From Methylophilus sp. QUAN (lineage in GTDB: Bacteria; Pseudomonadota; Gammaproteobacteria; Burkholderiales; Methylophilaceae): a stretch of 64,000 bases of DNA. The position numbers and the translations under genes are program-made. How positions within the stretch are numbered: the first letter of the stretch is position 1; every line of letters begins with the position of its first letter. Positions 1 to 64,000 of this stretch are shown one piece after another. Below the pieces are notes generated by a model. It searched no databases. It was not told where the DNA came from and saw nothing but the letters and a program-made list of their open reading frames with translations. The stretch covers positions 620,001 through 684,000 of the forward strand of contig NZ_JADKYT010000002.1 in assembly GCF_015354445.1 (NCBI RefSeq), in the 5' to 3' direction.

Positions 1-2349
1 CCTGCGACTAAACCAGCGGTTGCCGAAGAAACAAACGCAGAAAATGCATTGACCACTGAGCGTGGGGATACCCTTTATGCCATTGCCAGGCAAATGAAAC
101 CTGATAATGTCAGCGTTGAACAAATGCTTGCTGCACTCTACCAGACAAATCAGCAGGCGTTTGATGGTAAAAACATGAACCGCCTCAAGGTCGGCAAGAT
201 TATGCGTATGCCAGACCAGGCAACCCTGGATAGCATTAGCCGTCCACAGGCGAAAAGCCTGATCGCGGAACATGCGACCAACTGGCAAGCCTATAAAAAT
301 TCACTGGCTAAAGTCGTCCAGGAAAGCGCAGCCAGCCAAAGTGGTGGCAATACACAGCAATCCGCAGGCAAGATTGGTGCCGCAGGGGCGAAACCCTCGC
401 CGCAAGCCAAGCCAGGGAAAGATGTATTGAAACTGTCGGCTGGTGATGAGAAGTCAACAACACAAGCTGATAAGTCAGCAGCCAAAACATCCGCAACCGC
501 AGCGCAAGAAGATGCGACTGCCAAGGCAAATGCCATCAAAGAAGAACAGTCTCGTGCAGCCGCGCTTGAAAAACAAGTCGCGGACATGAAGAAGCTGATG
601 GAAATGAAGAACAATGCGATGGCGCAGGCAGAGAAGAATGCTGCGCAAGCCGCTGCCGAGCCTAAAGCCGAAGCAAAAGTTGAGTCTGCGCCTGCAGTAG
701 AAAAACCTGTTGAGGCTACTCCTGCTGAAGCCGCTAAGGTGCCGCCTGCACCAGTGGCTGCAGAGAAGCCTGCGGCAGAACCAGCCAAGCCGGTGGCACT
801 TGTTGAAGAACCTGCCGCAGATGTGCCTGTGCAGCAGCCTTCCTTTATGCATGTGTTGTTTGAGCGCCTGAAAAATATCAGCCCGGTGTTGCCACTGGCG
901 CTGATTGCTTTGCCGGTGCTGCTGTGTGTCTGGGCATTGATCCGTATCCGCCGCAAAAAACAGATTGATACGTTTGAAGATGCGATCGTGACCTCGCCAG
1001 CGACCGAAATGCAAAATAACACTGTGTTCGGTGATACGCAGGCCGCGGCTTCTGGCGACACCTCCTTTTTGACCGACTTCTCGCAGAGTGGTGTCGGTGG
1101 CATGATCGATTCGCATGATGTGGATCCGATTGCTGAGGCCGAGGTATACATGGCGTATGGTCGTGATGCCCAGGCTGAGGAAATCCTCAAAGATGCGATT
1201 CAAAAAGATCCTGAGCGCCAGGAACTCAAAGTGAAGTTGCTGGAAATTTATCAGACCACCGGTAATAAGGTTGCGTTTGAGTCGCTGGCTGGTGAGGTAT
1301 ATGCCAAAGCTGGTACGGCAGATGCGACCTGGTCAAAAGTCAGTGCCATGGGGCAAAAGCTGGATCCAGACAATACGCTTTACCAAGGCACGCCAGTCGC
1401 TGCCAATGAGATTGCGGCTGCAACCGAGTCAAGCGTATTGCCAGTGACAGAAACGCAGAATGAAGAGGATGCCTATCACTTTAACTTTGAGGCGCCGGCA
1501 TTGGAGTTTGACGGTGCGTCTGAAGCGGTGGCAGCGGCGAGTAGTGAGCCAGTAGTGTCTACTGAAAGCTCAGTGCGTACCGCGACAGAAGAAATCACAA
1601 TTGAATCCAGTGCGGACGTATCGCCTGTGATCAGCGATACTGATACATTGCAGATAGATACCCCAGTGGCGGAGTCAACGCTGCCAGAGGTGGGTGACGC
1701 CAGCCTTGCATTCTCCGCAGAGCCAGTGAGCGATGCGGATGTCTTGCGTTTTGAGGTGGAGCCAGCCTCTGTGGTAGAGCCCGATTCAGTGGAAGATCAG
1801 GGCAGTGATGCTTTAAATGGGGATGCTGATCTTGCATTGACACCTAAAGCATTAGATTTGCCATCGCTGAACCTGGATGAGGGCGCGCAAGGGGTAGATG
1901 TTGCCGGCAACAAGCCATTGTCAACAACGACCGGTGAGCAAACTTTATCCAGCGAGGATGCTGTGTTTGAGTCATTGCCTGAGTTGTCACTGGAGTTGGG
2001 TGGCCCGAATGATGCGATTGGTGAACAAGCGGCAGATGATGCGCTGGAAATCGAAGAAATCAGCCTGGGCTCTGCTGACAAGGCATTGAATGAAGCACCA
2101 GCCGTAGAAGCGGCGGCCGATAATGTTGCTTTCCCTGAAATCTCCCTGGATATGGCCGATAGTGCCTCAGTCAGTACCGAGGCGATAACAGATGAGCCGG
2201 AAGAGGTGAATACCAAGCTCGACCTGATTCAGGCCTATATCGACATGGAAGACCTGGTCGGTGCCAAGGAGTTGATTGATGAGGTCATCGCAGAAGGCGG
2301 TGAGCGTCAGCGGCAACGAGCCAGTGAATTATTGACAAAATTAGCATAA
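1..2349 (+). CDS. fimV: FimV-family protein, 5' end outside window
   Basis: Large inner-membrane/periplasmic organiser of type IV pili and the cell pole. The frame is open from base 1, so the start codon and signal peptide lie upstream; the TTG at 49 is not a real start. Visible parts in order: a LysM-like FimV N-terminal segment (ERGDTLYAIARQM), a long Ala/Pro/Glu-rich linker with a predicted coiled coil (about 530-650), one membrane segment (about 880-945) followed by basic residues, a TPR-like stretch (EAEVYMAYGRDAQAEEILKD), a long acidic low-complexity region, and the short conserved C-terminal FimV domain (LDLIQAYIDMEDLVGAKEL). It sits directly before truA as in many Beta/Gammaproteobacteria. 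The family call rests on domain order and position; the acidic linkers are not informative alone. Confidence 0.9.
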   Translation, partial: PATKPAVAEETNAENALTTERGDTLYAIARQMKPDNVSVEQMLAALYQTNQQAFDGKNMNRLKVGKIMRMPDQATLDSISRPQAKSLIAEHATNWQAYKNSLAKVVQESAASQSGGNTQQSAGKIGAAGAKPSPQAKPGKDVLKLSAGDEKSTTQADKSAAKTSATAAQEDATAKANAIKEEQSRAAALEKQVADMKKLMEMKNNAMAQAEKNAAQAAAEPKAEAKVESAPAVEKPVEATPAEAAKVPPAPVAAEKPAAEPAKPVALVEEPAADVPVQQPSFMHVLFERLKNISPVLPLALIALPVLLCVWALIRIRRKKQIDTFEDAIVTSPATEMQNNTVFGDTQAAASGDTSFLTDFSQSGVGGMIDSHDVDPIAEAEVYMAYGRDAQAEEILKDAIQKDPERQELKVKLLEIYQTTGNKVAFESLAGEVYAKAGTADATWSKVSAMGQKLDPDNTLYQGTPVAANEIAAATESSVLPVTETQNEEDAYHFNFEAPALEFDGASEAVAAASSEPVVSTESSVRTATEEITIESSADVSPVISDTDTLQIDTPVAESTLPEVGDASLAFSAEPVSDADVLRFEVEPASVVEPDSVEDQGSDALNGDADLALTPKALDLPSLNLDEGAQGVDVAGNKPLSTTTGEQTLSSEDAVFESLPELSLELGGPNDAIGEQAADDALEIEEISLGSADKALNEAPAVEAAADNVAFPEISLDMADSASVSTEAITDEPEEVNTKLDLIQAYIDMEDLVGAKELIDEVIAEGGERQRQRASELLTKLA

Positions 2350-2351
2350 AT

Positions 2352-2380
2352 CAAGGCCGGGTTCCCGGCCTTGTTCATTT
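2352..2380 (+). terminator. Putative terminator after fimV
   Basis: A G+C-rich hairpin with 9-bp arms (2352-2360 and 2365-2373) starts just after the fimV stop codon and is followed by a broken T tract. It separates fimV from truA, which has its own promoter candidate. Confidence 0.6.
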
Positions 2381-2411
2381 CAACTGTCCCTCGTTGGCAG
2401 TGTAGCCTGAT

Positions 2412-2440
2412 TTGGCGTAATGACAGACAGCCCTTATACT
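2412..2440 (+). promoter_or_regulatory. Candidate sigma70 promoter of truA
   Basis: TTGGCG at 2412-2417 and TATACT at 2435-2440 are 17 bp apart. The -10 box ends only 7 bases before the truA ATG, so transcription would start at or next to the start codon (see findings). Confidence 0.5.
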
Positions 2441-2447
2441 AGGCGCC

Positions 2448-3221
2448 ATGAAAATTGCGATTGGCATTGAATATCACGGCGCCTATTTTCAAGGGTGGCA
2501 AAGTCAGCCAAATGCCGCAGGCGTACAGGATGCTATTGAGCATGCCATTAAGCAGGTGGGTGGCGAAACAGTTCGCTTGCATGCTGCTGGCCGTACGGAT
2601 TCAGGCGTGCATGCATTGATGCAAGTGGCACATTTTGAAACTTCAGTTGTCAGACCATTGAGCGCCTGGGTGCGTGGCACCAATGCGCACCTGCCTGCCT
2701 GGGTGCGTATATTGTGGGCCACTGAAGTAGCTGCAGACTTTCATGCGCGGTTTAGTGCGCGTGCGCGTAGTTATCAATATGTGTTGCACAATCATGCTGT
2801 GGCGCCCGCCAGTCAACACGGGCGAGTAGGTTGGTACCATAGGCCACTGGATATCGCCTTAATGCAACAAGCCATGCCTGGCTTGATTGGCGAGCATGAT
2901 TTCAGCGCTTTTCGTGCCAGTGAATGCCAGGCCAGTACGCCGATACGGACGATGCATCGCGCTGACATCGCGCAACATGGGCGATACATCATTTTCAGTT
3001 TCAAGGCCAACGCCTTTTTACAGCACCAGATTCGCAATATGGTGGGCGCCTTAGTGTATGTCGGTCAGGGCAAGTTAAGTCCGGCTGCATTTGCTGACTT
3101 GCTGCAATATAAAGACAGGCGCCTGTCACCGCCTACGTTTATGCCGGATGGGTTGTATTTTACCGGTGTAGAGTACGACGACAGCTGGCAATTGCCAGTG
3201 TGTGAGGCGCACTGGGGTTGA
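2448..3221 (+). CDS. truA: tRNA pseudouridine(38-40) synthase TruA
   Basis: Isomerises uridines 38-40 in the tRNA anticodon stem. The protein is 257 aa, normal for the family. The catalytic motif GRTDSGVHA lies at residues 48-56, with Asp51 the expected nucleophile, and the family signature HQIRNMVGALVYVG is near the C-terminus. The start is fixed by the conserved N-terminus (KIAIGIEYHGAYFQGWQ). No good Shine-Dalgarno is seen upstream. It is followed with a few bases of overlap or close spacing by trpF, as in many Proteobacteria. Confidence 0.97.
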   Translation: MKIAIGIEYHGAYFQGWQSQPNAAGVQDAIEHAIKQVGGETVRLHAAGRTDSGVHALMQVAHFETSVVRPLSAWVRGTNAHLPAWVRILWATEVAADFHARFSARARSYQYVLHNHAVAPASQHGRVGWYHRPLDIALMQQAMPGLIGEHDFSAFRASECQASTPIRTMHRADIAQHGRYIIFSFKANAFLQHQIRNMVGALVYVGQGKLSPAAFADLLQYKDRRLSPPTFMPDGLYFTGVEYDDSWQLPVCEAHWG

Positions 3222-3238
3222 AGAGAGTAATTAATCAT

Positions 3239-3886
3239 ATGACAAGAACCAGGGTAAAAATTTGCGGGATCACCCGCCTGGAAGATGCATTGGCAGCGAT
3301 TGCTGCAGGCGCGGATGCGTTGGGCTTTGTGTTTTATGCGCCTAGCCCGCGTGCGGTGACGGCGATGCAGGCGCAAGTAATCATGGCGGCACTGCCACCC
3401 TTTGTGAGTAAAGTCGGCCTGTTTGTGAATGCGTCAGCTGAAGACGTGCAACAAGTGATCGCGAGCACAGACCTGGATTGTCTACAGTTTCATGGAGATG
3501 AGTCAGCAGACTATTGCGCGCAATTTAATCTGCCATATTACAAAGCAATCCGCGTCAAACCAGGGGTAAATTTGGTACAATGCGAGCTTGATTTTGCGTC
3601 AGCTTCAGCCTTGCTGCTAGATACTTACTCTGAAAAAGCAGTGGGTGGGACCGGCGAGGCATTTGACTGGTCGCTGATCCCTGTTGGTTTGCAAAAGCCG
3701 GTGATATTGGCCGGTGGTTTGAATCCGGAAAATGTTGCACAGGCCGCGCATCAGGTACGTCCTTATGCGCTGGATGTGAGTGGCGGGGTAGAAGCACAAA
3801 AGGGGATTAAGTCCCCGCAAAAGATAGCTGCATTCATGCAGCAGGTGGTGCAGTGTGATGCTGCACGTCATGGGCGGTTAGAGTAA
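3239..3886 (+). CDS. trpF: Phosphoribosylanthranilate isomerase
   Basis: Third step of tryptophan synthesis from chorismate: Amadori rearrangement of phosphoribosylanthranilate to CdRP. About 215 aa in one TIM barrel. KICGITR near the N-terminus carries the catalytic Cys (Cys9), and ALDVSGGVE near the C-terminus carries the catalytic Asp and part of the phosphate site. An upstream TTG at 3218 overlaps the truA stop, but the ATG at 3239 fits the family start and has GAAGAGAG about 11 bases before it. It belongs to a trpF-trpB-trpA run; other trp genes are not in this window. Confidence 0.95.
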   Translation: MTRTRVKICGITRLEDALAAIAAGADALGFVFYAPSPRAVTAMQAQVIMAALPPFVSKVGLFVNASAEDVQQVIASTDLDCLQFHGDESADYCAQFNLPYYKAIRVKPGVNLVQCELDFASASALLLDTYSEKAVGGTGEAFDWSLIPVGLQKPVILAGGLNPENVAQAAHQVRPYALDVSGGVEAQKGIKSPQKIAAFMQQVVQCDAARHGRLE

Positions 3887-3908
3887 CAAACGAGAGACGG
3901 AGTAACGC

Positions 3909-5111
3909 ATGCAAATGTATGACATGCCAGATGAGCGCGGTCATTTTGGCCCTTTTGGTGGCGTTTTTGTCGCAGAAACCCTGGTGGAAGCCCTGGAAGA
4001 ACTGCGGGTGATGTATGAGAAATATCGTCACGATCCTGAGTTCCTGGCTGAATTTGCTTATGACCTGAAGCACTTCGTTGGCCGCCCAAGCCCGATTTAT
4101 CATGCTAAACGTCTGTCTGATAAAGTCGGTGGCGCACAAATTTATCTCAAGCGCGAAGATTTAAACCATACCGGCGCGCACAAAATCAATAACACGATTG
4201 GCCAGGCCTTACTGGCCAAGCGCATGGGTAAGCCACGCGTGATTGCGGAAACCGGTGCGGGGCAACATGGCGTAGCGACCGCGACGATTGCTGCCCGCCT
4301 GGGCCTGGAGTGCGTGGTCTATATGGGCGCTGAGGATGTCAAGCGTCAGGCACCAAATGTGTTCCGCATGAAACTGTTAGGTGCCACTGTGGTGCCCGTC
4401 GAAAGTGGCTCAAAAACCCTGAAAGACGCATTGAATGAAGCCATGCGTGACTGGGTGACCAATATCTCCAATACTTTCTACATTATCGGCACCGTGGCCG
4501 GTCCACATCCTTATCCAATGATGGTGCGCGATTTCCAGGCAGTGATTGGTATCGAAGCGAAAGATCAAATGCAGGAAATGATAGGGCGTCAGCCAGATGC
4601 CATCGTTGCCTGTGTCGGCGGCGGCTCCAATGCCATGGGCATTTTCTACCCATACATCGACGTTGAGGGTGTGCGCCTGATTGGGGTTGAGGCGGGCGGT
4701 CACGGCTTGAGCACTGGCCAGCATGCGGCCCCTTTAACCGCAAATAGCCCGATTGGCGTACTGCACGGCAACCGTACTTACCTGATGCAAGATGAAGATG
4801 GCAATATCATTGAAACGCACTCTATTTCTGCAGGCCTGGATTACCCAGGCGTGGGCCCTGAGCATGCCTGGTTAAAAGATATCAAGCGCGCCGAATATGT
4901 GGCGATCACGGATGAGGAAGCCATGACGGCTTTCCATAACCTGTGCCGTACTGAAGGCATTATCCCGGCGATGGAGTCCAGCCATGCCTTGGCGCATGCG
5001 GAAAAACTGGCTAAAACCATGTCTCCTGACCAAGTCGTGCTGGTGAATCTCTCTGGCCGTGGTGATAAAGATATTAACACCGTGGCACGGTTGGCGAATA
5101 TTACTCTGTGA
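3909..5111 (+). CDS. trpB: Tryptophan synthase beta chain
   Basis: PLP enzyme that condenses indole with L-serine, in the alpha2beta2 complex with TrpA. 400 aa, full length. The PLP lysine is Lys92 in HTGAHKINN, the glutamate/ammonia-lyase-like loop [10 protein letters not shown] follows, and the phosphate-binding GGGSNAMG is present. The start ATG at 3909 has GGAG about 8 bases upstream; an in-frame ATG at 3915 is an alternative. Same orientation as trpF and trpA, likely one transcript. Confidence 0.98.
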
Positions 5112-5120
5112 CCTTGGCTA

Positions 5121-5159
5121 GCATGACTGCGCTTGTCGACTTTATACGCATAGTCATGC
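5121..5159. repeat. Inverted repeat between trpB and trpA
   Basis: GCATGACT (5121-5128) pairs perfectly with AGTCATGC (5152-5159), with further partial pairing inside. No T tract follows, so it is not a standard terminator. Its place in the 95-bp trpB-trpA gap suggests mRNA processing, stability or a translational role. Confidence 0.5.
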
Positions 5160-5206
5160 CTTGCAAATCCACTGTCATTATTTGAATTAATTAAAAAAGC
5201 ATTCTT

Positions 5207-6007
5207 ATGTCCCGCATTCAATCTGTATTCGCCACACTCAAGGCGCAAGGTAAAAAGGCACTGATTCCCTACATTACAGCCGGTGATCCGCATCCTGACC
5301 ATACTGTGCCTTTGTTGCACGCCTTGGTAGAGGCCGGTGCCGACATGATTGAACTCGGTGTGCCGTTTTCTGACCCGATGGCGGATGGTCCGGTAATTCA
5401 GCGCGCCAGTGAGCGTGCGCTGGTACACAAAATGGGTCTGCGCAAAGTACTTGGCATGGTTAAAGAGTTTCGCGCCAGCAATCAAACAACGCCTATCGTC
5501 CTGATGGGCTATGCCAATCCGATTGAAGCCATGGGTAGCAGCCAGTTTGTTGCCTTGGCGAAAGAGGCTGGGGTCGATGGCGTGCTGACTGTGGATTATC
5601 CACCTGAAGAGTGCGAAAGCTTTAACCAGGAGTTGGCCAGCGCCGATATCGACAGTATTTTTCTGTTGTCCCCGACCACCGAGCCTTCACGTACCGAGTT
5701 GATCGTGAAGCAGGCAACAGGCTTCCTGTATTATGTGTCACTCAAAGGCGTGACAGGTGCGGCTAACCTGGATATTGTCGAGGTCAAAAAACGCGTGGCA
5801 GAGATACGTCAACAAACCAGCTTGCCGATTGGCGTTGGCTTTGGCGTGAAGGATGCAGCTACAGCGCGTGAAGTGGCGGCGATTGCGGATGCTGTTGTGG
5901 TCGGTAGCCGCATGGTGCTGGCGATTGAAAGCTCTGACGCCACTAACCTGATTGCCAATGTGCAGGCATTAACCAAAGAATTACGTACTGCGATTGACTC
6001 TGTATAG
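5207..6007 (+). CDS. trpA: Tryptophan synthase alpha chain
   Basis: Cleaves indole-3-glycerol phosphate to indole and glyceraldehyde 3-phosphate and channels indole to TrpB. 266 aa, typical length. The signature ELGVPFSDPMADGP contains the catalytic Glu and the following Asp region, and the phosphate-binding GVGFGVKD and VVVGSRMV segments are present. It lies 95 bp after trpB, an unusually wide gap for this pair, which often overlap or nearly overlap. Confidence 0.98.
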   Translation: MSRIQSVFATLKAQGKKALIPYITAGDPHPDHTVPLLHALVEAGADMIELGVPFSDPMADGPVIQRASERALVHKMGLRKVLGMVKEFRASNQTTPIVLMGYANPIEAMGSSQFVALAKEAGVDGVLTVDYPPEECESFNQELASADIDSIFLLSPTTEPSRTELIVKQATGFLYYVSLKGVTGAANLDIVEVKKRVAEIRQQTSLPIGVGFGVKDAATAREVAAIADAVVVGSRMVLAIESSDATNLIANVQALTKELRTAIDSV

Positions 6008-6058
6008 GACTGTTTATTCATGTCTTCAGAATATCGCAATATAAAAGCAGGAGAAACT

Positions 6059-6925
6059 ATGAGCTGGTTAGACAAGATTCCACAAAAAATTAAACGGGCT
6101 GTTGGCTCAGTACAAAAGCGCAACGTGCCAGAAGGCCTGTGGCATAAATGTGATGCCTGCCAGACGGTACTTTACCGTACTGACCTGGATGCCAACCTGG
6201 AAGTGTGCCCACAGTGCGGCCACCATCACCGCCTTGGTGCGCGTGACCGCCTGAATGTGCTGCTGGATGCAGAAGGCCGCGTTGAAATTGGTGCCGATGT
6301 CACGCCAGTGGATGCATTGAAATTTAAAGACAGCAAATCTTACGCCGAGCGCATGAAATCTGCCCAGCGTGACGTCAAGGAAAAAGATGCGCTAATTGTG
6401 ATGCGCGGCGCGATTGAAGGCGTGCCGGTCGTGGCGGCCGTGTTTGAATTCAAGTTTATGGGCGGTTCCATGGGCTCAGTGGTGGGCGAGCGCTTTGTAC
6501 GTGGTGTACAAGACGCCATCCAGCACAAAGCTGCGTTTATCTGTATCTCTGCCAGCGGTGGTGCTCGTATGCAAGAGGGCTTGCTGTCATTGATGCAAAT
6601 GGCTAAAACCAGTGCTGCGTTGACCAAACTGTCTGAAGCGGGCCTGCCATATGTCTCTGTGTTGACGGATCCGACCATGGGTGGGGTATCTGCCAGCTTT
6701 GCCATGCTGGGTGATGTGATTGTGGCTGAGCCAAATGCCTTGATCGGTTTTGCCGGTCCTCGCGTGATTGAGCAGACCGTACGCGAAACTTTGCCTGAAG
6801 GCTTCCAGCGTGCAGAGTTTCTGCTGACGCACGGTGCCATTGATATGATTATTGACCGTCGTGAAATGCGCGCCAAGCTGAGCCAGTTGTTGTCCAATTT
6901 CCTGCATATTACCAAAGCTGCCTGA
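6059..6925 (+). CDS. accD: Acetyl-CoA carboxylase carboxyltransferase, beta subunit
   Basis: Beta half of the carboxyltransferase that transfers CO2 from biotin to acetyl-CoA, the first step of fatty acid synthesis. 288 aa from the ATG at 6059, chosen because AGGAG lies 6 bases upstream and because MSWLDKI is the family N-terminus; an in-frame ATG at 6020 would add 13 unrelated residues. The Zn ribbon is Cys31, Cys34, Cys50 and Cys53. The crotonase-fold core includes SGGARMQEG and the [11 protein letters not shown] loop. It precedes folC with overlapping stop and start codons. Confidence 0.97.
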
Positions 6926-8220
6926 TGCCGCCTGTGATACCCGAGCTTCCCCAAACCGTTGAGGATTGGCTCGGCTACATTGAATCCCTGCACCCCAAAT
7001 CCATCGAGATGGGCTTGGGCAGGGTGCAAACAGTGGCAGCACGTCTGCAGCTACAATTTCCGTTTACCGTGATCACCGTCGGCGGCACCAATGGCAAAGG
7101 GTCTACTTGTGCCATGCTGGAGCGTATCTACAGCACTGCCGGTTACCAGGTCGGATGTTACACATCTCCCCATTTGGTGCACTATCAGGAGCGTGTTCGC
7201 TTCAATGCCAATGTGATTACCGATGCCATGCTCTGTGACGCCTTTGCTGCCGTGGAGCAGGCGCGTGGTGATATCACGCTGACCTATTTTGAAATGGGCA
7301 CGTTGGCGGCGTTGTGGGCATTTGAACAGCAACCGCTGGATGTCGTTATTCTCGAAGTTGGCTTGGGCGGCCGCCTGGATGCGGTGAATATTGTAGATGC
7401 CGATTGTGCCATCGTGACCAATGTCGATCTCGACCATATGGAGTTTCTTGGCGATACCCGCGAGTTAATCGGCCACGAAAAAGCCGGTATTTACCGCCAG
7501 CCACAGATTGCCATTTGCGGCGACGTGGCTCCGCCAGCCTCCTTGCTGGCCTATGCCGAATCACTGGGCGTCAAGTTAAACCGTTTTGGCGTGGACTACC
7601 AGATGGATGTTTCCGATGCGCAACACGCGCACTACCGGGATAGTCTGGGGCGGCTGGATATCGGCACCTTGCGCCTGTTCGGCCATTACCAGTGGAATAA
7701 TGCCGCCAGCGTCATCTTTGCCGTACGTGCCTTACAGGCAACATTGCCAGTCACGGAAGATCAGCTATTGCAGGCATTAACCGGGACAGAAGTCACAGGC
7801 CGCTTTCAATATATACAGCAAGCGCCTGATCTGATACTGGACGTCGCGCATAACCCACATGCCGCACGTGCACTGCGCGATAATTTGCAACGCCTGAGTG
7901 CCGATGGTGGCCAGGTGGTTGCCGTCTTCTCCATGCTGTCTGATAAAGATATTGCCAGTGTGGTGGATATCCTGCACCCCGTGATTGATACCTGGCATAT
8001 TGCCCCTATCCAGCATCCGCGAGCAGCAGAGCTTGATTATTTGCATACCTGTTTAAGCCAGAAAGTGCCGCAGACACATATTCACCTGCATGCAGATTTG
8101 CCAACCGCATTGCGGACAGCTTATAAAAAAGCAGCAAAAAATGATAAAATTATTGTGTTCGGCTCATTCTTCACTGTAGCTGCGATACTGGAATTAACGC
8201 CTGATCAATGGGCTGCGTAA
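6925..8220 (+). CDS. folC: Bifunctional dihydrofolate/folylpolyglutamate synthase
   Basis: ATP-dependent ligase that adds glutamate to dihydropteroate and to reduced folates. 431 aa. The P-loop GGTNGKGS is at residues 53-60, followed by YTSPHLVHYQERVR; the Mur-ligase-like core has ILEVGLGGRLDAVN and NVDLDHMEFLG, and the C-terminal domain has DVAHNPHAA. The start overlaps the accD stop by one base, indicating translational coupling. It also supports C1 metabolism, which uses folates beside methanopterin. Confidence 0.96.
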   Translation: MPPVIPELPQTVEDWLGYIESLHPKSIEMGLGRVQTVAARLQLQFPFTVITVGGTNGKGSTCAMLERIYSTAGYQVGCYTSPHLVHYQERVRFNANVITDAMLCDAFAAVEQARGDITLTYFEMGTLAALWAFEQQPLDVVILEVGLGGRLDAVNIVDADCAIVTNVDLDHMEFLGDTRELIGHEKAGIYRQPQIAICGDVAPPASLLAYAESLGVKLNRFGVDYQMDVSDAQHAHYRDSLGRLDIGTLRLFGHYQWNNAASVIFAVRALQATLPVTEDQLLQALTGTEVTGRFQYIQQAPDLILDVAHNPHAARALRDNLQRLSADGGQVVAVFSMLSDKDIASVVDILHPVIDTWHIAPIQHPRAAELDYLHTCLSQKVPQTHIHLHADLPTALRTAYKKAAKNDKIIVFGSFFTVAAILELTPDQWAA

Positions 8221-8268
8221 TTGCGCTCCTGGCGTATACATAGAACTGAGTGAGAACTTCAAAACATT

Positions 8269-9021
8269 ATGGCGAGAGATGCTTTGACAGACAACGAACT
8301 GTTGCTCAAGAAAACGGCCCGCAGACGGTTGGTAGGTGCGATCACGCTGGTGGTGCTGATGTTAATCATATTGCCCTTCGTGCTCAAGGACAGAGTAGTC
8401 GAATCCAGCCACGATAACGTAGAAATTACAGTCGTCAACCGCCAGGCTAATCGCGAGCCTATTCTTGAATTGCCTGACGATGAAGTGGTGTTGGACAATG
8501 AGGCCGCCCCGGCTGCCAACACCCCAGAAACCAACGCCCAGGAAGTGCCTGAGGCTAACATTGAAGAGGCTACTGCTACTGCCCCCGCAGCCCCTGCCGC
8601 ACCGCAAAAATTGGCCAAGGCAGAGCCAGCCAAACCTGTTATCGCACCAACCCCGGTGAAACCAGTTGAACCCAAAGTTGAACCCAAAGTTGAACCCAAA
8701 GTTGAACCCAAAGTTGAACCCAAAGTTGAACCCAAAGTTGCGGCAGCCAAGGCTGAGGCTAAAGAAGAGTCTGTTGCATCCGATAAAAAAACGGGTAAGT
8801 TCTTTGTGCAGTTTGGTGTGTTTTCTGACCCGAAGAACCTGGAAAACCTGCAAGGCAAGCTGAAGCAGGCTGGGTTTGAATCGGCCACTGAAAAAGTGGA
8901 TGCGGCTGGCCAGAAATTACGCTTGCGCACACGTACTTATGCCACACGTAATGATGCCGCTGCCGCATTGAAAAAACTGGAAGCGGCCGGGTTTAGCGGT
9001 ATTGTCGCCAGCAAGTCCTGA
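8269..9021 (+). CDS. SPOR-domain membrane protein, DedD-like
   Basis: Predicted division-associated, septal peptidoglycan-binding protein. 250 aa: a short basic cytoplasmic N-terminus, one membrane helix (about residues 21-39), a Pro/Glu/Ala/Lys-rich periplasmic linker with six exact VEPK units, and a C-terminal SPOR domain (about 180-250: FFVQFGVFSDPKNLENL and LRLRTRTYATRNDAAAAL). Its place between folC and cvpA is the standard dedD site in Proteobacteria. The SPOR domain is clear; the exact dedD name is by position. Confidence 0.88.
   Translation: MARDALTDNELLLKKTARRRLVGAITLVVLMLIILPFVLKDRVVESSHDNVEITVVNRQANREPILELPDDEVVLDNEAAPAANTPETNAQEVPEANIEEATATAPAAPAAPQKLAKAEPAKPVIAPTPVKPVEPKVEPKVEPKVEPKVEPKVEPKVAAAKAEAKEESVASDKKTGKFFVQFGVFSDPKNLENLQGKLKQAGFESATEKVDAAGQKLRLRTRTYATRNDAAAALKKLEAAGFSGIVASKS
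8665..8736 (+). repeat. Six exact 12-bp tandem repeats (VEPK x6)
   Basis: GTTGAACCCAAA occurs six times in a row without any base change, inside the linker of the SPOR protein. Identity at the DNA level, including third codon positions, indicates recent slippage expansion. Confidence 0.97.
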
Positions 9022-9548
9022 TGTCGGCCATGACGTTTTTTGATTATCTGGTATTGGGCATTATCGGCTTTTCCATTTTGGTCGGGCTGATGCGTGGCGC
9101 CATTCGTGAGTTGTTTTCTGTGCTGGGCTGGGTGCTGGCTTTTTACCTGGCAAACCGCTTTAATGGCGAAGTCATCAGTTATATGCCTGAGCAGATACCT
9201 GGCGATGCAGTGAAAGCCATGGCAGCTTTTTTAGTGGTTTTTTTACTGGTACTGTTCGTGAGCACCTTGCTGGCCTTGTTGCTGACCACTTTAATCAAGG
9301 CAGTGGGCTTGGGTGGACTTAACCGGGTGTTGGGCGGTTTGGCCGGGATTGTGAAAGGGGTATTGGTAGTGTGTATCCTGGTGATGCTGGCTGCCATGAC
9401 CGATTTACCCAAGGATCCGCGCTGGACGAACGCAACATTCAGTGCGCCAGTAGAAGCGTTGGTCTTGAAATTATTGCCGTGGATGCCATCTAGTATTGCA
9501 AGGCACGTGCATTTGGATCATCAGCGGGTAGATGAGTCTGCCATTTAA
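9021..9548 (+). CDS. cvpA: CvpA family inner-membrane protein
   Basis: Small polytopic membrane protein (175 aa, four predicted helices) of the colicin V production family, whose biochemical role is not settled; it is linked to envelope stress resistance and lies before purF in many Proteobacteria. The conserved N-terminus DYLVLGIIGFSILVGLMRG and the glycine-rich GLGGLNRVLGGLAGIVKG loop identify it. The start overlaps the preceding stop codon by one base; Met4 (9030) is a possible alternative. Confidence 0.93.
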   Translation: MSAMTFFDYLVLGIIGFSILVGLMRGAIRELFSVLGWVLAFYLANRFNGEVISYMPEQIPGDAVKAMAAFLVVFLLVLFVSTLLALLLTTLIKAVGLGGLNRVLGGLAGIVKGVLVVCILVMLAAMTDLPKDPRWTNATFSAPVEALVLKLLPWMPSSIARHVHLDHQRVDESAI

Positions 9549-9579
9549 TTTGTAATCAAGTGTTTGATAGGATGTCGCT

Positions 9580-11115
9580 ATGTGTGGAATTATCGGTATT
9601 GTAGGCAAGAACCCGGTGAATCAGTTGTTGTATGACGGATTGCTGGTATTACAGCACCGTGGTCAGGATGCCGCTGGTATCGTCACTTGTGATGGCAACA
9701 CTTTCCACATGCACAAAAACAATGGCCTGGTGAAAGATGTATTTCACACCCGCCATATGCGTAACCTGATCGGCAATGTGGGTATTGCCCATGTACGTTA
9801 TCCGACCGCCGGCTCCTCCAGCGCGGCTGAAGCGCAGCCGTTCTACGTAAACTCACCATTTGGTATTGTGTTGGGCCATAACGGTAACTTGACCAATTCC
9901 GAGCAACTCAAGTCTGAAATGTTCAGGCAAGATTTACGTCACATCAATACCAACTCTGATTCTGAAGTGTTGTTGAACGTGTTGGCACATGAAATCGAAA
10001 GCACCTCTAAAAATGCCTTGCTTAACAGTGACATGGTGTTTGATGCCGTGGCTGGTGTGCACAGACGTTGTAAAGGTGCTTATGCCGTGGTGGCGATGAT
10101 CGCCAACTTCGGTTTGCTGGCCTTCCGTGATCCACATGGTATTCGTCCTTTGGTGATCGGCAAGCAGGAGACTGACAAGGGCACCGAATATATTGTCGCC
10201 TCTGAAAGCGTGGCGCTGGATGTATTGGGCTTTACCATGTTGCGTGATGTGGAGCCTGGTGAAGCGGTATTTATCGATATGGACGGTAACCTGTTCAGCC
10301 GTCAATGTGCGACCAATCCAAAACTGACTTCCTGTATTTTTGAATACGTTTACCTGGCACGTCCTGACTCTGTGATTGACGGTGTATCGGTATACCAGAC
10401 ACGCCTGGATATGGGTACATTGCTGGCTGAAAAAATCAAGCGTGAATGGGCCGATAAACAGATTGATGTGGTGATTCCTATCCCGGACACCAGCCGTCCA
10501 AGTGCATTGCAGTTGGGTATTGCTTTGGGCCTGGATTACCGTGAAGGCTTTATCAAAAACCGTTATATCGGCCGTACTTTTATTATGCCTGGTCAGGCAT
10601 TGCGTAAAAAATCCGTACGCCAGAAGCTGAACCCAATCGGCATTGAGTTCAAAGGCAAGAATGTGCTGCTGGTCGATGACTCGATTGTGCGTGGCACGAC
10701 TTCGCAACAAATCGTGCAAATGGCCCGCGATGCCGGTGCGAACAAGGTTTACTTCGCTTCTGCGGCGCCACCGGTGCGTTACCCGAATGTGTATGGCATT
10801 GATATGCCTAGCCGTCATGAGTTGTTGGCGACCAATCGTACTGATGAGGAAATTTGTGCTGAAATTGGTGCTGATGCGCTGATTTACCAGGACCTGGATG
10901 CCTTGCGTGAAAGCATCACCAAGTCTAATCCGCACATGACTGAGTTTGACTGCAGCTGCTTTGATGGTAAATATGTCACTGGCGATATTGATGCGGCTTA
11001 TTTGAACCGCATTGAGTCTGCGCGCAGTGATATGAATAAAAAGCAATTGCCGCCAAATTCGACCACGCAATTGGATTTAAACCTGTTATCTACAGACCTG
11101 GTAGGGGCCGATTAG
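9580..11115 (+). CDS. purF: Amidophosphoribosyltransferase
   Basis: First committed step of purine synthesis: PRPP plus glutamine to phosphoribosylamine. 511 aa. Cys2 in [11 protein letters not shown] is the Ntn glutaminase nucleophile, with no propeptide, as in the E. coli type. The type I phosphoribosyltransferase domain has the PRPP loop [17 protein letters not shown], and [14 protein letters not shown] is typical. Unlike its upstream neighbours it is followed by a regulated leader rather than by a coupled gene. Confidence 0.98.
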
Positions 11116-11118
11116 AAG

Positions 11119-11147
11119 TTGACAGGCGCCGGCAAAAGGCGTTTAAT
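11119..11147 (+). promoter_or_regulatory. Sigma70 promoter of the metZ riboswitch transcript
   Basis: TTGACA at 11119-11124 matches the -35 consensus exactly; TTTAAT at 11142-11147 is the -10 box after a 17-bp spacer. The expected start, about 7 bases on, is at the first bases of the riboswitch aptamer. Confidence 0.78.
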
Positions 11148-11151
11148 GAAA

Positions 11152-11230
11152 TTGCGCTGATTTGAGTGGCGAACTTTAAACGAAGCCAAACTCAGCTTGC
11201 GAGCGCATTATAAATACCGCTAAAGCGAGA
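11152..11230 (+). ncRNA. SAM-II (SAM-alpha) riboswitch aptamer
   Basis: P1 is TGCGCT (11153-11158) with AGCGCA (11202-11207). The 5' arm is followed by GATTTG and the 3' arm is preceded by GCTTGCG, then comes ATAAAT and CGCTAAA (11218-11224); all are hallmarks of the SAM-II pseudoknot class (Rfam RF00521). The P1 loop holds an extra hairpin (GAGT/ACTC plus GGC/GCC, 11164-11194), allowed at the variable site of this class. The downstream gene, metZ, makes homocysteine, the usual target. Call made by eye from motif match, not from a covariance search. Confidence 0.88.
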
Positions 11231-11239
11231 GCCCCAAAG

Positions 11240-11275
11240 ACCCGTTTTAGCGCAATGCTGAAACGGGTTTTTTAT
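11240..11275 (+). terminator. Intrinsic terminator, expression platform of the SAM-II riboswitch
   Basis: ACCCGTTT (11240-11247) pairs with AAACGGGT (11261-11268), with AGC/GCT extending inward and six T residues at the end. The 5' arm overlaps CGTTTTAGCG (11243-11252), which can instead pair over 10 bp with CGCTAAAGCG (11218-11227) of the aptamer. SAM binding should free the terminator; its absence should favour the alternative pairing and read-through. Confidence 0.85.
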
Positions 11276-11310
11276 TGCCGTCCGTATCCCGGACAGAAGA
11301 TTGAGGAAAC

Positions 11311-12498
11311 ATGAACGACCAATACCATTTGGAAACGCTGGCGGTGCGCGCTGGTACACTCACCACCGAGTTTGGTGAAAACTCTGAAGCCTTGTTTTTA
11401 AACTCCAGTTTTCGCTTTAATAGTGCGGCACAGGCGGCAGCGCGTTTTGGTGGCACCGAGCCAGGTAATATTTACTCGCGTTTTACCAATCCGACGGTCA
11501 CCATGTTTCAGGATAAACTGGCTGCCTTGGAAGGGGCCGAGCAGTGCGTGGCGACTGCCAGTGGCATGTCTGCGATCCTGGCTTGCATTATGGGCATTTG
11601 CAGCGCAGGCGACCATATTGTGGCCTCCCGCAGCATTTTTGGCACCACCGTGCAGCTGTTTACCAATATTCTCAAACGCTGGGGGCTGGAAGTGACCCTG
11701 GTGTCACTCACCGATGTGGAGGCATGGAAAGCCGCTGCCAAGCCAAATACAAAATTATTTTTTGCAGAAACCCCTTCTAACCCACTGACTGAAGTGGGCG
11801 ACATTGCCAGGCTGGCAGAAGTGGCGCATGCCGCAGGTGCCTACCTCGCGGTGGATAACTGCTTTTGTACACCGGCCTTGCAACAGCCACTTAAGTTGGG
11901 GGCGGATATTGTGATTCATTCTGCGACCAAGTATATCGATGGCCAGGGCAGAGTGCTGGGCGGTGCGGTGCTGGGTAGCAAAGCATTGATTGAGCCGGTC
12001 TATGGCTTCTTGCGTACGGCAGGTGTCACCATGAGCGCCTTTAATGCCTGGGTGTTCGTCAAGGGGCTGGAAACCTTGCAAGTGCGTATGGAGGCCCATG
12101 CCGCGCGTGCACTGGCATTGGCGCAGTGGCTGGAGCAGCAGCCTGGCGTTGAGCGCGTCTATTACCCGGGTTTACCGTCACATCCGCAATATGCGCTGGC
12201 ACAAAAACAGCAGCGCTTGGGTGGCGGCATTGTCACCTTTGAGGTTAAACCAAAGGCGGGCCAAACGGCGCAAGAGGCGGCATGGGCGTTAATTGATGCC
12301 ACGCGCCTGATTTCGATCACGGCCAACCTGGGTGATGCAAAATCTACCATCACGCATCCGGCAACGACCACGCATAGTCGCGTGAGCGCCGAAGCCAGGG
12401 TTGAGGCTGGCATTAAAGATAATCTGGTCAGGATTGCTGTTGGCCTGGAACATGTAGAGGACCTGAAGGCAGACTTGCAGCTGTTGACGCGCGCTTAA
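11311..12498 (+). CDS. metZ: O-succinylhomoserine sulfhydrylase
   Basis: PLP enzyme of the Cys/Met metabolism family that makes homocysteine from O-succinylhomoserine and sulfide. 395 aa. Signatures: YSRFTNPTVTMF, the SGMSAILA cofactor loop, DNCFCTPALQQPL, and the PLP lysine in HSATKYIDGQGRVLGG. GAGGAAAC directly before the ATG is a good ribosome binding site. Position after purF is standard for metZ. The substrate (succinyl rather than acetyl) is inferred from family and neighbourhood. Expression is predicted to be shut by SAM through the riboswitch and terminator upstream. Confidence 0.95.
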   Translation: MNDQYHLETLAVRAGTLTTEFGENSEALFLNSSFRFNSAAQAAARFGGTEPGNIYSRFTNPTVTMFQDKLAALEGAEQCVATASGMSAILACIMGICSAGDHIVASRSIFGTTVQLFTNILKRWGLEVTLVSLTDVEAWKAAAKPNTKLFFAETPSNPLTEVGDIARLAEVAHAAGAYLAVDNCFCTPALQQPLKLGADIVIHSATKYIDGQGRVLGGAVLGSKALIEPVYGFLRTAGVTMSAFNAWVFVKGLETLQVRMEAHAARALALAQWLEQQPGVERVYYPGLPSHPQYALAQKQQRLGGGIVTFEVKPKAGQTAQEAAWALIDATRLISITANLGDAKSTITHPATTTHSRVSAEARVEAGIKDNLVRIAVGLEHVEDLKADLQLLTRA

Positions 12499-12528
12499 TG
12501 CCGCATCGTTGACGGCAATCATCACTGC

Positions 12529-12560
12529 ATGGGGAGCAATTTTGCTCCCCATTGTTTTTT
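12529..12560 (+). terminator. Terminator after metZ
   Basis: An 11-bp perfect stem (12529-12539 with 12542-12552; ATGGGGAGCAA arm) with a minimal loop and TTGTTTTTT downstream. Strong intrinsic terminator ending the metZ transcript. Confidence 0.92.
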
Positions 12561-12612
12561 CTGGCGGCTCATATGTTGGCGCTGTGTGGTTAATTGGCCT
12601 GGCAGCCGCGAT

Positions 12613-12641
12613 TTGGCAAGCCAGATTACGCTAGATATGCT
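12613..12641 (+). promoter_or_regulatory. Candidate gyrA promoter
   Basis: TTGGCA (12613-12618), 17-bp spacer, TATGCT (12636-12641). A second possible -10, TAAAAT, starts at 12641. Leader of about 35-40 bases. Confidence 0.4.
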
Positions 12642-12681
12642 AAAATCGCGTGATAACTTTTAACTATAAATTGGGTCAAGA

Positions 12682-15252
12682 ATGAGTCAGTCTCCAGATC
12701 AATTTGCTAAAGAAACCCTGCCTATCAGCTTAGAAGACGAGATGCGTCGCAGCTACCTCGATTACGCCATGAGCGTGATTGTGGGGCGTGCGCTTCCCGA
12801 TGTGCGTGATGGTTTAAAGCCTGTGCACAGACGCGTACTGTTCGCCATGCACGAGCTGTCTAATGACTACAACAAGCCTTATAAAAAATCTGCCCGTATT
12901 GTCGGTGACGTGATCGGTAAGTACCATCCGCACGGCGATACCGCGGTGTATGACACGATTGTGCGTATGGCGCAGGACTTCTCATTGCGTTATATGCTGG
13001 TTGATGGCCAGGGTAACTTTGGTTCTGTGGATGGCGACAATGCGGCGGCGATGCGGTATACAGAAATCCGCATGTCCAAGATTGCACATGAATTGCTGGC
13101 GGATATCGAAAAAGAAACCGTTGATTTTGGCCCTAACTACGATGGCAGTGAGCAAGAACCGCTGATCATGCCAACGCGTATTCCTAACCTGCTGATTAAC
13201 GGTAGCTCAGGCATCGCGGTGGGGATGGCGACTAACATTCCGCCACACAACCTCAATGAAGTGCTGAACGCCTGTTTTGCGCTGCTGAAAAACCCTGAAA
13301 TCAGCGTCGATGAACTGATTGAGTTTATCCCGGCGCCAGACTTTCCGACCGCAGGCATTATTTATGGCACGGTAGGCGTCAAAGAGGGCTACCGCACTGG
13401 TCGTGGCCGTGTCGTGATGCGTGGCCGCACCCACTTTGAAGACCTGGAAAAAGGCGGCCGCCAGTCCATCATTATTGATGAGTTACCGTATCAGGTTAAC
13501 AAGAAAACACTGATTGAAAAAATCGCTGAACTGGTTAACGAGAAGAAAATTGAAGGTATTTCTGACCTGCGTGACGAGTCTGACAAATCAGGCATGCGTG
13601 TGGTCATTGAACTCAAGCGCGGCGAAGTGCCAGAGGTCATTTTAAACAACCTCTACAAGCAGACGCAGCTGCAAGATACCTTCGGCATGAACATGGTGGC
13701 GCTGATGGATGGCCAGCCACGCTTGCTCAATCTGAAACAGATGCTGGAAGCCTTCTTGCGCCACCGCCGTGAAGTGGTGACACGCCGGACGGTGTTCGAA
13801 CTGCGCAAGGCGCGTGACCGCGGCCATGTGCTGGAAGGCCTGGCTGTGGCGCTGGCGAACGTGGACGAGATGATTGCCATCATCAAAGCTGCGCCAACGC
13901 CGCCAGAAGCGAAAAAAGAATTGATGGCGCGTAGCTGGAACTCACCAGTGGTTGAGGAAATGCTTAAACGTGCGGCCATGGAAGCCTCACGTCCTGAAGG
14001 TTTGTCAGTGGACTTTGGCATGACGCCCAAAGGCTACAAGTTGTCTGATGTGCAGGCGCAGGAAATCCTGCAAATGCGCTTGCAACGCCTGACTGGCCTG
14101 GAACAGGACAAGATCGTCAATGAGTATAAAGAAGTGATGGATATCATTGCTGACTTGCTGGATATCCTGGCCAAGCCAGAGCGCGTGACCGCGATTATTG
14201 TCGAAGAGTTGAACGAAATCCAGAAACAGTTTGGTGATAAACGCCGTTCCGAAATTGAGCAAAACACGCAAGATTTGTCGCTAGAAGACCTGATTACACC
14301 GCAAGATGTAGTAGTGACGCTATCGCACACCGGCTATGTCAAATCACAGCCACTGGATGAATACCGCGCCCAGCGCCGTGGTGGCCGTGGCAAGCAGGCA
14401 GCAGCCACAAAAGAAGATGACTTCATCGACAAGATGTTTGTGGCGAATACGCATGATTACATCCTGTGCTTTAGCAGTCGCGGCCGTGTTTACTGGCTGA
14501 AAGTCTACGAAGTGCCACAAGGCAGCCGTGTCAGCCGTGGTAAACCGATTGTGAACCTGTTCCCGTTGGAAGAGGGCGAAAAAATCAACGCCATCTTGCC
14601 GGTGAAAGAGTTCGACGAAAATCACTACGTGTTTATGGCGACAGCCAAAGGCACCGTGAAGAAAACAGCACTGACTGAGTTCGCTAACCCACGTAAGTCC
14701 GGCATTATCGCGATTAACCTGGATGAAGGTGATTACCTGATTGGTGCCGAAGTGACCAATGGCCAGAACGACATTGTGCTGGTTTCCAATGGGGGTAAAG
14801 CGGTCTGGTTTACTGAGGATGATGTGCGCCCGATGGGCCGTGCAACGCGTGGTGTACGTGGCATGAAACTGGCCGCTAAACAGCAGGTGCTGTCCTTGCT
14901 GATTGCTGAAAATGACCAGCAGTCTGTCTTGGTCGCCACCGAGAACGGTTACGGCAAGCGTACGGTGCTGTCAGAGTTCCGTCATTCTGGCCGTGGTACC
15001 CAAGGCGTGAAAGCCATTGCCATCAGTGAACGTAACGGCTTGGCTGTGGCGGCAAGACTGGTGACGGCAGAAGACGAAATCATGCTGATTACCACGGGTG
15101 GCGTATTGATCCGTACCCGCGTCAAGGAAATCCGCGATATGGGCCGTGCCGCACAAGGTGTGACCCTGATTAACCTTGGTGAAGGTGAAAAGTTGTCAGG
15201 TCTGGAGAAAATCGTAGAGACCGACGATGATGGTGACGAGACTGAAGAATAA
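12682..15252 (+). CDS. gyrA: DNA gyrase subunit A
   Basis: Breakage-reunion subunit of the type II topoisomerase that introduces negative supercoils. 856 aa. The catalytic tyrosine is Tyr126 in AAMRYTE; the N-terminal [18 protein letters not shown] is diagnostic; the C-terminal beta-pinwheel includes the GyrA box QRRGGRGKQ, which separates it from ParC. In the quinolone-resistance region ([17 protein letters not shown]) the site equal to E. coli Ser83 is Thr87, and the Asp87 equivalent (Asp91) is kept. The gyrA-serC-pheA-hisC order is a conserved betaproteobacterial block. Confidence 0.98.
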
Positions 15253-15276
15253 GTACAGCGAAGAATAAATACACGC

Positions 15277-16356
15277 ATGAAACAGATTTTTAATTTTTCT
15301 GCCGGTCCGGCAGTGCTTCCCAAACCCGTGCTGGAGCGTGCGCAAGCTGAAATGCTAGACTGGCATGGCTCCGGTATGAGCGTGATGGAAATGTCCCATC
15401 GCGGCAAGGAGTTCACCAGCATTCTGGAAAAAACCGAAGCCGATTTGCGCAAACTGCTGGCTATTCCAGCCAATTACAAAGTGTTGTTCTTGCAGGGCGG
15501 GGCGATTGCCGAAAATGCCATCATCCCCATGAACCTGCTGAACGGCAAGTCTGCGGATTATGTGGTCACTGGCTCCTGGAGCAAGCGCAGCGTAGAAGAC
15601 GCGAAAGCCTACGGCCAGATTAATGTCGTTGCCAGCGCAGAGACTGGTGGCTTTACCACCGTGCCCGCTTTTACCGACTGGAAACTGAACAAAGACGCGG
15701 CTTACGTGCACTATTGCACCAACGAAACCATCAACGGCGTTGAGTTTCTGGAGGTGCCAGACACGCATGGCGTGCCAATTGTGGCGGATATGTCGTCACA
15801 TATTTTGTCGCGCCCAATCGATGTTTCAAAATATGGTGTGATTTATGGCGGCGCACAAAAAAATATCGGCCCGGCAGGCTTGTGCCTGGTGATTGTGCGT
15901 GAAGATTTGCTTGAACAGGCGTCAGCACTGACCCCGGCGGTATTCCATTGGAAAACCCAGGCCGATAACCAGAGTATGATTAACACGCCACCGACCTATA
16001 GCATTTATATTGCTGGCCTAGTGTTCGAGTGGTTGCTGGCACAAGGCGGCGTAGAGGCCATTGAGCAAATCAATATTGCCAAAGCCAATTTGTTATACAA
16101 CTACCTGGATAAAACCGAGTTTTATAGCAATGACATTGAACCAGCTTACCGCTCACGTATGAATATCCCGTTCCGTTTGCGTGATGAAAGCCTCAATGAC
16201 GCTTTTTTGAAGGCTGCTGATGCGCGTGGCTTGCTGCAATTAAAAGGCCATCGTTCCGTCGGTGGCATGCGTGCCAGTATTTACAACGCCATGCCGATTG
16301 AAGGCGTGCAGGCATTGGTCGAATTCATGCAGGAATTCGAAAAAATTCACTCATAA
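15277..16356 (+). CDS. serC: Phosphoserine aminotransferase
   Basis: PLP enzyme converting 3-phosphohydroxypyruvate and glutamate to phosphoserine; also serves pyridoxine synthesis. 359 aa. [11 protein letters not shown] at the N-terminus, the PLP lysine in [13 protein letters not shown], and the C-terminal [16 protein letters not shown] are family hallmarks. In a serine-cycle-independent (RuMP) methylotroph this is the normal serine route. It is followed 23 bp later by pheA. Confidence 0.98.
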
Positions 16357-16379
16357 AACACTTTAAATATTACTTTTAA

Positions 16380-17462
16380 ATGTCTGATTTATTAAAACAA
16401 TTTAGAGATAAAATTGATGCGATTGATACGCAGGTGCTGACGCTCGTCAATGAGCGCGCAGCGCTTGCACGCGAGATCGGGCATTTGAAAGATGATGGTG
16501 TCATTTATCGCCCTGAGCGTGAAGCGCAGGTCATACGGCGCCTGCAGTCTGAAAACCAGGGTCCCTTGTCGCCTGAGGCGGTAAGTCATCTTTTCCGTGC
16601 GGTCATGTCCAATTGCCGCGCCCTTGAAAAAGAACTTTCCATTGCCTTCCTGGGCCCATTAGGCACTTACAGCGAAGAAGCCGCGCTCAAGCAGTTTGGC
16701 GAGGGCCGTCAGGCCGTTGTCTGTGCAAGCATTGATGAAGTATTCCGCACCGTAGAAGCTGGACAGGCCGACTACGGCGTGGTGCCGGTTGAAAACTCCA
16801 CCGAGGGTGCTGTGGGCATTACTCTGGATTTGCTACTATCTAGCCCCTTGCAGGTAATCGGTGAAATCACTTTGCCTGTGCATCACTGCCTGTTATCTGC
16901 TCAGCAGGATATCCGCCAGATCAGCCATGTGTTTTCGCATGCGCAATCTTTGTCGCAATGTCATGAATGGTTAAACAAACACTTGCCGAATGCGGCACGT
17001 GAGGCGGTGACTAGCAATGCGCGTGCCGCACAGATGATTCATGAGTTAGTCGCCAGTGAAGGTACGTTTGCGGCGGCAATTGCCAGCAAGCGTGCGGCCG
17101 AACTGTTTGACTTGCATATCCTTGCTGAAAATATCGAGGATGACCCGAAAAATACCACCCGCTTCCTGGTGGTGGGCAATCACGGTGTTGCGCCTTCCGG
17201 TCAGGACAAAACCTCGCTGGTCATGAGTGCACACAACAAGCCTGGTGCCGTGTTGCAGTTGCTGGAGCCATTTTCACGCCATGGCGTCAGCATGACCAAG
17301 CTGGAGTCACGCCCGTCGCGTCAAAACTTGTGGAATTACGTGTTCTTTGTGGATATCGAAGGCCATCAGCAACAACCTGCCGTACAGGCCGCACTGAAAG
17401 ATCTTGCTGAGCGCGCCACTTTACTCAAAGTGTTGGGCTCTTACCCAACCGCTATTATTTAA
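16380..17462 (+). CDS. pheA: Bifunctional chorismate mutase / prephenate dehydratase
   Basis: Converts chorismate to prephenate and then to phenylpyruvate. 360 aa: an AroQ-type mutase domain (about 1-90, FRDKIDAIDTQVLTLVNERA), a dehydratase domain (FLGPLGTYSEEAA, DYGVVPVENSTEGAVG, NTTRFLVV), and a C-terminal ACT domain with the phenylalanine-binding ESRPSR motif. Feedback inhibition by phenylalanine is therefore likely. The start is ATG at 16380; spacing and strand suggest one transcript with serC and hisC. Confidence 0.97.
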   Translation: MSDLLKQFRDKIDAIDTQVLTLVNERAALAREIGHLKDDGVIYRPEREAQVIRRLQSENQGPLSPEAVSHLFRAVMSNCRALEKELSIAFLGPLGTYSEEAALKQFGEGRQAVVCASIDEVFRTVEAGQADYGVVPVENSTEGAVGITLDLLLSSPLQVIGEITLPVHHCLLSAQQDIRQISHVFSHAQSLSQCHEWLNKHLPNAAREAVTSNARAAQMIHELVASEGTFAAAIASKRAAELFDLHILAENIEDDPKNTTRFLVVGNHGVAPSGQDKTSLVMSAHNKPGAVLQLLEPFSRHGVSMTKLESRPSRQNLWNYVFFVDIEGHQQQPAVQAALKDLAERATLLKVLGSYPTAII

Positions 17463-17470
17463 AGCATTCT

Positions 17471-18583
17471 ATGTCGTCATCTGTCTCTTTAGCAGCGTTA
17501 GCTCCAGCCAATATTCGTGCCATTGCGCCATATCAAGGTGGCAAGCCTATCAGTGAATTAGCCCGTGAAATGGGCCTCAATGAAGCCGATATCGTTAAGC
17601 TGGCGTCTAATGAAAACCCCTTGGGCATGAGCCCTAAAGCACAAATGGCGCTGGAAGAGGCCATTTATGAGATTGCGCGTTATCCGGATGGCAACAGCTT
17701 TGCCTTGCGGGATGCCGTGAGCCACAAATATGGCGTGCAACCGGCACAAATTGTGTTTGGTAACGGCTCGAACGATATTCTGGAACTGGCAGCACGCGCT
17801 TTTCTGAGCGCAGGCGATGAAACAATTTATTCCCAGCATGCGTTTGCCGTGTATCCATTAGTGACGCAAGCCGTTGGCGCCAATGGCGTGGTAGTGCCTG
17901 CCGTGGACTTTGGCCATGACTTGCCTGGTTTTTTAAAAGCGATTACGCCTAAAACCAAATTGATTTTTGTGGCAAACCCGAATAATCCCACCGGCACACT
18001 GATTAGCAAAACTGATTTAAAAGCCTTTTTACAGCAGGTGCCCAAGCACATCCTGGTGGTGCTGGACGAGGCTTATGACGAGTATTTGTCTTCGGTTGAC
18101 AAGTCAGAAGCCATCACATGGCTAGCCGAATTTGAAAACCTGATTATTTCACGCACTTTTTCCAAGGCTTATGGCTTGGCAGGCTTGCGTGTGGGTTTTG
18201 GCCTGATGCATGCCACGCTGGCTGACTTAATGAACCGTGTGCGCCAGCCATTCAATGTGAATAGCCTGGCACAGGTGGCCGCGACGGTCTCATTGCAAGA
18301 TGAGGACTTTGTGGCACGCAGTTATGCTGCTAATCAAGCTGGCATGACGCAGATTACGCAGGGGCTGGAGCAACTAGGCCTGAGCTATATTCCGTCTTAT
18401 GGCAACTTTGTCAGTTTTAAAGTGACCAACGCCAGTGCCGTCAATCAGGCTTTGCTCAAGCAAGGCGTGATCGTACGCCCGGTGGCCAATTATGAGATGC
18501 CGGATTATTTGCGCGTCAGTATTGGTTTGTTTAGCGAAAATGCACGCTTCCTCGAAGTGCTGGAAAAGATTTTGAAGTCATGA
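17471..18583 (+). CDS. hisC: Histidinol-phosphate/aromatic aminotransferase
   Basis: Class I/II PLP aminotransferase, 370 aa, of the HisC2 type. NPNNPTGT, LDEAYDEYL and the PLP lysine in SRTFSKAYGLAGLRVG are clear. Family members work on histidinol phosphate, and those next to pheA commonly also transaminate phenylpyruvate or hydroxyphenylpyruvate; here the neighbours on both sides are aromatic genes. The substrate balance cannot be told from sequence. It overlaps the next gene by 4 bases (ATGA). Confidence 0.93.
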   Translation: MSSSVSLAALAPANIRAIAPYQGGKPISELAREMGLNEADIVKLASNENPLGMSPKAQMALEEAIYEIARYPDGNSFALRDAVSHKYGVQPAQIVFGNGSNDILELAARAFLSAGDETIYSQHAFAVYPLVTQAVGANGVVVPAVDFGHDLPGFLKAITPKTKLIFVANPNNPTGTLISKTDLKAFLQQVPKHILVVLDEAYDEYLSSVDKSEAITWLAEFENLIISRTFSKAYGLAGLRVGFGLMHATLADLMNRVRQPFNVNSLAQVAATVSLQDEDFVARSYAANQAGMTQITQGLEQLGLSYIPSYGNFVSFKVTNASAVNQALLKQGVIVRPVANYEMPDYLRVSIGLFSENARFLEVLEKILKS

Positions 18584-19662
18584 CTGTATACGAAAAATTA
18601 GCCACTGATGATGTAAGGGTGCTGGAAATTAAACCGCTGGTAAAACCGGCGGAATTGTTGTCACGCCTGCAGGAAAGCACGGTTAGCACACAGAATATCC
18701 TGAAGACACGCACTGCGATTCACCATATTTTGCATCAGGGTGATGACCGCTTACTGGTGATTGTCGGACCATGCTCGATTCACGATACTGACGCTGGTAT
18801 GGAATATGCCAAACGCTTGTTGGACGTGCGTACGCGGCTGGCCGGTGAGTTGCTGATTGTCATGCGTGTCTACTTCGAGAAACCACGCACCACCGTGGGC
18901 TGGAAGGGCTTGATCAACGACCCGCATCTGGATGGCACTTACGACATTAACCAAGGCCTGGAAAAAGCACGCCGCTTTTTGCTGGATGTGAACGAGATTG
19001 GCATGCCGGCGGCAACGGAGTTTCTGGATGTCGTATCACCACAGTACACGGCTGACCTGGTCAGTTGGGGCGCGATTGGCGCTCGCACGACGGAGTCACA
19101 GATTCACCGCGAACTGGCTTCTGGATTGTCCTGCCCAGTAGGCTTTAAAAACGGCACTGACGGTGGTGCCAAAGTGGCGATAGACGCGATTAAAACCGCA
19201 GCCAGCCCGCACCACTTCTTGTCGATGACCAAAGAAGGCGAATCAGCCATTTTTGCGACCAAAGGCAATGAAGACTGCCATGTGATCTTGCGTGGGGGTA
19301 AAGCCCCTAATTATGACGCGCAAAGCGTGGCCGCCGTGTGTGACCAGTTAGCCGATGCAGGCCTGGCGCCTGTGTTGATGGTCGATTGCAGTCACGGCAA
19401 TAGTCAAAAGCAATACAAAAACCAGATTGCAGTGGTGGATGATGTGGCTGCGCAAGTGTCTGCTGGCGATGCGCGCATTATCGGCGTGATGCTGGAGTCG
19501 CACCTGAATGAAGGCCGCCAGGACCATTCACCAGGCTGTAGCCTGAATTATGGCCAGTCGATTACCGATGCCTGCCTGGGCTGGGATGACTCGGTGGCTG
19601 TACTGGAAACGCTGGCTGCGGCAGTCAAAGCACGCCGCGAAAAGCATGCTTTAGAAGAGTAA
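18580..19662 (+). CDS. aroG: 3-deoxy-7-phosphoheptulonate (DAHP) synthase, type I
   Basis: Condenses PEP and erythrose 4-phosphate in the first step of the shikimate pathway. 360 aa, AroG/F/H type: VIVGPCSIHDTDAGMEYA, MRVYFEKPRTTVGWKG, GARTTESQIHRELASGLS, and the metal-binding DCSHGNS and LVMV-like C-terminal segments. Likely feedback regulated by an aromatic amino acid through the N-terminal extension, but which one is not evident, so the aroG name is by similarity only. Translationally coupled to hisC; here it takes the place tyrA often has. Confidence 0.93.
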   Translation: MTVYEKLATDDVRVLEIKPLVKPAELLSRLQESTVSTQNILKTRTAIHHILHQGDDRLLVIVGPCSIHDTDAGMEYAKRLLDVRTRLAGELLIVMRVYFEKPRTTVGWKGLINDPHLDGTYDINQGLEKARRFLLDVNEIGMPAATEFLDVVSPQYTADLVSWGAIGARTTESQIHRELASGLSCPVGFKNGTDGGAKVAIDAIKTAASPHHFLSMTKEGESAIFATKGNEDCHVILRGGKAPNYDAQSVAAVCDQLADAGLAPVLMVDCSHGNSQKQYKNQIAVVDDVAAQVSAGDARIIGVMLESHLNEGRQDHSPGCSLNYGQSITDACLGWDDSVAVLETLAAAVKARREKHALEE

Positions 19663-19678
19663 TCTATCGTTTTAATCA

Positions 19679-19706
19679 AAGCCGCGCCAGTGAGCGCGGC
19701 TTTTTT
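19679..19706 (+). terminator. Terminator after aroG
   Basis: AGCCGCGC (19680-19687) pairs with GCGCGGCT (19694-19701) with a 6-base loop and six T residues. Ends the gyrA/serC-pheA-hisC-aroG block. Confidence 0.93.
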
Positions 19707-19734
19707 ATGGGTGTTATCTCACAAACAAGCATGC

Positions 19735-19753
19735 GCTCATGAAAATCATGAGC
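19735..19753. repeat. Perfect 8-bp hairpin upstream of pqqB
   Basis: GCTCATGA (19735-19742), loop AAA, TCATGAGC (19746-19753). The rest of 19707-19942 contains no convincing gene; in particular no pqqA-like peptide with a Glu-x-x-x-Tyr core was found. No T tract follows the hairpin. Confidence 0.5.
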
Positions 19754-19942
19754 AGGGAATCATTGTCAGTTGTAGGCTGTTCATGCAACGCATGCGTATG
19801 ATGCCAGTCTTACTTAACAGACATTGCAGGCCAGCGTTGCGGCAGGTTTGCGATGGATGCAGTAGTCACAAACAATTGTTGTATGATGAGGCTTGGTACT
19901 CTCTTGCAACCATGAATTAACAGAATTGAATAACGAGCGATT

Positions 19943-20884
19943 ATGCATATACACGTATTAGGGGCTGGGGCAGGCGGTGGCTTTCCACAGTGGAACTGTA
20001 ATTGTCCAAATTGTGACGGTCTGCGCAAAGGCACCATCAAGGCCAAACGCCGCACTCAGTCATCCATTTGTGTTTCCAGCAATGGCGTAGATTGGGTGTT
20101 GTTTAATGCATCTCCCGATGTGTTGCAGCAAATCCAGGAGTTTGCACCTCTGCAACCAGGCCGTGCCGTACGTGATAGCGGCATTCAAGGCATTGTGCTG
20201 ATTGACGCGCAAATTGACCACACGACAGGCTTATTCATGTTGCGCGAAGGCCAGGTCAAGCGCGAGATTTACTGTACAAAAATGGTCTATGAAGACCTGA
20301 CCACCGGTAACCAGATCCTGAATATCCTGGGTCATTATTGCGGTGTCAATCACCACGAAATCGCGATTGATGCCAACGATGTCAGCAATGCGCACAGTTT
20401 TGAAATCCCAGGCGTGCCTAATCTGCGCTTCACTGCGGTGGCATTAAAGAGTGCCGCACCGCCGTATTCTCCACACCGCAATGATCCGCATCCGGGTGAC
20501 ACCATAGGCGTGCTGATTGAAGAGATTTCCACCGGCAAGAAATGCTGGTACTCACCAGGCTTGGCAGAGATTGAGCCACATTTGCCACCACTGATGCATC
20601 AGGCTGATTGCATTATGGTGGACGGCACATTCTGGACCAATACTGAGATGCTGGATATGGGCTTAATGACCAAGACTGCGCGCAGTATCGGCCATAATCC
20701 ACAATCTGGCCCGGGCGGCATGATAGAAGAGTTGGACAAGTTTGGTACGGATAAAGCAGTGCGTAAAGTGCTGATTCATATCAATAATACCAACCCGATT
20801 TTAAGGGAAGATTCCGCCGAGCGTGCGACTCTCAATGATCACAAGATCGAGGTGGCGTACGACGGCATGGACATCATTCTATAG
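19943..20884 (+). CDS. pqqB: Pyrroloquinoline quinone biosynthesis protein PqqB
   Basis: Metallo-beta-lactamase-fold oxygenase that hydroxylates the tyrosine side of the PqqA-derived intermediate in PQQ synthesis. 313 aa. GAGAGGGFPQWNCNCPNC holds the PqqB-specific cysteine cluster; VLIDAQIDHTTGL is the altered metal motif of the family; GHNPQSGPGG and LIHINNTNPIL are family signatures. First gene of pqqBCDE, with only 9 bases to pqqC. PQQ is the cofactor of the periplasmic methanol dehydrogenase. Confidence 0.97.
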   Translation: MHIHVLGAGAGGGFPQWNCNCPNCDGLRKGTIKAKRRTQSSICVSSNGVDWVLFNASPDVLQQIQEFAPLQPGRAVRDSGIQGIVLIDAQIDHTTGLFMLREGQVKREIYCTKMVYEDLTTGNQILNILGHYCGVNHHEIAIDANDVSNAHSFEIPGVPNLRFTAVALKSAAPPYSPHRNDPHPGDTIGVLIEEISTGKKCWYSPGLAEIEPHLPPLMHQADCIMVDGTFWTNTEMLDMGLMTKTARSIGHNPQSGPGGMIEELDKFGTDKAVRKVLIHINNTNPILREDSAERATLNDHKIEVAYDGMDIIL

Positions 20885-20893
20885 GAGAGCAAT

Positions 20894-21658
20894 ATGAACG
20901 CAGTGACTCAGGCACAGTTGCCATGGACCCGCGAAGAATTCGAAGCAAAGCTTCGCGAGAAAGGGCAGGGGTACCATATCTATCATCCGTTTCACGTGAT
21001 GATGTATGAGGGTAAGTTGACTAAAGAACAATTGCAATGCTGGGTCGCTAACCGTTTTTACTACCAGATCGCGATTCCGATGAAGGATGCGGCGATTTTA
21101 TCCAATTGCCCGGACAAGGAAGTGCGTAAACAATGGATCGTGCGTATTACTGACCATGATGGCGTCGATGACCAGATTGGCGGTATTGAGGCCTGGATTA
21201 AGCTCGGTGAAGCCGTTGGCCTGACACGTGAACAAGTCACCAGCCTGGAGCTGGTGTCACCAGGCGTGCGTTTTGCGGTGGATGCCTATATCAATTTTGC
21301 CAAACAGCGCCCCTGGCAAGAGAGCGTTTGCTCCAGCCTGACCGAGTTGTTTGCGCCACACATCCATCAGCAACGTATCAGCTCCTGGCCGAGCATGTAC
21401 CCCTGGGTGAAAGAAGAAGGCCTGATGTACTTTAAAAAACGCCTGACCGAAGCGCGCCGCGATGTCGAGCAAGGCTTAAGCGTTACGCTGGATTACTTCA
21501 GCACTTCACGTGACATGCAGATGAAGGCACTGGAAATTTTGCAATTTAAGCTGAATGTGCTGTGGGTGATTGCAGACGCCATCATGCTGGCTTCGACCGA
21601 GATTAAAACCGAAGGGCGTGATTATCTGCGTCAGCCGGTCATCAACATTGAAAATTAA
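20894..21658 (+). CDS. pqqC: Pyrroloquinoline-quinone synthase PqqC
   Basis: Cofactorless oxidase that closes the ring and carries out the last eight-electron oxidation to PQQ. 254 aa, all-helical heme-oxygenase-like fold. [26 protein letters not shown] and the conserved [18 protein letters not shown] segment identify it. A GGAGAG ribosome binding site lies 8 bases before the ATG. Confidence 0.98.
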
Positions 21659-21693
21659 ATGACCGACAAGTCAGCGCATTAGAAAGTAGACAT

Positions 21694-21978
21694 ATGGAAA
21701 ACAATATTCAACACGCGGACATTTACACGATTGCCTTACACCATCGCTTTCAATGGGAAGAGGCACAGCAAAGCTATGTCATCCTGTTTCCGGAAGGCAT
21801 GGTCAAGTTGCATGGTGGCGCTGGCGAGATTCTCAAGCGCGTGGATGGCAAAGCGAGTGTTGGCGATATTGTGGCTGATTTGAAAACAACCTTTCCGGAT
21901 GCCGAAGACATTGAGAGTGATATTTTAGGCATGTTTGACCTGGCTGTTGGTAAAGCCTGGTTGCGCAAGCTGAATTAA
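21694..21978 (+). CDS. pqqD: PQQ biosynthesis peptide chaperone PqqD
   Basis: RiPP recognition element that binds the PqqA peptide and presents it to PqqE. 94 aa, single winged-helix-like domain. HRFQWEEAQQSYVILFPEGMVKL and the LNxxGxEIL-like GGAGEILKRVDGKASV segment are typical. Separate from pqqE by 17 bases; in some organisms the two are fused, here they are not. Confidence 0.95.
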   Translation: MENNIQHADIYTIALHHRFQWEEAQQSYVILFPEGMVKLHGGAGEILKRVDGKASVGDIVADLKTTFPDAEDIESDILGMFDLAVGKAWLRKLN

Positions 21979-21995
21979 TCCGCAAGGAGGGCGTC

Positions 21996-23177
21996 ATGGC
22001 ACAGTTAAATAATGGTGTAGCAGCAAGCGTCACGCAAAAGCAGCCTTTGTGGTTATTGGCTGAGGTGACCTATCGTTGCCCGCTGCATTGTGCGTTCTGT
22101 TATAACCCAACCGATTATGACAAGCACACCAAAAATGAATTAACGACCGAGCAATGGATTAGCGCCTTGCGTGACGCCCGTAAAATGGGCGCCATCCAGT
22201 TGGGCATTTCGGGCGGCGAGCCCCTGCTGCGTGATGACATTGAAGAAATTGTCGCCGAAGCACACAAGTTGGGTTATTACAGCAATTTGATCACCTCAGG
22301 TGTAGGCCTGACTGAAAAGCGTATCCAGGCGTTTAAAGAAGGCGGCCTGGATCACATCCAGCTTTCCATGCACGATGTGACTGAAGACATCAGCAACTTT
22401 ATTACCAACACGCGTACCTTTGAGCTCAAGAAAAAAGTCGCCGCCATGATTAAATCGCATGGCTATCCTATGGTGCTGAATGTAGTGATACACCGCTACA
22501 ACATTGACCAGGTCGGCAAGATACTGGAAATGGCGGAAGCCTTGGGCGCTGATTATGTTGAGCTGGCCAATACGCAGTATTACGGCTGGAGCCTGGTCAA
22601 CCGTGATCAATTGATGCCTACGCGCGAGCAGTTAGATCGCGCAGAAGCGGCTACCAATGCGTTCAGGGAGCGCGTGGGCAATAAAATGAAGGTGTTCTTT
22701 GTGGTGCCGGATTATTTTGCTGACCGCCCGAAAAAATGTATGAATGGCTGGGGTGAAGTATTCATGATTGTGACTGCCAATGGCGATGTATTGCCATGTC
22801 ATTCTGCCCGTGTGTTGCCAGGCATGACGTTCCCCAATGTACGCGAAAATGGCCTGGAATGGGCCTGGAAAGAGTCGCCCGCCTTTACTAAATACCGTGG
22901 CATGGAGTGGATGAAAGAGCCTTGCCGTAGCTGCGATGAAAAAGAGAATGATTTGGGCGGCTGCCGTTGCCAATCCTACTTGCTCAGTGGGGATGCTGAA
23001 ATGGCGGATCCGGTATGTACCAAATCTCCAAACCGTCATTTGATTGATGAAGCCTTGGTCAATTCACAAAACCCCTTGGTCCGTGAGCAGCCCATCATTT
23101 TCAGAACGGACAAAAACTCCAAAAAATATGTCGAGGGTGACAAGGAAAGAATCGCGCAATTTCATGCCTTGCCTTAA
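21996..23177 (+). CDS. pqqE: PQQ precursor peptide cyclase, radical SAM enzyme PqqE
   Basis: Forms the carbon-carbon bond between Glu and Tyr of PqqA. 393 aa. The radical SAM cluster motif is Cys28, Cys32, Cys35 (RCPLHCAFCYNP), followed by the SAM-binding GISGGEPLLR; the C-terminal SPASM region holds auxiliary cluster cysteines (KKCMNGWG, CHSARVLPG, EPCRSCDE, GGCRCQ). AAGGAGG lies about 9 bases before the ATG. Last gene of the pqq operon here. Confidence 0.98.
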   Translation: MAQLNNGVAASVTQKQPLWLLAEVTYRCPLHCAFCYNPTDYDKHTKNELTTEQWISALRDARKMGAIQLGISGGEPLLRDDIEEIVAEAHKLGYYSNLITSGVGLTEKRIQAFKEGGLDHIQLSMHDVTEDISNFITNTRTFELKKKVAAMIKSHGYPMVLNVVIHRYNIDQVGKILEMAEALGADYVELANTQYYGWSLVNRDQLMPTREQLDRAEAATNAFRERVGNKMKVFFVVPDYFADRPKKCMNGWGEVFMIVTANGDVLPCHSARVLPGMTFPNVRENGLEWAWKESPAFTKYRGMEWMKEPCRSCDEKENDLGGCRCQSYLLSGDAEMADPVCTKSPNRHLIDEALVNSQNPLVREQPIIFRTDKNSKKYVEGDKERIAQFHALP

Positions 23178-23214
23178 GGCTGCTCATAGCGCAGGCATTG
23201 TGGCTTATAATCTT

Positions 23215-23243
23215 AAAGGTGCCTGAGGGCACCTTTGCTTTTT
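23215..23243 (+). terminator. Terminator after pqqE
   Basis: AAAGGTGCC (23215-23223) and GGCACCTTT (23228-23236), 4-base loop, followed by GCTTTTTT. Only about 14 bases separate it from the next start codon, so the exporter gene may be expressed by read-through or a promoter lying within the pqqE end. Confidence 0.9.
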
Positions 23244-23256
23244 TACAAGGTTGTTC

Positions 23257-24471
23257 ATGTTGATATCCCGTTCTTCTACCCTGGTGCTGGTCTTGGCTGG
23301 GCTGGCTGCATTAGCACCGTTTGCGATTGACACCTATCTGCCTGCTTTCCATGTGATGGCCGCTGAGTTTGGCACTGATGAACTGGCGATTCAGCAAAGC
23401 CTGACCTTGTATTTATTGCCCTATGCCGTGATGACCTTATGCCACGGCGCCATTTCAGATGCCATCGGGCGCATCACCACCATTAAATGGGGCCTGGCCA
23501 TTTTCGCACTAGCGAGCCTGGGCTGTGCGTTTGCGCCGAATGTGCAGACGTTATGGTTATTCCGTGCGTTGCAAGGCGTGAGTGGCGGTGCAGGTAACAC
23601 AGTGGCGCGCGCCATGGTGCGCGACCTGTTTTCCGGCGCGCAGGCGCAACGGGTGATGGCGACCGTGCAGCTGTTGTTCGGCATCGCGCCAGCCGTCGCG
23701 CCGATTTTAGGTGGCGTGTTACTAGGCATACACTGGCAAGCTATTTTTATTTTCTTATCGGTCTATGCCGCGATTGCACTATGGATGGCGGTGCGTTATC
23801 TGCCAGAAACGATGATGCCGGAAAAGCGTATTGTTTTTTCTGTGCAAGGAATCATCGCCACTTACGGCAGGATGCTTAAGCACAAGGTATTTCTAGGCCT
23901 GATCGCTTGCCTGGGCTTGAACTTTTCCGCATTTTTTATTTATGTGCTGGCCAGCCCGGTCTTTCTGGTCAAGCATTTGCATTTAAACAGCCAGCAGTTT
24001 GGTTACCTATTTATTCCCACGGTGACAGGCATGATGCTAGGCTCCTGGATCTCACGGCATACTGCGGGCAAAGTGGCACCCGCGCGCATTTTGTACTGGG
24101 CATTTGCCTGGATGGTATTGATTGCCAGTTGTAATGTGGGCTTGCAGTGGTGGGCTAGCTCCAACGTGCACAGCGCCTGGTGGCTGGCCATTATCCCAAT
24201 TGCCTTGTTTAATGTGGGGATGGCCGCGGCCATGCCTGTGTTGTCGATTGCAGCGCTTGATTGCTATCCAGCATTACGCGGCACGGCCGCCTCAGCGCAG
24301 GCCTTTATGCAGATGCTATGCTCAACCTTGAGCTCGGCACTGATTGTGCCTTTGGTCTGGCATTCCACGCTAACATTAGCGGCTGCCATGCTGGCGATGA
24401 CCTTGCTCAGTAGCCTGTTGTTATTGCTGGCGCGTCAGCCCAAACAGCCAGTGGTGATAAACACGCGCTAA
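23257..24471 (+). CDS. Bcr/CflA-type MFS drug exporter
   Basis: Predicted proton-driven efflux protein of the major facilitator superfamily, about 404 aa with 12 membrane helices. DTYLPAFHVMAAEFG near helix 1, the loop 2-3 motif GAISDAIGR, and the antiporter motif region GVSGGAGNTVARAMVRDLFSG fit the Bcr/CflA group. The ATG at 23257 is preferred over TTG 23251 because ACAAGG lies just upstream. Substrate unknown; adjacency to pqq genes may be chance, though export of a metabolite cannot be excluded. Confidence 0.85.
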   Translation: MLISRSSTLVLVLAGLAALAPFAIDTYLPAFHVMAAEFGTDELAIQQSLTLYLLPYAVMTLCHGAISDAIGRITTIKWGLAIFALASLGCAFAPNVQTLWLFRALQGVSGGAGNTVARAMVRDLFSGAQAQRVMATVQLLFGIAPAVAPILGGVLLGIHWQAIFIFLSVYAAIALWMAVRYLPETMMPEKRIVFSVQGIIATYGRMLKHKVFLGLIACLGLNFSAFFIYVLASPVFLVKHLHLNSQQFGYLFIPTVTGMMLGSWISRHTAGKVAPARILYWAFAWMVLIASCNVGLQWWASSNVHSAWWLAIIPIALFNVGMAAAMPVLSIAALDCYPALRGTAASAQAFMQMLCSTLSSALIVPLVWHSTLTLAAAMLAMTLLSSLLLLLARQPKQPVVINTR

Positions 24472-24552
24472 GCGCAAGCGCTGAAATGTGGGGGATTTAC
24501 CAATTTCATTACATGTTTGATCGACGGCCACCTGTTTTAATATGAAACTGTC

Positions 24553-24577
24553 AATGCCTGCTAAATAATCAGGCATT
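24553..24577. repeat. Hairpin in leader of the duplicated-module gene
   Basis: AATGCCTG (24553-24560) pairs with CAGGCATT (24570-24577) about 28 bases before the start codon. It could end the upstream transcript weakly (no T run) or shape the leader. Confidence 0.4.
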
Positions 24578-24604
24578 ATTCAGAATCAATCAGGGGAGTG
24601 AATC

Positions 24605-25291
24605 ATGGAAATGACCAGAGAAGAAGAAGCTCGCAAAGCTTACGTCAAATTGCTGACCGGACAGGGCGTGAGTGAGCGTGTGCTGGTACAACGCGAGTTC
24701 ATTATTATTCGAGTCAGTGCTTTTCTGAAAGATATCCCTTGTGATGGCAGCCATTACCGACACGCCGTTGACCGTTTTATTGCCAGCATCGATCCAGCTG
24801 AAATCCCCAGCATTCTGCCGGTCATTCGCGAGTTTTTCTCATTCTGGGTGCGTGATATCAAAGCCATTGCGGCCATGAGCCAGGCCAAAGTATTCAATGG
24901 CAGTACGCCGGTGGCCATGGTGACGCAAGACGAATTATTCAAGCATTGGTATGACCTGGATAAAACAGCCATGAACAGTCATGAAACTCAGGTCATGGAT
25001 GCTTTTGAGCAAGTCACTCTGGTGCGCGGCTTTGAGCCTGCGGTGTTTAAAGAACGCATGCGCATGGCTAAGTGCCTGTTGCTGTCTTTGCGCCACATTT
25101 CACACAAACAATCCCATAGCTATCGCCAGATGGTGGACAGAAACCTGCCATTGTTTAATGCGCTGGGTTCGCAGCACACCTTCCTCAGCGTCTCTCGTGA
25201 GTTTTATTATTTTTGGCGTGGCGACATGTTGAAGCCACAAACTGAACGCGTTCATACATCGCCAGCCCGTGAAATGGCAATGGCTGCCTAA
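24605..25291 (+). CDS. Unrecognised protein with two copies of one ~60-residue module
   Basis: 228 aa, predicted soluble and mostly helical, no signal peptide, no family recognised. Residues about 26-85 and 149-208 appear homologous: both have a helix with YRHAVDR / YRQMVDR, then about 20 residues later REFFSFWVRDI / REFYYFWRGDM. The modules are joined by a 60-residue segment. GGGGAG lies 9 bases before the ATG, so translation is well supported. It is a single-gene unit between the exporter and the convergent ppsR. No enzyme motif seen; a binding or scaffold role is only a guess. Confidence 0.8.
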   Translation: MEMTREEEARKAYVKLLTGQGVSERVLVQREFIIIRVSAFLKDIPCDGSHYRHAVDRFIASIDPAEIPSILPVIREFFSFWVRDIKAIAAMSQAKVFNGSTPVAMVTQDELFKHWYDLDKTAMNSHETQVMDAFEQVTLVRGFEPAVFKERMRMAKCLLLSLRHISHKQSHSYRQMVDRNLPLFNALGSQHTFLSVSREFYYFWRGDMLKPQTERVHTSPAREMAMAA

Positions 25292-25321
25292 GCAGCCATT
25301 GTGTCAATAACAAAACCTAGC

Positions 25322-25349
25322 CGCCAGCCTTAACGCTGGCGAATTTTTT
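25322..25349. terminator. Bidirectional terminator overlapping the end of ppsR
   Basis: CGCCAGC (25322-25328) and GCTGGCG (25335-25341) with AATTTTTT after it on the plus strand. The loop contains the ppsR stop codon and the right arm lies in ppsR coding sequence. On the minus strand the T tract is weaker (GGTTTTGTT). Confidence 0.82.
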
Positions 25350-26133
25350 GCAGGATCAAGGCAGACAACTCTTCAATGGAGCGGCTAGTCGAGTCTGCCC
25401 AGGGGATGCCTGCACTGCGCATCATGCCTTCAGCAATTTCAATTTCCTTGCGGCAGTTATCCAGTGAGGCATAAAAACTGTCCGGGCGGCGCTCATTACG
25501 TACAGAGTGCAAGCGCTCAGGCTTAATCGTCAGGCCAAAAATCTTATCGATATTTTTTTGCAAGGCGGCAGGTAAAGCGCCACGTTCAAAGTCTTCTGGA
25601 ATCAACGGGTAGTTGGCTGCCTTGATGCCAAACTGCATGGCCAGGTAAATGCTGGTCGGCGTTTTGCCGCAGCGGGATACCCCGATTAGAATGACTTCCG
25701 CTTCATCGAGGCCGGTATTGGTCATGCCGTCATCATGGTTCAGCGTGAAATTAATCGCTTCCATACGCTCTGAATAGCTGTTACCCATGGCGCTATAAGC
25801 AATACTGGCGCCGGTGAGTGGCTCCTGGTTAAGCTCTGAGCCCAGCGGGTAAATAAAGCGGTGGAATAAATCAATAAAGTAGGCATTCGCCTGCTTGAGG
25901 TGGTTGCGGTGTTCGCCATTGCCGACGGACATAATCACAATCGGGCGAATACCATCCTGGTCTGCAATTTTCTGGATATGCTCGAAAGCTGCCTGAACCT
26001 TCTCGTCATTGTCGGTAAAGGGCAGGCGAGTGGTGGTGAATTTGGTATTCGGAAAGTGTTCCAGCAATTTGCTTAAGGCACCTGCCGTAATCCCCGTACC
26101 ATCAGAAATAATAAACACAGAACGGTGATTCAT
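25330..26133 (-). CDS. ppsR: PEP synthase regulatory protein (bifunctional kinase/pyrophosphorylase)
   Basis: Controls PEP synthase by ADP-dependent threonine phosphorylation (inactivation) and Pi-dependent dephosphorylation (reactivation). 267 aa, DUF299/PSRP family. N-terminal FIISDGTGITAGALSKLLEHF and the P-loop GVSRCGKT at residues 151-158 are diagnostic, with TPTSIYLA following. It lies 37 bases downstream of ppsA on the same strand, so both are likely on one transcript; in E. coli the pair is divergent. Confidence 0.95.
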   Translation of the reverse strand: MNHRSVFIISDGTGITAGALSKLLEHFPNTKFTTTRLPFTDNDEKVQAAFEHIQKIADQDGIRPIVIMSVGNGEHRNHLKQANAYFIDLFHRFIYPLGSELNQEPLTGASIAYSAMGNSYSERMEAINFTLNHDDGMTNTGLDEAEVILIGVSRCGKTPTSIYLAMQFGIKAANYPLIPEDFERGALPAALQKNIDKIFGLTIKPERLHSVRNERRPDSFYASLDNCRKEIEIAEGMMRSAGIPWADSTSRSIEELSALILQKIRQR

Positions 26134-26170
26134 ACAGATGCCTCAAGTAATTGCTAATCAAGCCTAACGC

Positions 26171-28543
26171 TTATTTCTTTGTCAGACGCTGCCAGGTCGC
26201 GACCACAGTGTCAGGGTTCAGGGAAACAGACTGAATCCCTTCTGCGACCAGCCACTCGGCAAAGTCTTCATGGTCAGAAGGACCCTGACCACAAATACCA
26301 ACGTATTTGCCTAAACGGTTACAGGTGTTGATTGCCATTTTCAGCAATACTTTCACCGCATCGTTACGCTCGTCAAAACCGTCAGCCAGGATACCTGAGT
26401 CGCGGTCCATCCCCAATGTCAGCTGTGTCAGGTCGTTAGAGCCGATAGAGAAACCATCGAAATACTCCAGGAACTGCTCAGCCAGCAGCGCGTTGGCCGG
26501 GATTTCACACATCATGATCAGACGCAGGCCATTTTCGCCGCGCTTGAGGCCGTTGGCAGCCATGATTTCAGTCACGGCACGTGCTTCTTCCAGCGTACGT
26601 ACGAATGGAATCATCAATTCAACGTTGACCAGGCCTAGTTCATCACGCACTTTCTTCATGGCTTGGCATTCCATGGCAAAGCACTCTTTAAAGTCTTCTG
26701 CCATATAACGTGCCGCACCGCGAAAACCGATCATCGGGTTTTCTTCGTCTGGCTCGTAAATGTCACCGCCAACCAGTTTTTTATACTCGTTAGACTTGAA
26801 GTCTGAAGTACGTACAATCACTGGTTTTGGATAGAATGCTGCCGCAATGGTCGCGACACCTTCGGCCACTTTATCAATGTAGAACTGTTTCGGGCTGGCA
26901 TAGCCGCGCGCACGGTTCTTGATGGTTGCTTGCATGGCTGCTGGCATGGCATCCACATTGAGGATGGCTTTCGGGTGTATGCCTACCATGTTGTTAATCA
27001 CGAACTCCAGACGCGCCAGTCCAACACCATCGTTTGGTGTCTGGGCAAAGGTGAACGCCATGTCAGGGTTGCCCACGTTCATCATGATCTTGCAAGGTGG
27101 TTTTGCCAGTGCGCTGTTCGATTGTGTAGACACTTCGAAGTCCAATGCGCCGTGGTAAACAAAACCGGTTTCACCTTCAGCACAAGAAACGGTCACCATT
27201 TCGCCATCACGCAGCAGGTCAGTTGCATTCACAGAGCCGACAATCGCCGGGATACCCAGTTCACGCGCAATAATCGCCGCGTGGCAAGTACGGCCGCCAC
27301 GGTTGGTCACCAGTGCGCTGGCACGTTTCATCACTGGCTCCCAGTTAGGGTCAGTCATGTCAGCCACCAGTACGTCACCTGGCTGTACTTCATGCATCTC
27401 TGCCGGATCCAGCACGATACGCACTGGGCCCACGCCTACTTTTTGTGTCACGGCACGGCCAGCCACCACAGGCACTGAAGAGTGCTTTTGCAGTTTGAAC
27501 GTTTCGGTCACGTTTTTCGCCGCTTCTTGTGACTTCACAGTCTCAGGACGTGCTTGCAGGATGTATAGCTTGTTATCCAGGCCGTTTTTGCCCCATTCGA
27601 TATCCATAGGGCAACCATAGTGTTGCTCAATGGTCATGGCATAACCAGCCAGCTCAAGAATATCGGCATCAGTCAGCGAGTAGCGGTTGCTTTCTGCCGC
27701 ATCTACATCCACTGTGTGTGTAGATTTACCCGCTTGGGTGGCGTCAGAAAACACCATTTTGATCAATTTGGAGCCCATGGTGCGACGCACGATGGCTGGC
27801 TTACCTTGTGCCAACAATGGCTTGTGTACATAGAACTCATCCGGGTTCACGGCACCTTGCACCACAGTTTCACCCAGACCATAGGATGAAGTAATAAAGG
27901 CAACATCACGGTGACCAGATTCAGTATCAATGGTAAACATCACACCGGCACAGCCAATGTCTGAACGCACCATTTGTTGCACGCCTGCAGACAGGGCCAC
28001 ATCTGCGTGTACAAAACCTTTGTGTACACGGTAGGAGATTGCTCGGTCGTTATACAAAGAAGCAAATACTTCTTTAATCGCATGGTTAATGTTGTCCAGG
28101 CCATGGATGTTCAGGAAAGACTCTTGCTGGCCAGCGAAAGACGCATCTGGCAAGTCTTCTGCCGTGGCAGAAGAACGCACCGCAAAGGTGGTGCCTTGCG
28201 CTGATCGTTCAATCAGTTTGGCATAGTTTTCAGCAATGGCGGTCTGCAGTGCTGGTGGAAACTCGGCCTCCATGATCCACTGGCGGATCTGCGAACCAAC
28301 GCGGGCCAGTTCCTGTGTATCGTCTGCGTTCAGCTTGTCCAGCAAGTCATTGATTTTGTTGTTTAATCCACCTTGCGCCAAAAACTCACGATAAGCATCC
28401 GCAGTGGTCGCAAAACCGGTAGGTACGCGTACGCCTTTGGCGGTGAGTTGAGAGATCATTTCGCCCAGAGAAGCGTTTTTGCCGCCTACAGACGGGACAT
28501 CAGTGTTACGTAGATTCTCAAATGGAATAACATGACTTACCAT
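26171..28543 (-). CDS. ppsA: Phosphoenolpyruvate synthase
   Basis: Makes PEP from pyruvate and ATP, with AMP and phosphate as co-products. 790 aa. Domains in order: ATP-grasp-like nucleotide-binding domain ([31 protein letters not shown]), the swivelling phosphohistidine domain ([14 protein letters not shown] with the catalytic His), and the PEP/pyruvate TIM barrel (SIGSNDLTQ and the catalytic Cys in CGQGPSDH). AAGGG precedes the ATG. In a RuMP-cycle methylotroph it supplies PEP for aromatic, Kdo and sugar synthesis. Confidence 0.98.
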
Positions 28544-28733
28544 ATAAAACCCTTAATTATTTTAAAACTGGTGATAATCTATCGCGGAGTGCAACGGATT
28601 GAATTCGATAAATAGAGGCTGTCTACCGGACATCGTCTGATTACAGAATGACTTTTATATCGGGCATTATGCCAAAATCATGTTTTAATGTCACGTCGCC
28701 GTGAGGGTGGCATTTCATTTTTTTTAGCATCCC

Positions 28734-28739
28734 TATAAT
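28734..28739 (+). promoter_or_regulatory. Perfect -10 box directly before mptG
   Basis: TATAAT, 8 bases before the mptG start codon, with no convincing -35 box at the usual distance and no Shine-Dalgarno. If used, the mRNA would be leaderless. The remaining ppsA-mptG gap (28544-28747) is A+T-rich and presumably holds both divergent promoters; no other clear site was seen. Confidence 0.4.
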
Positions 28740-28747
28740 AAAACGCC

Positions 28748-29722
28748 ATGAATGCAGTCATTCCCGCAGAGCGCACGGTCAGTGTCACCACTTACGGTCG
28801 CTTACATCTCGGTTTTTTTAACCTGAATCAGCAGACGCAGCGCCAGTTTGGCAGTGTCGGTGCTGCCATTGATGCATTTCAAACTTCTCTTAGCCTCAGC
28901 CCTGGTATTCAGTCGTCACCATTGGACCCTTGGGCTGCCGCCATTTTGCAACGGCATCTGGATGCACACCACCTTGCAATAGACCTGAATGTCAGCATAC
29001 ACCAGGCCATCCCACGTCATGGTGGCTTGGGATCAGGCACGCAAATGGCCTTGGCGCTGGGCGCGGCGGTGAATAGTTTACTCGGGCAACCAGTCGACGC
29101 CGCGCAGATTGCTGCCGTTCATCAGCGTGGGGCGCGCTCAGGCATAGGTATTGCGACCTTTGAGCATGGCGGACTGGTTGTCGATGGCGGACGCGGACCA
29201 AATACTGTAGTACCGCCCATGCTGGTGCACCAGGCGTTTCCTGCGGATTGGTACTTCTTACTGATCATTGATAATAGCCGTGATGGCTTGCACGGGCAGG
29301 GCGAGAAAACAGCCTTTAAAGAATTGGTACCACCCACGCTGGCGGCGACGCAGGCGATTCAGCAGCAACTGTTAAGTGAGGGGCTACCTGCCTTAATGGA
29401 GCAGGACTTTGCAGGATTCAGCGCGTTTTTAGGGGATTTGCAATCATATAATGCGGATTACTTTGGCCCCGCACAGGGCGGCGCCTATGCCAGCCAGGCG
29501 GTGGGCAATATTTTACGGTCGCTCAAACAGCAGGGGTATACCGGCATCGGCCAAACCTCATGGGGCCCGACCGGTTTTGTGCTGTTGCCATCGCGTGCGG
29601 AAGCGGTGGCCATGCAAATGCAATTGCTTGAAACGTATGCAGGAGAGCCTGCCTTGGGTTTCCTGGTGACCGCTGCCGTCAACCGGCCAGCCAGCATAAC
29701 GATAGAAGATGTGGCAAATTAA
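28748..29722 (+). CDS. mptG: Beta-ribofuranosylaminobenzene 5'-phosphate synthase
   Basis: First committed enzyme of methanopterin synthesis: PRPP plus 4-aminobenzoate (or 4-hydroxybenzoate) with loss of CO2 and PPi. 324 aa, GHMP-kinase-like fold. TYGRLHLGFFNLN and the loop PRHGGLGSGTQMALALG are typical of the family, as is GARSGIGIATFEHGGLVVDGG. Only one start codon is possible without losing conserved residues. Opens the C1 island and is presumably needed for the tetrahydromethanopterin used by MtdB and Mch. Confidence 0.93.
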   Translation: MNAVIPAERTVSVTTYGRLHLGFFNLNQQTQRQFGSVGAAIDAFQTSLSLSPGIQSSPLDPWAAAILQRHLDAHHLAIDLNVSIHQAIPRHGGLGSGTQMALALGAAVNSLLGQPVDAAQIAAVHQRGARSGIGIATFEHGGLVVDGGRGPNTVVPPMLVHQAFPADWYFLLIIDNSRDGLHGQGEKTAFKELVPPTLAATQAIQQQLLSEGLPALMEQDFAGFSAFLGDLQSYNADYFGPAQGGAYASQAVGNILRSLKQQGYTGIGQTSWGPTGFVLLPSRAEAVAMQMQLLETYAGEPALGFLVTAAVNRPASITIEDVAN

Positions 29723-29841
29723 AACTTTTTAAGATAATTTTGAAAAGTTATGATTTTCACGGTCTACTCTTTATTTTGAACTGGTCTGGAAATGTGTATA
29801 TTGGCAGAAGGTATTGTTAACACACTGTTCCGGGGGGAAGA

Positions 29842-30735
29842 ATGAAAAAAACCAGTATTATGCATTTGTTCACTGCAGCTAAAAACGCCAGTCCATTCGA
29901 TGTGAATATGGCGTTTGATGCGGGCTATGAAAAAATCATCTCCTACACTGATGTCACCTTGAATGAAATTGTCGCGCTGACACAAGATGCGATCTTTTCA
30001 CGTAGTCCTAGCGGTTTAAAACAGCAGGCCTTATTCTTTGGCGGCCGCGATATCCAGGTTGCGCTGGAAATGCAAAAACAGGCACGTAGTGCCATGTTCA
30101 AACCATTCGAGTGCCATACGTTCTCTGATCCTTCAGGTGCTTTTACCACCGCCGCGGCCATGCTGGCCAAAGTTGATTTTTACCTGCAAAAATCCGGGAG
30201 TGGCTTGGGCAAGGAAAAAGTAGCCATTTTTGGCGCCAGTGGTACGGTAGGCTCTACCGCCGCACTTATCGCCGCACGCCAGGGAGCGACGGTATTCATG
30301 GTTGCACACGCGGGTGTGGAAAGCATGCAGGCTTATGTGGATAAATTATCCTCCAGTTACGACGTTAGCTTGCAAGTGGTGGATGGTAGCAGCGAGGCTG
30401 CAAAAATTGCCGTATTGAATGAGGCAACGGTCGCCTTGTGCGCAACACCAGCAGGTATTCGCGTATTAGAAGTAGTGCAGTTTGCCAACTCCAAATCATT
30501 AAAAGTCGTTGCCGACGTCAACGCGGTACCTCCCTCCGGGATTGAAGGGGTGGATACCTTTTCTAATGGCGGCTTGATTGAAGGCACACAGGTGGCCGGA
30601 TTTGGCGCCTTGGCGATTGGTCAACTGAAATATGTCACACAAAACAAATTGCTGGAGCAAATGCTGCAAAGCGAAAGCCCGATGCACATTGATTACCACC
30701 AGGCTTATGAGTATGCCTGTGCTCACGTAGAATAA
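29842..30735 (+). CDS. mtdB: Methylene-tetrahydromethanopterin dehydrogenase MtdB
   Basis: Oxidises methylene-H4MPT to methenyl-H4MPT with NAD(P)+ in formaldehyde oxidation. 297 aa. N-terminal MHLFTAAKNASPFDVNMAFDAG and the Rossmann loop IFGASGTVGSTAAL are characteristic of the methylotroph MtdA/MtdB group. The presence of mch and other H4MPT genes favours MtdB over the folate-using MtdA. GGGGGGAAG before the ATG is a strong ribosome binding site, consistent with high expression. Confidence 0.93.
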   Translation: MKKTSIMHLFTAAKNASPFDVNMAFDAGYEKIISYTDVTLNEIVALTQDAIFSRSPSGLKQQALFFGGRDIQVALEMQKQARSAMFKPFECHTFSDPSGAFTTAAAMLAKVDFYLQKSGSGLGKEKVAIFGASGTVGSTAALIAARQGATVFMVAHAGVESMQAYVDKLSSSYDVSLQVVDGSSEAAKIAVLNEATVALCATPAGIRVLEVVQFANSKSLKVVADVNAVPPSGIEGVDTFSNGGLIEGTQVAGFGALAIGQLKYVTQNKLLEQMLQSESPMHIDYHQAYEYACAHVE

Positions 30736-30743
30736 GGTCATTC

Positions 30744-31841
30744 TTGCGGCTGGCCATTTTGTCTCATAGTGCGCGTATCTATAGCCAGATCGCGCAACAA
30801 GAGGGATGGCGTGTACTGGCCGTGGATGCATTTGCGGATAGCGATACAAGACAAGCCGCACAGGTGGTATATCGATGGCCAGGGCTGTGCGAGCAACATG
30901 CTGGCGATGCGTTGACAGCGTTATTTAACGTGCTGGACGCATATCAACCGGATGCCGTACTAGTGGGGTCTGGCTTTGAAGCCAATCAGGCTGCGTATGC
31001 CGCCTTGTTCGCACGCTACACGGTTGCTGGTAATACGCCTGACACTGTTGACCGTGTCAAACATCCGCAATGGTTAAAAGCTTGTTGTGATACGCAAGGC
31101 GTGCAATCACCGTTTATCGCTGAAAGCAAACCCGCAGCAGGGCGGTGGCTGTACAAGCAGGCAGGACAATGTGGCGGCAGTCATGTGCAAGATTGGCAGG
31201 CGGTGAGTCATGTAGATGCATCAGGCTACTGGCAAGCATTTCAGTCAGGGCAGGCGGTGGGGATATTATTTGCGGCACAAGGGCAGGCAGCGACACTGAT
31301 TGGTGTGCATGCGCTCAAGCAACATGTGAACAGCTTTGCTTATGCCGGTGCAACGCGCTTACACGAGGCTACTTTGTATGCCGCTGCTAACGCACTGTTG
31401 CAGGCGTTAGTACCAGCGTTGGGCTTGGTGGGCATCAATAGTATTGATGCTATGTGGCATGAGGGCCGCTTGCATGTCATTGAGGTCAACCCAAGGTTGA
31501 GTGCCAGTATGCGTTTGTACAGGCATCTGCCATTGATACAAATGCATATGGCCAGTTGTCAGCATCAGGTCGTGCCGGTATTGCAACCGCAAACAATGCA
31601 TGCGAGTCATTGCATTGCGTATGCGCGACAAGAGATTGATTTAAGCCAGTTCAGTTTACCTGACTGGCTGGAAGACCGGCCCAGCGGCGGCGTCATCGCT
31701 GCCGGGCAGCCCGTTTGCAGCCTCTATGCAGAAGGGCACTCAGACAGCGAAGTTCTACAGGCTTTGCAGGACAGAAAAACACGATTAGAAACATTATGGG
31801 GGACTTATGTCTGTGACAACATCGAATTCAACATCCATTAG
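30744..31841 (+). CDS. ATP-grasp protein of the methanopterin island (Orf5-like)
   Basis: 365 aa, predicted cytoplasmic carboxylate-amine ligase-type enzyme. The N-terminal third is Rossmann-like (DAVLVGSGFEANQ), the middle has the ATP-grasp lysine region (GRWLYKQAGQCGGSHV), and VIEVNPRLSASMRLY is the metal/ATP-binding end. Matches by position and type the ATP-grasp gene (orf5) found next to mch in methylotrophs and thought to serve methanopterin or methylofuran synthesis; the reaction is not established here. TTG start at 30744, with AAGG 7 bases before; it overlaps mch by 35 bases. Confidence 0.8.
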   Translation: MRLAILSHSARIYSQIAQQEGWRVLAVDAFADSDTRQAAQVVYRWPGLCEQHAGDALTALFNVLDAYQPDAVLVGSGFEANQAAYAALFARYTVAGNTPDTVDRVKHPQWLKACCDTQGVQSPFIAESKPAAGRWLYKQAGQCGGSHVQDWQAVSHVDASGYWQAFQSGQAVGILFAAQGQAATLIGVHALKQHVNSFAYAGATRLHEATLYAAANALLQALVPALGLVGINSIDAMWHEGRLHVIEVNPRLSASMRLYRHLPLIQMHMASCQHQVVPVLQPQTMHASHCIAYARQEIDLSQFSLPDWLEDRPSGGVIAAGQPVCSLYAEGHSDSEVLQALQDRKTRLETLWGTYVCDNIEFNIH

Positions 31842-32781
31842 CGTTCAACAATACAGCGCACCGTTGGTCGCGCATTTGATTGCCAACGCACCGGCCCTGG
31901 GCTGTGCGGTATCTACCCATGAAAGCGGCGCGACGATTGTCGACGCCGGTATTCAAGTGCCAGGTGGGTTAGAGGCGGGGCGTATTATTGCCGAAATCTG
32001 CATGGGCGGACTAGGGAGTGTCGCTTTGCAACAAGTGCCTCAGTTTGCCAATTGGCCACTGAGCGTTGTAGTGACGGCCAAACAGCCCGTGATCGCTTGC
32101 TTAGGTAGCCAGTATGCTGGTTGGGCGTTGTCACACGAGAAGTTTTTCTCGCTGGGTAGTGGCCCGGCACGCTCGATTGCGCAGCGCGAAGAGGTGTTTA
32201 AAGATATTCACTATAGCGACAAAGGCGAGCAAACCGTATTAGTGCTTGAAACCGATAAGGTGCCGCCGGTGCAAGTGATTGAAAAAGTGGCTAGAGATAC
32301 CGGTTTGCCAGCCAATAAGCTGACCTTTATCCTGACACCGACACGCAGTGTGGCTGGCTCTTTGCAGGTGACTGCGCGCGTACTCGAAGTCGCGCTGCAC
32401 AAATGCCATACCCTGCATTTTGACCTGGATGCGATTGTGGATGGTTATGGGGTTGCGCCAGTGCCTGCCCCATCCCCGGACTTTATTATCGGCATGGGCC
32501 GAACCAATGACGCCATCCTGTTTGGCGGGTTCGTGCAGTTATTCGTCAATGCTGACGATGCCGCAGCGGAGCAACTGGCACAACAATTACCTTCTTCATC
32601 CTCTAAAGACTATGGCCGCCCATTTGCTGAAGTGTTTAAAGCCGTGAACATGGACTTCTACCAGATTGATCCGATGTTATTCTCGCCAGCCAAAGTCAGC
32701 GTAACCAACCTTAAGTCCGGCAAGACATTCTTTGCTGGTAAGTTTAATGAAGAGCTTTTGAATCAGTCGTTTGGAAGTTAA
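31807..32781 (+). CDS. mch: Methenyl-tetrahydromethanopterin cyclohydrolase
   Basis: Hydrolyses methenyl-H4MPT to 5-formyl-H4MPT, the step after MtdB. 324 aa. GAGLEAGR-type segment GGLEAGRIIAEICMGGLG, the CLGSQYAGWAL motif, FSLGSGPAR and GMGRTNDAILFGG are signatures. The start ATG lies inside the end of the preceding gene, with GGGGGA 4-8 bases upstream, so translation is probably coupled. Formyl-H4MPT is then used by the formyltransferase/hydrolase complex, not encoded in this window. Confidence 0.96.
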   Translation: MSVTTSNSTSISVQQYSAPLVAHLIANAPALGCAVSTHESGATIVDAGIQVPGGLEAGRIIAEICMGGLGSVALQQVPQFANWPLSVVVTAKQPVIACLGSQYAGWALSHEKFFSLGSGPARSIAQREEVFKDIHYSDKGEQTVLVLETDKVPPVQVIEKVARDTGLPANKLTFILTPTRSVAGSLQVTARVLEVALHKCHTLHFDLDAIVDGYGVAPVPAPSPDFIIGMGRTNDAILFGGFVQLFVNADDAAAEQLAQQLPSSSSKDYGRPFAEVFKAVNMDFYQIDPMLFSPAKVSVTNLKSGKTFFAGKFNEELLNQSFGS

Positions 32782-32805
32782 ACTTAAAGTCTTATAAAAC
32801 CATTC

Positions 32806-32854
32806 TCACGCGGGAATCAATGCATGCCATGCACTGTTCCCGCGTGATTTCTTT
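32806..32854 (+). terminator. Strong hairpin between mch and the RimK-like gene
   Basis: TCACGCGGGAA (32806-32816) and TTCCCGCGTGA (32837-32847) form an 11-bp perfect stem; ATGCAT-type pairing extends it inside. TTTCTTT follows. It probably ends or attenuates the mptG-mtdB-orf5-mch transcript before the next gene, which starts 10 bases later. Confidence 0.78.
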
Positions 32855-32863
32855 AGAGCTGAC

Positions 32864-33775
32864 ATGAAGGTTGTTCCTATTTTTACCGACGAAGTCGCCC
32901 AAGCAGGCGGCTGGCACGGACAGTCATTGGCACAGGCATTTGCGCGGCGTGGCTGGCAAGCGCTGATGGTCTCCTTGGATAGTTGTTACGTCAGCATCGT
33001 CAATCAGTCGGTGCAAGTGCATATTCCTGGATTAACGCAAGCAGCGCCTATGGCGTTTGTACGTGGGGTCGCTGCCGGCACCACGCAGCAAATCATTACA
33101 CGCATGAATCTGTTGCACACCTTGCAACGGCAAGGCATGACGATTTACAACCATGCCAGAGCCATTGAAACGACCGTGGATAAAGGCCTGACCAGCCAGT
33201 TGCTGGCAGAGCAGGGCGTCGCAACACCGACGACCTGGGTGTGCGAGCACAGGCACATCGCGCATGCGCTCATGCAACAGGCGCTGGATAATGGAAAAAC
33301 ACTGGTGATCAAGCCGCTATTTGGTTCGCAGGGCAAAGGTGTGCGCTTAATCGAGCAGCGCGCGCAATTTGCGCTACCGCAAGATATGTTTGTCGATGGC
33401 GTTTATTATCTGCAAGAGAAGATTGATTGCGGTGCCTACCAGCATGATTACCGGGTATTTGTGGTGCGTGGCGAACCGATTGCCGTGATGAAGCGGCAAG
33501 GGGATAGCTGGTTGCACAATGTGGCGCGTGGTGCGCGCTGCACGGCCTGTGATGAGGTCGATGTGGCGGACATTGGCGTCCAGGCTGCCAAGGCAATAGG
33601 GATTGATTATGCTGGCGTGGATGTGATGCGAGACCGCGATGGCAAACTGTGGGTGATAGAAGTAAACAGTATTCCGGCCTGGCGCGGCTTGCAAACAGTG
33701 ACCAGCGTAGAAATTGCCGATGTGCTGGTTAATGATTTGTTGCTGCAGGCGGATGCAGTCGGGGCCTTGGTATGA
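32864..33775 (+). CDS. RimK-family ATP-grasp glutamate ligase-like protein
   Basis: 303 aa. The ATP-grasp core shows LVIKPLFGSQGKGVRLIEQ, YLQEKIDCGAYQHDYRVFVV and the metal-binding WVIEVNSIPAWRGLQ. RimK relatives add glutamate to a carboxyl end; the archaeal relative MptN adds glutamate to methanopterin, and the methylotroph gene orf17 of the C1 island is of this type. A role in glutamylating the pterin or the polyglutamate tail of methylofuran is an inference. It overlaps the next gene by 4 bases. Confidence 0.85.
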   Translation: MKVVPIFTDEVAQAGGWHGQSLAQAFARRGWQALMVSLDSCYVSIVNQSVQVHIPGLTQAAPMAFVRGVAAGTTQQIITRMNLLHTLQRQGMTIYNHARAIETTVDKGLTSQLLAEQGVATPTTWVCEHRHIAHALMQQALDNGKTLVIKPLFGSQGKGVRLIEQRAQFALPQDMFVDGVYYLQEKIDCGAYQHDYRVFVVRGEPIAVMKRQGDSWLHNVARGARCTACDEVDVADIGVQAAKAIGIDYAGVDVMRDRDGKLWVIEVNSIPAWRGLQTVTSVEIADVLVNDLLLQADAVGALV

Positions 33776-34635
33776 CGTCGATACTACAACAGGCCTACCA
33801 GCAAGCGTGCCTGGCAGAGCTGGAGGCATTAAAGCCCGGCAATGTACATATTTTTGCCGATGGTCATGGCATGCAGGTGCAGGACTTTATCAGCAGTGCC
33901 GAGGTGTCGGCGCCAGCCTTATGTGATGACACTGTATTGGGTGTGCGCAGCTTGGGCCAGCGCATTTTGCAAGCCTTGCAAGCCACCCACGCAAAAGTGG
34001 GATGTAATACCAATTTGGGGATCATCCTGCTTGCTGCGCCAGCCGTACAGGCCCGTTTACAATATTCCGGGTTAACACTGCAAGCAGGCTTGCAGCAAGT
34101 ATTGCAACGAACAACGGTGGACGATGCAGCCCTGGTATATGAAGGTATCCGGCTGGTCAGCCCAGCGGGCATGGGCCAGCGCGATGAGCACGATGTGGCG
34201 CAGACACCCCAAATCACCTTGCTGGAGGCCATGCAGCTGGCCAGCGAGAACGACATGGTGGCGCGCCAGTATGTGGATGGCTATGCGCAGATTTTTTCAG
34301 CTGCCATACCGCTTTATCATAAACTGTGCGAGCGTTGGCAGCGGCCTGCCTGGGCGCTGACGGCGGTCTATCTATATTGGCTTTCTAGCGTGCCGGACAG
34401 CCATATTGCCCGCAAATATGGGTCGGAGACTGCCGCTGAGGTCCAACAACTTGCCGCCACGCATTATCAGGCTTTTCAGGCGCTAGATAATCCTAAACAC
34501 TATATGCCTGACTTGCTGCAATGGGATGCGGCGCTCAAGCAGAATAAGCTCAATCCAGGTACCAGTGCTGATCTCACCGTGATCACTGCCATGCTCTCAC
34601 AGCTAACAGCAAGCAAACCTGCCGGTTTCTCTTAA
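33772..34635 (+). CDS. CitG-like triphosphoribosyl-dephospho-CoA synthase family protein (Orf7-like)
   Basis: 287 aa, all-helical CitG fold. LAELEALKPGNVH near the N-terminus is the family motif, and GCNTNLGIILLAAP contains the second conserved segment. There is no citrate lyase or malonate decarboxylase near, so the classical CoA-derived prosthetic-group role is unlikely; CitG-like genes (orf7) are standard members of the methylotroph H4MPT islands. Its reaction there is not known to me; ribose-phosphate transfer chemistry would fit methanopterin side-chain synthesis. Confidence 0.85.
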   Translation: MTSILQQAYQQACLAELEALKPGNVHIFADGHGMQVQDFISSAEVSAPALCDDTVLGVRSLGQRILQALQATHAKVGCNTNLGIILLAAPAVQARLQYSGLTLQAGLQQVLQRTTVDDAALVYEGIRLVSPAGMGQRDEHDVAQTPQITLLEAMQLASENDMVARQYVDGYAQIFSAAIPLYHKLCERWQRPAWALTAVYLYWLSSVPDSHIARKYGSETAAEVQQLAATHYQAFQALDNPKHYMPDLLQWDAALKQNKLNPGTSADLTVITAMLSQLTASKPAGFS

Positions 34636-34697
34636 GTCCGGCGGCATAGCTGAGGTATACTGCATGGTTTTAATGCAAGTCTTATCAGGAGGATGCC

Positions 34698-35069
34698 ATG
34701 ACCGACCAAGTGCTCACAGAACAGGAACTGCAACAGCATTTAACTGAGTCTTTACCTCATTGGGTATTTGAAGACGGCTGGATACGCCGCAAATACAAAA
34801 CCAATAGCTGGAAAGGCACACTGATGGTCGTAAATACCGTCGGCCACCTGGCTGAGGCTGCCTGGCACCATCCTGATTTAACCGTCTCTTATGCCTTTGT
34901 CATCGTCAAACTGTGCACGCACAGCGCCAAAGGCATCACCATGAAAGACATCGAACTCGCCCGTAAAATTGAAGAGGTCGTACAATGGCAGCCACAATTA
35001 CAAGTCGGATCAGCCCTGGAAGGAACGCCGCAGAGTGATTTGCGCTTTAGCTACGTTAAATACGATTAA
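34698..35069 (+). CDS. Pterin-4a-carbinolamine dehydratase
   Basis: 123 aa, PCD/DCoH family. The signature EAAWHHPDLTVSYAFV contains the catalytic HHP triad region, and LCTHSAKGITMKDIELARKIE is the usual C-terminal helix. Good SD (AGGAGGA) 6 bases before the ATG. No phenylalanine hydroxylase is nearby; with methanopterin genes directly upstream, a role in pterin cofactor maintenance or recycling is an inference. Own transcription start possible: TATACT lies at 34656-34661. Confidence 0.93.
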   Translation: MTDQVLTEQELQQHLTESLPHWVFEDGWIRRKYKTNSWKGTLMVVNTVGHLAEAAWHHPDLTVSYAFVIVKLCTHSAKGITMKDIELARKIEEVVQWQPQLQVGSALEGTPQSDLRFSYVKYD

Positions 35070-35105
35070 TCCATTTGATGTCTGCTTGTTAATGTTTCAC
35101 GTTGT

Positions 35106-36056
35106 ATGACCGCCACCTATTTGCCGCCAGCCATCTTCTTAATGGGCCCCACCGCCAGCGGCAAAACAGCGGCCACCATTGCCCTGTGTGAGCGTTTTCC
35201 CGTCGACATCATCAGCGTCGATTCGGCACTGGTCTATCGCGATATGGATATCGGCACCGCCAAACCGGATGCCGACACATTACGCCAGGCGCCGCATCAC
35301 TTAATAGACCTGATTTCACCGTTAGAACAGTATTCTGCCGCGCAATTTGCCAAAGACGCTTTGGCTCTGATGCATGCGGCGACGGCAAATGGTCGTATCC
35401 CGGTGTTGGTCGGTGGCACCATGCTGTATTTCAACGCCTTGCAGCACGGCCTCAGCGATTTGCCAGAGGCCGATGTAGCTATCCGCGCCCAGATTGAAGC
35501 TGAGGCAAATGCCTTAGGCTGGCCCGCGATGCATGCGCAACTAGCCAGCATCGACCCGACCGTTGCCGCAAAAATTCACACCACCGACTCCCAGCGCATA
35601 GAGCGCGCATTAGAGGTGTATCGTATCAGCGGCAAATCCATGAGCGCTTTACGCGCGCAATCGCAAAAAGTCTCATTGCCGTTCAATATTCTTAAACTTG
35701 CCTTGATGCCCAGTGACCGTAGCGTTTTACACCAACGAATTGCCGAACGTTTTCAACTCATGCTTAAACACGGCTTTGTGGATGAGGTCAAAAGGCTGTT
35801 GGTTGAATACCCACAACTCAATGCAGATAGCCCAAGTATGCGTTGTGTCGGTTATCGACAGGCTTTGCAACACCTCAGCGGTGAGATTGACTTACCCACC
35901 TTGGGTGAACATGGCGTCTATGCTACACGTCAGCTCGCCAAACGCCAGCTCACCTGGTTACGTGGTATGGGCGACGCGCAGGTGTTGGATTGCTTGCGTA
36001 CAGGTTGGGTGGAGGACGCATTAACATCCATCGGCAAGCACACTTCTGCTATCTAA
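35106..36056 (+). CDS. miaA: tRNA dimethylallyltransferase
   Basis: Adds a dimethylallyl group to A37 of tRNAs reading UNN codons. 316 aa. P-loop GPTASGKTAA at the N-terminus, DSALVYRDMDIGTAKP, HHLIDLISPLEQYSAAQFA and VGGTMLYFNAL are all conserved, as is the C-terminal CVGYRQ and YATRQLAKRQLTWLRG. Full length; 36 bases after the previous gene and no terminator between, so possibly co-transcribed. Confidence 0.97.
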   Translation: MTATYLPPAIFLMGPTASGKTAATIALCERFPVDIISVDSALVYRDMDIGTAKPDADTLRQAPHHLIDLISPLEQYSAAQFAKDALALMHAATANGRIPVLVGGTMLYFNALQHGLSDLPEADVAIRAQIEAEANALGWPAMHAQLASIDPTVAAKIHTTDSQRIERALEVYRISGKSMSALRAQSQKVSLPFNILKLALMPSDRSVLHQRIAERFQLMLKHGFVDEVKRLLVEYPQLNADSPSMRCVGYRQALQHLSGEIDLPTLGEHGVYATRQLAKRQLTWLRGMGDAQVLDCLRTGWVEDALTSIGKHTSAI

Positions 36057-36129
36057 ACGAGCCTCAAGACACTCTTTAACACAATCCACATCAGATACAT
36101 CAAACTTTCATTTAGCGTATTTATTATCT

Positions 36130-36181
36130 AAACCCGTGATGCTCAAGCAAGTAGCCAGCTTGAGAACTTGTTCATGGGTTT
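36130..36181. repeat. Structured leader / long hairpin before ugd
   Basis: AAACCCGTGA pairs with TCATGGGTTT (one G-T), enclosing CTCAAG/CTTGAG (36142-36147 and 36159-36164) and a competing CAAGT/ACTTG pair (36148-36152 and 36166-36170). Four T residues follow. It may be the miaA terminator or a leader element of ugd. Confidence 0.45.
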
Positions 36182-36210
36182 TAAATAAATATGAATTGTG
36201 AGCGTGTCTT

Positions 36211-37377
36211 ATGAAGGTGGCAATAGCCGGTACAGGATATGTCGGATTGTCATTGGCGCTATTGTTGGCGCAAACAAACGAAGTGGTTGCGCTGGACATC
36301 GTGCCAGAAAAAGTGGCGCTATTAAACCAGAAAAAATCACCGATTATTGATCAGGAAATCGAAGATTTTTTAACGAACAAACCTCTAAACTTCAAGGCAA
36401 GCACTGATAAAGCAGAAGCATATCAACATGCTGAGTTTGTGGTGATTGCGACGCCGACAGATTACGACGCTGAAACGAATCATTTCAACACACAATCTGT
36501 TGAAGCCGTAATAAGCGATGTGATAACCATCAATCCTGATGCGGTGATCGTGATTAAATCGACTGTTCCCGTCGGCTACACTGAAAAAATCCGTGCCAAG
36601 TTTAATTGTAACAATCTGATCTTCTCCCCTGAATTCTTACGTGAGGGGAAGGCGCTTTACGATAACTTATATCCATCACGCATCGTGGTTGGCGAGGTGT
36701 CTGAGCGGGCACAGAAGTTTGCCAACCTGCTGAAAGATAACAGCCTCAAGCCGGATACACCTATCCTGTTAACCAATAGCTCAGAGGCTGAGGCTATCAA
36801 GTTATTCGCCAATACCTTTCTAGCCATGCGTGTCGCTTATTTTAACGAGTTGGATACCTATGCCGAGACGCATGATTTGAATACGCGCCAGATTATTGAA
36901 GGTGTGTGTATGGACCCACGTATTGGTAACCACTACAACAACCCATCCTTTGGCTACGGCGGTTATTGCCTGCCTAAAGATACCAAGCAATTGTTGGCCA
37001 ATTACTCGCAGGTCCCACAGAACCTCATCAATGCCATTGTAGATGCCAATACCACACGCAAGGATTTTGTTGCCATGAGCATTATTAAGCAGAATCCCAA
37101 GGTCGTCGGTATCTACCGACTGGCGATGAAAGCAGGTTCAGACAACTTCAGGGCATCGTCTATCCAAGGCATTATGAAGCGCATCAAGGCGCGTGGCATT
37201 GAGGTGGTGGTTTATGAGCCTGCACTCGAGGTGGAAGAGTTTTATCACTCGAGGGTGATGCGTGATTTAAACCACTTTAAGCAGGTGGCTGATGTCATTG
37301 TCGCCAACCGCAAAGCGAATGAGTTAGAGGATGTCATGTCTAAAGTCTACACCCGAGATCTATTTGGACTTGATTAA
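36211..37377 (+). CDS. ugd: UDP-glucose 6-dehydrogenase
   Basis: Makes UDP-glucuronate from UDP-glucose with two NAD+. 388 aa, the short bacterial form. Rossmann [15 protein letters not shown] at the N-terminus, the central [18 protein letters not shown], and the catalytic cysteine in [16 protein letters not shown]. The start is followed by the conserved [13 protein letters not shown], but the ribosome binding site is weak. It begins the polysaccharide region and implies a uronic acid in the polymer. Confidence 0.96.
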
Positions 37378-37382
37378 ATAAA

Positions 37383-37414
37383 AATGCCCGCCATCATGAG
37401 GCGGGCATTGTTTA
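37383..37414. terminator. Bidirectional terminator between ugd and the sugar transferase
   Basis: AATGCCCGCC (37383-37392) pairs with GGCGGGCATT (37400-37409). The T run is GTTT on the plus strand and TTTTT on the minus strand, so it serves the converging genes on both sides. Confidence 0.92.
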
Positions 37415-37431
37415 ACGCTATGCGCTTATTG

Positions 37432-38841
37432 TTAGTAAGCGCCATCCTGTCCGACGATGGTTAACCAGGCTGTCTTAGCCACGATCAGCATGTCCAGACG
37501 TGGGCTCCAGTTGCGCAAATACTCCAGGTCGTAGTGCACACGCTGCTCCATCTTTTCCAGCGTGTCAGTTTCGCCACGGAAACCGTTGACCTGCGCCCAG
37601 CCGGTAATGCCAGGTTTCACCTTATGACGCACCATATAGCCTTTAATCAGCTTGCGGTATTCCTCGTTATGCGCAACAGCATGCGGGCGTGGGCCAACCA
37701 CACTCATGCGGCCTTGCAACACGTTAATGAATTGAGGCAATTCGTCCAATGATGATTTACGTAAAAAAGCACCCAACGGCGTAATACGCTGGTCATTTTT
37801 AGTCGCTTGCGTCACGGTTGCACCGTCTTCAGTCACCGTCATTGAGCGGAACTTATAGACCAATATCTGTTGGCCATCCAAACCATAGCGGCGCTGCTTG
37901 AAAATGATCGGACCAGGGGAGGTGAGCTTGACACCCAATGCAACCCCGATCAGGATAGGTGAAATCAAGATCAGTACAAACAACGAAAATAAAATATCTG
38001 CCGTACGTTTGATGAGGCCATCCACACCAGTAAAGGGTGTTTCACACACCGATACCACCGGAATGCCATTGACGTCAGACACCCGCCCCTGGATCAGGTC
38101 GGTCACAAAAATATCCGGCACAAAGTAAATAGACGCCGTGGTGTCCTTCAAGTCATCCAGCAACCTCAATATGCGCGGGTGGCTAGACATCGGCAACGCG
38201 ATATACATCGTATGAATCTGATGGCTCTTGCAATAGGCCGGAATATCCGTCAGTGCCCCTAAAATTTCAAACCCATGATCCTGCGGTACCCGATCTGGTG
38301 CACGATCCTCAAAGAAGCCCAATACAGACACGCGGCTATATTCATCTGCCTGCAGGTTGTTTGCCACAGCCAGACCTTGCTCATTCAAGCCGATAATGAC
38401 TGCATTCTTGATCGGTCCCTGCAAGCTGATAAAGAAAGGAGATAGTTCCTTGAGGGCGGTTAAAGCCAGAATTTGTGCAATCGGCGTACCAATTAACCAG
38501 GTGTAAATAATCTCGGGCGTGTAAAGCGTAATGTAGCCTGTGATACGCGCAAAAACGAGCACCATGCCAGCCAGTAATATCCATTGAAAAATGACATCGC
38601 GCACCATTTTCCAAAATCCCAAGCGAATTTTTGCACCGCTTGGAAAGGTCACCGAAAACAGCAAAATTGAAGTGAAGAATATTGAGATAGGGATTCTATC
38701 TTCGAAATAAATAAAAATGCCCCACATAAAAAAGACTAATACGAGGGGCTCTACAATGGATTCGATGAAGTAAAGGGGGCTTCGAGGCCCCGACGATAAT
38801 CCGGAGATGGTTCTAATTGGCGGCTTGATAGTTTTTTTCAT
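37432..38841 (-). CDS. Undecaprenyl-phosphate sugar phosphotransferase (EpsB/WcaJ-like)
   Basis: Initiating transferase: moves a hexose-1-phosphate, probably glucose-1-P, to undecaprenyl phosphate. About 469 aa: four to five N-terminal membrane helices, a CoA-binding-like Rossmann domain (KNAVIIGLNEQGLAVANNL), then the catalytic PF02397 domain with one helix (KRTADILFSLFVLILISP), FKQRRYGLDGQ, RKSSLDELPQFINVL, SVVGPRPHAVAHN and KPGITGWAQVNGFRGET. The start is uncertain: ATG 38841 is used, but ATG 38895 and TTG 38919 are in frame and none has a good SD. Divergent from the eps operon. Confidence 0.9.
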   Translation of the reverse strand: MKKTIKPPIRTISGLSSGPRSPLYFIESIVEPLVLVFFMWGIFIYFEDRIPISIFFTSILLFSVTFPSGAKIRLGFWKMVRDVIFQWILLAGMVLVFARITGYITLYTPEIIYTWLIGTPIAQILALTALKELSPFFISLQGPIKNAVIIGLNEQGLAVANNLQADEYSRVSVLGFFEDRAPDRVPQDHGFEILGALTDIPAYCKSHQIHTMYIALPMSSHPRILRLLDDLKDTTASIYFVPDIFVTDLIQGRVSDVNGIPVVSVCETPFTGVDGLIKRTADILFSLFVLILISPILIGVALGVKLTSPGPIIFKQRRYGLDGQQILVYKFRSMTVTEDGATVTQATKNDQRITPLGAFLRKSSLDELPQFINVLQGRMSVVGPRPHAVAHNEEYRKLIKGYMVRHKVKPGITGWAQVNGFRGETDTLEKMEQRVHYDLEYLRNWSPRLDMLIVAKTAWLTIVGQDGAY

Positions 38842-39085
38842 ATGTTTGGTTAAACCCTTACTCCATCTGAGTTTAACCAAATTAATGCGTAACATCAATC
38901 GGGGAGTGGAGGTTTGCAAACCAATTTAGTGTCATAAAACCATCTTGAAAGCTGGCGTATACTAAACGAGTGATTTAATAATTCTTACTTACATCTGCTA
39001 AAAAGTTAAATTTTGGTAGCATTGAATGTATGTTTACAGGTTAGAATGTAACTCAAACATCATAATTTGCTATTGCTGAAAACAC

Positions 39086-40288
39086 ATGTCATCCCGCAAG
39101 CAATCTCCCAGAGTAAAGATAAAACGACCAATGCGCTGTTGGCTAGCGCTGACATTGAGTGCTTTGCCATTATGTGCAATGGCGGATGAATTTGACACCT
39201 TGCAATTCAGTGCTTCAGTGAACAGGGCCTATGATGACAACTTGTTCAGAGTGAAAAATAACGGAACATCAGACCAAATCACCACGTCGACAGCAGGTGT
39301 TAAGCTGGATAAAACATATTCACTTCAAAGATTTATTGTAGATGTGTCGTATGTTGATTATAAGTATCAAACTAGTGATTTTTTAAACTTTGAAGCGCTC
39401 AACTACGATGCGAAGTGGCTGTGGTCTTTGACACCATCCTTGACTGGTACTTTGTCTACCAGCCGTAACAAGACATTAAATGGTTTTAGTGATTTTCGAT
39501 CCTTTACGCAAAACATTAGAACAGCAGATATTAGCCAATTTAGAGCGGAATACTCACCTTATAAGGTCTGGACTTTAATCGGCGGCATTACTGAGACAGA
39601 CTTCCAAAACAGCCAAACTTTTAATGCAGTGGCTCAATATAATGCGACTGCATTAGACTACGGCGCCCGCTATAACTTTGCTTCCGGTAGTAACTTAAGT
39701 CTTTTAGCACATAAGCGTAATGGTCAATTTCAGCGGCAAATCAATCAAGCAGCATTGTTTGATAATGGATTTACTGAAGATGAGTACGAATTGGACTTTG
39801 TTTTAAAGCCCACGGGGAAAAGCAATTTAAGTAGTAAGTTAGGATATCTCTCTCGTGAGTACGATAATTTCTCTGTTAGAGATTACGGCGTATGGATAGG
39901 CTATATCAACTATGACCTTCTGTTAACCGGAAAAATTAAAACAAGTTTTGGCTTAGCTCGTAATGCAGGCCCTTTTGAAACCAATTACAGTACTTACAGT
40001 TTGACTGACTCCGCAACGATTGGAGTAAGTTATTTATATTCAGACAAAATCACCTTCATGCTTAATGGTCGGGTAGCGCAGCGCGACTTCAAGCAAGCGG
40101 TAATTGCTGGTGCGGCTAAGAGAGACGATGACGAGCAAAGTTTGTCTGGCTCAGTTACCTGGAGGCCTATAAACAATATTGGACTAACCTTAAGCTCCAT
40201 TAAGTCAAGAAGAACCTCAAGCGCAGCTTATAGCAATTTTGAATACGATGATCTTACGACCAGTGTGATGGTCGATTTGAAAATTTGA
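39086..40288 (+). CDS. epsL: Outer-membrane beta-barrel protein EpsL
   Basis: 400 aa with a signal peptide ending at about residue 34 (CAMADE). The rest is a series of amphipathic strands with many aromatic ends, fitting an outer-membrane barrel, of the XrtB/PEP-CTERM-associated EpsL type. LQFSASVNRAYDDNLFR and the terminal strand DDLTTSVMVDLKI are visible. First gene of the operon; role probably in passage of the polysaccharide through the outer membrane. Promoter expected within 38920-39085, which is A+T-rich; no convincing sigma70 or sigma54 site was found there. Confidence 0.82.
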   Translation: MSSRKQSPRVKIKRPMRCWLALTLSALPLCAMADEFDTLQFSASVNRAYDDNLFRVKNNGTSDQITTSTAGVKLDKTYSLQRFIVDVSYVDYKYQTSDFLNFEALNYDAKWLWSLTPSLTGTLSTSRNKTLNGFSDFRSFTQNIRTADISQFRAEYSPYKVWTLIGGITETDFQNSQTFNAVAQYNATALDYGARYNFASGSNLSLLAHKRNGQFQRQINQAALFDNGFTEDEYELDFVLKPTGKSNLSSKLGYLSREYDNFSVRDYGVWIGYINYDLLLTGKIKTSFGLARNAGPFETNYSTYSLTDSATIGVSYLYSDKITFMLNGRVAQRDFKQAVIAGAAKRDDDEQSLSGSVTWRPINNIGLTLSSIKSRRTSSAAYSNFEYDDLTTSVMVDLKI

Positions 40289-40327
40289 TGTTATAGACTG
40301 GTAGCTTTTTTAGGTTGGAATGAGGAC

Positions 40328-41149
40328 ATGAATCAGGTAGGTTGTTTGCTTGTAGTCACACTTATGCTGACGGGATGCCATAACAGTCAAAGCATTGAAA
40401 GCACTCAGACTTTGGCAAGCGTTAATGGCGATGAGGTATCCATGCAACAGTTATATGCAGAGTTACCTAATACATCTGTGGCAGCGTTAGATATACAGGC
40501 TAAAAAGCAGATACTTTCCAGATTAATTGAGCGGCAATTGTTAATGCAAGAGGCTATCAAGCTGAATTTGGATCGAACACCTGAAGTCATACAAGCAATT
40601 GAGTCCTCTAAAGCACAGATATATGCACAAGCATATATCTCACAAAAAACTGCAAAATTAAACAATGTATCAGGCGAGGAAATCGCTGACTTTATCAAGC
40701 AACATCCGGAAAGATTTGAGCATCGTAAATTATTTAAAACAGTAGATGTTACTTTCACAAATGCCCCTGAATTACTTGATATCAAACGTATGGAGCATGA
40801 GATAACAAGCCTGGAAGCTTTGGAGGCTGAACTTGGATCCAAAAGTGTTATATATGAAATAAGTCGTAGTCAATTTTTAACCGACAGACTGCCAGTAAAT
40901 ATATTATCCAGAATCGGTCAGTTACAAAAAGGCGATTTGCTCTTTGTGCACAACGATAACGGTGTTATCGTAAAAGTCATTCAAAATGTAAACGAAATGC
41001 CAATGCCACCAAAAATGGCTGGGGCCATTGCAACAAAGTTGATTAGTCAGCAAAGAAAACAGGACTTCATTAAAGCTGAGGTTGAGCGCTTAAAGGGACT
41101 ATCAACCATAGATATTTATGAAGACAAATTAGCATCGCAAACTCACTAA
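40328..41149 (+). CDS. epsD: EpsD-family peptidyl-prolyl isomerase-like lipoprotein
   Basis: 273 aa, SurA/PpiC-like periplasmic protein. The lipobox LTGC puts the lipidated cysteine at residue 17, so it is anchored in a membrane. An N-terminal SurA-like helical part (QILSRLIERQLLMQEAIKL) precedes a divergent PPIase region. Proteins of this type are constant members of exosortase-linked polysaccharide operons, where they may help fold EpsL or EpsE. Isomerase activity is not certain. Confidence 0.85.
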   Translation: MNQVGCLLVVTLMLTGCHNSQSIESTQTLASVNGDEVSMQQLYAELPNTSVAALDIQAKKQILSRLIERQLLMQEAIKLNLDRTPEVIQAIESSKAQIYAQAYISQKTAKLNNVSGEEIADFIKQHPERFEHRKLFKTVDVTFTNAPELLDIKRMEHEITSLEALEAELGSKSVIYEISRSQFLTDRLPVNILSRIGQLQKGDLLFVHNDNGVIVKVIQNVNEMPMPPKMAGAIATKLISQQRKQDFIKAEVERLKGLSTIDIYEDKLASQTH

Positions 41150-41234
41150 CCAGTTTTTACTCCATTAATCTTACGAAAAAATTGCCGTAATACATAAATC
41201 TTTAAATTCACATTACGAAAAGAGTTCATCGCTT

Positions 41235-42263
41235 ATGACCAAGTTTTTAAAGGCTTTCACAGCCGGACTGATGTTTATATTAAGTTCCTTAGCACATGCA
41301 GACTACACCCTAGGCGCAGGTGATTATGTCAGAGTAACCGTATATGGTGATAATGAGCTTATGCGTGAAACTCGGGTGTCAGAAGAGGGCATACTCACCA
41401 TGCCATTGGTTGGTGAGGTGAAGGTTGGTGGGCTGACAACGATTGAGAGTGAAAAAAGAATTGCTGAGCAATTGAAACGTGGTGGTTTTATTGCAAACCC
41501 ACAAGTTTCAGTGCTGGTGCTGGAGTTTATGAGCAAAACCGTCTCTGTTTTGGGAGGCGTATTAAAGCCAGGTCGTTATCCTGTCACCAGGCTAACAGAT
41601 GTTAAAGACATTCTTGCTGAAGCGGGTGGATTAGTACCCGATGCATCGGAAATTATCACTGTTGTACGTGGTGATAAGCGCAGTGAGTATGATTTAAATG
41701 AAGTTATTGAGCGTCGCAACTTAAACGAGCAGGATGTTCGTTTAACTGGTGGTGAAACTGTGTATGTCAGCGTTCGTGATGTCGCGGTGACCGGACAAGT
41801 ATTGCGTCCAGGTAAATATGGTATTCAAGGTGGCTCAAGAAGAATCAGTGACTTTGTTGCCCTGGCTGGAGGCTCTACAGAGGCCGCTGGCGAGACATTG
41901 TTTTTTACATCTACACGCTCAGGTACACCAACAACACAAGAAATCAATATTGATGAGTTATTCCGCGCCCCAGCCAGCGCTATCAATAAAGATTTACTGC
42001 CAGGCGATGTTATTTATGTGCCAAAAGCACCTCAAGTGTACGTCTACGGTGAGGTGCAACGTCCAGGTATGTTTAAAATTGACAAGAATATGACCGTGAT
42101 GCAGGCGATTGCAAAAGCGGGTGGTTTGACTATTCGCGGTACGCAACGCTCTGTTAAATTACATAGAAAAAATGCTGAAGGTGCTGTTGTTAAGCAAGTT
42201 CCAGATTTAACAGCCGTTTTGCAAGATGAAGATGTACTGTTTATTGAAGAAAGCCTGTTGTAA
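41235..42263 (+). CDS. epsE: Polysaccharide export protein EpsE (Wza family)
   Basis: 342 aa, signal peptide ending around LAHA-D (residue 22). No lipobox cysteine, unlike E. coli Wza. The Poly_export domain YTLGAGDYVRVTVYGDNEL is followed by two SLBB repeats (VSVLGGVLKPGRYPVTRL, VTGQVLRPGKYGIQGGSR) and a third (VYVYGEVQRPGMFKIDK). Forms the periplasmic/outer-membrane translocation channel together with EpsF and EpsL. Confidence 0.94.
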   Translation: MTKFLKAFTAGLMFILSSLAHADYTLGAGDYVRVTVYGDNELMRETRVSEEGILTMPLVGEVKVGGLTTIESEKRIAEQLKRGGFIANPQVSVLVLEFMSKTVSVLGGVLKPGRYPVTRLTDVKDILAEAGGLVPDASEIITVVRGDKRSEYDLNEVIERRNLNEQDVRLTGGETVYVSVRDVAVTGQVLRPGKYGIQGGSRRISDFVALAGGSTEAAGETLFFTSTRSGTPTTQEINIDELFRAPASAINKDLLPGDVIYVPKAPQVYVYGEVQRPGMFKIDKNMTVMQAIAKAGGLTIRGTQRSVKLHRKNAEGAVVKQVPDLTAVLQDEDVLFIEESLL

Positions 42264-42278
42264 TTTAAAGGGAAGACC

Positions 42279-43628
42279 ATGAATTTTTCTCAGTTAGTGC
42301 TGATTTTAAAAGCACGCTACAAGATGATTTTGCTTGTATCAATCATCACATTGCTGACAGCCAGTGTTGTCAGTCTGTTATTTCCCAAAAGTTACAAGGC
42401 AGCCACGACGGTTATCTTGAATTACAAAGGTGTTGACCCTGTGACGGGTATAGCAATGCCAGCTCAATTGATGCCAGGTTATATGGCGACACAGGTCGAT
42501 ATTATTCAAAGCAAAAACGTGACTTTGGATGTGATCAAACGTTTACACTTATCTGAAGTAAAATCACTACAAGAGCAGTTTGCACAAGCAACTCAGGGTA
42601 AGCAGGCTGATATTAATGAGTGGTTGGCAGATTTGCTACAGCAAAAGCTGTCTATCTTACCTTCTAAAGAAAGTAGCGTGATTAGTATTGGCTATAAGGG
42701 CGTAGATCCTGTATTTGCAGCAACCATGGCGAATGCTTTTGCTGAGTCTTATATCAATTTAAGCTTAAGACTTAAAATGGATCCGGCAATTAAAGCCTCA
42801 CATTACTTATCTGAGCAAACCAAGGTATTGCGGGACAACTTACAACAAGCGCAAGACCGCTTGGGTGAGTATCAGCAGAAACATGGCTTGACGAGTGTGC
42901 AGGATGCATTTGACGTTGAAAGCTCTAAGTTAAGAGACCTTTCTTCACAGTATGGGTTGGTGCAATCCCAGTCTATTGATGCAAACTCACGCCGCAATGA
43001 CGCTTCTAAAAATATGAGCGATTCTCCAGATGTTGTGCAGAACCCTGTGATTCAGAATTTGCGCATGAGCTTGGTCACTGCTGAGGCCAAACTTGCAGAT
43101 ACCGCGCAGCGCTATAGCAAAAATCATCCACTTTATATTTCAGCAGAAGCTGAAGTTAGTAAGCTTCGAAGCCAATTGAGCACGGAAATTGACCGTACGG
43201 TAGTGAGCTTAAGTAATAATGCAAATATCAACTCACAGCGCTTGGGTGATTTAAAGCAGCAATTGGAAAAACAAAAACAGAAAGTATTGGAGTTGAACAG
43301 ATACAGATCTGATCTGGCAATTCTTGAGAAAGAAGTGCAGATTGCACAAAATGCATTAGAGGCAGTCAATGGGCGTTTCAGCCAAACTGCGTTGGAAGGT
43401 CAATCTAATCAAGGTGATATCTCTGTTCTTGAAGTTGCTGTACCTCCCATTGAGCCTAGCAATCCTAGCTTATGGCTAATTGCACCGTTCTCCTTGATCG
43501 TTGGCCTGTTTTTAGGCTGCTTGTTTGCTGCGCTAGCAGAGTTGCTGGATCGCCGTATCCGGGGTAAGGATGACATTCTGACCCTGGGTGAAATCCCTGT
43601 GTTTGAATACAGCATTAAATCAGTCTAA
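42279..43628 (+). CDS. epsF: Chain-length determinant protein EpsF (Wzz family)
   Basis: 449 aa inner-membrane co-polymerase. One helix near the N-terminus (ILLVSIITLLTASVVSLLF), a long periplasmic coiled-coil section (about 170-370), and a second helix near the C-terminus (LWLIAPFSLIVGLFLGCLFA) preceded by the proline-rich EVAVPPIEPSNPS motif of Wzz proteins. The kinase is a separate protein, EpsG, encoded next. Confidence 0.94.
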   Translation: MNFSQLVLILKARYKMILLVSIITLLTASVVSLLFPKSYKAATTVILNYKGVDPVTGIAMPAQLMPGYMATQVDIIQSKNVTLDVIKRLHLSEVKSLQEQFAQATQGKQADINEWLADLLQQKLSILPSKESSVISIGYKGVDPVFAATMANAFAESYINLSLRLKMDPAIKASHYLSEQTKVLRDNLQQAQDRLGEYQQKHGLTSVQDAFDVESSKLRDLSSQYGLVQSQSIDANSRRNDASKNMSDSPDVVQNPVIQNLRMSLVTAEAKLADTAQRYSKNHPLYISAEAEVSKLRSQLSTEIDRTVVSLSNNANINSQRLGDLKQQLEKQKQKVLELNRYRSDLAILEKEVQIAQNALEAVNGRFSQTALEGQSNQGDISVLEVAVPPIEPSNPSLWLIAPFSLIVGLFLGCLFAALAELLDRRIRGKDDILTLGEIPVFEYSIKSV

Positions 43629-43679
43629 ATTTGGCATGCCATTTAGAAAACAACTTATCAGGCAAAAAGTGAATTGGGT

Positions 43680-44549
43680 ATGAATATTATTGAAACAGAG
43701 AACACCTCGCCATTAAAAACCATTTCTTCCAGTATTGGGCACCTGTTGCTTGATATGGGAAAAATTACTGAGAAAGATGCTGAGCGCATTTTGAAGTTTC
43801 AAAAAGAAAAGTCCATGCGTTTTGGTGAAGCGGCCTTAGCACTTGGCTTTGTTTCTATCGAAGATATTAATCAGGCGCTATCGTATCAATTTGATTATCC
43901 TTATATCACCCCTGATAAAGCCACATTTAATACCGGGCTAGTAGCTGCATTCGATCCATTCTCAAAACAAGTTGAGTCGTTGCGATCTTTACGTACGCAA
44001 TTGATATTACGTTGGTTTGAACGCGGCTTTAAAACGCTTGCCGTGTCATCAGCAAAAGAAGCTGACGGCGCAAACTTATTGGCTGCTAATTTGGCTGTAG
44101 TGTTTTCTCAATTGGGCGAACGTACCTTGTTGATTGATGCAAACTTAAGGCAACCTAGTCAACACACTTTGTTTAGGCTGAACAATCATCATGGCTTATC
44201 CGATATTCTGGTTGGCAGGGCGTCCACTGATGTTGTAGTGAGGATTCCTTCCTTGTTGAACCTGAGTATTTTGAGTGCCGGAGCCACACCGCCTAACCCA
44301 CAAGAGCTGTTAAATAAAGAAGCGATGGATGAGTTGTTGAAAGCGTTTGCTGAGCACTATGATGTGATTATTGTCGACACATCACCACTGCTACAATCTT
44401 CAGATGCGCAAATTGTGGCTAAAAAAATAGGCGGTGTACTGATTTCAACACAGCAAAACAAAACCACGCTCAAAGATACTCAAGAAGCATATGAGGCTTG
44501 CCGTAGCCTCGGTATCGACGTTCAAATTGCATTGAACACCAACGCATGA
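43680..44549 (+). CDS. epsG: EpsG-type tyrosine-kinase-like ATPase with degraded Walker A
   Basis: About 289 aa. The N-terminal 75 residues form a GspE/PilB N-terminal-like domain (LLLDMGKITEKDAERIL), then a BY-kinase/MinD-like domain. Walker B-like VIIVDTSPLLQ and the LLIDANLRQP motif are present, but the P-loop place reads SSAKEADGANLLAANLA: the lysine and Ser/Thr of a Walker A are missing, and the usual IDAD aspartate is Asn. No C-terminal tyrosine cluster. It may bind ATP poorly or not at all. The ATG at 43680 is preferred to TTG 43674. It overlaps xrtB by 4 bases. Confidence 0.88.
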   Translation: MNIIETENTSPLKTISSSIGHLLLDMGKITEKDAERILKFQKEKSMRFGEAALALGFVSIEDINQALSYQFDYPYITPDKATFNTGLVAAFDPFSKQVESLRSLRTQLILRWFERGFKTLAVSSAKEADGANLLAANLAVVFSQLGERTLLIDANLRQPSQHTLFRLNNHHGLSDILVGRASTDVVVRIPSLLNLSILSAGATPPNPQELLNKEAMDELLKAFAEHYDVIIVDTSPLLQSSDAQIVAKKIGGVLISTQQNKTTLKDTQEAYEACRSLGIDVQIALNTNA

Positions 44550-45442
44550 CCACGCCTACCGTTGCCGTATCACCGGTGCCGAATCATAAATTGATCGGCT
44601 ATCTGGCCATCTTACTGTCACTGCTGATCCTGTATGTGCCGGTATTCCATGACTTATTCGTCACTGTCTGGAATACCGATACCCAATCCCATGGGCCCAT
44701 TGTGTTGGGGATAGGCATCTGGTTTTTCTATTTTAAAACCCGGCAAATCCTTGAAAAGCCACATAGCTTCAAACCTGCACCATTGTTGGGGTGGCCATTG
44801 ATTGTGTTCGGTGGCTGTTTATACCTGATCGGCTACTCGCAAAGTGTTTACATCATCTCAATCCTGTCATTGGTATTTGTATTATGTGGCCTGATTTGTA
44901 TTGTATTTGGCAGCAAAATTGCACTTAAATACTGGTTTGCGCTGTTCTTCTTTGTGTTCCTGATCCCATGGCCAGCCTCCGTGATTGATACATTGACGCA
45001 ACCCATGAAAATTGCCGTTTCGTATGCCTCTGACCATTTGTTGTATGCGCTGGACTATCCGATTGCGCGTTCAGGCGTGATTTTGCAAATAGGTCAATAC
45101 AAACTACTGGTAGCTGATGCCTGCGCTGGACTTAACTCGTTATTCACATTAGAGGCCATAGGCTTGTTGTATATTAATGTGATTAACCATCAGGCCTTTT
45201 GGCGTAATGTGCTGCTGGCGGTGTTAATTGTGCCAATTTCATTCACATCAAACGTACTGCGTGTATGTACGCTGGCATTGATTACATTCCACATGGGTGA
45301 CGAAGCCGGGCAGGGCTTCTTGCATAACTTCTCCGGCATGGTACTTTTTCTAACTGCACTGATTTTGATTATTGTGATTGATTCATTGATTCAAAAGATT
45401 GCCGAAAAATTCAAACTTAAAAGCTTGCTTAGCCAGGATTAA
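44546..45442 (+). CDS. xrtB: Exosortase B
   Basis: 298 aa integral membrane cysteine protease/transpeptidase-like protein with about eight helices. The predicted catalytic triad is Cys193 (ADACAGLNSL), Arg239 (SNVLRV) and His260 (LHNFSG). Exosortases process proteins with PEP-CTERM tails; type B with an adjacent EpsI occurs with polysaccharide genes in methylotrophs and other Betaproteobacteria. Length and neighbours fit the B class. No PEP-CTERM protein is in this window. Confidence 0.95.
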   Translation: MTTPTVAVSPVPNHKLIGYLAILLSLLILYVPVFHDLFVTVWNTDTQSHGPIVLGIGIWFFYFKTRQILEKPHSFKPAPLLGWPLIVFGGCLYLIGYSQSVYIISILSLVFVLCGLICIVFGSKIALKYWFALFFFVFLIPWPASVIDTLTQPMKIAVSYASDHLLYALDYPIARSGVILQIGQYKLLVADACAGLNSLFTLEAIGLLYINVINHQAFWRNVLLAVLIVPISFTSNVLRVCTLALITFHMGDEAGQGFLHNFSGMVLFLTALILIIVIDSLIQKIAEKFKLKSLLSQD

Positions 45443-45450
45443 CCCCAGCC

Positions 45451-46179
45451 ATGAAAGATTTGTTCCTGAAACTGCCTGATATCAATCTTAAAACCGGGGT
45501 ACCTCTGTTGGTGTTGAGCGTGATATTTATGGTTCTGGCGACCAGCCTCAAACCACATCTACATTATGCAAGGACTGATAGCAATTTCGAGCAAACAATC
45601 CCTAGAGTGATCGGTGAGTGGGTAGAGGTTCAACAATCCACACCACAGGTTAGCGTAGTCAGTGATGAGCGTAGCCTTATTAGTCAGCTATACGATGACA
45701 CCTTGATGCGTAGCTATGCTGATAAAAACGGTAATCAAATTATGGTTGCTTTGGCCTACGCTAAAGAGCAGCGCCAGGATGTCAAGATTCACCAACCGGA
45801 TGTTTGCTATCCGGCACAAGGTTATCAAATGCAAAAAACAGAAACTGTTTCATTTGATGCCTTGCAACGCACCGCCCCAGTGATAGGTAAACGACAGCTA
45901 TACTACGGCCAAAATCATCTTGAAGCGGTCAGCTACTGGATTCGCGTGGGCGATAGCACTTTAACCTCAGGCATACAAATGCGCTTAAAAATTATTAAAG
46001 ATGGGCTTCTTGAACGGCGTCTGGATGACGGTATTTTGGTGCGTGTATCATCAGTGATCCCAGACGAGAGTAAACAGTCGGAAGCGTATGCTCTGCAAGA
46101 GCATTTTCTCAAGGAGTTTGTTGATACGATAGAAAAACAATCACCGGGGTTACTTGTTCCTACCCATTTAAAGCAATAA
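45451..46179 (+). CDS. epsI: EpsI, exosortase-associated protein
   Basis: 242 aa, one N-terminal membrane helix (VPLLVLSVIFMVLATSL) and a periplasmic domain. The conserved VKIHQPDVCYPAQGYQM and the segment SYWIRVGDSTL are EpsI-family features. Some exosortases have this domain fused at the C-terminus; here it is a separate gene 8 bases after xrtB. Its precise task is unknown; it is assumed to act with the exosortase. Confidence 0.93.
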   Translation: MKDLFLKLPDINLKTGVPLLVLSVIFMVLATSLKPHLHYARTDSNFEQTIPRVIGEWVEVQQSTPQVSVVSDERSLISQLYDDTLMRSYADKNGNQIMVALAYAKEQRQDVKIHQPDVCYPAQGYQMQKTETVSFDALQRTAPVIGKRQLYYGQNHLEAVSYWIRVGDSTLTSGIQMRLKIIKDGLLERRLDDGILVRVSSVIPDESKQSEAYALQEHFLKEFVDTIEKQSPGLLVPTHLKQ

Positions 46180-46182
46180 CCC

Positions 46183-47589
46183 ATGACGGCAGTTAAAAAT
46201 GTAAAGTGGGTTGCAGTTGCTCAAGCTGCAAAAATTATATCTCAATTGGCCAATATTTTTGTATTAGCCAGGATACTACCCCCCTCCGATTATGGCGTGA
46301 TGGCAATTGCAACTGTAGCATCCAACTTGGCGCTACTCATTCGAGATATGGGAACAGCATCAAACGTTATCCAAAAGTCAACGATTGACCATCCAACCAT
46401 TAATGCTGTGTTTTGGCTCAATGTAGTGATGGGGTTAAGTATATGCATGTTGTTAGTCTTATTCGCACCATATTTAGGCTCTGTTTTCCGAAGTCATGAA
46501 TTAACATTTGTATTATGGATCATTGCACCAACTTTTCTTATTTCCAGTAGCTCAGCGATTCATCAAGCGCTATTGGAACGAGAGTCAAAATTTAAACTCA
46601 TCGCAGGTATTGAGGGATTTGGCGCACTACTTGCAATTACAGTTTCAATTACTGCGGCGTTGTTCGGATTTGGCGTTTATAGCTTAGCATTTCAAGTTCT
46701 TGTTCAAGCACTAAGTGTCACGTTGTTATTATGGTACTTCGCTTCTTGGATGCCAACATTCAACCCTCAGTTCTCTAAGCTCAAAGAACTCATGCATTTT
46801 TCTGCCAATATGGCGGGTTATCAAATGGTCAGCTTTGCCTTTAGAAATGCTGATGCAATTATTATTGGACGCTTCCTAAATAGTGCATTGCTCGGTGTTT
46901 ACTCAATGGCATACAAGATTATGTTATTTCCAATCCAAAATATTTCCTGGATTACAACACGAGCAATTTTTCCATTGCTAAGTCGAGCTCAGGATAATAT
47001 GGATGAGGTTCGACGATTATATTTAAGTGCGATCATGGGTGTTTCATTCTTAACCGCCCCTTTAATGATGCTATTGTTTGTGACTCGTGTAGATTTTATT
47101 CAACTCGCGTTAGGGGAAAAATGGAATTTAATTCCTGGACTTCTAACCTATATGACCGCGATTGGCTATTTACAAGCCATTAGCGGCACTACTGGACCAG
47201 TCTTTATGGCGTTGGGTAAAACATCATTTCTCTTTAAATTTGGAATTTTTGGTGCACTACTACATATCCTATTGTTTGTTTTTGGTGCTAAATTCGGCAT
47301 TGTTGAGGTCGTTCAATGCTATTTACTTGCTTGTCTAATAGTCACATTACTCACATTTTACTTTGCCCATAAGACAATTAATTTATCACTTAAGGAAATG
47401 CTGCCATCGATAGGGTGGAGTTTGGTTTGTTCAATTTTCTCGGGACTGATATCGCTGCATTTAATGAGCATGTTAATTGAGTCTCCTACTTTAGTTAGAT
47501 TCATAATTGTGACTTTGGTATTTTTATTGCTTTATTTGGCTATGATATTCAAATTAAGCCCAGACCATTTTAGGTTTGTCAAAAGGTAA
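46183..47589 (+). CDS. Wzx-like polysaccharide flippase
   Basis: 468 aa with about 12-14 membrane helices, MATE/MVF-type polysaccharide transporter (WzxC-like). ARILPPSDYGVMAIATV near the N-terminus and LLGVYSMAYKIMLFPIQNI in the middle are typical. It would move the undecaprenyl-linked repeat unit across the inner membrane. Follows epsI by 3 bases, so probably in the same operon. Confidence 0.92.
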   Translation: MTAVKNVKWVAVAQAAKIISQLANIFVLARILPPSDYGVMAIATVASNLALLIRDMGTASNVIQKSTIDHPTINAVFWLNVVMGLSICMLLVLFAPYLGSVFRSHELTFVLWIIAPTFLISSSSAIHQALLERESKFKLIAGIEGFGALLAITVSITAALFGFGVYSLAFQVLVQALSVTLLLWYFASWMPTFNPQFSKLKELMHFSANMAGYQMVSFAFRNADAIIIGRFLNSALLGVYSMAYKIMLFPIQNISWITTRAIFPLLSRAQDNMDEVRRLYLSAIMGVSFLTAPLMMLLFVTRVDFIQLALGEKWNLIPGLLTYMTAIGYLQAISGTTGPVFMALGKTSFLFKFGIFGALLHILLFVFGAKFGIVEVVQCYLLACLIVTLLTFYFAHKTINLSLKEMLPSIGWSLVCSIFSGLISLHLMSMLIESPTLVRFIIVTLVFLLLYLAMIFKLSPDHFRFVKR

Positions 47590-47598
47590 CTGTGTCTT

Positions 47599-49775
<2,177 letters not shown>

Positions 49776-49788
49776 GTAGCTACTTAGT

Positions 49789-51066
49789 ATGCAACAGAAG
49801 ATTATCATTGTCATACCGGCAAGGTATGCGTCTACACGTTTCCCGGCTAAACCGTTGGCAATGCTATTGGGTAAGCCTATGGTTCAGCATGTATATGAGC
49901 GCGCTAAGCAGGTGCAAGGTATTGCTGACGTTGTCGTGGCTACTGACGATGCTCGCATTCTTGAAGCTGTGGAGCAATTTGGCGGTAAAGCAATGATGAC
50001 TTCTGAGCATCACCAATCAGGCACCGACCGTTTAATTGAGGTCATGAAAGCATACCCTGCAGATGCTTACATTAACGTTCAAGGTGATGAGCCCCTTATT
50101 CGCCCAGAGGATATTGCCTTGCTGGTGGCTCAGCTTGGCCTGCCTGAAACACAAGTGGCAACTTTATGTCATGCCATTCATGCTGAAGAGGCAAAAAATC
50201 CTAATTTTGTGAAAGTGGTTTTAAATCAGCACAAGCAAGCATTGTATTTTAGCCGCTCACCAATCCCATATCCGCGTAATGCAGAGCACGCCACTTATTA
50301 CAAACATGTGGGTGTTTATGCTTATAAAAAACAGGTGCTTGAGCGTTTTTATGAGCTACCGTTCTCCGGCCTGGAAAATGCAGAGTCATTAGAGCAATTA
50401 CGCTTGCTTGAAGCGGGCATCCCCATACAGGCATTAACGGTAGAGGAGACCGGCCCTGGGGTCGATACTCCCCAAGACCTCAAGACAGTGGAAGCAATGC
50501 TTACCGGGCAAAGTGTAGCCCTTCCAGAAAACCCATTGGCAAAAATCAAATTGGTGATTACCGATGTTGATGGGGTGCTCACTGACGGCGGGCTGTACTA
50601 CACCCAGGATGGTGAGTTTATCAAACGCTTCCATGTACGTGATGGCCTAGGCATTCGCATGTTGATCGAATTAGGTGTTCAAGTAGCTGTGGTTTCTGGC
50701 CGCGATTCTGCCGTACTGAGAAAACGTATTGCAGACCTTGGCATTACACGCTTCAAGCTTGGCGTAAAGGACAAGTTCCAAGCGTGTAACGACCTTATGC
50801 AAGACTGCGGTGTCACCAAACACGAGACAGCAACATTGGGCGATGACTCGATAGATTTACCCGCCTTCAAGGCCTGTGGCGTCTGTTTTGCAGTAGGAGA
50901 TGCTGCCGAGTATGTGAAACAGCATGCAACCCATGTATTGAAGTTAAGCGGTGGCCACGGTGCATTCAGGGAGGCCAGCGATGCAATATTGGTCGCCAAA
51001 GGGCTTTATGAGGTGCTTTCCACCACAGATGGTTATGCAAAGATCATGGACATGATGGTGCAATAA
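49789..51066 (+). CDS. Fused CMP-Kdo synthetase (KdsB) and Kdo 8-P phosphatase (KdsC)
   Basis: 425 aa in one open frame. Residues 1-245 are KdsB: IPARYASTRFPAKPLAMLLG, SGTDRLIEV, INVQGDEPLI, PYPRN and EQLRLLEAG. Residues about 250-425 are KdsC, a C0-type HAD phosphatase: VITDVDGVLTDGG (catalytic Asp259 and Asp261), VVSGRDSAVL, KDKFQACNDLM, TLGDDSIDLPAFK, and the C-terminal SGGHGAFREASD. Both halves keep their catalytic residues. The two steps are consecutive in the pathway (dephosphorylation, then activation), so the fusion makes a bifunctional enzyme. Confidence 0.95.
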   Translation: MQQKIIIVIPARYASTRFPAKPLAMLLGKPMVQHVYERAKQVQGIADVVVATDDARILEAVEQFGGKAMMTSEHHQSGTDRLIEVMKAYPADAYINVQGDEPLIRPEDIALLVAQLGLPETQVATLCHAIHAEEAKNPNFVKVVLNQHKQALYFSRSPIPYPRNAEHATYYKHVGVYAYKKQVLERFYELPFSGLENAESLEQLRLLEAGIPIQALTVEETGPGVDTPQDLKTVEAMLTGQSVALPENPLAKIKLVITDVDGVLTDGGLYYTQDGEFIKRFHVRDGLGIRMLIELGVQVAVVSGRDSAVLRKRIADLGITRFKLGVKDKFQACNDLMQDCGVTKHETATLGDDSIDLPAFKACGVCFAVGDAAEYVKQHATHVLKLSGGHGAFREASDAILVAKGLYEVLSTTDGYAKIMDMMVQ

Positions 51067-51105
51067 CCCAAGCGTAATTTTCAACTTTAAAAGCCGATCG
51101 TTAGT

Positions 51106-52077
51106 ATGAATAAATTATTACCTACAGCCGCCAGCGAGTCCTATATTCTGGAAATTGCCCAAACGGTCTTTAACACAGAGATCGAAAGCTTGCAGCAGAT
51201 CGCCAGCGAACTGGATGCTGAGTTTGCCAAAGCAGTGCAATTGGTGCTGGAAAGCAGTGGTCGATTCATTATTATCGGCATGGGTAAGTCGGGCATTATT
51301 GGCAAAAAAATTGCAGCGACACTGGCCTCCACTGGTACGGCTTCTTTTTATGTGCACCCTGGTGAAGCATTTCATGGTGATTTGGGCATGATCCAGCCAG
51401 GTGATGTGACATTATTAATTTCTAATAGTGGCGAGACCGAAGAGCTCATTAGAATCATCCCGTTTTTAACTTGGCAAAAAAACAAAATGATTGCCCTCAC
51501 CGGGAATCCACAATCTACGCTGGCACGTAATGCACATGCTGTTTTAAACATCGCGGTTGCGAAAGAGGCTTGCAATAACAACCTGGCCCCCACAAGCTCG
51601 ACGACAGCGACACTCGTCATGGGCGATGCCTTGGCCGTCACCTTGTCGACCCTGAAACAATTTATGCCTGAAGACTTTGCCCGCTTTCACCCGGGTGGCA
51701 GCTTGGGCAGGAAGCTACTCACAAAAGTGCATGAAGTCATGCGCAGCAAAGATTTACCGATTTGCGGATCGGATGCCAGCTTTAGGGATGTTGTTTCTGT
51801 AATGAATCAAGGCCGGTTGGGTTTGGCAATTATTATTGATAATGATCAATTGCAGGGGATCATTACTGATGGTGACTTACGCAGGGCGCTCAACAACTTC
51901 GACAACCCAATTCTGCTAAAAGCCGCAGAATTCATGACAACATCACCTAAAACGATTAATCAGGATGAAATGTTTTCTGTTGCTGAGGAAATTATGCAAG
52001 TCCATAAAATCAACTCGATGGTAGTTTTAAACGAAAAACGAACCGTATGTGGAATATTACAAATCTATAATTTTTAA
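51106..52077 (+). CDS. kdsD: D-arabinose 5-phosphate isomerase
   Basis: Converts ribulose 5-phosphate to arabinose 5-phosphate, the first dedicated step toward Kdo. 323 aa: SIS domain (about 30-185; GMGKSGIIGKKIAATLASTG, FHGDLGMI, SNSGETEEL) and two CBS domains (VHEVMRSKDLPICG and AAEFMTTSPKTI). C-terminal end NSMVVLNEKRTVCGILQIYNF. Could be a KpsF-type paralog given the capsule-like context. Follows the KdsBC fusion by 39 bases. Confidence 0.96.
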   Translation: MNKLLPTAASESYILEIAQTVFNTEIESLQQIASELDAEFAKAVQLVLESSGRFIIIGMGKSGIIGKKIAATLASTGTASFYVHPGEAFHGDLGMIQPGDVTLLISNSGETEELIRIIPFLTWQKNKMIALTGNPQSTLARNAHAVLNIAVAKEACNNNLAPTSSTTATLVMGDALAVTLSTLKQFMPEDFARFHPGGSLGRKLLTKVHEVMRSKDLPICGSDASFRDVVSVMNQGRLGLAIIIDNDQLQGIITDGDLRRALNNFDNPILLKAAEFMTTSPKTINQDEMFSVAEEIMQVHKINSMVVLNEKRTVCGILQIYNF

Positions 52078-52082
52078 TCTAC

Positions 52083-53111
52083 ATGAACTCTTTTACATCA
52101 CCCAATCAACTCTTAGCATACCGACCATGGCTTGACGGTCTTAGGGCGGTTGCCATTATATTAGTCTTTTTAGAGCATACAAATAAATTCAAATCCTATC
52201 CCTTGGGACCAATTGGTGTTGGTTTATTTTTTGCGCTATCAGGTTATTTAATCTCTGGTCTATTGCTTAGCGAGCTTAATAAGAGCGGACAGATTAATCT
52301 ACTTAGTTTTTATATGAAACGCTTGGGGCGCCTCATGCCAGGTCTTTTCCTCAGTGTTTTCGTTTGTTCTTTGATATTTATATTGCTACACATGAAGAGA
52401 GATGCCTTTAATGGTATTTTTGCGCTAACGTATACAACTAATTTTGCTGCAATTTATTACGGACATCATTTATCAGGTTTTGGTCATACTTGGTCGCTGG
52501 CTGTTGAAGAGCATTTTTACATTATCTGGCCTCTATTAATGGGCTATCTTTTCTCAAGATTTAAGCTGAAAGGGTTGTTAATAGGGTCATTAAGTGCTTC
52601 TTTATTCGTACTAGTTTGGCGATTTTTCTTAGACCAGATCGGTATCAATAAAATAGTGTTTTATTTGGGAACAATAGAGCGATTAGACGCAATTATGTAT
52701 GGCTGCTTTGTAATGTTTTTGCTTCACGATGGCTGGAAACCTAAAATTGGTCACCTATTGATTGGTATTTTATTGATGGCGCTATATGCATTTAAGCAGG
52801 TACCCTTGCCCAATGTGCTTAACTCGACAGTAATCGGTATTAGCGGAGCACTAATTGTTTGCTCTATTGACTCTCGTGTGATCCCAATTGTAAATGATGT
52901 GCTGTCAAGCAAGATAATGGTTACATTAGGTTTATTATCTTATAGCTTATACCTTTGGCACTTGCCGATTTTTAAGATTGTTGACACATTTATTAGCCCA
53001 TCTTGGATAAATATTCTAGTATCAATAGCTATTACTTCAATAGTTGCTTGTGTATCTTATTTCTATTTTGAAATGCCGTTAAGAGGCTATTTTAGAAGAA
53101 AATATAGTTAA
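52083..53111 (+). CDS. Acyltransferase 3 family membrane protein (OafA-like), first copy
   Basis: 342 aa with about ten helices. RPWLDGLRAVAIILVFLEH is the family opening with the catalytic His region, and FFALSGYLISGLLL plus RLGRLMPG and GFGHTWSLAVEEHFYIIWP are further signatures. Predicted to O-acylate, most likely O-acetylate, a sugar of the polymer or its lipid-linked unit. It starts 5 bases after kdsD, and here base composition turns clearly A+T-rich. Confidence 0.92.
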   Translation: MNSFTSPNQLLAYRPWLDGLRAVAIILVFLEHTNKFKSYPLGPIGVGLFFALSGYLISGLLLSELNKSGQINLLSFYMKRLGRLMPGLFLSVFVCSLIFILLHMKRDAFNGIFALTYTTNFAAIYYGHHLSGFGHTWSLAVEEHFYIIWPLLMGYLFSRFKLKGLLIGSLSASLFVLVWRFFLDQIGINKIVFYLGTIERLDAIMYGCFVMFLLHDGWKPKIGHLLIGILLMALYAFKQVPLPNVLNSTVIGISGALIVCSIDSRVIPIVNDVLSSKIMVTLGLLSYSLYLWHLPIFKIVDTFISPSWINILVSIAITSIVACVSYFYFEMPLRGYFRRKYS

Positions 53112-53138
53112 TGCTAAGCATGTTTAAAGGTTACAACT

Positions 53139-54536
53139 GTGACACAGACTCTAATGAGAAATAAGAATAAATATATACTCTTTTTGCTAGCGATACTTTC
53201 TGCCTTTTTTTTCGGCTTAGTATCTCTTGTTTTAGTCAATCTTGTTGGTGAAAAGTATGTATACCTAGTAAGTTTGCCATTGGCTTTCAGTCTTTGCATG
53301 TTTTTTATGCTAAACAGACAGCTATTTTTCTTGGTTGTTGTTTTAAGTCGAGCCTCATTAGACTCTGCATTTGACGCAATCAAGTTTGGTAGTTTTGGGC
53401 TCGGCGCTGTACTTAACGCATTAATAATATTAATTGCGATATTAACTGTACTGGAGAAACCAGTTAATTTAGATTTGAAGTCGAGAAAAATATTGCTTGC
53501 TTGGTCAATGTTTCTAGCTATATCGTTTATCTCGATTTTCTACGCCCCTTCATTATTAGCTAGCTCAAAAGTATTTCTGATTCTACTGTCATATGCTTCT
53601 ATGTTTTATTTAGGGCTATCTTCAGTTAGAAATAAGGCTGACTTTGGCAAATGGATAAGCATTGTTGTTTACTCATCAATAATTCCTGTACTTTGGGGTA
53701 TTTACTCCATCATATTTGGCACTAGTGGATTAAGATTCAATATTATTGAGGGCTTTCGCTTACAAAGTACATTTAATCATCCAAACTCGCTGTCATTTTA
53801 TTTTGTTTTGATTATTAGTATTTGTTTTTACCTGTTCAAGACAAAACCAGAATATCTTAGCCCTAAAATTAGAACTCTAATTCCTTTGTACATAATTATT
53901 CTTCTTGGCTTGCTCATAATGACAAAGACAAGAGCGGCATGGGCTGCATGTTATTTGTTCTTCTTCTCATATGCCGTGCTTTACGAACGAAAATATCTTT
54001 TTATAGTTTTAACGGCTCCATTCGTTGCTCTACTAATTCCGGAGGTCCAAGAGCGTATGGTGGACCTGCAAAGTGGTAATGATTTTGGATCCACAGGTTA
54101 TGAGCGTTTAAATTCGTATGCTTGGAGAAAGAAGTATTGGCTTGACGCTTTAACTTGGATGTCTAAAACACATTACTTAACTGGCTATGGGCTTCATAGT
54201 TTTCTAGATCACTCAACGCAATTCGGCATGGGGAACGCTTTTAATAAGCAAAAAATAGGGATCAATGCACATAGTGTTTATGTTTTATTAATTTTTGAAT
54301 TAGGGTTTTTAGGGCTACTCGCATTTTTATACATTATTTACTCAAAGCTGAAAGCTCTTATTGGTCTTTATCAATATGAAAAACTATTAATATTTACAGT
54401 CATTGTTATTCTCGTAGAGTATTTATTTGAATGTTATTCAGACAACATGTTGGACTATTTAAATTTCGACTGGTATCTCTGGTTTGTTGTAGGCCTCACT
54501 CTTTCATATGTGAACCTGCGAAAATCAACAGCTTAA
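53139..54536 (+). CDS. O-antigen ligase/polymerase-like membrane protein
   Basis: 465 aa, about 12 helices, GTG start. A large periplasmic loop in the second half holds FRLQSTFNHPNSLSFY and GYGLHSFLDHSTQFG, the Wzy/WaaL (PF04932) pattern of a proline-asparagine motif and a late histidine. It may polymerise the repeat unit (Wzy role, needed with the Wzx- and Wzz-like proteins here) or ligate it to an acceptor. The Wzy role is more likely from context. Confidence 0.85.
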   Translation: MTQTLMRNKNKYILFLLAILSAFFFGLVSLVLVNLVGEKYVYLVSLPLAFSLCMFFMLNRQLFFLVVVLSRASLDSAFDAIKFGSFGLGAVLNALIILIAILTVLEKPVNLDLKSRKILLAWSMFLAISFISIFYAPSLLASSKVFLILLSYASMFYLGLSSVRNKADFGKWISIVVYSSIIPVLWGIYSIIFGTSGLRFNIIEGFRLQSTFNHPNSLSFYFVLIISICFYLFKTKPEYLSPKIRTLIPLYIIILLGLLIMTKTRAAWAACYLFFFSYAVLYERKYLFIVLTAPFVALLIPEVQERMVDLQSGNDFGSTGYERLNSYAWRKKYWLDALTWMSKTHYLTGYGLHSFLDHSTQFGMGNAFNKQKIGINAHSVYVLLIFELGFLGLLAFLYIIYSKLKALIGLYQYEKLLIFTVIVILVEYLFECYSDNMLDYLNFDWYLWFVVGLTLSYVNLRKSTA

Positions 54537-54557
54537 AGCTCATATATTGGACAAAAA

Positions 54558-55085
54558 TTGATAGATAGAGACTTTATTGAAGATTTAAAAAGGTATCCTT
54601 CTAAACCCTTTTTAAAAGAACAGTCGATATGGGCCCTGGCTGTTTATCGCTGGGGAAGGAAAGTTCGTCGCTCTGAATCAATTATATTAAGAAGAGTATT
54701 GACTCCATTCTACTGGCTTGCATTTAGACTTACAGAAACAACGACTGGCGTTAGTCTTCCGCTTGAGGCAGAAATCGGCGCTGGATTAAGAATATGGCAT
54801 TTTGGCAATATATTTATTAACTCGGGTGCGGTAATTGGAAAAAACTGCACACTTAGACAAGGTGTTACAGTAGGTAACAGGCATGACAATGGGCCACTCC
54901 CTATTGTTGGAGATAATGTAAATTTTGGTGCTTATGCACAGATACTAGGTGGCGTTAAAATAGGCAATAACGTAAATATTGCCGCCATGTCAGTTGTGCT
55001 TAGTGATGTTCCTGATAATGCTACGGTTGCAGGCATTCCTGCAAAAGTCTTGAAAATAAACGCTGAAGACGTTAAAAATGGCTAA
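54558..55085 (+). CDS. Left-handed beta-helix acetyltransferase (serine acetyltransferase-like)
   Basis: 175 aa. Hexapeptide repeats build the C-terminal half (IGAGLRIWHFGNIFINSGAVIG, TVGNRHDNGPLPIVGDNV, ILGGVKIGNNVNIAAMS, DVPDNATVAGIPAKVLK). The His/Asp arrangement resembles serine acetyltransferases found in polysaccharide loci, where sugars or amino acids attached to sugars are the probable acceptors. TTG start at 54558 without a strong SD; no ATG lies downstream before conserved sequence. Overlaps the next gene by 8 bases. Confidence 0.86.
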   Translation: MIDRDFIEDLKRYPSKPFLKEQSIWALAVYRWGRKVRRSESIILRRVLTPFYWLAFRLTETTTGVSLPLEAEIGAGLRIWHFGNIFINSGAVIGKNCTLRQGVTVGNRHDNGPLPIVGDNVNFGAYAQILGGVKIGNNVNIAAMSVVLSDVPDNATVAGIPAKVLKINAEDVKNG

Positions 55086-56088
55086 AGTAGATAGATTGTA
55101 CTTTATAGATACCTACAAAGGCATGCTGATTGCGCTTATGGTAATTGGGCACGCAGTCACTGAAGGTAGCTATATATTCCAGTTCATTTATAACTTTCAT
55201 ATGCCAGCCCTCGCTCTTTTGAGTGGCATGCTATTTAGCTCCAAAAACCTATCAACTCCATACTTTACTTTTATTACTCAAAGAGTGCGAAGACTTGTAA
55301 TTCCAGCCATCATAATGGGAGGAATATGTGCTCTGCCATTTCTAGTAAAAGTAATTAGGAATCACGAGCTCATTCAAGAGTTTATGTTCAAGCTTGTAGG
55401 AACCATATCAGGTAACTCTTCGGTTCAATTTAATTTTAATTGTTCGCCGTTATGGTACTTATATGCTCTGTTTTTTGCGGAGGCATTTTTTTATTTTATT
55501 GTAAAGCTTAACAAGCTTATTGCTGGGCTTGTGTTTATTGCAATCATCATTTTTTATATCAATTTTAAACAAGCCGTTATCCCATATTATTTGAATGGAA
55601 TATTTCTATCTGTTCAATTTATACCATGGCTATATATTGGAAGACTGATTGCTGTTTATTTAAAAGGAAATATAACCACCATAGCTCCGGTAGAGAGTAA
55701 AGCAATGTCCGTATTCATTATAGCAAGCCTCTTAATCGTAATAACTCCACTCTTAAATGAGTCAACAATTGTGATGGCTAGAGCTTATTACGGAGAGTTT
55801 GGATACGAAATTGTTGCTCATTTCTTACTAGCATTAATAGGTGCGTGGGTTGCAATGGCTATCGCACACCGCATCGGCGACAATAAACTATTCACATTTA
55901 TTGGGTATCGTACTTTACCGTTTGTTGGCTTTAATTACCTAGTGCATGGATACACTAGCAGACTTGCTTTTAATCCCATCATTACTGGCTTGGTAGATAT
56001 TTTTGTATTGTTAGTAATTGTGTATATGTTAGATAAAGTGCCATATGTATCTAGATTAATTAATGGATATCCTTTAAAAAACAAATGA
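55078..56088 (+). CDS. Acyltransferase 3 family membrane protein (fucose O-acetylase-like), second copy
   Basis: 336 aa, about ten helices. RLYFIDTYKGMLIALMVIGH is the N-terminal signature with the key His, and FIYNFHMPALALLSGMLF follows. It resembles the short fucose 4-O-acetylase-type branch of the family, different from the two OafA-like copies on either side. It overlaps its upstream neighbour by 8 bases and the downstream gene by 4, so it is tightly coupled to both. Confidence 0.88.
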   Translation: MAKVDRLYFIDTYKGMLIALMVIGHAVTEGSYIFQFIYNFHMPALALLSGMLFSSKNLSTPYFTFITQRVRRLVIPAIIMGGICALPFLVKVIRNHELIQEFMFKLVGTISGNSSVQFNFNCSPLWYLYALFFAEAFFYFIVKLNKLIAGLVFIAIIIFYINFKQAVIPYYLNGIFLSVQFIPWLYIGRLIAVYLKGNITTIAPVESKAMSVFIIASLLIVITPLLNESTIVMARAYYGEFGYEIVAHFLLALIGAWVAMAIAHRIGDNKLFTFIGYRTLPFVGFNYLVHGYTSRLAFNPIITGLVDIFVLLVIVYMLDKVPYVSRLINGYPLKNK

Positions 56089-57038
56089 AGTTTTTAATTA
56101 CAGGTTGTAATGGGTTTATTGGATCAAAGCTTACAAAAAAACTATGTGAATCTGGCCATGAAGTAGTGGGTTTAGACACTCGTTCGGTTTTATGTGATCT
56201 TAATCAACTGTCCAATTTTAGTTTTCTAGAGTTGGATATTGAAGTTGATGAAATTCCAGACTTGGCCTTACTTAAAATTGATGGCGTAATTCATCTTGCT
56301 GTGTCCATGAGTCCAAAGTCAAGTGAGTCATTTGAGCGCTTGCTTTTGGGAACAAATCGCTTACTACAAGCTATGCAGGATGCAAAAACACCACGACTAT
56401 TAGGGATGAGTAGCCTTTCCGTACTTGATTTTGAGAGCTTAGAGGCTGGTGGTTTAGTAGATGAAAACATCCGTCGATGTAATCAATATAGACGCATGGG
56501 TAAATATGCCGCACTAAAGTCCATGCAAGAGGCAGCCTTTATTTGCTACGCTAAAAACTATTGGGCAAGCGTAGTAATAACAAGGCCTGGGTTGGTTTAT
56601 GAGAGTGAAAAACTAAATAATGCCTACGCTGGTATCGTTAAACAAAACAGTGCCATTATTATCAAAAATGGTGGACAGATTCCAGTTGTCGAAGTTAACT
56701 CCTTAATTGAAGGCCTTTTGGCAGCAGCTAATCAACCTCTAAAGTCAGCAAGTTACTTTTGTGTGAACTTTGTGGAGGATGATTTACCTAGCCAATCCGA
56801 CTATATTGCACGGTTACGTGACTATAATCTCTTACCCCAAAAATATTTTTCTATTAATTGGCGTTTTTTTAATTTGTTTGTGCAACAGACGTATCGCTTA
56901 TTTAAGCTCTTACAGCTCGAGCAACATTTGCCGAGTTTATTTATGCCTCAAGCATTCGCAACCCGACTAAAACCTTTCGTTTACTCCAATCAGGTGGCCA
57001 AAAGCCTACTAGGTTGGAAGCCTAATAAATTCAAGTAA
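56085..57038 (+). CDS. NAD-dependent epimerase/dehydratase (extended SDR)
   Basis: 317 aa. Rossmann loop ITGCNGFIGSKLTKKL at the N-terminus, LDIEVDE, a serine in MSSLSVLDF, and the YxxxK pair in GKYAALKSMQE. The substrate is likely a nucleotide-sugar or a lipid-linked sugar; WbpP/GalE/WecB-type function cannot be resolved. Lies between acyltransferase and glycosyltransferase genes, coupled by ATGA to the former. Confidence 0.88.
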   Translation: MKFLITGCNGFIGSKLTKKLCESGHEVVGLDTRSVLCDLNQLSNFSFLELDIEVDEIPDLALLKIDGVIHLAVSMSPKSSESFERLLLGTNRLLQAMQDAKTPRLLGMSSLSVLDFESLEAGGLVDENIRRCNQYRRMGKYAALKSMQEAAFICYAKNYWASVVITRPGLVYESEKLNNAYAGIVKQNSAIIIKNGGQIPVVEVNSLIEGLLAAANQPLKSASYFCVNFVEDDLPSQSDYIARLRDYNLLPQKYFSINWRFFNLFVQQTYRLFKLLQLEQHLPSLFMPQAFATRLKPFVYSNQVAKSLLGWKPNKFK

Positions 57039-57053
57039 TTAAGAAAAGCTGAT

Positions 57054-58274
57054 ATGAGAATAGCTTATTTTACCAGCGCTTATCCTCGAGCCACTGATAC
57101 GTTTATCCAGCGCGAGGTTTTACATTTAAGACATCAAGGACATGATGTTTTGACTTATGCATTACGCAAACCCGGCATAGATCACAATGTCAGTAATCTG
57201 GTTAAATCTGAGCGAGAAAATACACACTATCTTTTGCCGGCAAATCCGTTGGCGCTTATTGGATTAAATATCAGGTGGTTATTCACTCAACCTGGGAAGT
57301 ATTTTAATGCACTCAATCTGGCATTAAGAACATCGCGTGCAGGTTTGAAAGGTTGGCTATTCCAGCTATTTTATTTTCAAGAAGCCTTATTGCTTGCACA
57401 GTCATTGCTTATTAATAAGATTTCTCATTTACATAATCACTTTGGCGATAGCAGTGGCACAGTGAGTATGCTTGCTGGAAAGTTAAGTGATATTCCATAT
57501 AGCGTTACTATTCATGGCCCGCATATTTTCTTTGAGCCGCAAGAGTGGGCTTTACGTGAAAAAGTTAAACACTCGGCCTTTATTGTTTGCATCAGCCACT
57601 ATTGCAAAAGCCAAGTGATGCTTTTCTCTGATCAGGCTGATTGGCATAAGTTAAAAATCGTACATTGTGGCGTAGATATTTCAGAATATGTGTTTGCGCC
57701 TAAAGCCAATCCTGGTGAGGATAAGCCCGTCAATATGCTATATGTTGGGCGCCTGGCAGGTGAGAAGGGCGTGCCGATTTTATTGCAAAGTTTGGTTGAA
57801 CTAAAAAATCAAGGCTTGCAATTCCACTTAACCCTGTATGGTGATGGTGCTGACCGTAAACTGCTGGAGCAACTGGTATCTAGCCACGGTTTAAATGTAT
57901 ATGTCACCTTTGCTGGCTTTGCAGATCAACAAACGATCCGTAATGCTTTAACCAATAGTGATCTCTTCATTCTGCCAAGTTTTGCAGAAGGCGTTCCCGT
58001 ATCTTTAATGGAGTCTATGGCAATCGGTGTGCCTGTGATTGGTACGTATGTTGGTGGCGTTGTTGAGCTCATCACACCAGAATACTCTGGCTTGGTCGTG
58101 TCGCCTTCAGATATTGATGGCTTAAGTACGGCAATTAAAAAATATATAAATGACGCTGAATTTAGATCCAGAGTCAGTCAAAATGCCCGTAAAAAAATTG
58201 AGCAAGACTTTAACTTACAAATTGAGCTGACAAAACTGGAAACACTGTTTACGGATGGTACAGCTCATGATTAA
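57054..58274 (+). CDS. Glycosyltransferase family 4 protein
   Basis: 406 aa, GT-B fold. N-terminal acceptor half (MRIAYFTSAYPRATDTFIQREVLHL, similar to WcaL/AmsK-type transferases), then the GT1 donor domain with LLYVGRLAGEKGVPILL and FILPSFAEGVPVSLMESMA, the E-x7-E region. The linkage it makes in the polysaccharide is unknown. It overlaps the next coding region by a few bases. Confidence 0.92.
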   Translation: MRIAYFTSAYPRATDTFIQREVLHLRHQGHDVLTYALRKPGIDHNVSNLVKSERENTHYLLPANPLALIGLNIRWLFTQPGKYFNALNLALRTSRAGLKGWLFQLFYFQEALLLAQSLLINKISHLHNHFGDSSGTVSMLAGKLSDIPYSVTIHGPHIFFEPQEWALREKVKHSAFIVCISHYCKSQVMLFSDQADWHKLKIVHCGVDISEYVFAPKANPGEDKPVNMLYVGRLAGEKGVPILLQSLVELKNQGLQFHLTLYGDGADRKLLEQLVSSHGLNVYVTFAGFADQQTIRNALTNSDLFILPSFAEGVPVSLMESMAIGVPVIGTYVGGVVELITPEYSGLVVSPSDIDGLSTAIKKYINDAEFRSRVSQNARKKIEQDFNLQIELTKLETLFTDGTAHD

Positions 58275-59892
58275 TGCATTGAAAGACTGCCAACTCAGTG
58301 AGCTAGAGTCTTATCCAGTCTGCATTATTGGCGGTGGGGCAGCAGGAATTACGTTGGCAATTGCACTATCTCGTCAGGGTAAACGAGTATTATTGATTGA
58401 GGGCGGCGATTGGAAAGAGGTTCAAAATAATGATGCTTATACGGGCGAGGCGGTAAGCCCTCATGCAACCACGACTGAGTTTCGCTATCAGCGACTGGGC
58501 GGAACCACCCATTTATGGGGTGGCCGTTGTGTTCCGCTAGATAGTTACGACCTTAAGCAGCGCGACTACGTACCTAACAGCGGTTGGCCTTTAAAGGCTG
58601 ATGAGTTGTTTCCTTATTATTCACAAGCTCTTGATTATTGTGATGCAGGGGAAAATGATTTCACTGTGAATGCATTGCGCAATCAAGCCGCTATGTTCGA
58701 AGATCTAAAACAGCTGGATGGTGAGATCAAAGAGCTCATCGAACGATATAGCTTGCCCACAGATTTCGCCAGAAAATTTGGGGCGGAACTTAAATCCTCT
58801 AAACACATTCTCGTATTGAAAGGGACACGCGTCACTTCAATGCATATGAATAAGTCAGGGGATAGCGTTGAATCAATTGAACTTAATAATGGCGAATCAC
58901 GCTTGAATATGAAGGTCAACCAAGTAGTCATTGCTGGGGGCGGGATTGAGTCTACAAGATTGATGCTTGCAACTCGCAAGCATACACCGGCGTGGGAGCG
59001 ATTTGACAGCAGCCTCGGTAAGTACTACGCATGTCATTATGATCTTATTTTTGGTTCATTACGTTTCAATCAAAACAAGCCTTACTTTGAGTTTGAAAAA
59101 ACAATGGATGGTGTTTATGCACGCAGGAAGTTGCAATTTAATGAAGCATTCCTGGATCAGCACCACCTTTTAAACTCGACGTTTAGGTTACATTTCCCTG
59201 CTTATGCAGATCCCTCACATGGCAGTGGTGTGTTGTCGACAATCTATCTTGCCAAGTCTGTGCTGGCCAAAGAGTATCAAGCCATTTTGAATCATGGTGG
59301 GCAAGAGATTGCTGGCAATAGGCAATATTTTGCACATGTTTCTAATGTAGTGACCGATGCCCATTCTGTTGCCAAATTTGGAATGGACTGGATACTAAAG
59401 CGCCAGCTTGCCAAGCGTAAACTGCCATATACGCTTATTAATAACAAAAACGGCACTTATCCACTGGAGTTTAACAGTGAGCAAGTGCCAGATAAACACA
59501 ATCAGATTAGCCTGCTTGATGCCGTTGACCGCTTTGGAATGCCCAGAATTAAAGTAGAGTGGCGAATGACTGATCAAGATATAGACTCGGGTATTAGATC
59601 ATTTCAGCTATTAAAAAAACTATTAGAGAAAACAGATCACTGCCGATTAGAGTTTGATGCCAAGAAGCTAGAAGAGGGCGTCTCGTCAGCTTTGCCTGTA
59701 GGTGGGCATCATATTGGATCTACAAGAATGGGTACCTCTGACTCCAATAGCATTGTGAATAGCGATGGCCGAGTTCACGGGGTTGAAAACTTGTTTATTG
59801 CGAGTTCATCTGTGTTTACGACTAATGGCCATGCGAACCCTACGTTAACAATAGTTGCTTTAAGTTTGAAAATTGCAAACTACTTAAAATAG
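58267..59892 (+). CDS. GMC-family FAD oxidoreductase
   Basis: About 541 aa. FAD dinucleotide-binding CIIGGGAAGITLAIALSRQG and LLIEGG at the N-terminus, RYQRLGGTTHLWGGRC (flavin-site loop), and the C-terminal GGHHIGSTRMGTSDSN and NLFIASSSVFTTNGHANPTLT with the His/Asn pair of GMC enzymes. The substrate is probably a sugar alcohol or hydroxyl of a glycan or lipid-linked sugar. Without signal peptide, so cytoplasmic. ATG 58267 is chosen; ATG 58255, four codons up, is possible. Confidence 0.86.
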   Translation: MINALKDCQLSELESYPVCIIGGGAAGITLAIALSRQGKRVLLIEGGDWKEVQNNDAYTGEAVSPHATTTEFRYQRLGGTTHLWGGRCVPLDSYDLKQRDYVPNSGWPLKADELFPYYSQALDYCDAGENDFTVNALRNQAAMFEDLKQLDGEIKELIERYSLPTDFARKFGAELKSSKHILVLKGTRVTSMHMNKSGDSVESIELNNGESRLNMKVNQVVIAGGGIESTRLMLATRKHTPAWERFDSSLGKYYACHYDLIFGSLRFNQNKPYFEFEKTMDGVYARRKLQFNEAFLDQHHLLNSTFRLHFPAYADPSHGSGVLSTIYLAKSVLAKEYQAILNHGGQEIAGNRQYFAHVSNVVTDAHSVAKFGMDWILKRQLAKRKLPYTLINNKNGTYPLEFNSEQVPDKHNQISLLDAVDRFGMPRIKVEWRMTDQDIDSGIRSFQLLKKLLEKTDHCRLEFDAKKLEEGVSSALPVGGHHIGSTRMGTSDSNSIVNSDGRVHGVENLFIASSSVFTTNGHANPTLTIVALSLKIANYLK

Positions 59893-59916
59893 ACTTTCAA
59901 AAAAACGGGAATACAC

Positions 59917-61038
59917 ATGTCTAAACATCGAAATACGCAGCCATCAAAAATTGATGAACTAGAAAGCATACGTGGACTTGCCGCATTAATGGTTGTGATG
60001 TCTCATGTGCCGGCTTGGTCATTGCAGCTTCACTCTTTTCCTATTTTCAGGAATGCCTACTTGATGGTCGATTTGTTTTTTGTTTTATCCGGATTTGTTA
60101 TATGTAAGGCATACAGCTCAAGGGTTAACTCATTTATGGAGCTTGCAAAGTTTCAGTTTCTTCGATTTGGGCGTTTGTATCCTGTACATTTAACATTTTT
60201 ATTAGTTTACCTAGGCATTGAGTGTTTGAAGTACGTTCTTCAAGTCAAGTTTAATATGCCCAGCCTTAACAAGCAGCCATTTTCAGAGAATAACGGATTC
60301 GCATTTTTAAAAGAGTTATTATTAATACAGGCTTTTTGGCCAAACCAACAAGCAATCGTTTTTAATGGCCCAGCATGGTCTATCAGCGCCGAGTTTTACA
60401 CCTATCTTATTTTTGCATTCATTACACTTTTTGCCAAAACATTAAAGTTCTACTTTTTTGGCTTACTGTTTTTAGTAGGCTTTATTCTGTTATTGGTTTT
60501 AGATTTTAATGGGTATGACTTCATGATGCGTTGCATCACAGGCTTTTTCTTAGGTTGCCTAGTTGCACGTATGTATGAGCGCTACTCACTCCCCGCCTTA
60601 AATTACAACTACCTTAGTTATTTGCTATTAGGCACTATCTTTGTTTTTGCTTACTTTACGGATAGTAGAAACTCATTGAATGTCATAATGTTTCTATTAA
60701 CAGCATTGTTGATTATCTCCATACTTAAAACTAATGAAGCCGGGAAGCAAACAATACTTTCAAACACACTTTTTGTTTGGTTAGGTAAGTTATCTTTTTC
60801 CTTATACATGTCTCATTCAGCAGTGCTCTGGTTCTACTCTCAAGCGGTGAGATTTGTGTTTAAACGCCCAGAAATAAAAGTTGAGAATCTTTTGACGCCT
60901 CAGTTTTCTAATATCGAGGGAATGTTCTTAGCTATCGGCTTTTTAGCCACGGCCTTATGCTGCGCATATTTGACATTTATTTTGATTGAAAATCCTTTTA
61001 GAAGGAAATCTAGACAATTTATTGGTTTAAAGGCTTAA
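59917..61038 (+). CDS. Acyltransferase 3 family membrane protein (OafA-like), third copy
   Basis: 373 aa, about ten helices. ELESIRGLAALMVVMSHVPA is the signature with the catalytic His, then LMVDLFFVLSGFVICKAY, RFGRLYPVHLTF and FNGPAWSISAEFYTYLIF. Predicted O-acetylation of the polysaccharide. Separated by about 24 bases from its neighbours on both sides, consistent with one operon from kdsD on. Confidence 0.92.
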   Translation: MSKHRNTQPSKIDELESIRGLAALMVVMSHVPAWSLQLHSFPIFRNAYLMVDLFFVLSGFVICKAYSSRVNSFMELAKFQFLRFGRLYPVHLTFLLVYLGIECLKYVLQVKFNMPSLNKQPFSENNGFAFLKELLLIQAFWPNQQAIVFNGPAWSISAEFYTYLIFAFITLFAKTLKFYFFGLLFLVGFILLLVLDFNGYDFMMRCITGFFLGCLVARMYERYSLPALNYNYLSYLLLGTIFVFAYFTDSRNSLNVIMFLLTALLIISILKTNEAGKQTILSNTLFVWLGKLSFSLYMSHSAVLWFYSQAVRFVFKRPEIKVENLLTPQFSNIEGMFLAIGFLATALCCAYLTFILIENPFRRKSRQFIGLKA

Positions 61039-61062
61039 CCTTTAATCAAAGAAGGATTAACT

Positions 61063-62499
61063 ATGAATCACGTAATTAAAAAGCAATCTAATCTAAAAGC
61101 TATAGTTTTAGTTCTTTTAATATCCATTGTTTTTATTAATTATGCGAATGCAGCGGAGTTGAATGATTCAAGTTTTGGCACATATTTAAAACCCTTCTCT
61201 GCGAACTCTTTGTGGAATTCAAAGCCCATCAATCCCAAGTTGTTAGATTTTGAAATTCCAACCTCTATTTATTATCCTGCTGTTCAGCAAGGTAAATATT
61301 CTACTGGTGTTTTTTTGGCGACCAATAGCGATACTGAAGTCACTGTAAATGGCTACCCGGAAAAAAGGGGGCTTTGGGATCCTGACTCTGAAGTATTCAA
61401 GCCCAATATTAAAATATTGCACTGGCCCAAAGACGTTCTGCCATCTCAAAGTGGTGATGGTCATGCTGATATTATTGATGAGGGGCTTGGCATTGTTCAT
61501 TCATTCTGGCAATTAAAACTAATCGACAACAAATGGTATGCAACTCAATACGCATGGTCTCCTTTAGGTGGCAGTGGGTGGGCCGAGCCTGGTCACTATT
61601 TTCAAGGTGCAAGGGCCGCTGGAGTTCCAACATCAGCAGGCATTATACGACAGCATGAGTTTGACGATGGGAAACCAATTTTTGAGCATGCTTTAGCACT
61701 TTCGCTTGCTCATAATGCTTTAGCCTCTAATCCTAGCTATGTTTTTCCTGCGACATCGGCAGATACAAACGCTGCGACAACGAATAGTGGTCAAATTCCT
61801 GAGGGAGCTCTTTTAATGCTTCCATCTAACTTCAATATGACTCAATTAAAAAATCCAACCATAATAAAAATTGCTCAAACTTTAAAAACATACGGGGCTT
61901 ATGTTGTAGATCGCAATACCGGTACTCCATTTGTTATTTATGTAGAAAATGGTTCAAAAGAACTTAAGCTAAAGAGGTCAAATTTACTATGGGATGGGCA
62001 GCTTGCCAACGAGCTTCACATTATTCGATCCAATTTACGGCAAGTAGTATCAACAGATGGCTGGGTGGATGGAAACGGTAATAGTTTCATGCCAGATAGA
62101 AATTTAAATTTACTTTCAATGCGAGGGCCATGGACATTAAGACAAGGCAATAAAGCTGGCGAGTTTGATACTTTGAAACAGGAAGTTGTTTTTGGTAAAA
62201 CAACACAGGTGACTGTTCAGGAAAACTACTCTGGTAGATCCATGCAAATTATTAACTGGGCAAAGCCAATTACCGGGGAATCGTTCAAGCTATCTGCCTT
62301 TTCTAAAGGAGGTGCAACCCTAGCGTTTAAGATAGTTGATAAAACGCAAAAAAAAGTTGTCTTTCAATCGAAAGAACTCAAAAACGAAGAGTTTGAGACT
62401 TTTACCTGGCCCACTGATAACTTTTCAATCACATTGATAGTTTCCAGTGGCGTTGGCGATAGCTCTAGTATCAAGGCTGAATTAATCAAACAAAAGTAG
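61063..62499 (+). CDS. Secreted protein of unknown function, paralog A
   Basis: 478 aa with a signal peptide cleaved after ANA (residue 30). Not recognised as a known family. Conserved features shared with the gene on the opposite strand: SLWNSKPINP near the mature start, GDGHADIIDEGLGIVHSFWQ, YAWSPLGGSGWAEPGHYFQG, YVFPATSAD, GQIPEGALLMLP, YGAYVVDRNTGTPFVIY and LNLLSMRGPWTL. The last ~90 residues look like a separate beta-sandwich. Shared His/Asp/Trp positions suggest a carbohydrate-active enzyme, but no catalytic motif is identified. No PEP-CTERM tail. Confidence 0.8.
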   Translation: MNHVIKKQSNLKAIVLVLLISIVFINYANAAELNDSSFGTYLKPFSANSLWNSKPINPKLLDFEIPTSIYYPAVQQGKYSTGVFLATNSDTEVTVNGYPEKRGLWDPDSEVFKPNIKILHWPKDVLPSQSGDGHADIIDEGLGIVHSFWQLKLIDNKWYATQYAWSPLGGSGWAEPGHYFQGARAAGVPTSAGIIRQHEFDDGKPIFEHALALSLAHNALASNPSYVFPATSADTNAATTNSGQIPEGALLMLPSNFNMTQLKNPTIIKIAQTLKTYGAYVVDRNTGTPFVIYVENGSKELKLKRSNLLWDGQLANELHIIRSNLRQVVSTDGWVDGNGNSFMPDRNLNLLSMRGPWTLRQGNKAGEFDTLKQEVVFGKTTQVTVQENYSGRSMQIINWAKPITGESFKLSAFSKGGATLAFKIVDKTQKKVVFQSKELKNEEFETFTWPTDNFSITLIVSSGVGDSSSIKAELIKQK

Positions 62500-62525
62500 C
62501 TATAGCTATTTAACATACTACGTGT

Positions 62526-62600
62526 AGTGACCTGCCCCATGCTGTACTGACATCATCAATAAGCCATACTGATGATTAGGCCGTGGGGCAGTACTGGTTA
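62526..62600. repeat. Imperfect palindrome between the convergent paralogs
   Basis: CTGCCCCA (62532-62539) pairs with TGGGGCAG (62584-62591), and inside it ATCATCA (62552-62558) pairs with TGATGAT (62570-62576). No typical T tract, so a weak two-way terminator or a remnant of a small mobile element. The 5' flank also has the palindromes TAGCTATAGCTA (62497-62508 area) and CTACGTGTAG. Confidence 0.5.
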
Positions 62601-64000
62601 TTATTTTACGCGCATTAAATTACCTCTTACACTTGAACCTTGACCAACGCCACTTGTGGCTAACAAGTTAAAGTACAAATCACCAGCTGGCCAATCAAAT
62701 GTGACCGTTTGACCATTAGAAAGGTCATAGGTGTCTACTCTTGTTTTCCGCTCTTTATCATAAATAATCAACCTTAGCTTGGCGCCACCCGTTGTAATCG
62801 CTGTCAGCTTGAATTTTTCACTGGCGTTGGGTTTAGCCCATGTCACTTGGCTGATAAAACGGTTGGTAGGGTTGGACTGTACAATTGGTGCTGTGGTCGG
62901 GCCGAAAACCACCGCCTGTTTCCAAGTATCAAATTGTCCGATACTCGGGTGGTCTTTGTACCAGCCGTTACCCTTGTTTAGCCCCCATGGGCCACGCATA
63001 GATAAAATATTCAAATTTTTGTCTGGGATAAATGGGCTGCCATTTGCATTTATCCAATATTTAGCCGATGTGACCATGCGCAAAGACTGACGAATCAACT
63101 GCAACTCATTGACCGCTTTCATGTTATAGCCATTTTTATGCAAATTAAGCCCTGAGCCTATTTCAGCGTATATCACAAAGGGTGTCTCATAGTTTGCATC
63201 AACAACATAAGCACCAAACACTTTCAAGGTATTCACAATCTTGATTAACTCTGGCGTCTTAACCTTAGAAACGTCAAAGTCTGCTGGTAGCATTAATAAT
63301 GCCCCTTCGGGAATCTGACCAGTATTAATCGCACTATGGGAGTCTGCCGAGGTTGCAGGGAACACATATCCAGGGGCTAAGCCTGTTTGAAACAGTGACA
63401 TGGCAAGCGCATGCGGATAAATTGTGGCGTTACTTAAAAACTCGCTTTTACGAATAATCCCTGCGCAAGCACCGATACCCACAGCCCTGGCACCTTGGTA
63501 ATAATGCGCTGGATCTCCCCAGCCAGAACCATTGATTGGTGACCATGAATATAGGTTTGCAGTCCAAACACCGTTTAACTTTTTAAGTTGCCAGAAAGAA
63601 TGAATTACTCCGCTCGACACATCGTAAATATCTGCATGGCCATCGCCACCAGCTGCCGGCTCGACGTTATCTGGCCAATGTGGTATCACGATCTGCGGCA
63701 GGTACGTTTCTGAATCGGCATCTTTCAAGCCTTTAATGCCTGGAGTAGGTTTTACTGCCATCGGCCCACTTTTATCATCTGCAAAAAAACAGCCTGAAGA
63801 ATAACCGACAGATTCGATTAAAGGGTTATATTTTGCAGTGGGAATCACGAAATTTGAAAAAGTCGGTGAGATGGGTCTGCTGTTCCATAAAGAGCTACTT
63901 GTAAATGGTTTTTCGTAGTATTGCGAAAGGCCCACTTGGTTCGATGCACTATTAGTGGACTGTGCTCGAGACCCTGGAAAATTCGGAGCAACTTCACTAT
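62601..64000 (-). CDS. Secreted protein of unknown function, paralog B, 5' end outside window
   Basis: At least 466 aa. The frame stays open from the GTG at 63935 to the window edge (upstream residues include NFPGSRAQSTNSASNQV), so the start and probable signal peptide lie outside. It shares all main motifs with paralog A in the same order (SSLWNSRPISP, GDGHADIYDVSSGVIHSFWQ, SWSPINGSGWGDPAHYYQG, GQIPEGALLMLP, LNILSMRGPWGL), and a like C-terminal domain (SGVGQGSSVRGNLMRVK). Convergent with paralog A across 101 bases. Function unknown. Confidence 0.82.
   Translation of the reverse strand, partial: SEVAPNFPGSRAQSTNSASNQVGLSQYYEKPFTSSSLWNSRPISPTFSNFVIPTAKYNPLIESVGYSSGCFFADDKSGPMAVKPTPGIKGLKDADSETYLPQIVIPHWPDNVEPAAGGDGHADIYDVSSGVIHSFWQLKKLNGVWTANLYSWSPINGSGWGDPAHYYQGARAVGIGACAGIIRKSEFLSNATIYPHALAMSLFQTGLAPGYVFPATSADSHSAINTGQIPEGALLMLPADFDVSKVKTPELIKIVNTLKVFGAYVVDANYETPFVIYAEIGSGLNLHKNGYNMKAVNELQLIRQSLRMVTSAKYWINANGSPFIPDKNLNILSMRGPWGLNKGNGWYKDHPSIGQFDTWKQAVVFGPTTAPIVQSNPTNRFISQVTWAKPNASEKFKLTAITTGGAKLRLIIYDKERKTRVDTYDLSNGQTVTFDWPAGDLYFNLLATSGVGQGSSVRGNLMRVK

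Follow-up and report, generated by a model that had tools for sequence, protein, structure and literature searches.

S-Adenosylmethionine (SAM)-binding RNAs of the SAM-II class were defined by Corbino 2005 (PMC1273637) as the metA element. The accessible text of that paper places promoters just before P1 and putative terminators in many representatives, and Bordetella bronchiseptica is listed there. SAM-II with terminators was stated for the beta-proteobacteria by Barrick and Breaker 2007, as far as the accessible text goes. Leyn 2014 (PMC4239095) reports, in the part accessible, SAM_alpha only in Rhizobiales and Rhodobacterales and describes a separate "metXZ" element, a pseudoknot with an alternative structure and a terminator, in 35 beta-proteobacterial genomes. 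This element precedes metZ in three Methylophilales and in Nitrosospira and Thiobacillus; according to the same text, its conserved region 2 pairs with region 6 and region 3 is left without a partner. In S. meliloti, predicted termination at the metZ SAM-II yields the sRNA RZ, and the level of this sRNA rose under high SAM, according to the accessible part of PMC9373788. An earlier note on the DNA studied here had regarded beta-proteobacterial or transcription-level SAM-II control as uncommon, a view that these accounts of 2005, 2007 and 2014 contradict.

We analyzed a stretch of 64,000 nt, here called the window, from a methanol-consuming bacterium. Between purF (9580-11115) and metZ (11311-12498) lie 195 bases, in which a promoter is followed by a SAM-II-like aptamer and then by an intrinsic terminator (Table 1). 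From comparison of the sequence with its relatives, we consider it highly probable that the leader of metZ acts as a SAM-II riboswitch, reducing transcription of the gene at high SAM by means of termination; we infer SAM as the ligand, sufficiently fast binding and the size of the effect. The promoter that the earlier note had seen at the start of the aptamer was confirmed, with 11 of 12 consensus bases in the two hexamers at 17-nt spacing, and transcription is expected to begin at the first base of P1 or a few bases off. An automatic promoter scan missed it because the scan requires an A at position 2 of the -10 hexamer. Among the 21 genera of the window's family (Methylophilaceae) compared, 20 have TTGAC at most 45 nt upstream of P1. 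Only 3 nt separate the end of the purF stop codon from the -35 hexamer (11113-11124), so that readthrough from purF may likewise be halted or metered at the riboswitch terminator. Two further features were seen in the neighborhood: a small inverted repeat, GTCCG/CGGAC, at 11280-11294, downstream of the terminator and before the Shine-Dalgarno sequence, with similar arms in some genus-mates (L011, L012), and a predicted protein of 250 aa with a run of repeated VEPK units (8269-9021).

Table 1. Features of the metZ leader and gene (positions in the window)
Feature	Position	Strand	Basis or remark
Sigma-70-type promoter, -35 TTGACA 11119-11124, -10 TTTAAT 11142-11147, spacer 17 nt	11119..11147	+	sequence
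P1 5' strand TGCGCT	11153..11158	+	sequence and alignment
L1 GAUUUGA	11159..11165	+	invariant in 44 aligned aptamers
Long loop with accessory hairpin GAGU-GGC ... GCC-AA-ACUC	11164..11193	+	folding; last two L1 bases included
P2 pseudoknot 5' strand GCUUGCG	11195..11201	+	identical in 44 aligned aptamers except for one C-to-A at 11196
P1 3' strand AGCGCA	11202..11207	+	sequence and alignment
A-rich linker UUAUAAAUAC, from P1 to P2 3' strand	11208..11217	+	sequence and alignment
P2 3' strand CGCUAAAGC(G), also the antiterminator 5' strand	11218..11227	+	alignment and folding
Intrinsic terminator, stem 11236-11251/11257-11272, loop GCAAT 11252-11256, U-run 11268-11273	11236..11273	+	-22.0 kcal/mol
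Shine-Dalgarno sequence GAGGA of metZ	11303..11307	+	sequence; outside aptamer and terminator
metZ, O-succinylhomoserine sulfhydrylase, 395 aa	11311..12498	+	NF006003 690 bits (cut-off 522); TIGR01325 586 bits (cut-off 510)

No Rfam family exceeded its cut-off anywhere in the window. A significant RF00521 (SAM_alpha) match had been set as a test in the earlier note, its absence to count as refutation, and the sequence alone did not give one: with relaxed limits the model aligned end to end (11144-11240, model positions 1 to 79; GAUUUG and GCUAAA conserved) at 19.7 bits against a gathering cut-off of 36 (E 0.024 for 301 bases), a score that is a cut-off of the model and not a biochemical feature of the class. 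The alignment suggests that the low score results from the insert in the P1 loop, where 31 bases stand against 9 model positions. RF01726 (SAM-II long loop) gave 16.5 bits against a cut-off of 44 at 11148-11233 (E 1.1). When the whole genome was searched with RF00521, the metZ leader was second among 26 sub-threshold matches; since matches at E up to 10 were found in all 14 control genomes, this ranking has no weight alone.

Homologues were more informative. Similar leaders were recovered by DNA similarity from 58 of 81 genomes, the leader's own included (E up to 0.1, weak and partial matches counted). Four of 40 loci, short-loop relatives, scored above the RF00521 cut-off, two in one set of 20 (L054, 45.2 bits; L039, 36.9 bits, a member of the window's family) and two in another set of 20 (L151, 39.2 bits; L106, 38.8 bits), and 36 were below. 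At E up to 0.001, a covariance model built from 44 aligned aptamers of beta-proteobacterial leaders with the P1 pairs only (R1) gave matches in 281 of 399 genomes from the order. RF00521 matched 177 of the 399 at that limit and 69 over its cut-off; the curated cut-off thus misses the family in most of the order's genomes in which R1 finds it (69/399 versus 281/399). In a sample of the phylum, R1 matched 49 and RF00521 83 of 398 genomes, 69 of the latter over cut-off. Outside the order, 20 of 28 R1 places coincided with RF00521 places, 8 of them over the RF00521 cut-off, and six shared places in another class reached 60 to 67 bits with RF00521 but only 29 to 39 bits with R1. R1 is the narrower model: of the 72 other-class genomes with an RF00521 match, 17 were also matched by R1. 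The picture suggested by these scores is that of one family with intermediates. The idea that the low Rfam score marks a false positive was rejected, as the core is near-invariant and the cut-off is exceeded by some short-loop leaders that precede the same gene. Thus, the SAM-II identity proposed in the earlier note is supported by the homologues despite the sub-cut-off score.

The motifs on which that proposal was based (P1, GATTTG at 11159-11164, GCTTGCG, ATAAAT at 11210-11215 and GCTAAA at 11219-11224) can all be read directly in the sequence. P1 has 6 bp and encloses L1 GAUUUG. Two of its pairs covary among the 44 aligned aptamers, the window included: the inner pair 11158-11202 is CG in 21, UG in 12 and UA in 11, and the outer pair is kept in 35, whereas the middle four do not vary at all. 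Common to the 44 aptamers is the order GCGCYGAUUUGA, a loop of variable length, CAGCUUGC (with one C-to-A), RGCGC, a linker AAAU and GCUAAAGCG. The only change in GCUAAAGCG is a U-to-A in L038. In this member of the family (L038:1498-1583), GCAAAA replaces GCUAAA and the match between aptamer and terminator is gone; it is possibly a decaying switch. The P2 strands are complementary over 7 pairs, which in this register leave U 11221 and A 11222 without a partner, and are so nearly invariant in the relatives that covariation neither backs nor rejects P2. In SAM-II itself, P2 was probed by disruptive and compensatory mutations, as described in the accessible text of Corbino 2005 (PMC1273637). RNAalifold on the 44 aligned aptamers found P1 and a 2-bp mini-hairpin in GCUAAAGC; as expected, the pseudoknot was absent from its result. 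The fold of 11150-11275 had a z score of -4.58 (0/200 shuffles as good), mostly contributed by the terminator, and that of 11150-11235 alone a z score of -1.22 (22/200 shuffles as good), pseudoknots lying outside the folding model.

The genes downstream point to the methionine pathway. A gene matching one of ten methionine-gene references follows 127 of 138 leaders, a set that includes the leaders recruited with RF00521 and repeated places: 74 metZ of the window type, 16 metZ of the alpha type, 16 metX, 8 metA, 6 metH, 3 metN-like, 2 metK, 1 metF and 1 cystathionine gamma-synthase-family gene, with 11 lacking a reference match. Nine reference families were checked against curated models, metN being under its cut-off and metH truncated where its locus stops; for the alpha-type metZ, the reference (L068) is named solely by its 48% identity to the MetZ of the window. 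All 54 leaders from the window's family are followed by metZ, some places having been fetched twice. Among the matches listed for 96 candidate leaders in 119 loci from named genomes were 23 metZ, 31 metX, 5 metH, 4 metN and 3 cystathionine gamma-synthase-family genes, with 30 leaders unmatched; 3 metH matches and 1 metN match were weak. The 144 loci (L009 to L152) include six without a leader in the scripted search (L050, L064, L065, L076, L148 and L152), and in the locus counts certain genomic places, such as that of L009 and L098, appear twice. In L050 (480-660), two tandem SAM-II-like aptamers, the first with a terminator-like hairpin of its own, lie upstream of a start judged by eye to resemble that of metZ. 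Very similar SAM-II-like leaders occur in L061 and L062 (G062 contig 65, about 1 kb apart) and in L115, with a hairpin followed by TTTCTG and no clean T-run; none of these three has a downstream methionine gene by the ten references.

An aptamer related to SAM-II could have changed its specificity and bind another ligand of the methionine cycle, such as S-adenosylhomocysteine (SAH) or methionine, since sequence is no sure guide to specificity, and the accessible text of Leyn 2014 (PMC4239095) presents the metXZ element without a named ligand. We regard this as improbable: the RF00521 consensus positions GAUUUG and GCUAAA are unchanged, the targets belong to the methionine pathway, like those of the leaders recruited with RF00521, and elsewhere in the genome of the window lies an SAH riboswitch over its cut-off (48.8 bits; L153, G000 contig 1, 420443-420525).

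We then turn from the predicted ligand to the predicted output. The terminator (Table 1) was not caught by a simple automatic scan of the window; a hairpin followed by a T-run is present in 130 of the 138 related leaders, the alpha set and repeated places included. As the earlier note had described, the strand 11218-11227, which is also the P2 3' strand, can pair with 11243-11252. This antiterminator has 10 contiguous pairs, one of them G-U, and a predicted energy of -11.8 kcal/mol, and none of 500 shuffled versions of the downstream stretch matched the aptamer strand as well. Both terminator and antiterminator need 11243-11251, so the two pairings exclude each other; the antiterminator takes only the P2 3' strand and leaves P1 intact. 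In the proposed mechanism, transcription would begin beside P1. With SAM bound, the P2 pseudoknot would hold 11218-11226, the terminator 11236-11273 could fold freely, and RNA polymerase would stop about 40 bases before metZ. Without SAM, 11218-11227 would pair with 11243-11252 once the latter is transcribed, the 5' arm of the terminator would be blocked and the polymerase would read through into metZ. Along the growing transcript, the minimum-energy folds first consisted of P1 and the loop hairpin; P1 was then combined with the antiterminator at the lengths tested from 11250 to 11264, and with the terminator from 11268 on. In the full leader at equilibrium, the terminator fold (-42.6 kcal/mol) is preferred to the antiterminator fold (-30.1 kcal/mol) by about 12 kcal/mol, pseudoknot energy excluded, and the switch must therefore be kinetic. 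A mainly translational riboswitch that hides the metZ Shine-Dalgarno sequence, the mode proposed for the compact Sargasso Sea SAM-II in the accessible text of PMC9373788, has next to no probability here: that sequence lies about 30 nt past the terminator and is in neither structure, and a translation-level mechanism was rejected on this ground.

If the hairpin served termination alone, its two arms would be expected to evolve alike. In 18 of 21 family genera, each represented by one leader, the aptamer strand and the 5' arm of the terminator match over at least 9 contiguous pairs, and in none of these 18 did more than 10 of 500 dinucleotide shuffles do as well; the match is lost in L057, L038 and L039. 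Over seven positions of the 5' arm, 16 comparable genera read TTTTAGC (13 genera) or TTTTGGC (3 genera), an A-to-G change that still pairs with the aptamer U, whereas the 3' arm varies in the same genera by up to 1.85 bits per column. A frozen 5' arm beside a drifting 3' arm is not expected of a terminator serving termination alone. This comparison omits 5 of the 21 genera, whose 3' arm was unreadable by pattern and whose 5' arms are TTTTAGC (three), CGTTAGC and ATTTAGC. The 21-genus set was recruited with a query that contains the terminator, which favors conserved leaders but covers both arms alike. Of the 24 family genera in that search, g4, g16 and g24 are without a match and stand outside the 21, with weak R1 matches in g16.

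The same data bear on the reading of the hairpin as a constitutive terminator, for example of purF, with a leader that acts on metZ by RNA stability only or not at all. No other terminator was seen between purF and the metZ promoter, the hairpin is present in the full-length leader fold, and for the S. meliloti metA terminator downstream of a SAM-II, SAM dependence was not predicted according to the accessible text of PMC9373788. However, 18 of 21 genera retain a 5' arm complementary to the aptamer, beside a drifting 3' arm, and the TTGAC found before P1 in nearly all genera would be pointless ahead of a constitutive stop; we give this reading only a slight chance. The terminator/antiterminator logic of the earlier note is thus supported by the homologues and by the pattern of conservation, and the leader appears to be a clear example, resolved by evolutionary comparison, of two partners that compete for one terminator arm and both constrain it.

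Beyond the family, 4 of 18 loci from other families of the same order, 6 of 22 from the phylum sample and 8 of 26 recruited with RF00521 had a match that no more than 5% of shuffles attained. The match as a general beta-proteobacterial rule was rejected on these counts, and the other lineages must use other geometries or none. In two metK leaders from another order (L142 and L151), the change to GCUAAACAG in the aptamer strand is compensated by CUGUUUAGC in the terminator arm; since the two leaders belong to one genus, this counts as one event.

The long loop of the aptamer is variable in sequence and missing from the short-loop relatives. Across the 21 genera of the family, the loop measures 8 to 39 nt from GAUUU to CUUGC, and in 18 of them it is predicted to fold into a hairpin with GA/UC as the closing pairs. 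None of 19 loci from other families of the same order (L106, L108 to L125) has the hairpin, their loops being 8 to 19 nt long. For 13 of the 18 predicted hairpins, at most 5 of 100 mononucleotide shuffles folded as well, and support for the hairpin is therefore good yet uneven. The inserted helix could tune the rate at which the pseudoknot closes.

How does the leader compare with the systems described before? With SAM-II (RF00521) it shares P1, the P2 strands, GAUUUG, GCUAAA, a promoter before P1, a terminator after P2 and methionine genes as targets; it differs by the expanded loop stretch with its extra hairpin and by the sub-cut-off score. SAM-II long loop (RF01726; Weinberg 2010) resembles it by name as a longer-loop SAM-II, but the window is far below the cut-off of that model, and the family is listed, as far as the accessible text goes, for Bacteroidetes and marine sequences. 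The SAM-II of S. meliloti metZ agrees in gene name, in the order of SAM-II and terminator and in termination on SAM, which is predicted in the accessible text of PMC9373788; it is alpha-proteobacterial, and the comparison with it is one of description.

Another counterpart is the metXZ element of Leyn 2014, whose reported features recur here: a position upstream of metX or metZ in beta-proteobacteria, pseudoknot strands and a downstream terminator. In the accessible text it is reported as new and distinct from SAM_alpha, with the ligand unnamed. As antiterminator, its authors guessed regions 3 and 4, whereas the window would use the last conserved strand (GCUAAAGCG). Our guess is that regions 1 to 6 are GCGCY, GAUUUGA, CAGCUUGCG, RGCGC, AAAU and GCUAAAGCG in this order. 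If so, the true P2 would be region 3 with region 6, which could explain why SAM-II went unrecognized. In a comparison by description rather than with the published alignment, metXZ is most likely SAM-II, and an RNA that entered the literature with no ligand would thereby gain one open to test. A connection of metXZ to a riboswitch was not found beyond Leyn 2014 in a search that left most subscription journals outside, and the link of metXZ with SAM-II may already be in print elsewhere. We see an even chance for the wider view, in which metXZ is SAM-II throughout and the Methylophilaceae have a long-loop subclass, with a helix between L1 and P2 that is variable in sequence and kept in structure, and with a platform of shared strands, one strand being common to pseudoknot and antiterminator and one terminator arm to antiterminator and terminator. 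The mechanism is known in kind, and the long-loop form and the metXZ identity are modest additions to it.
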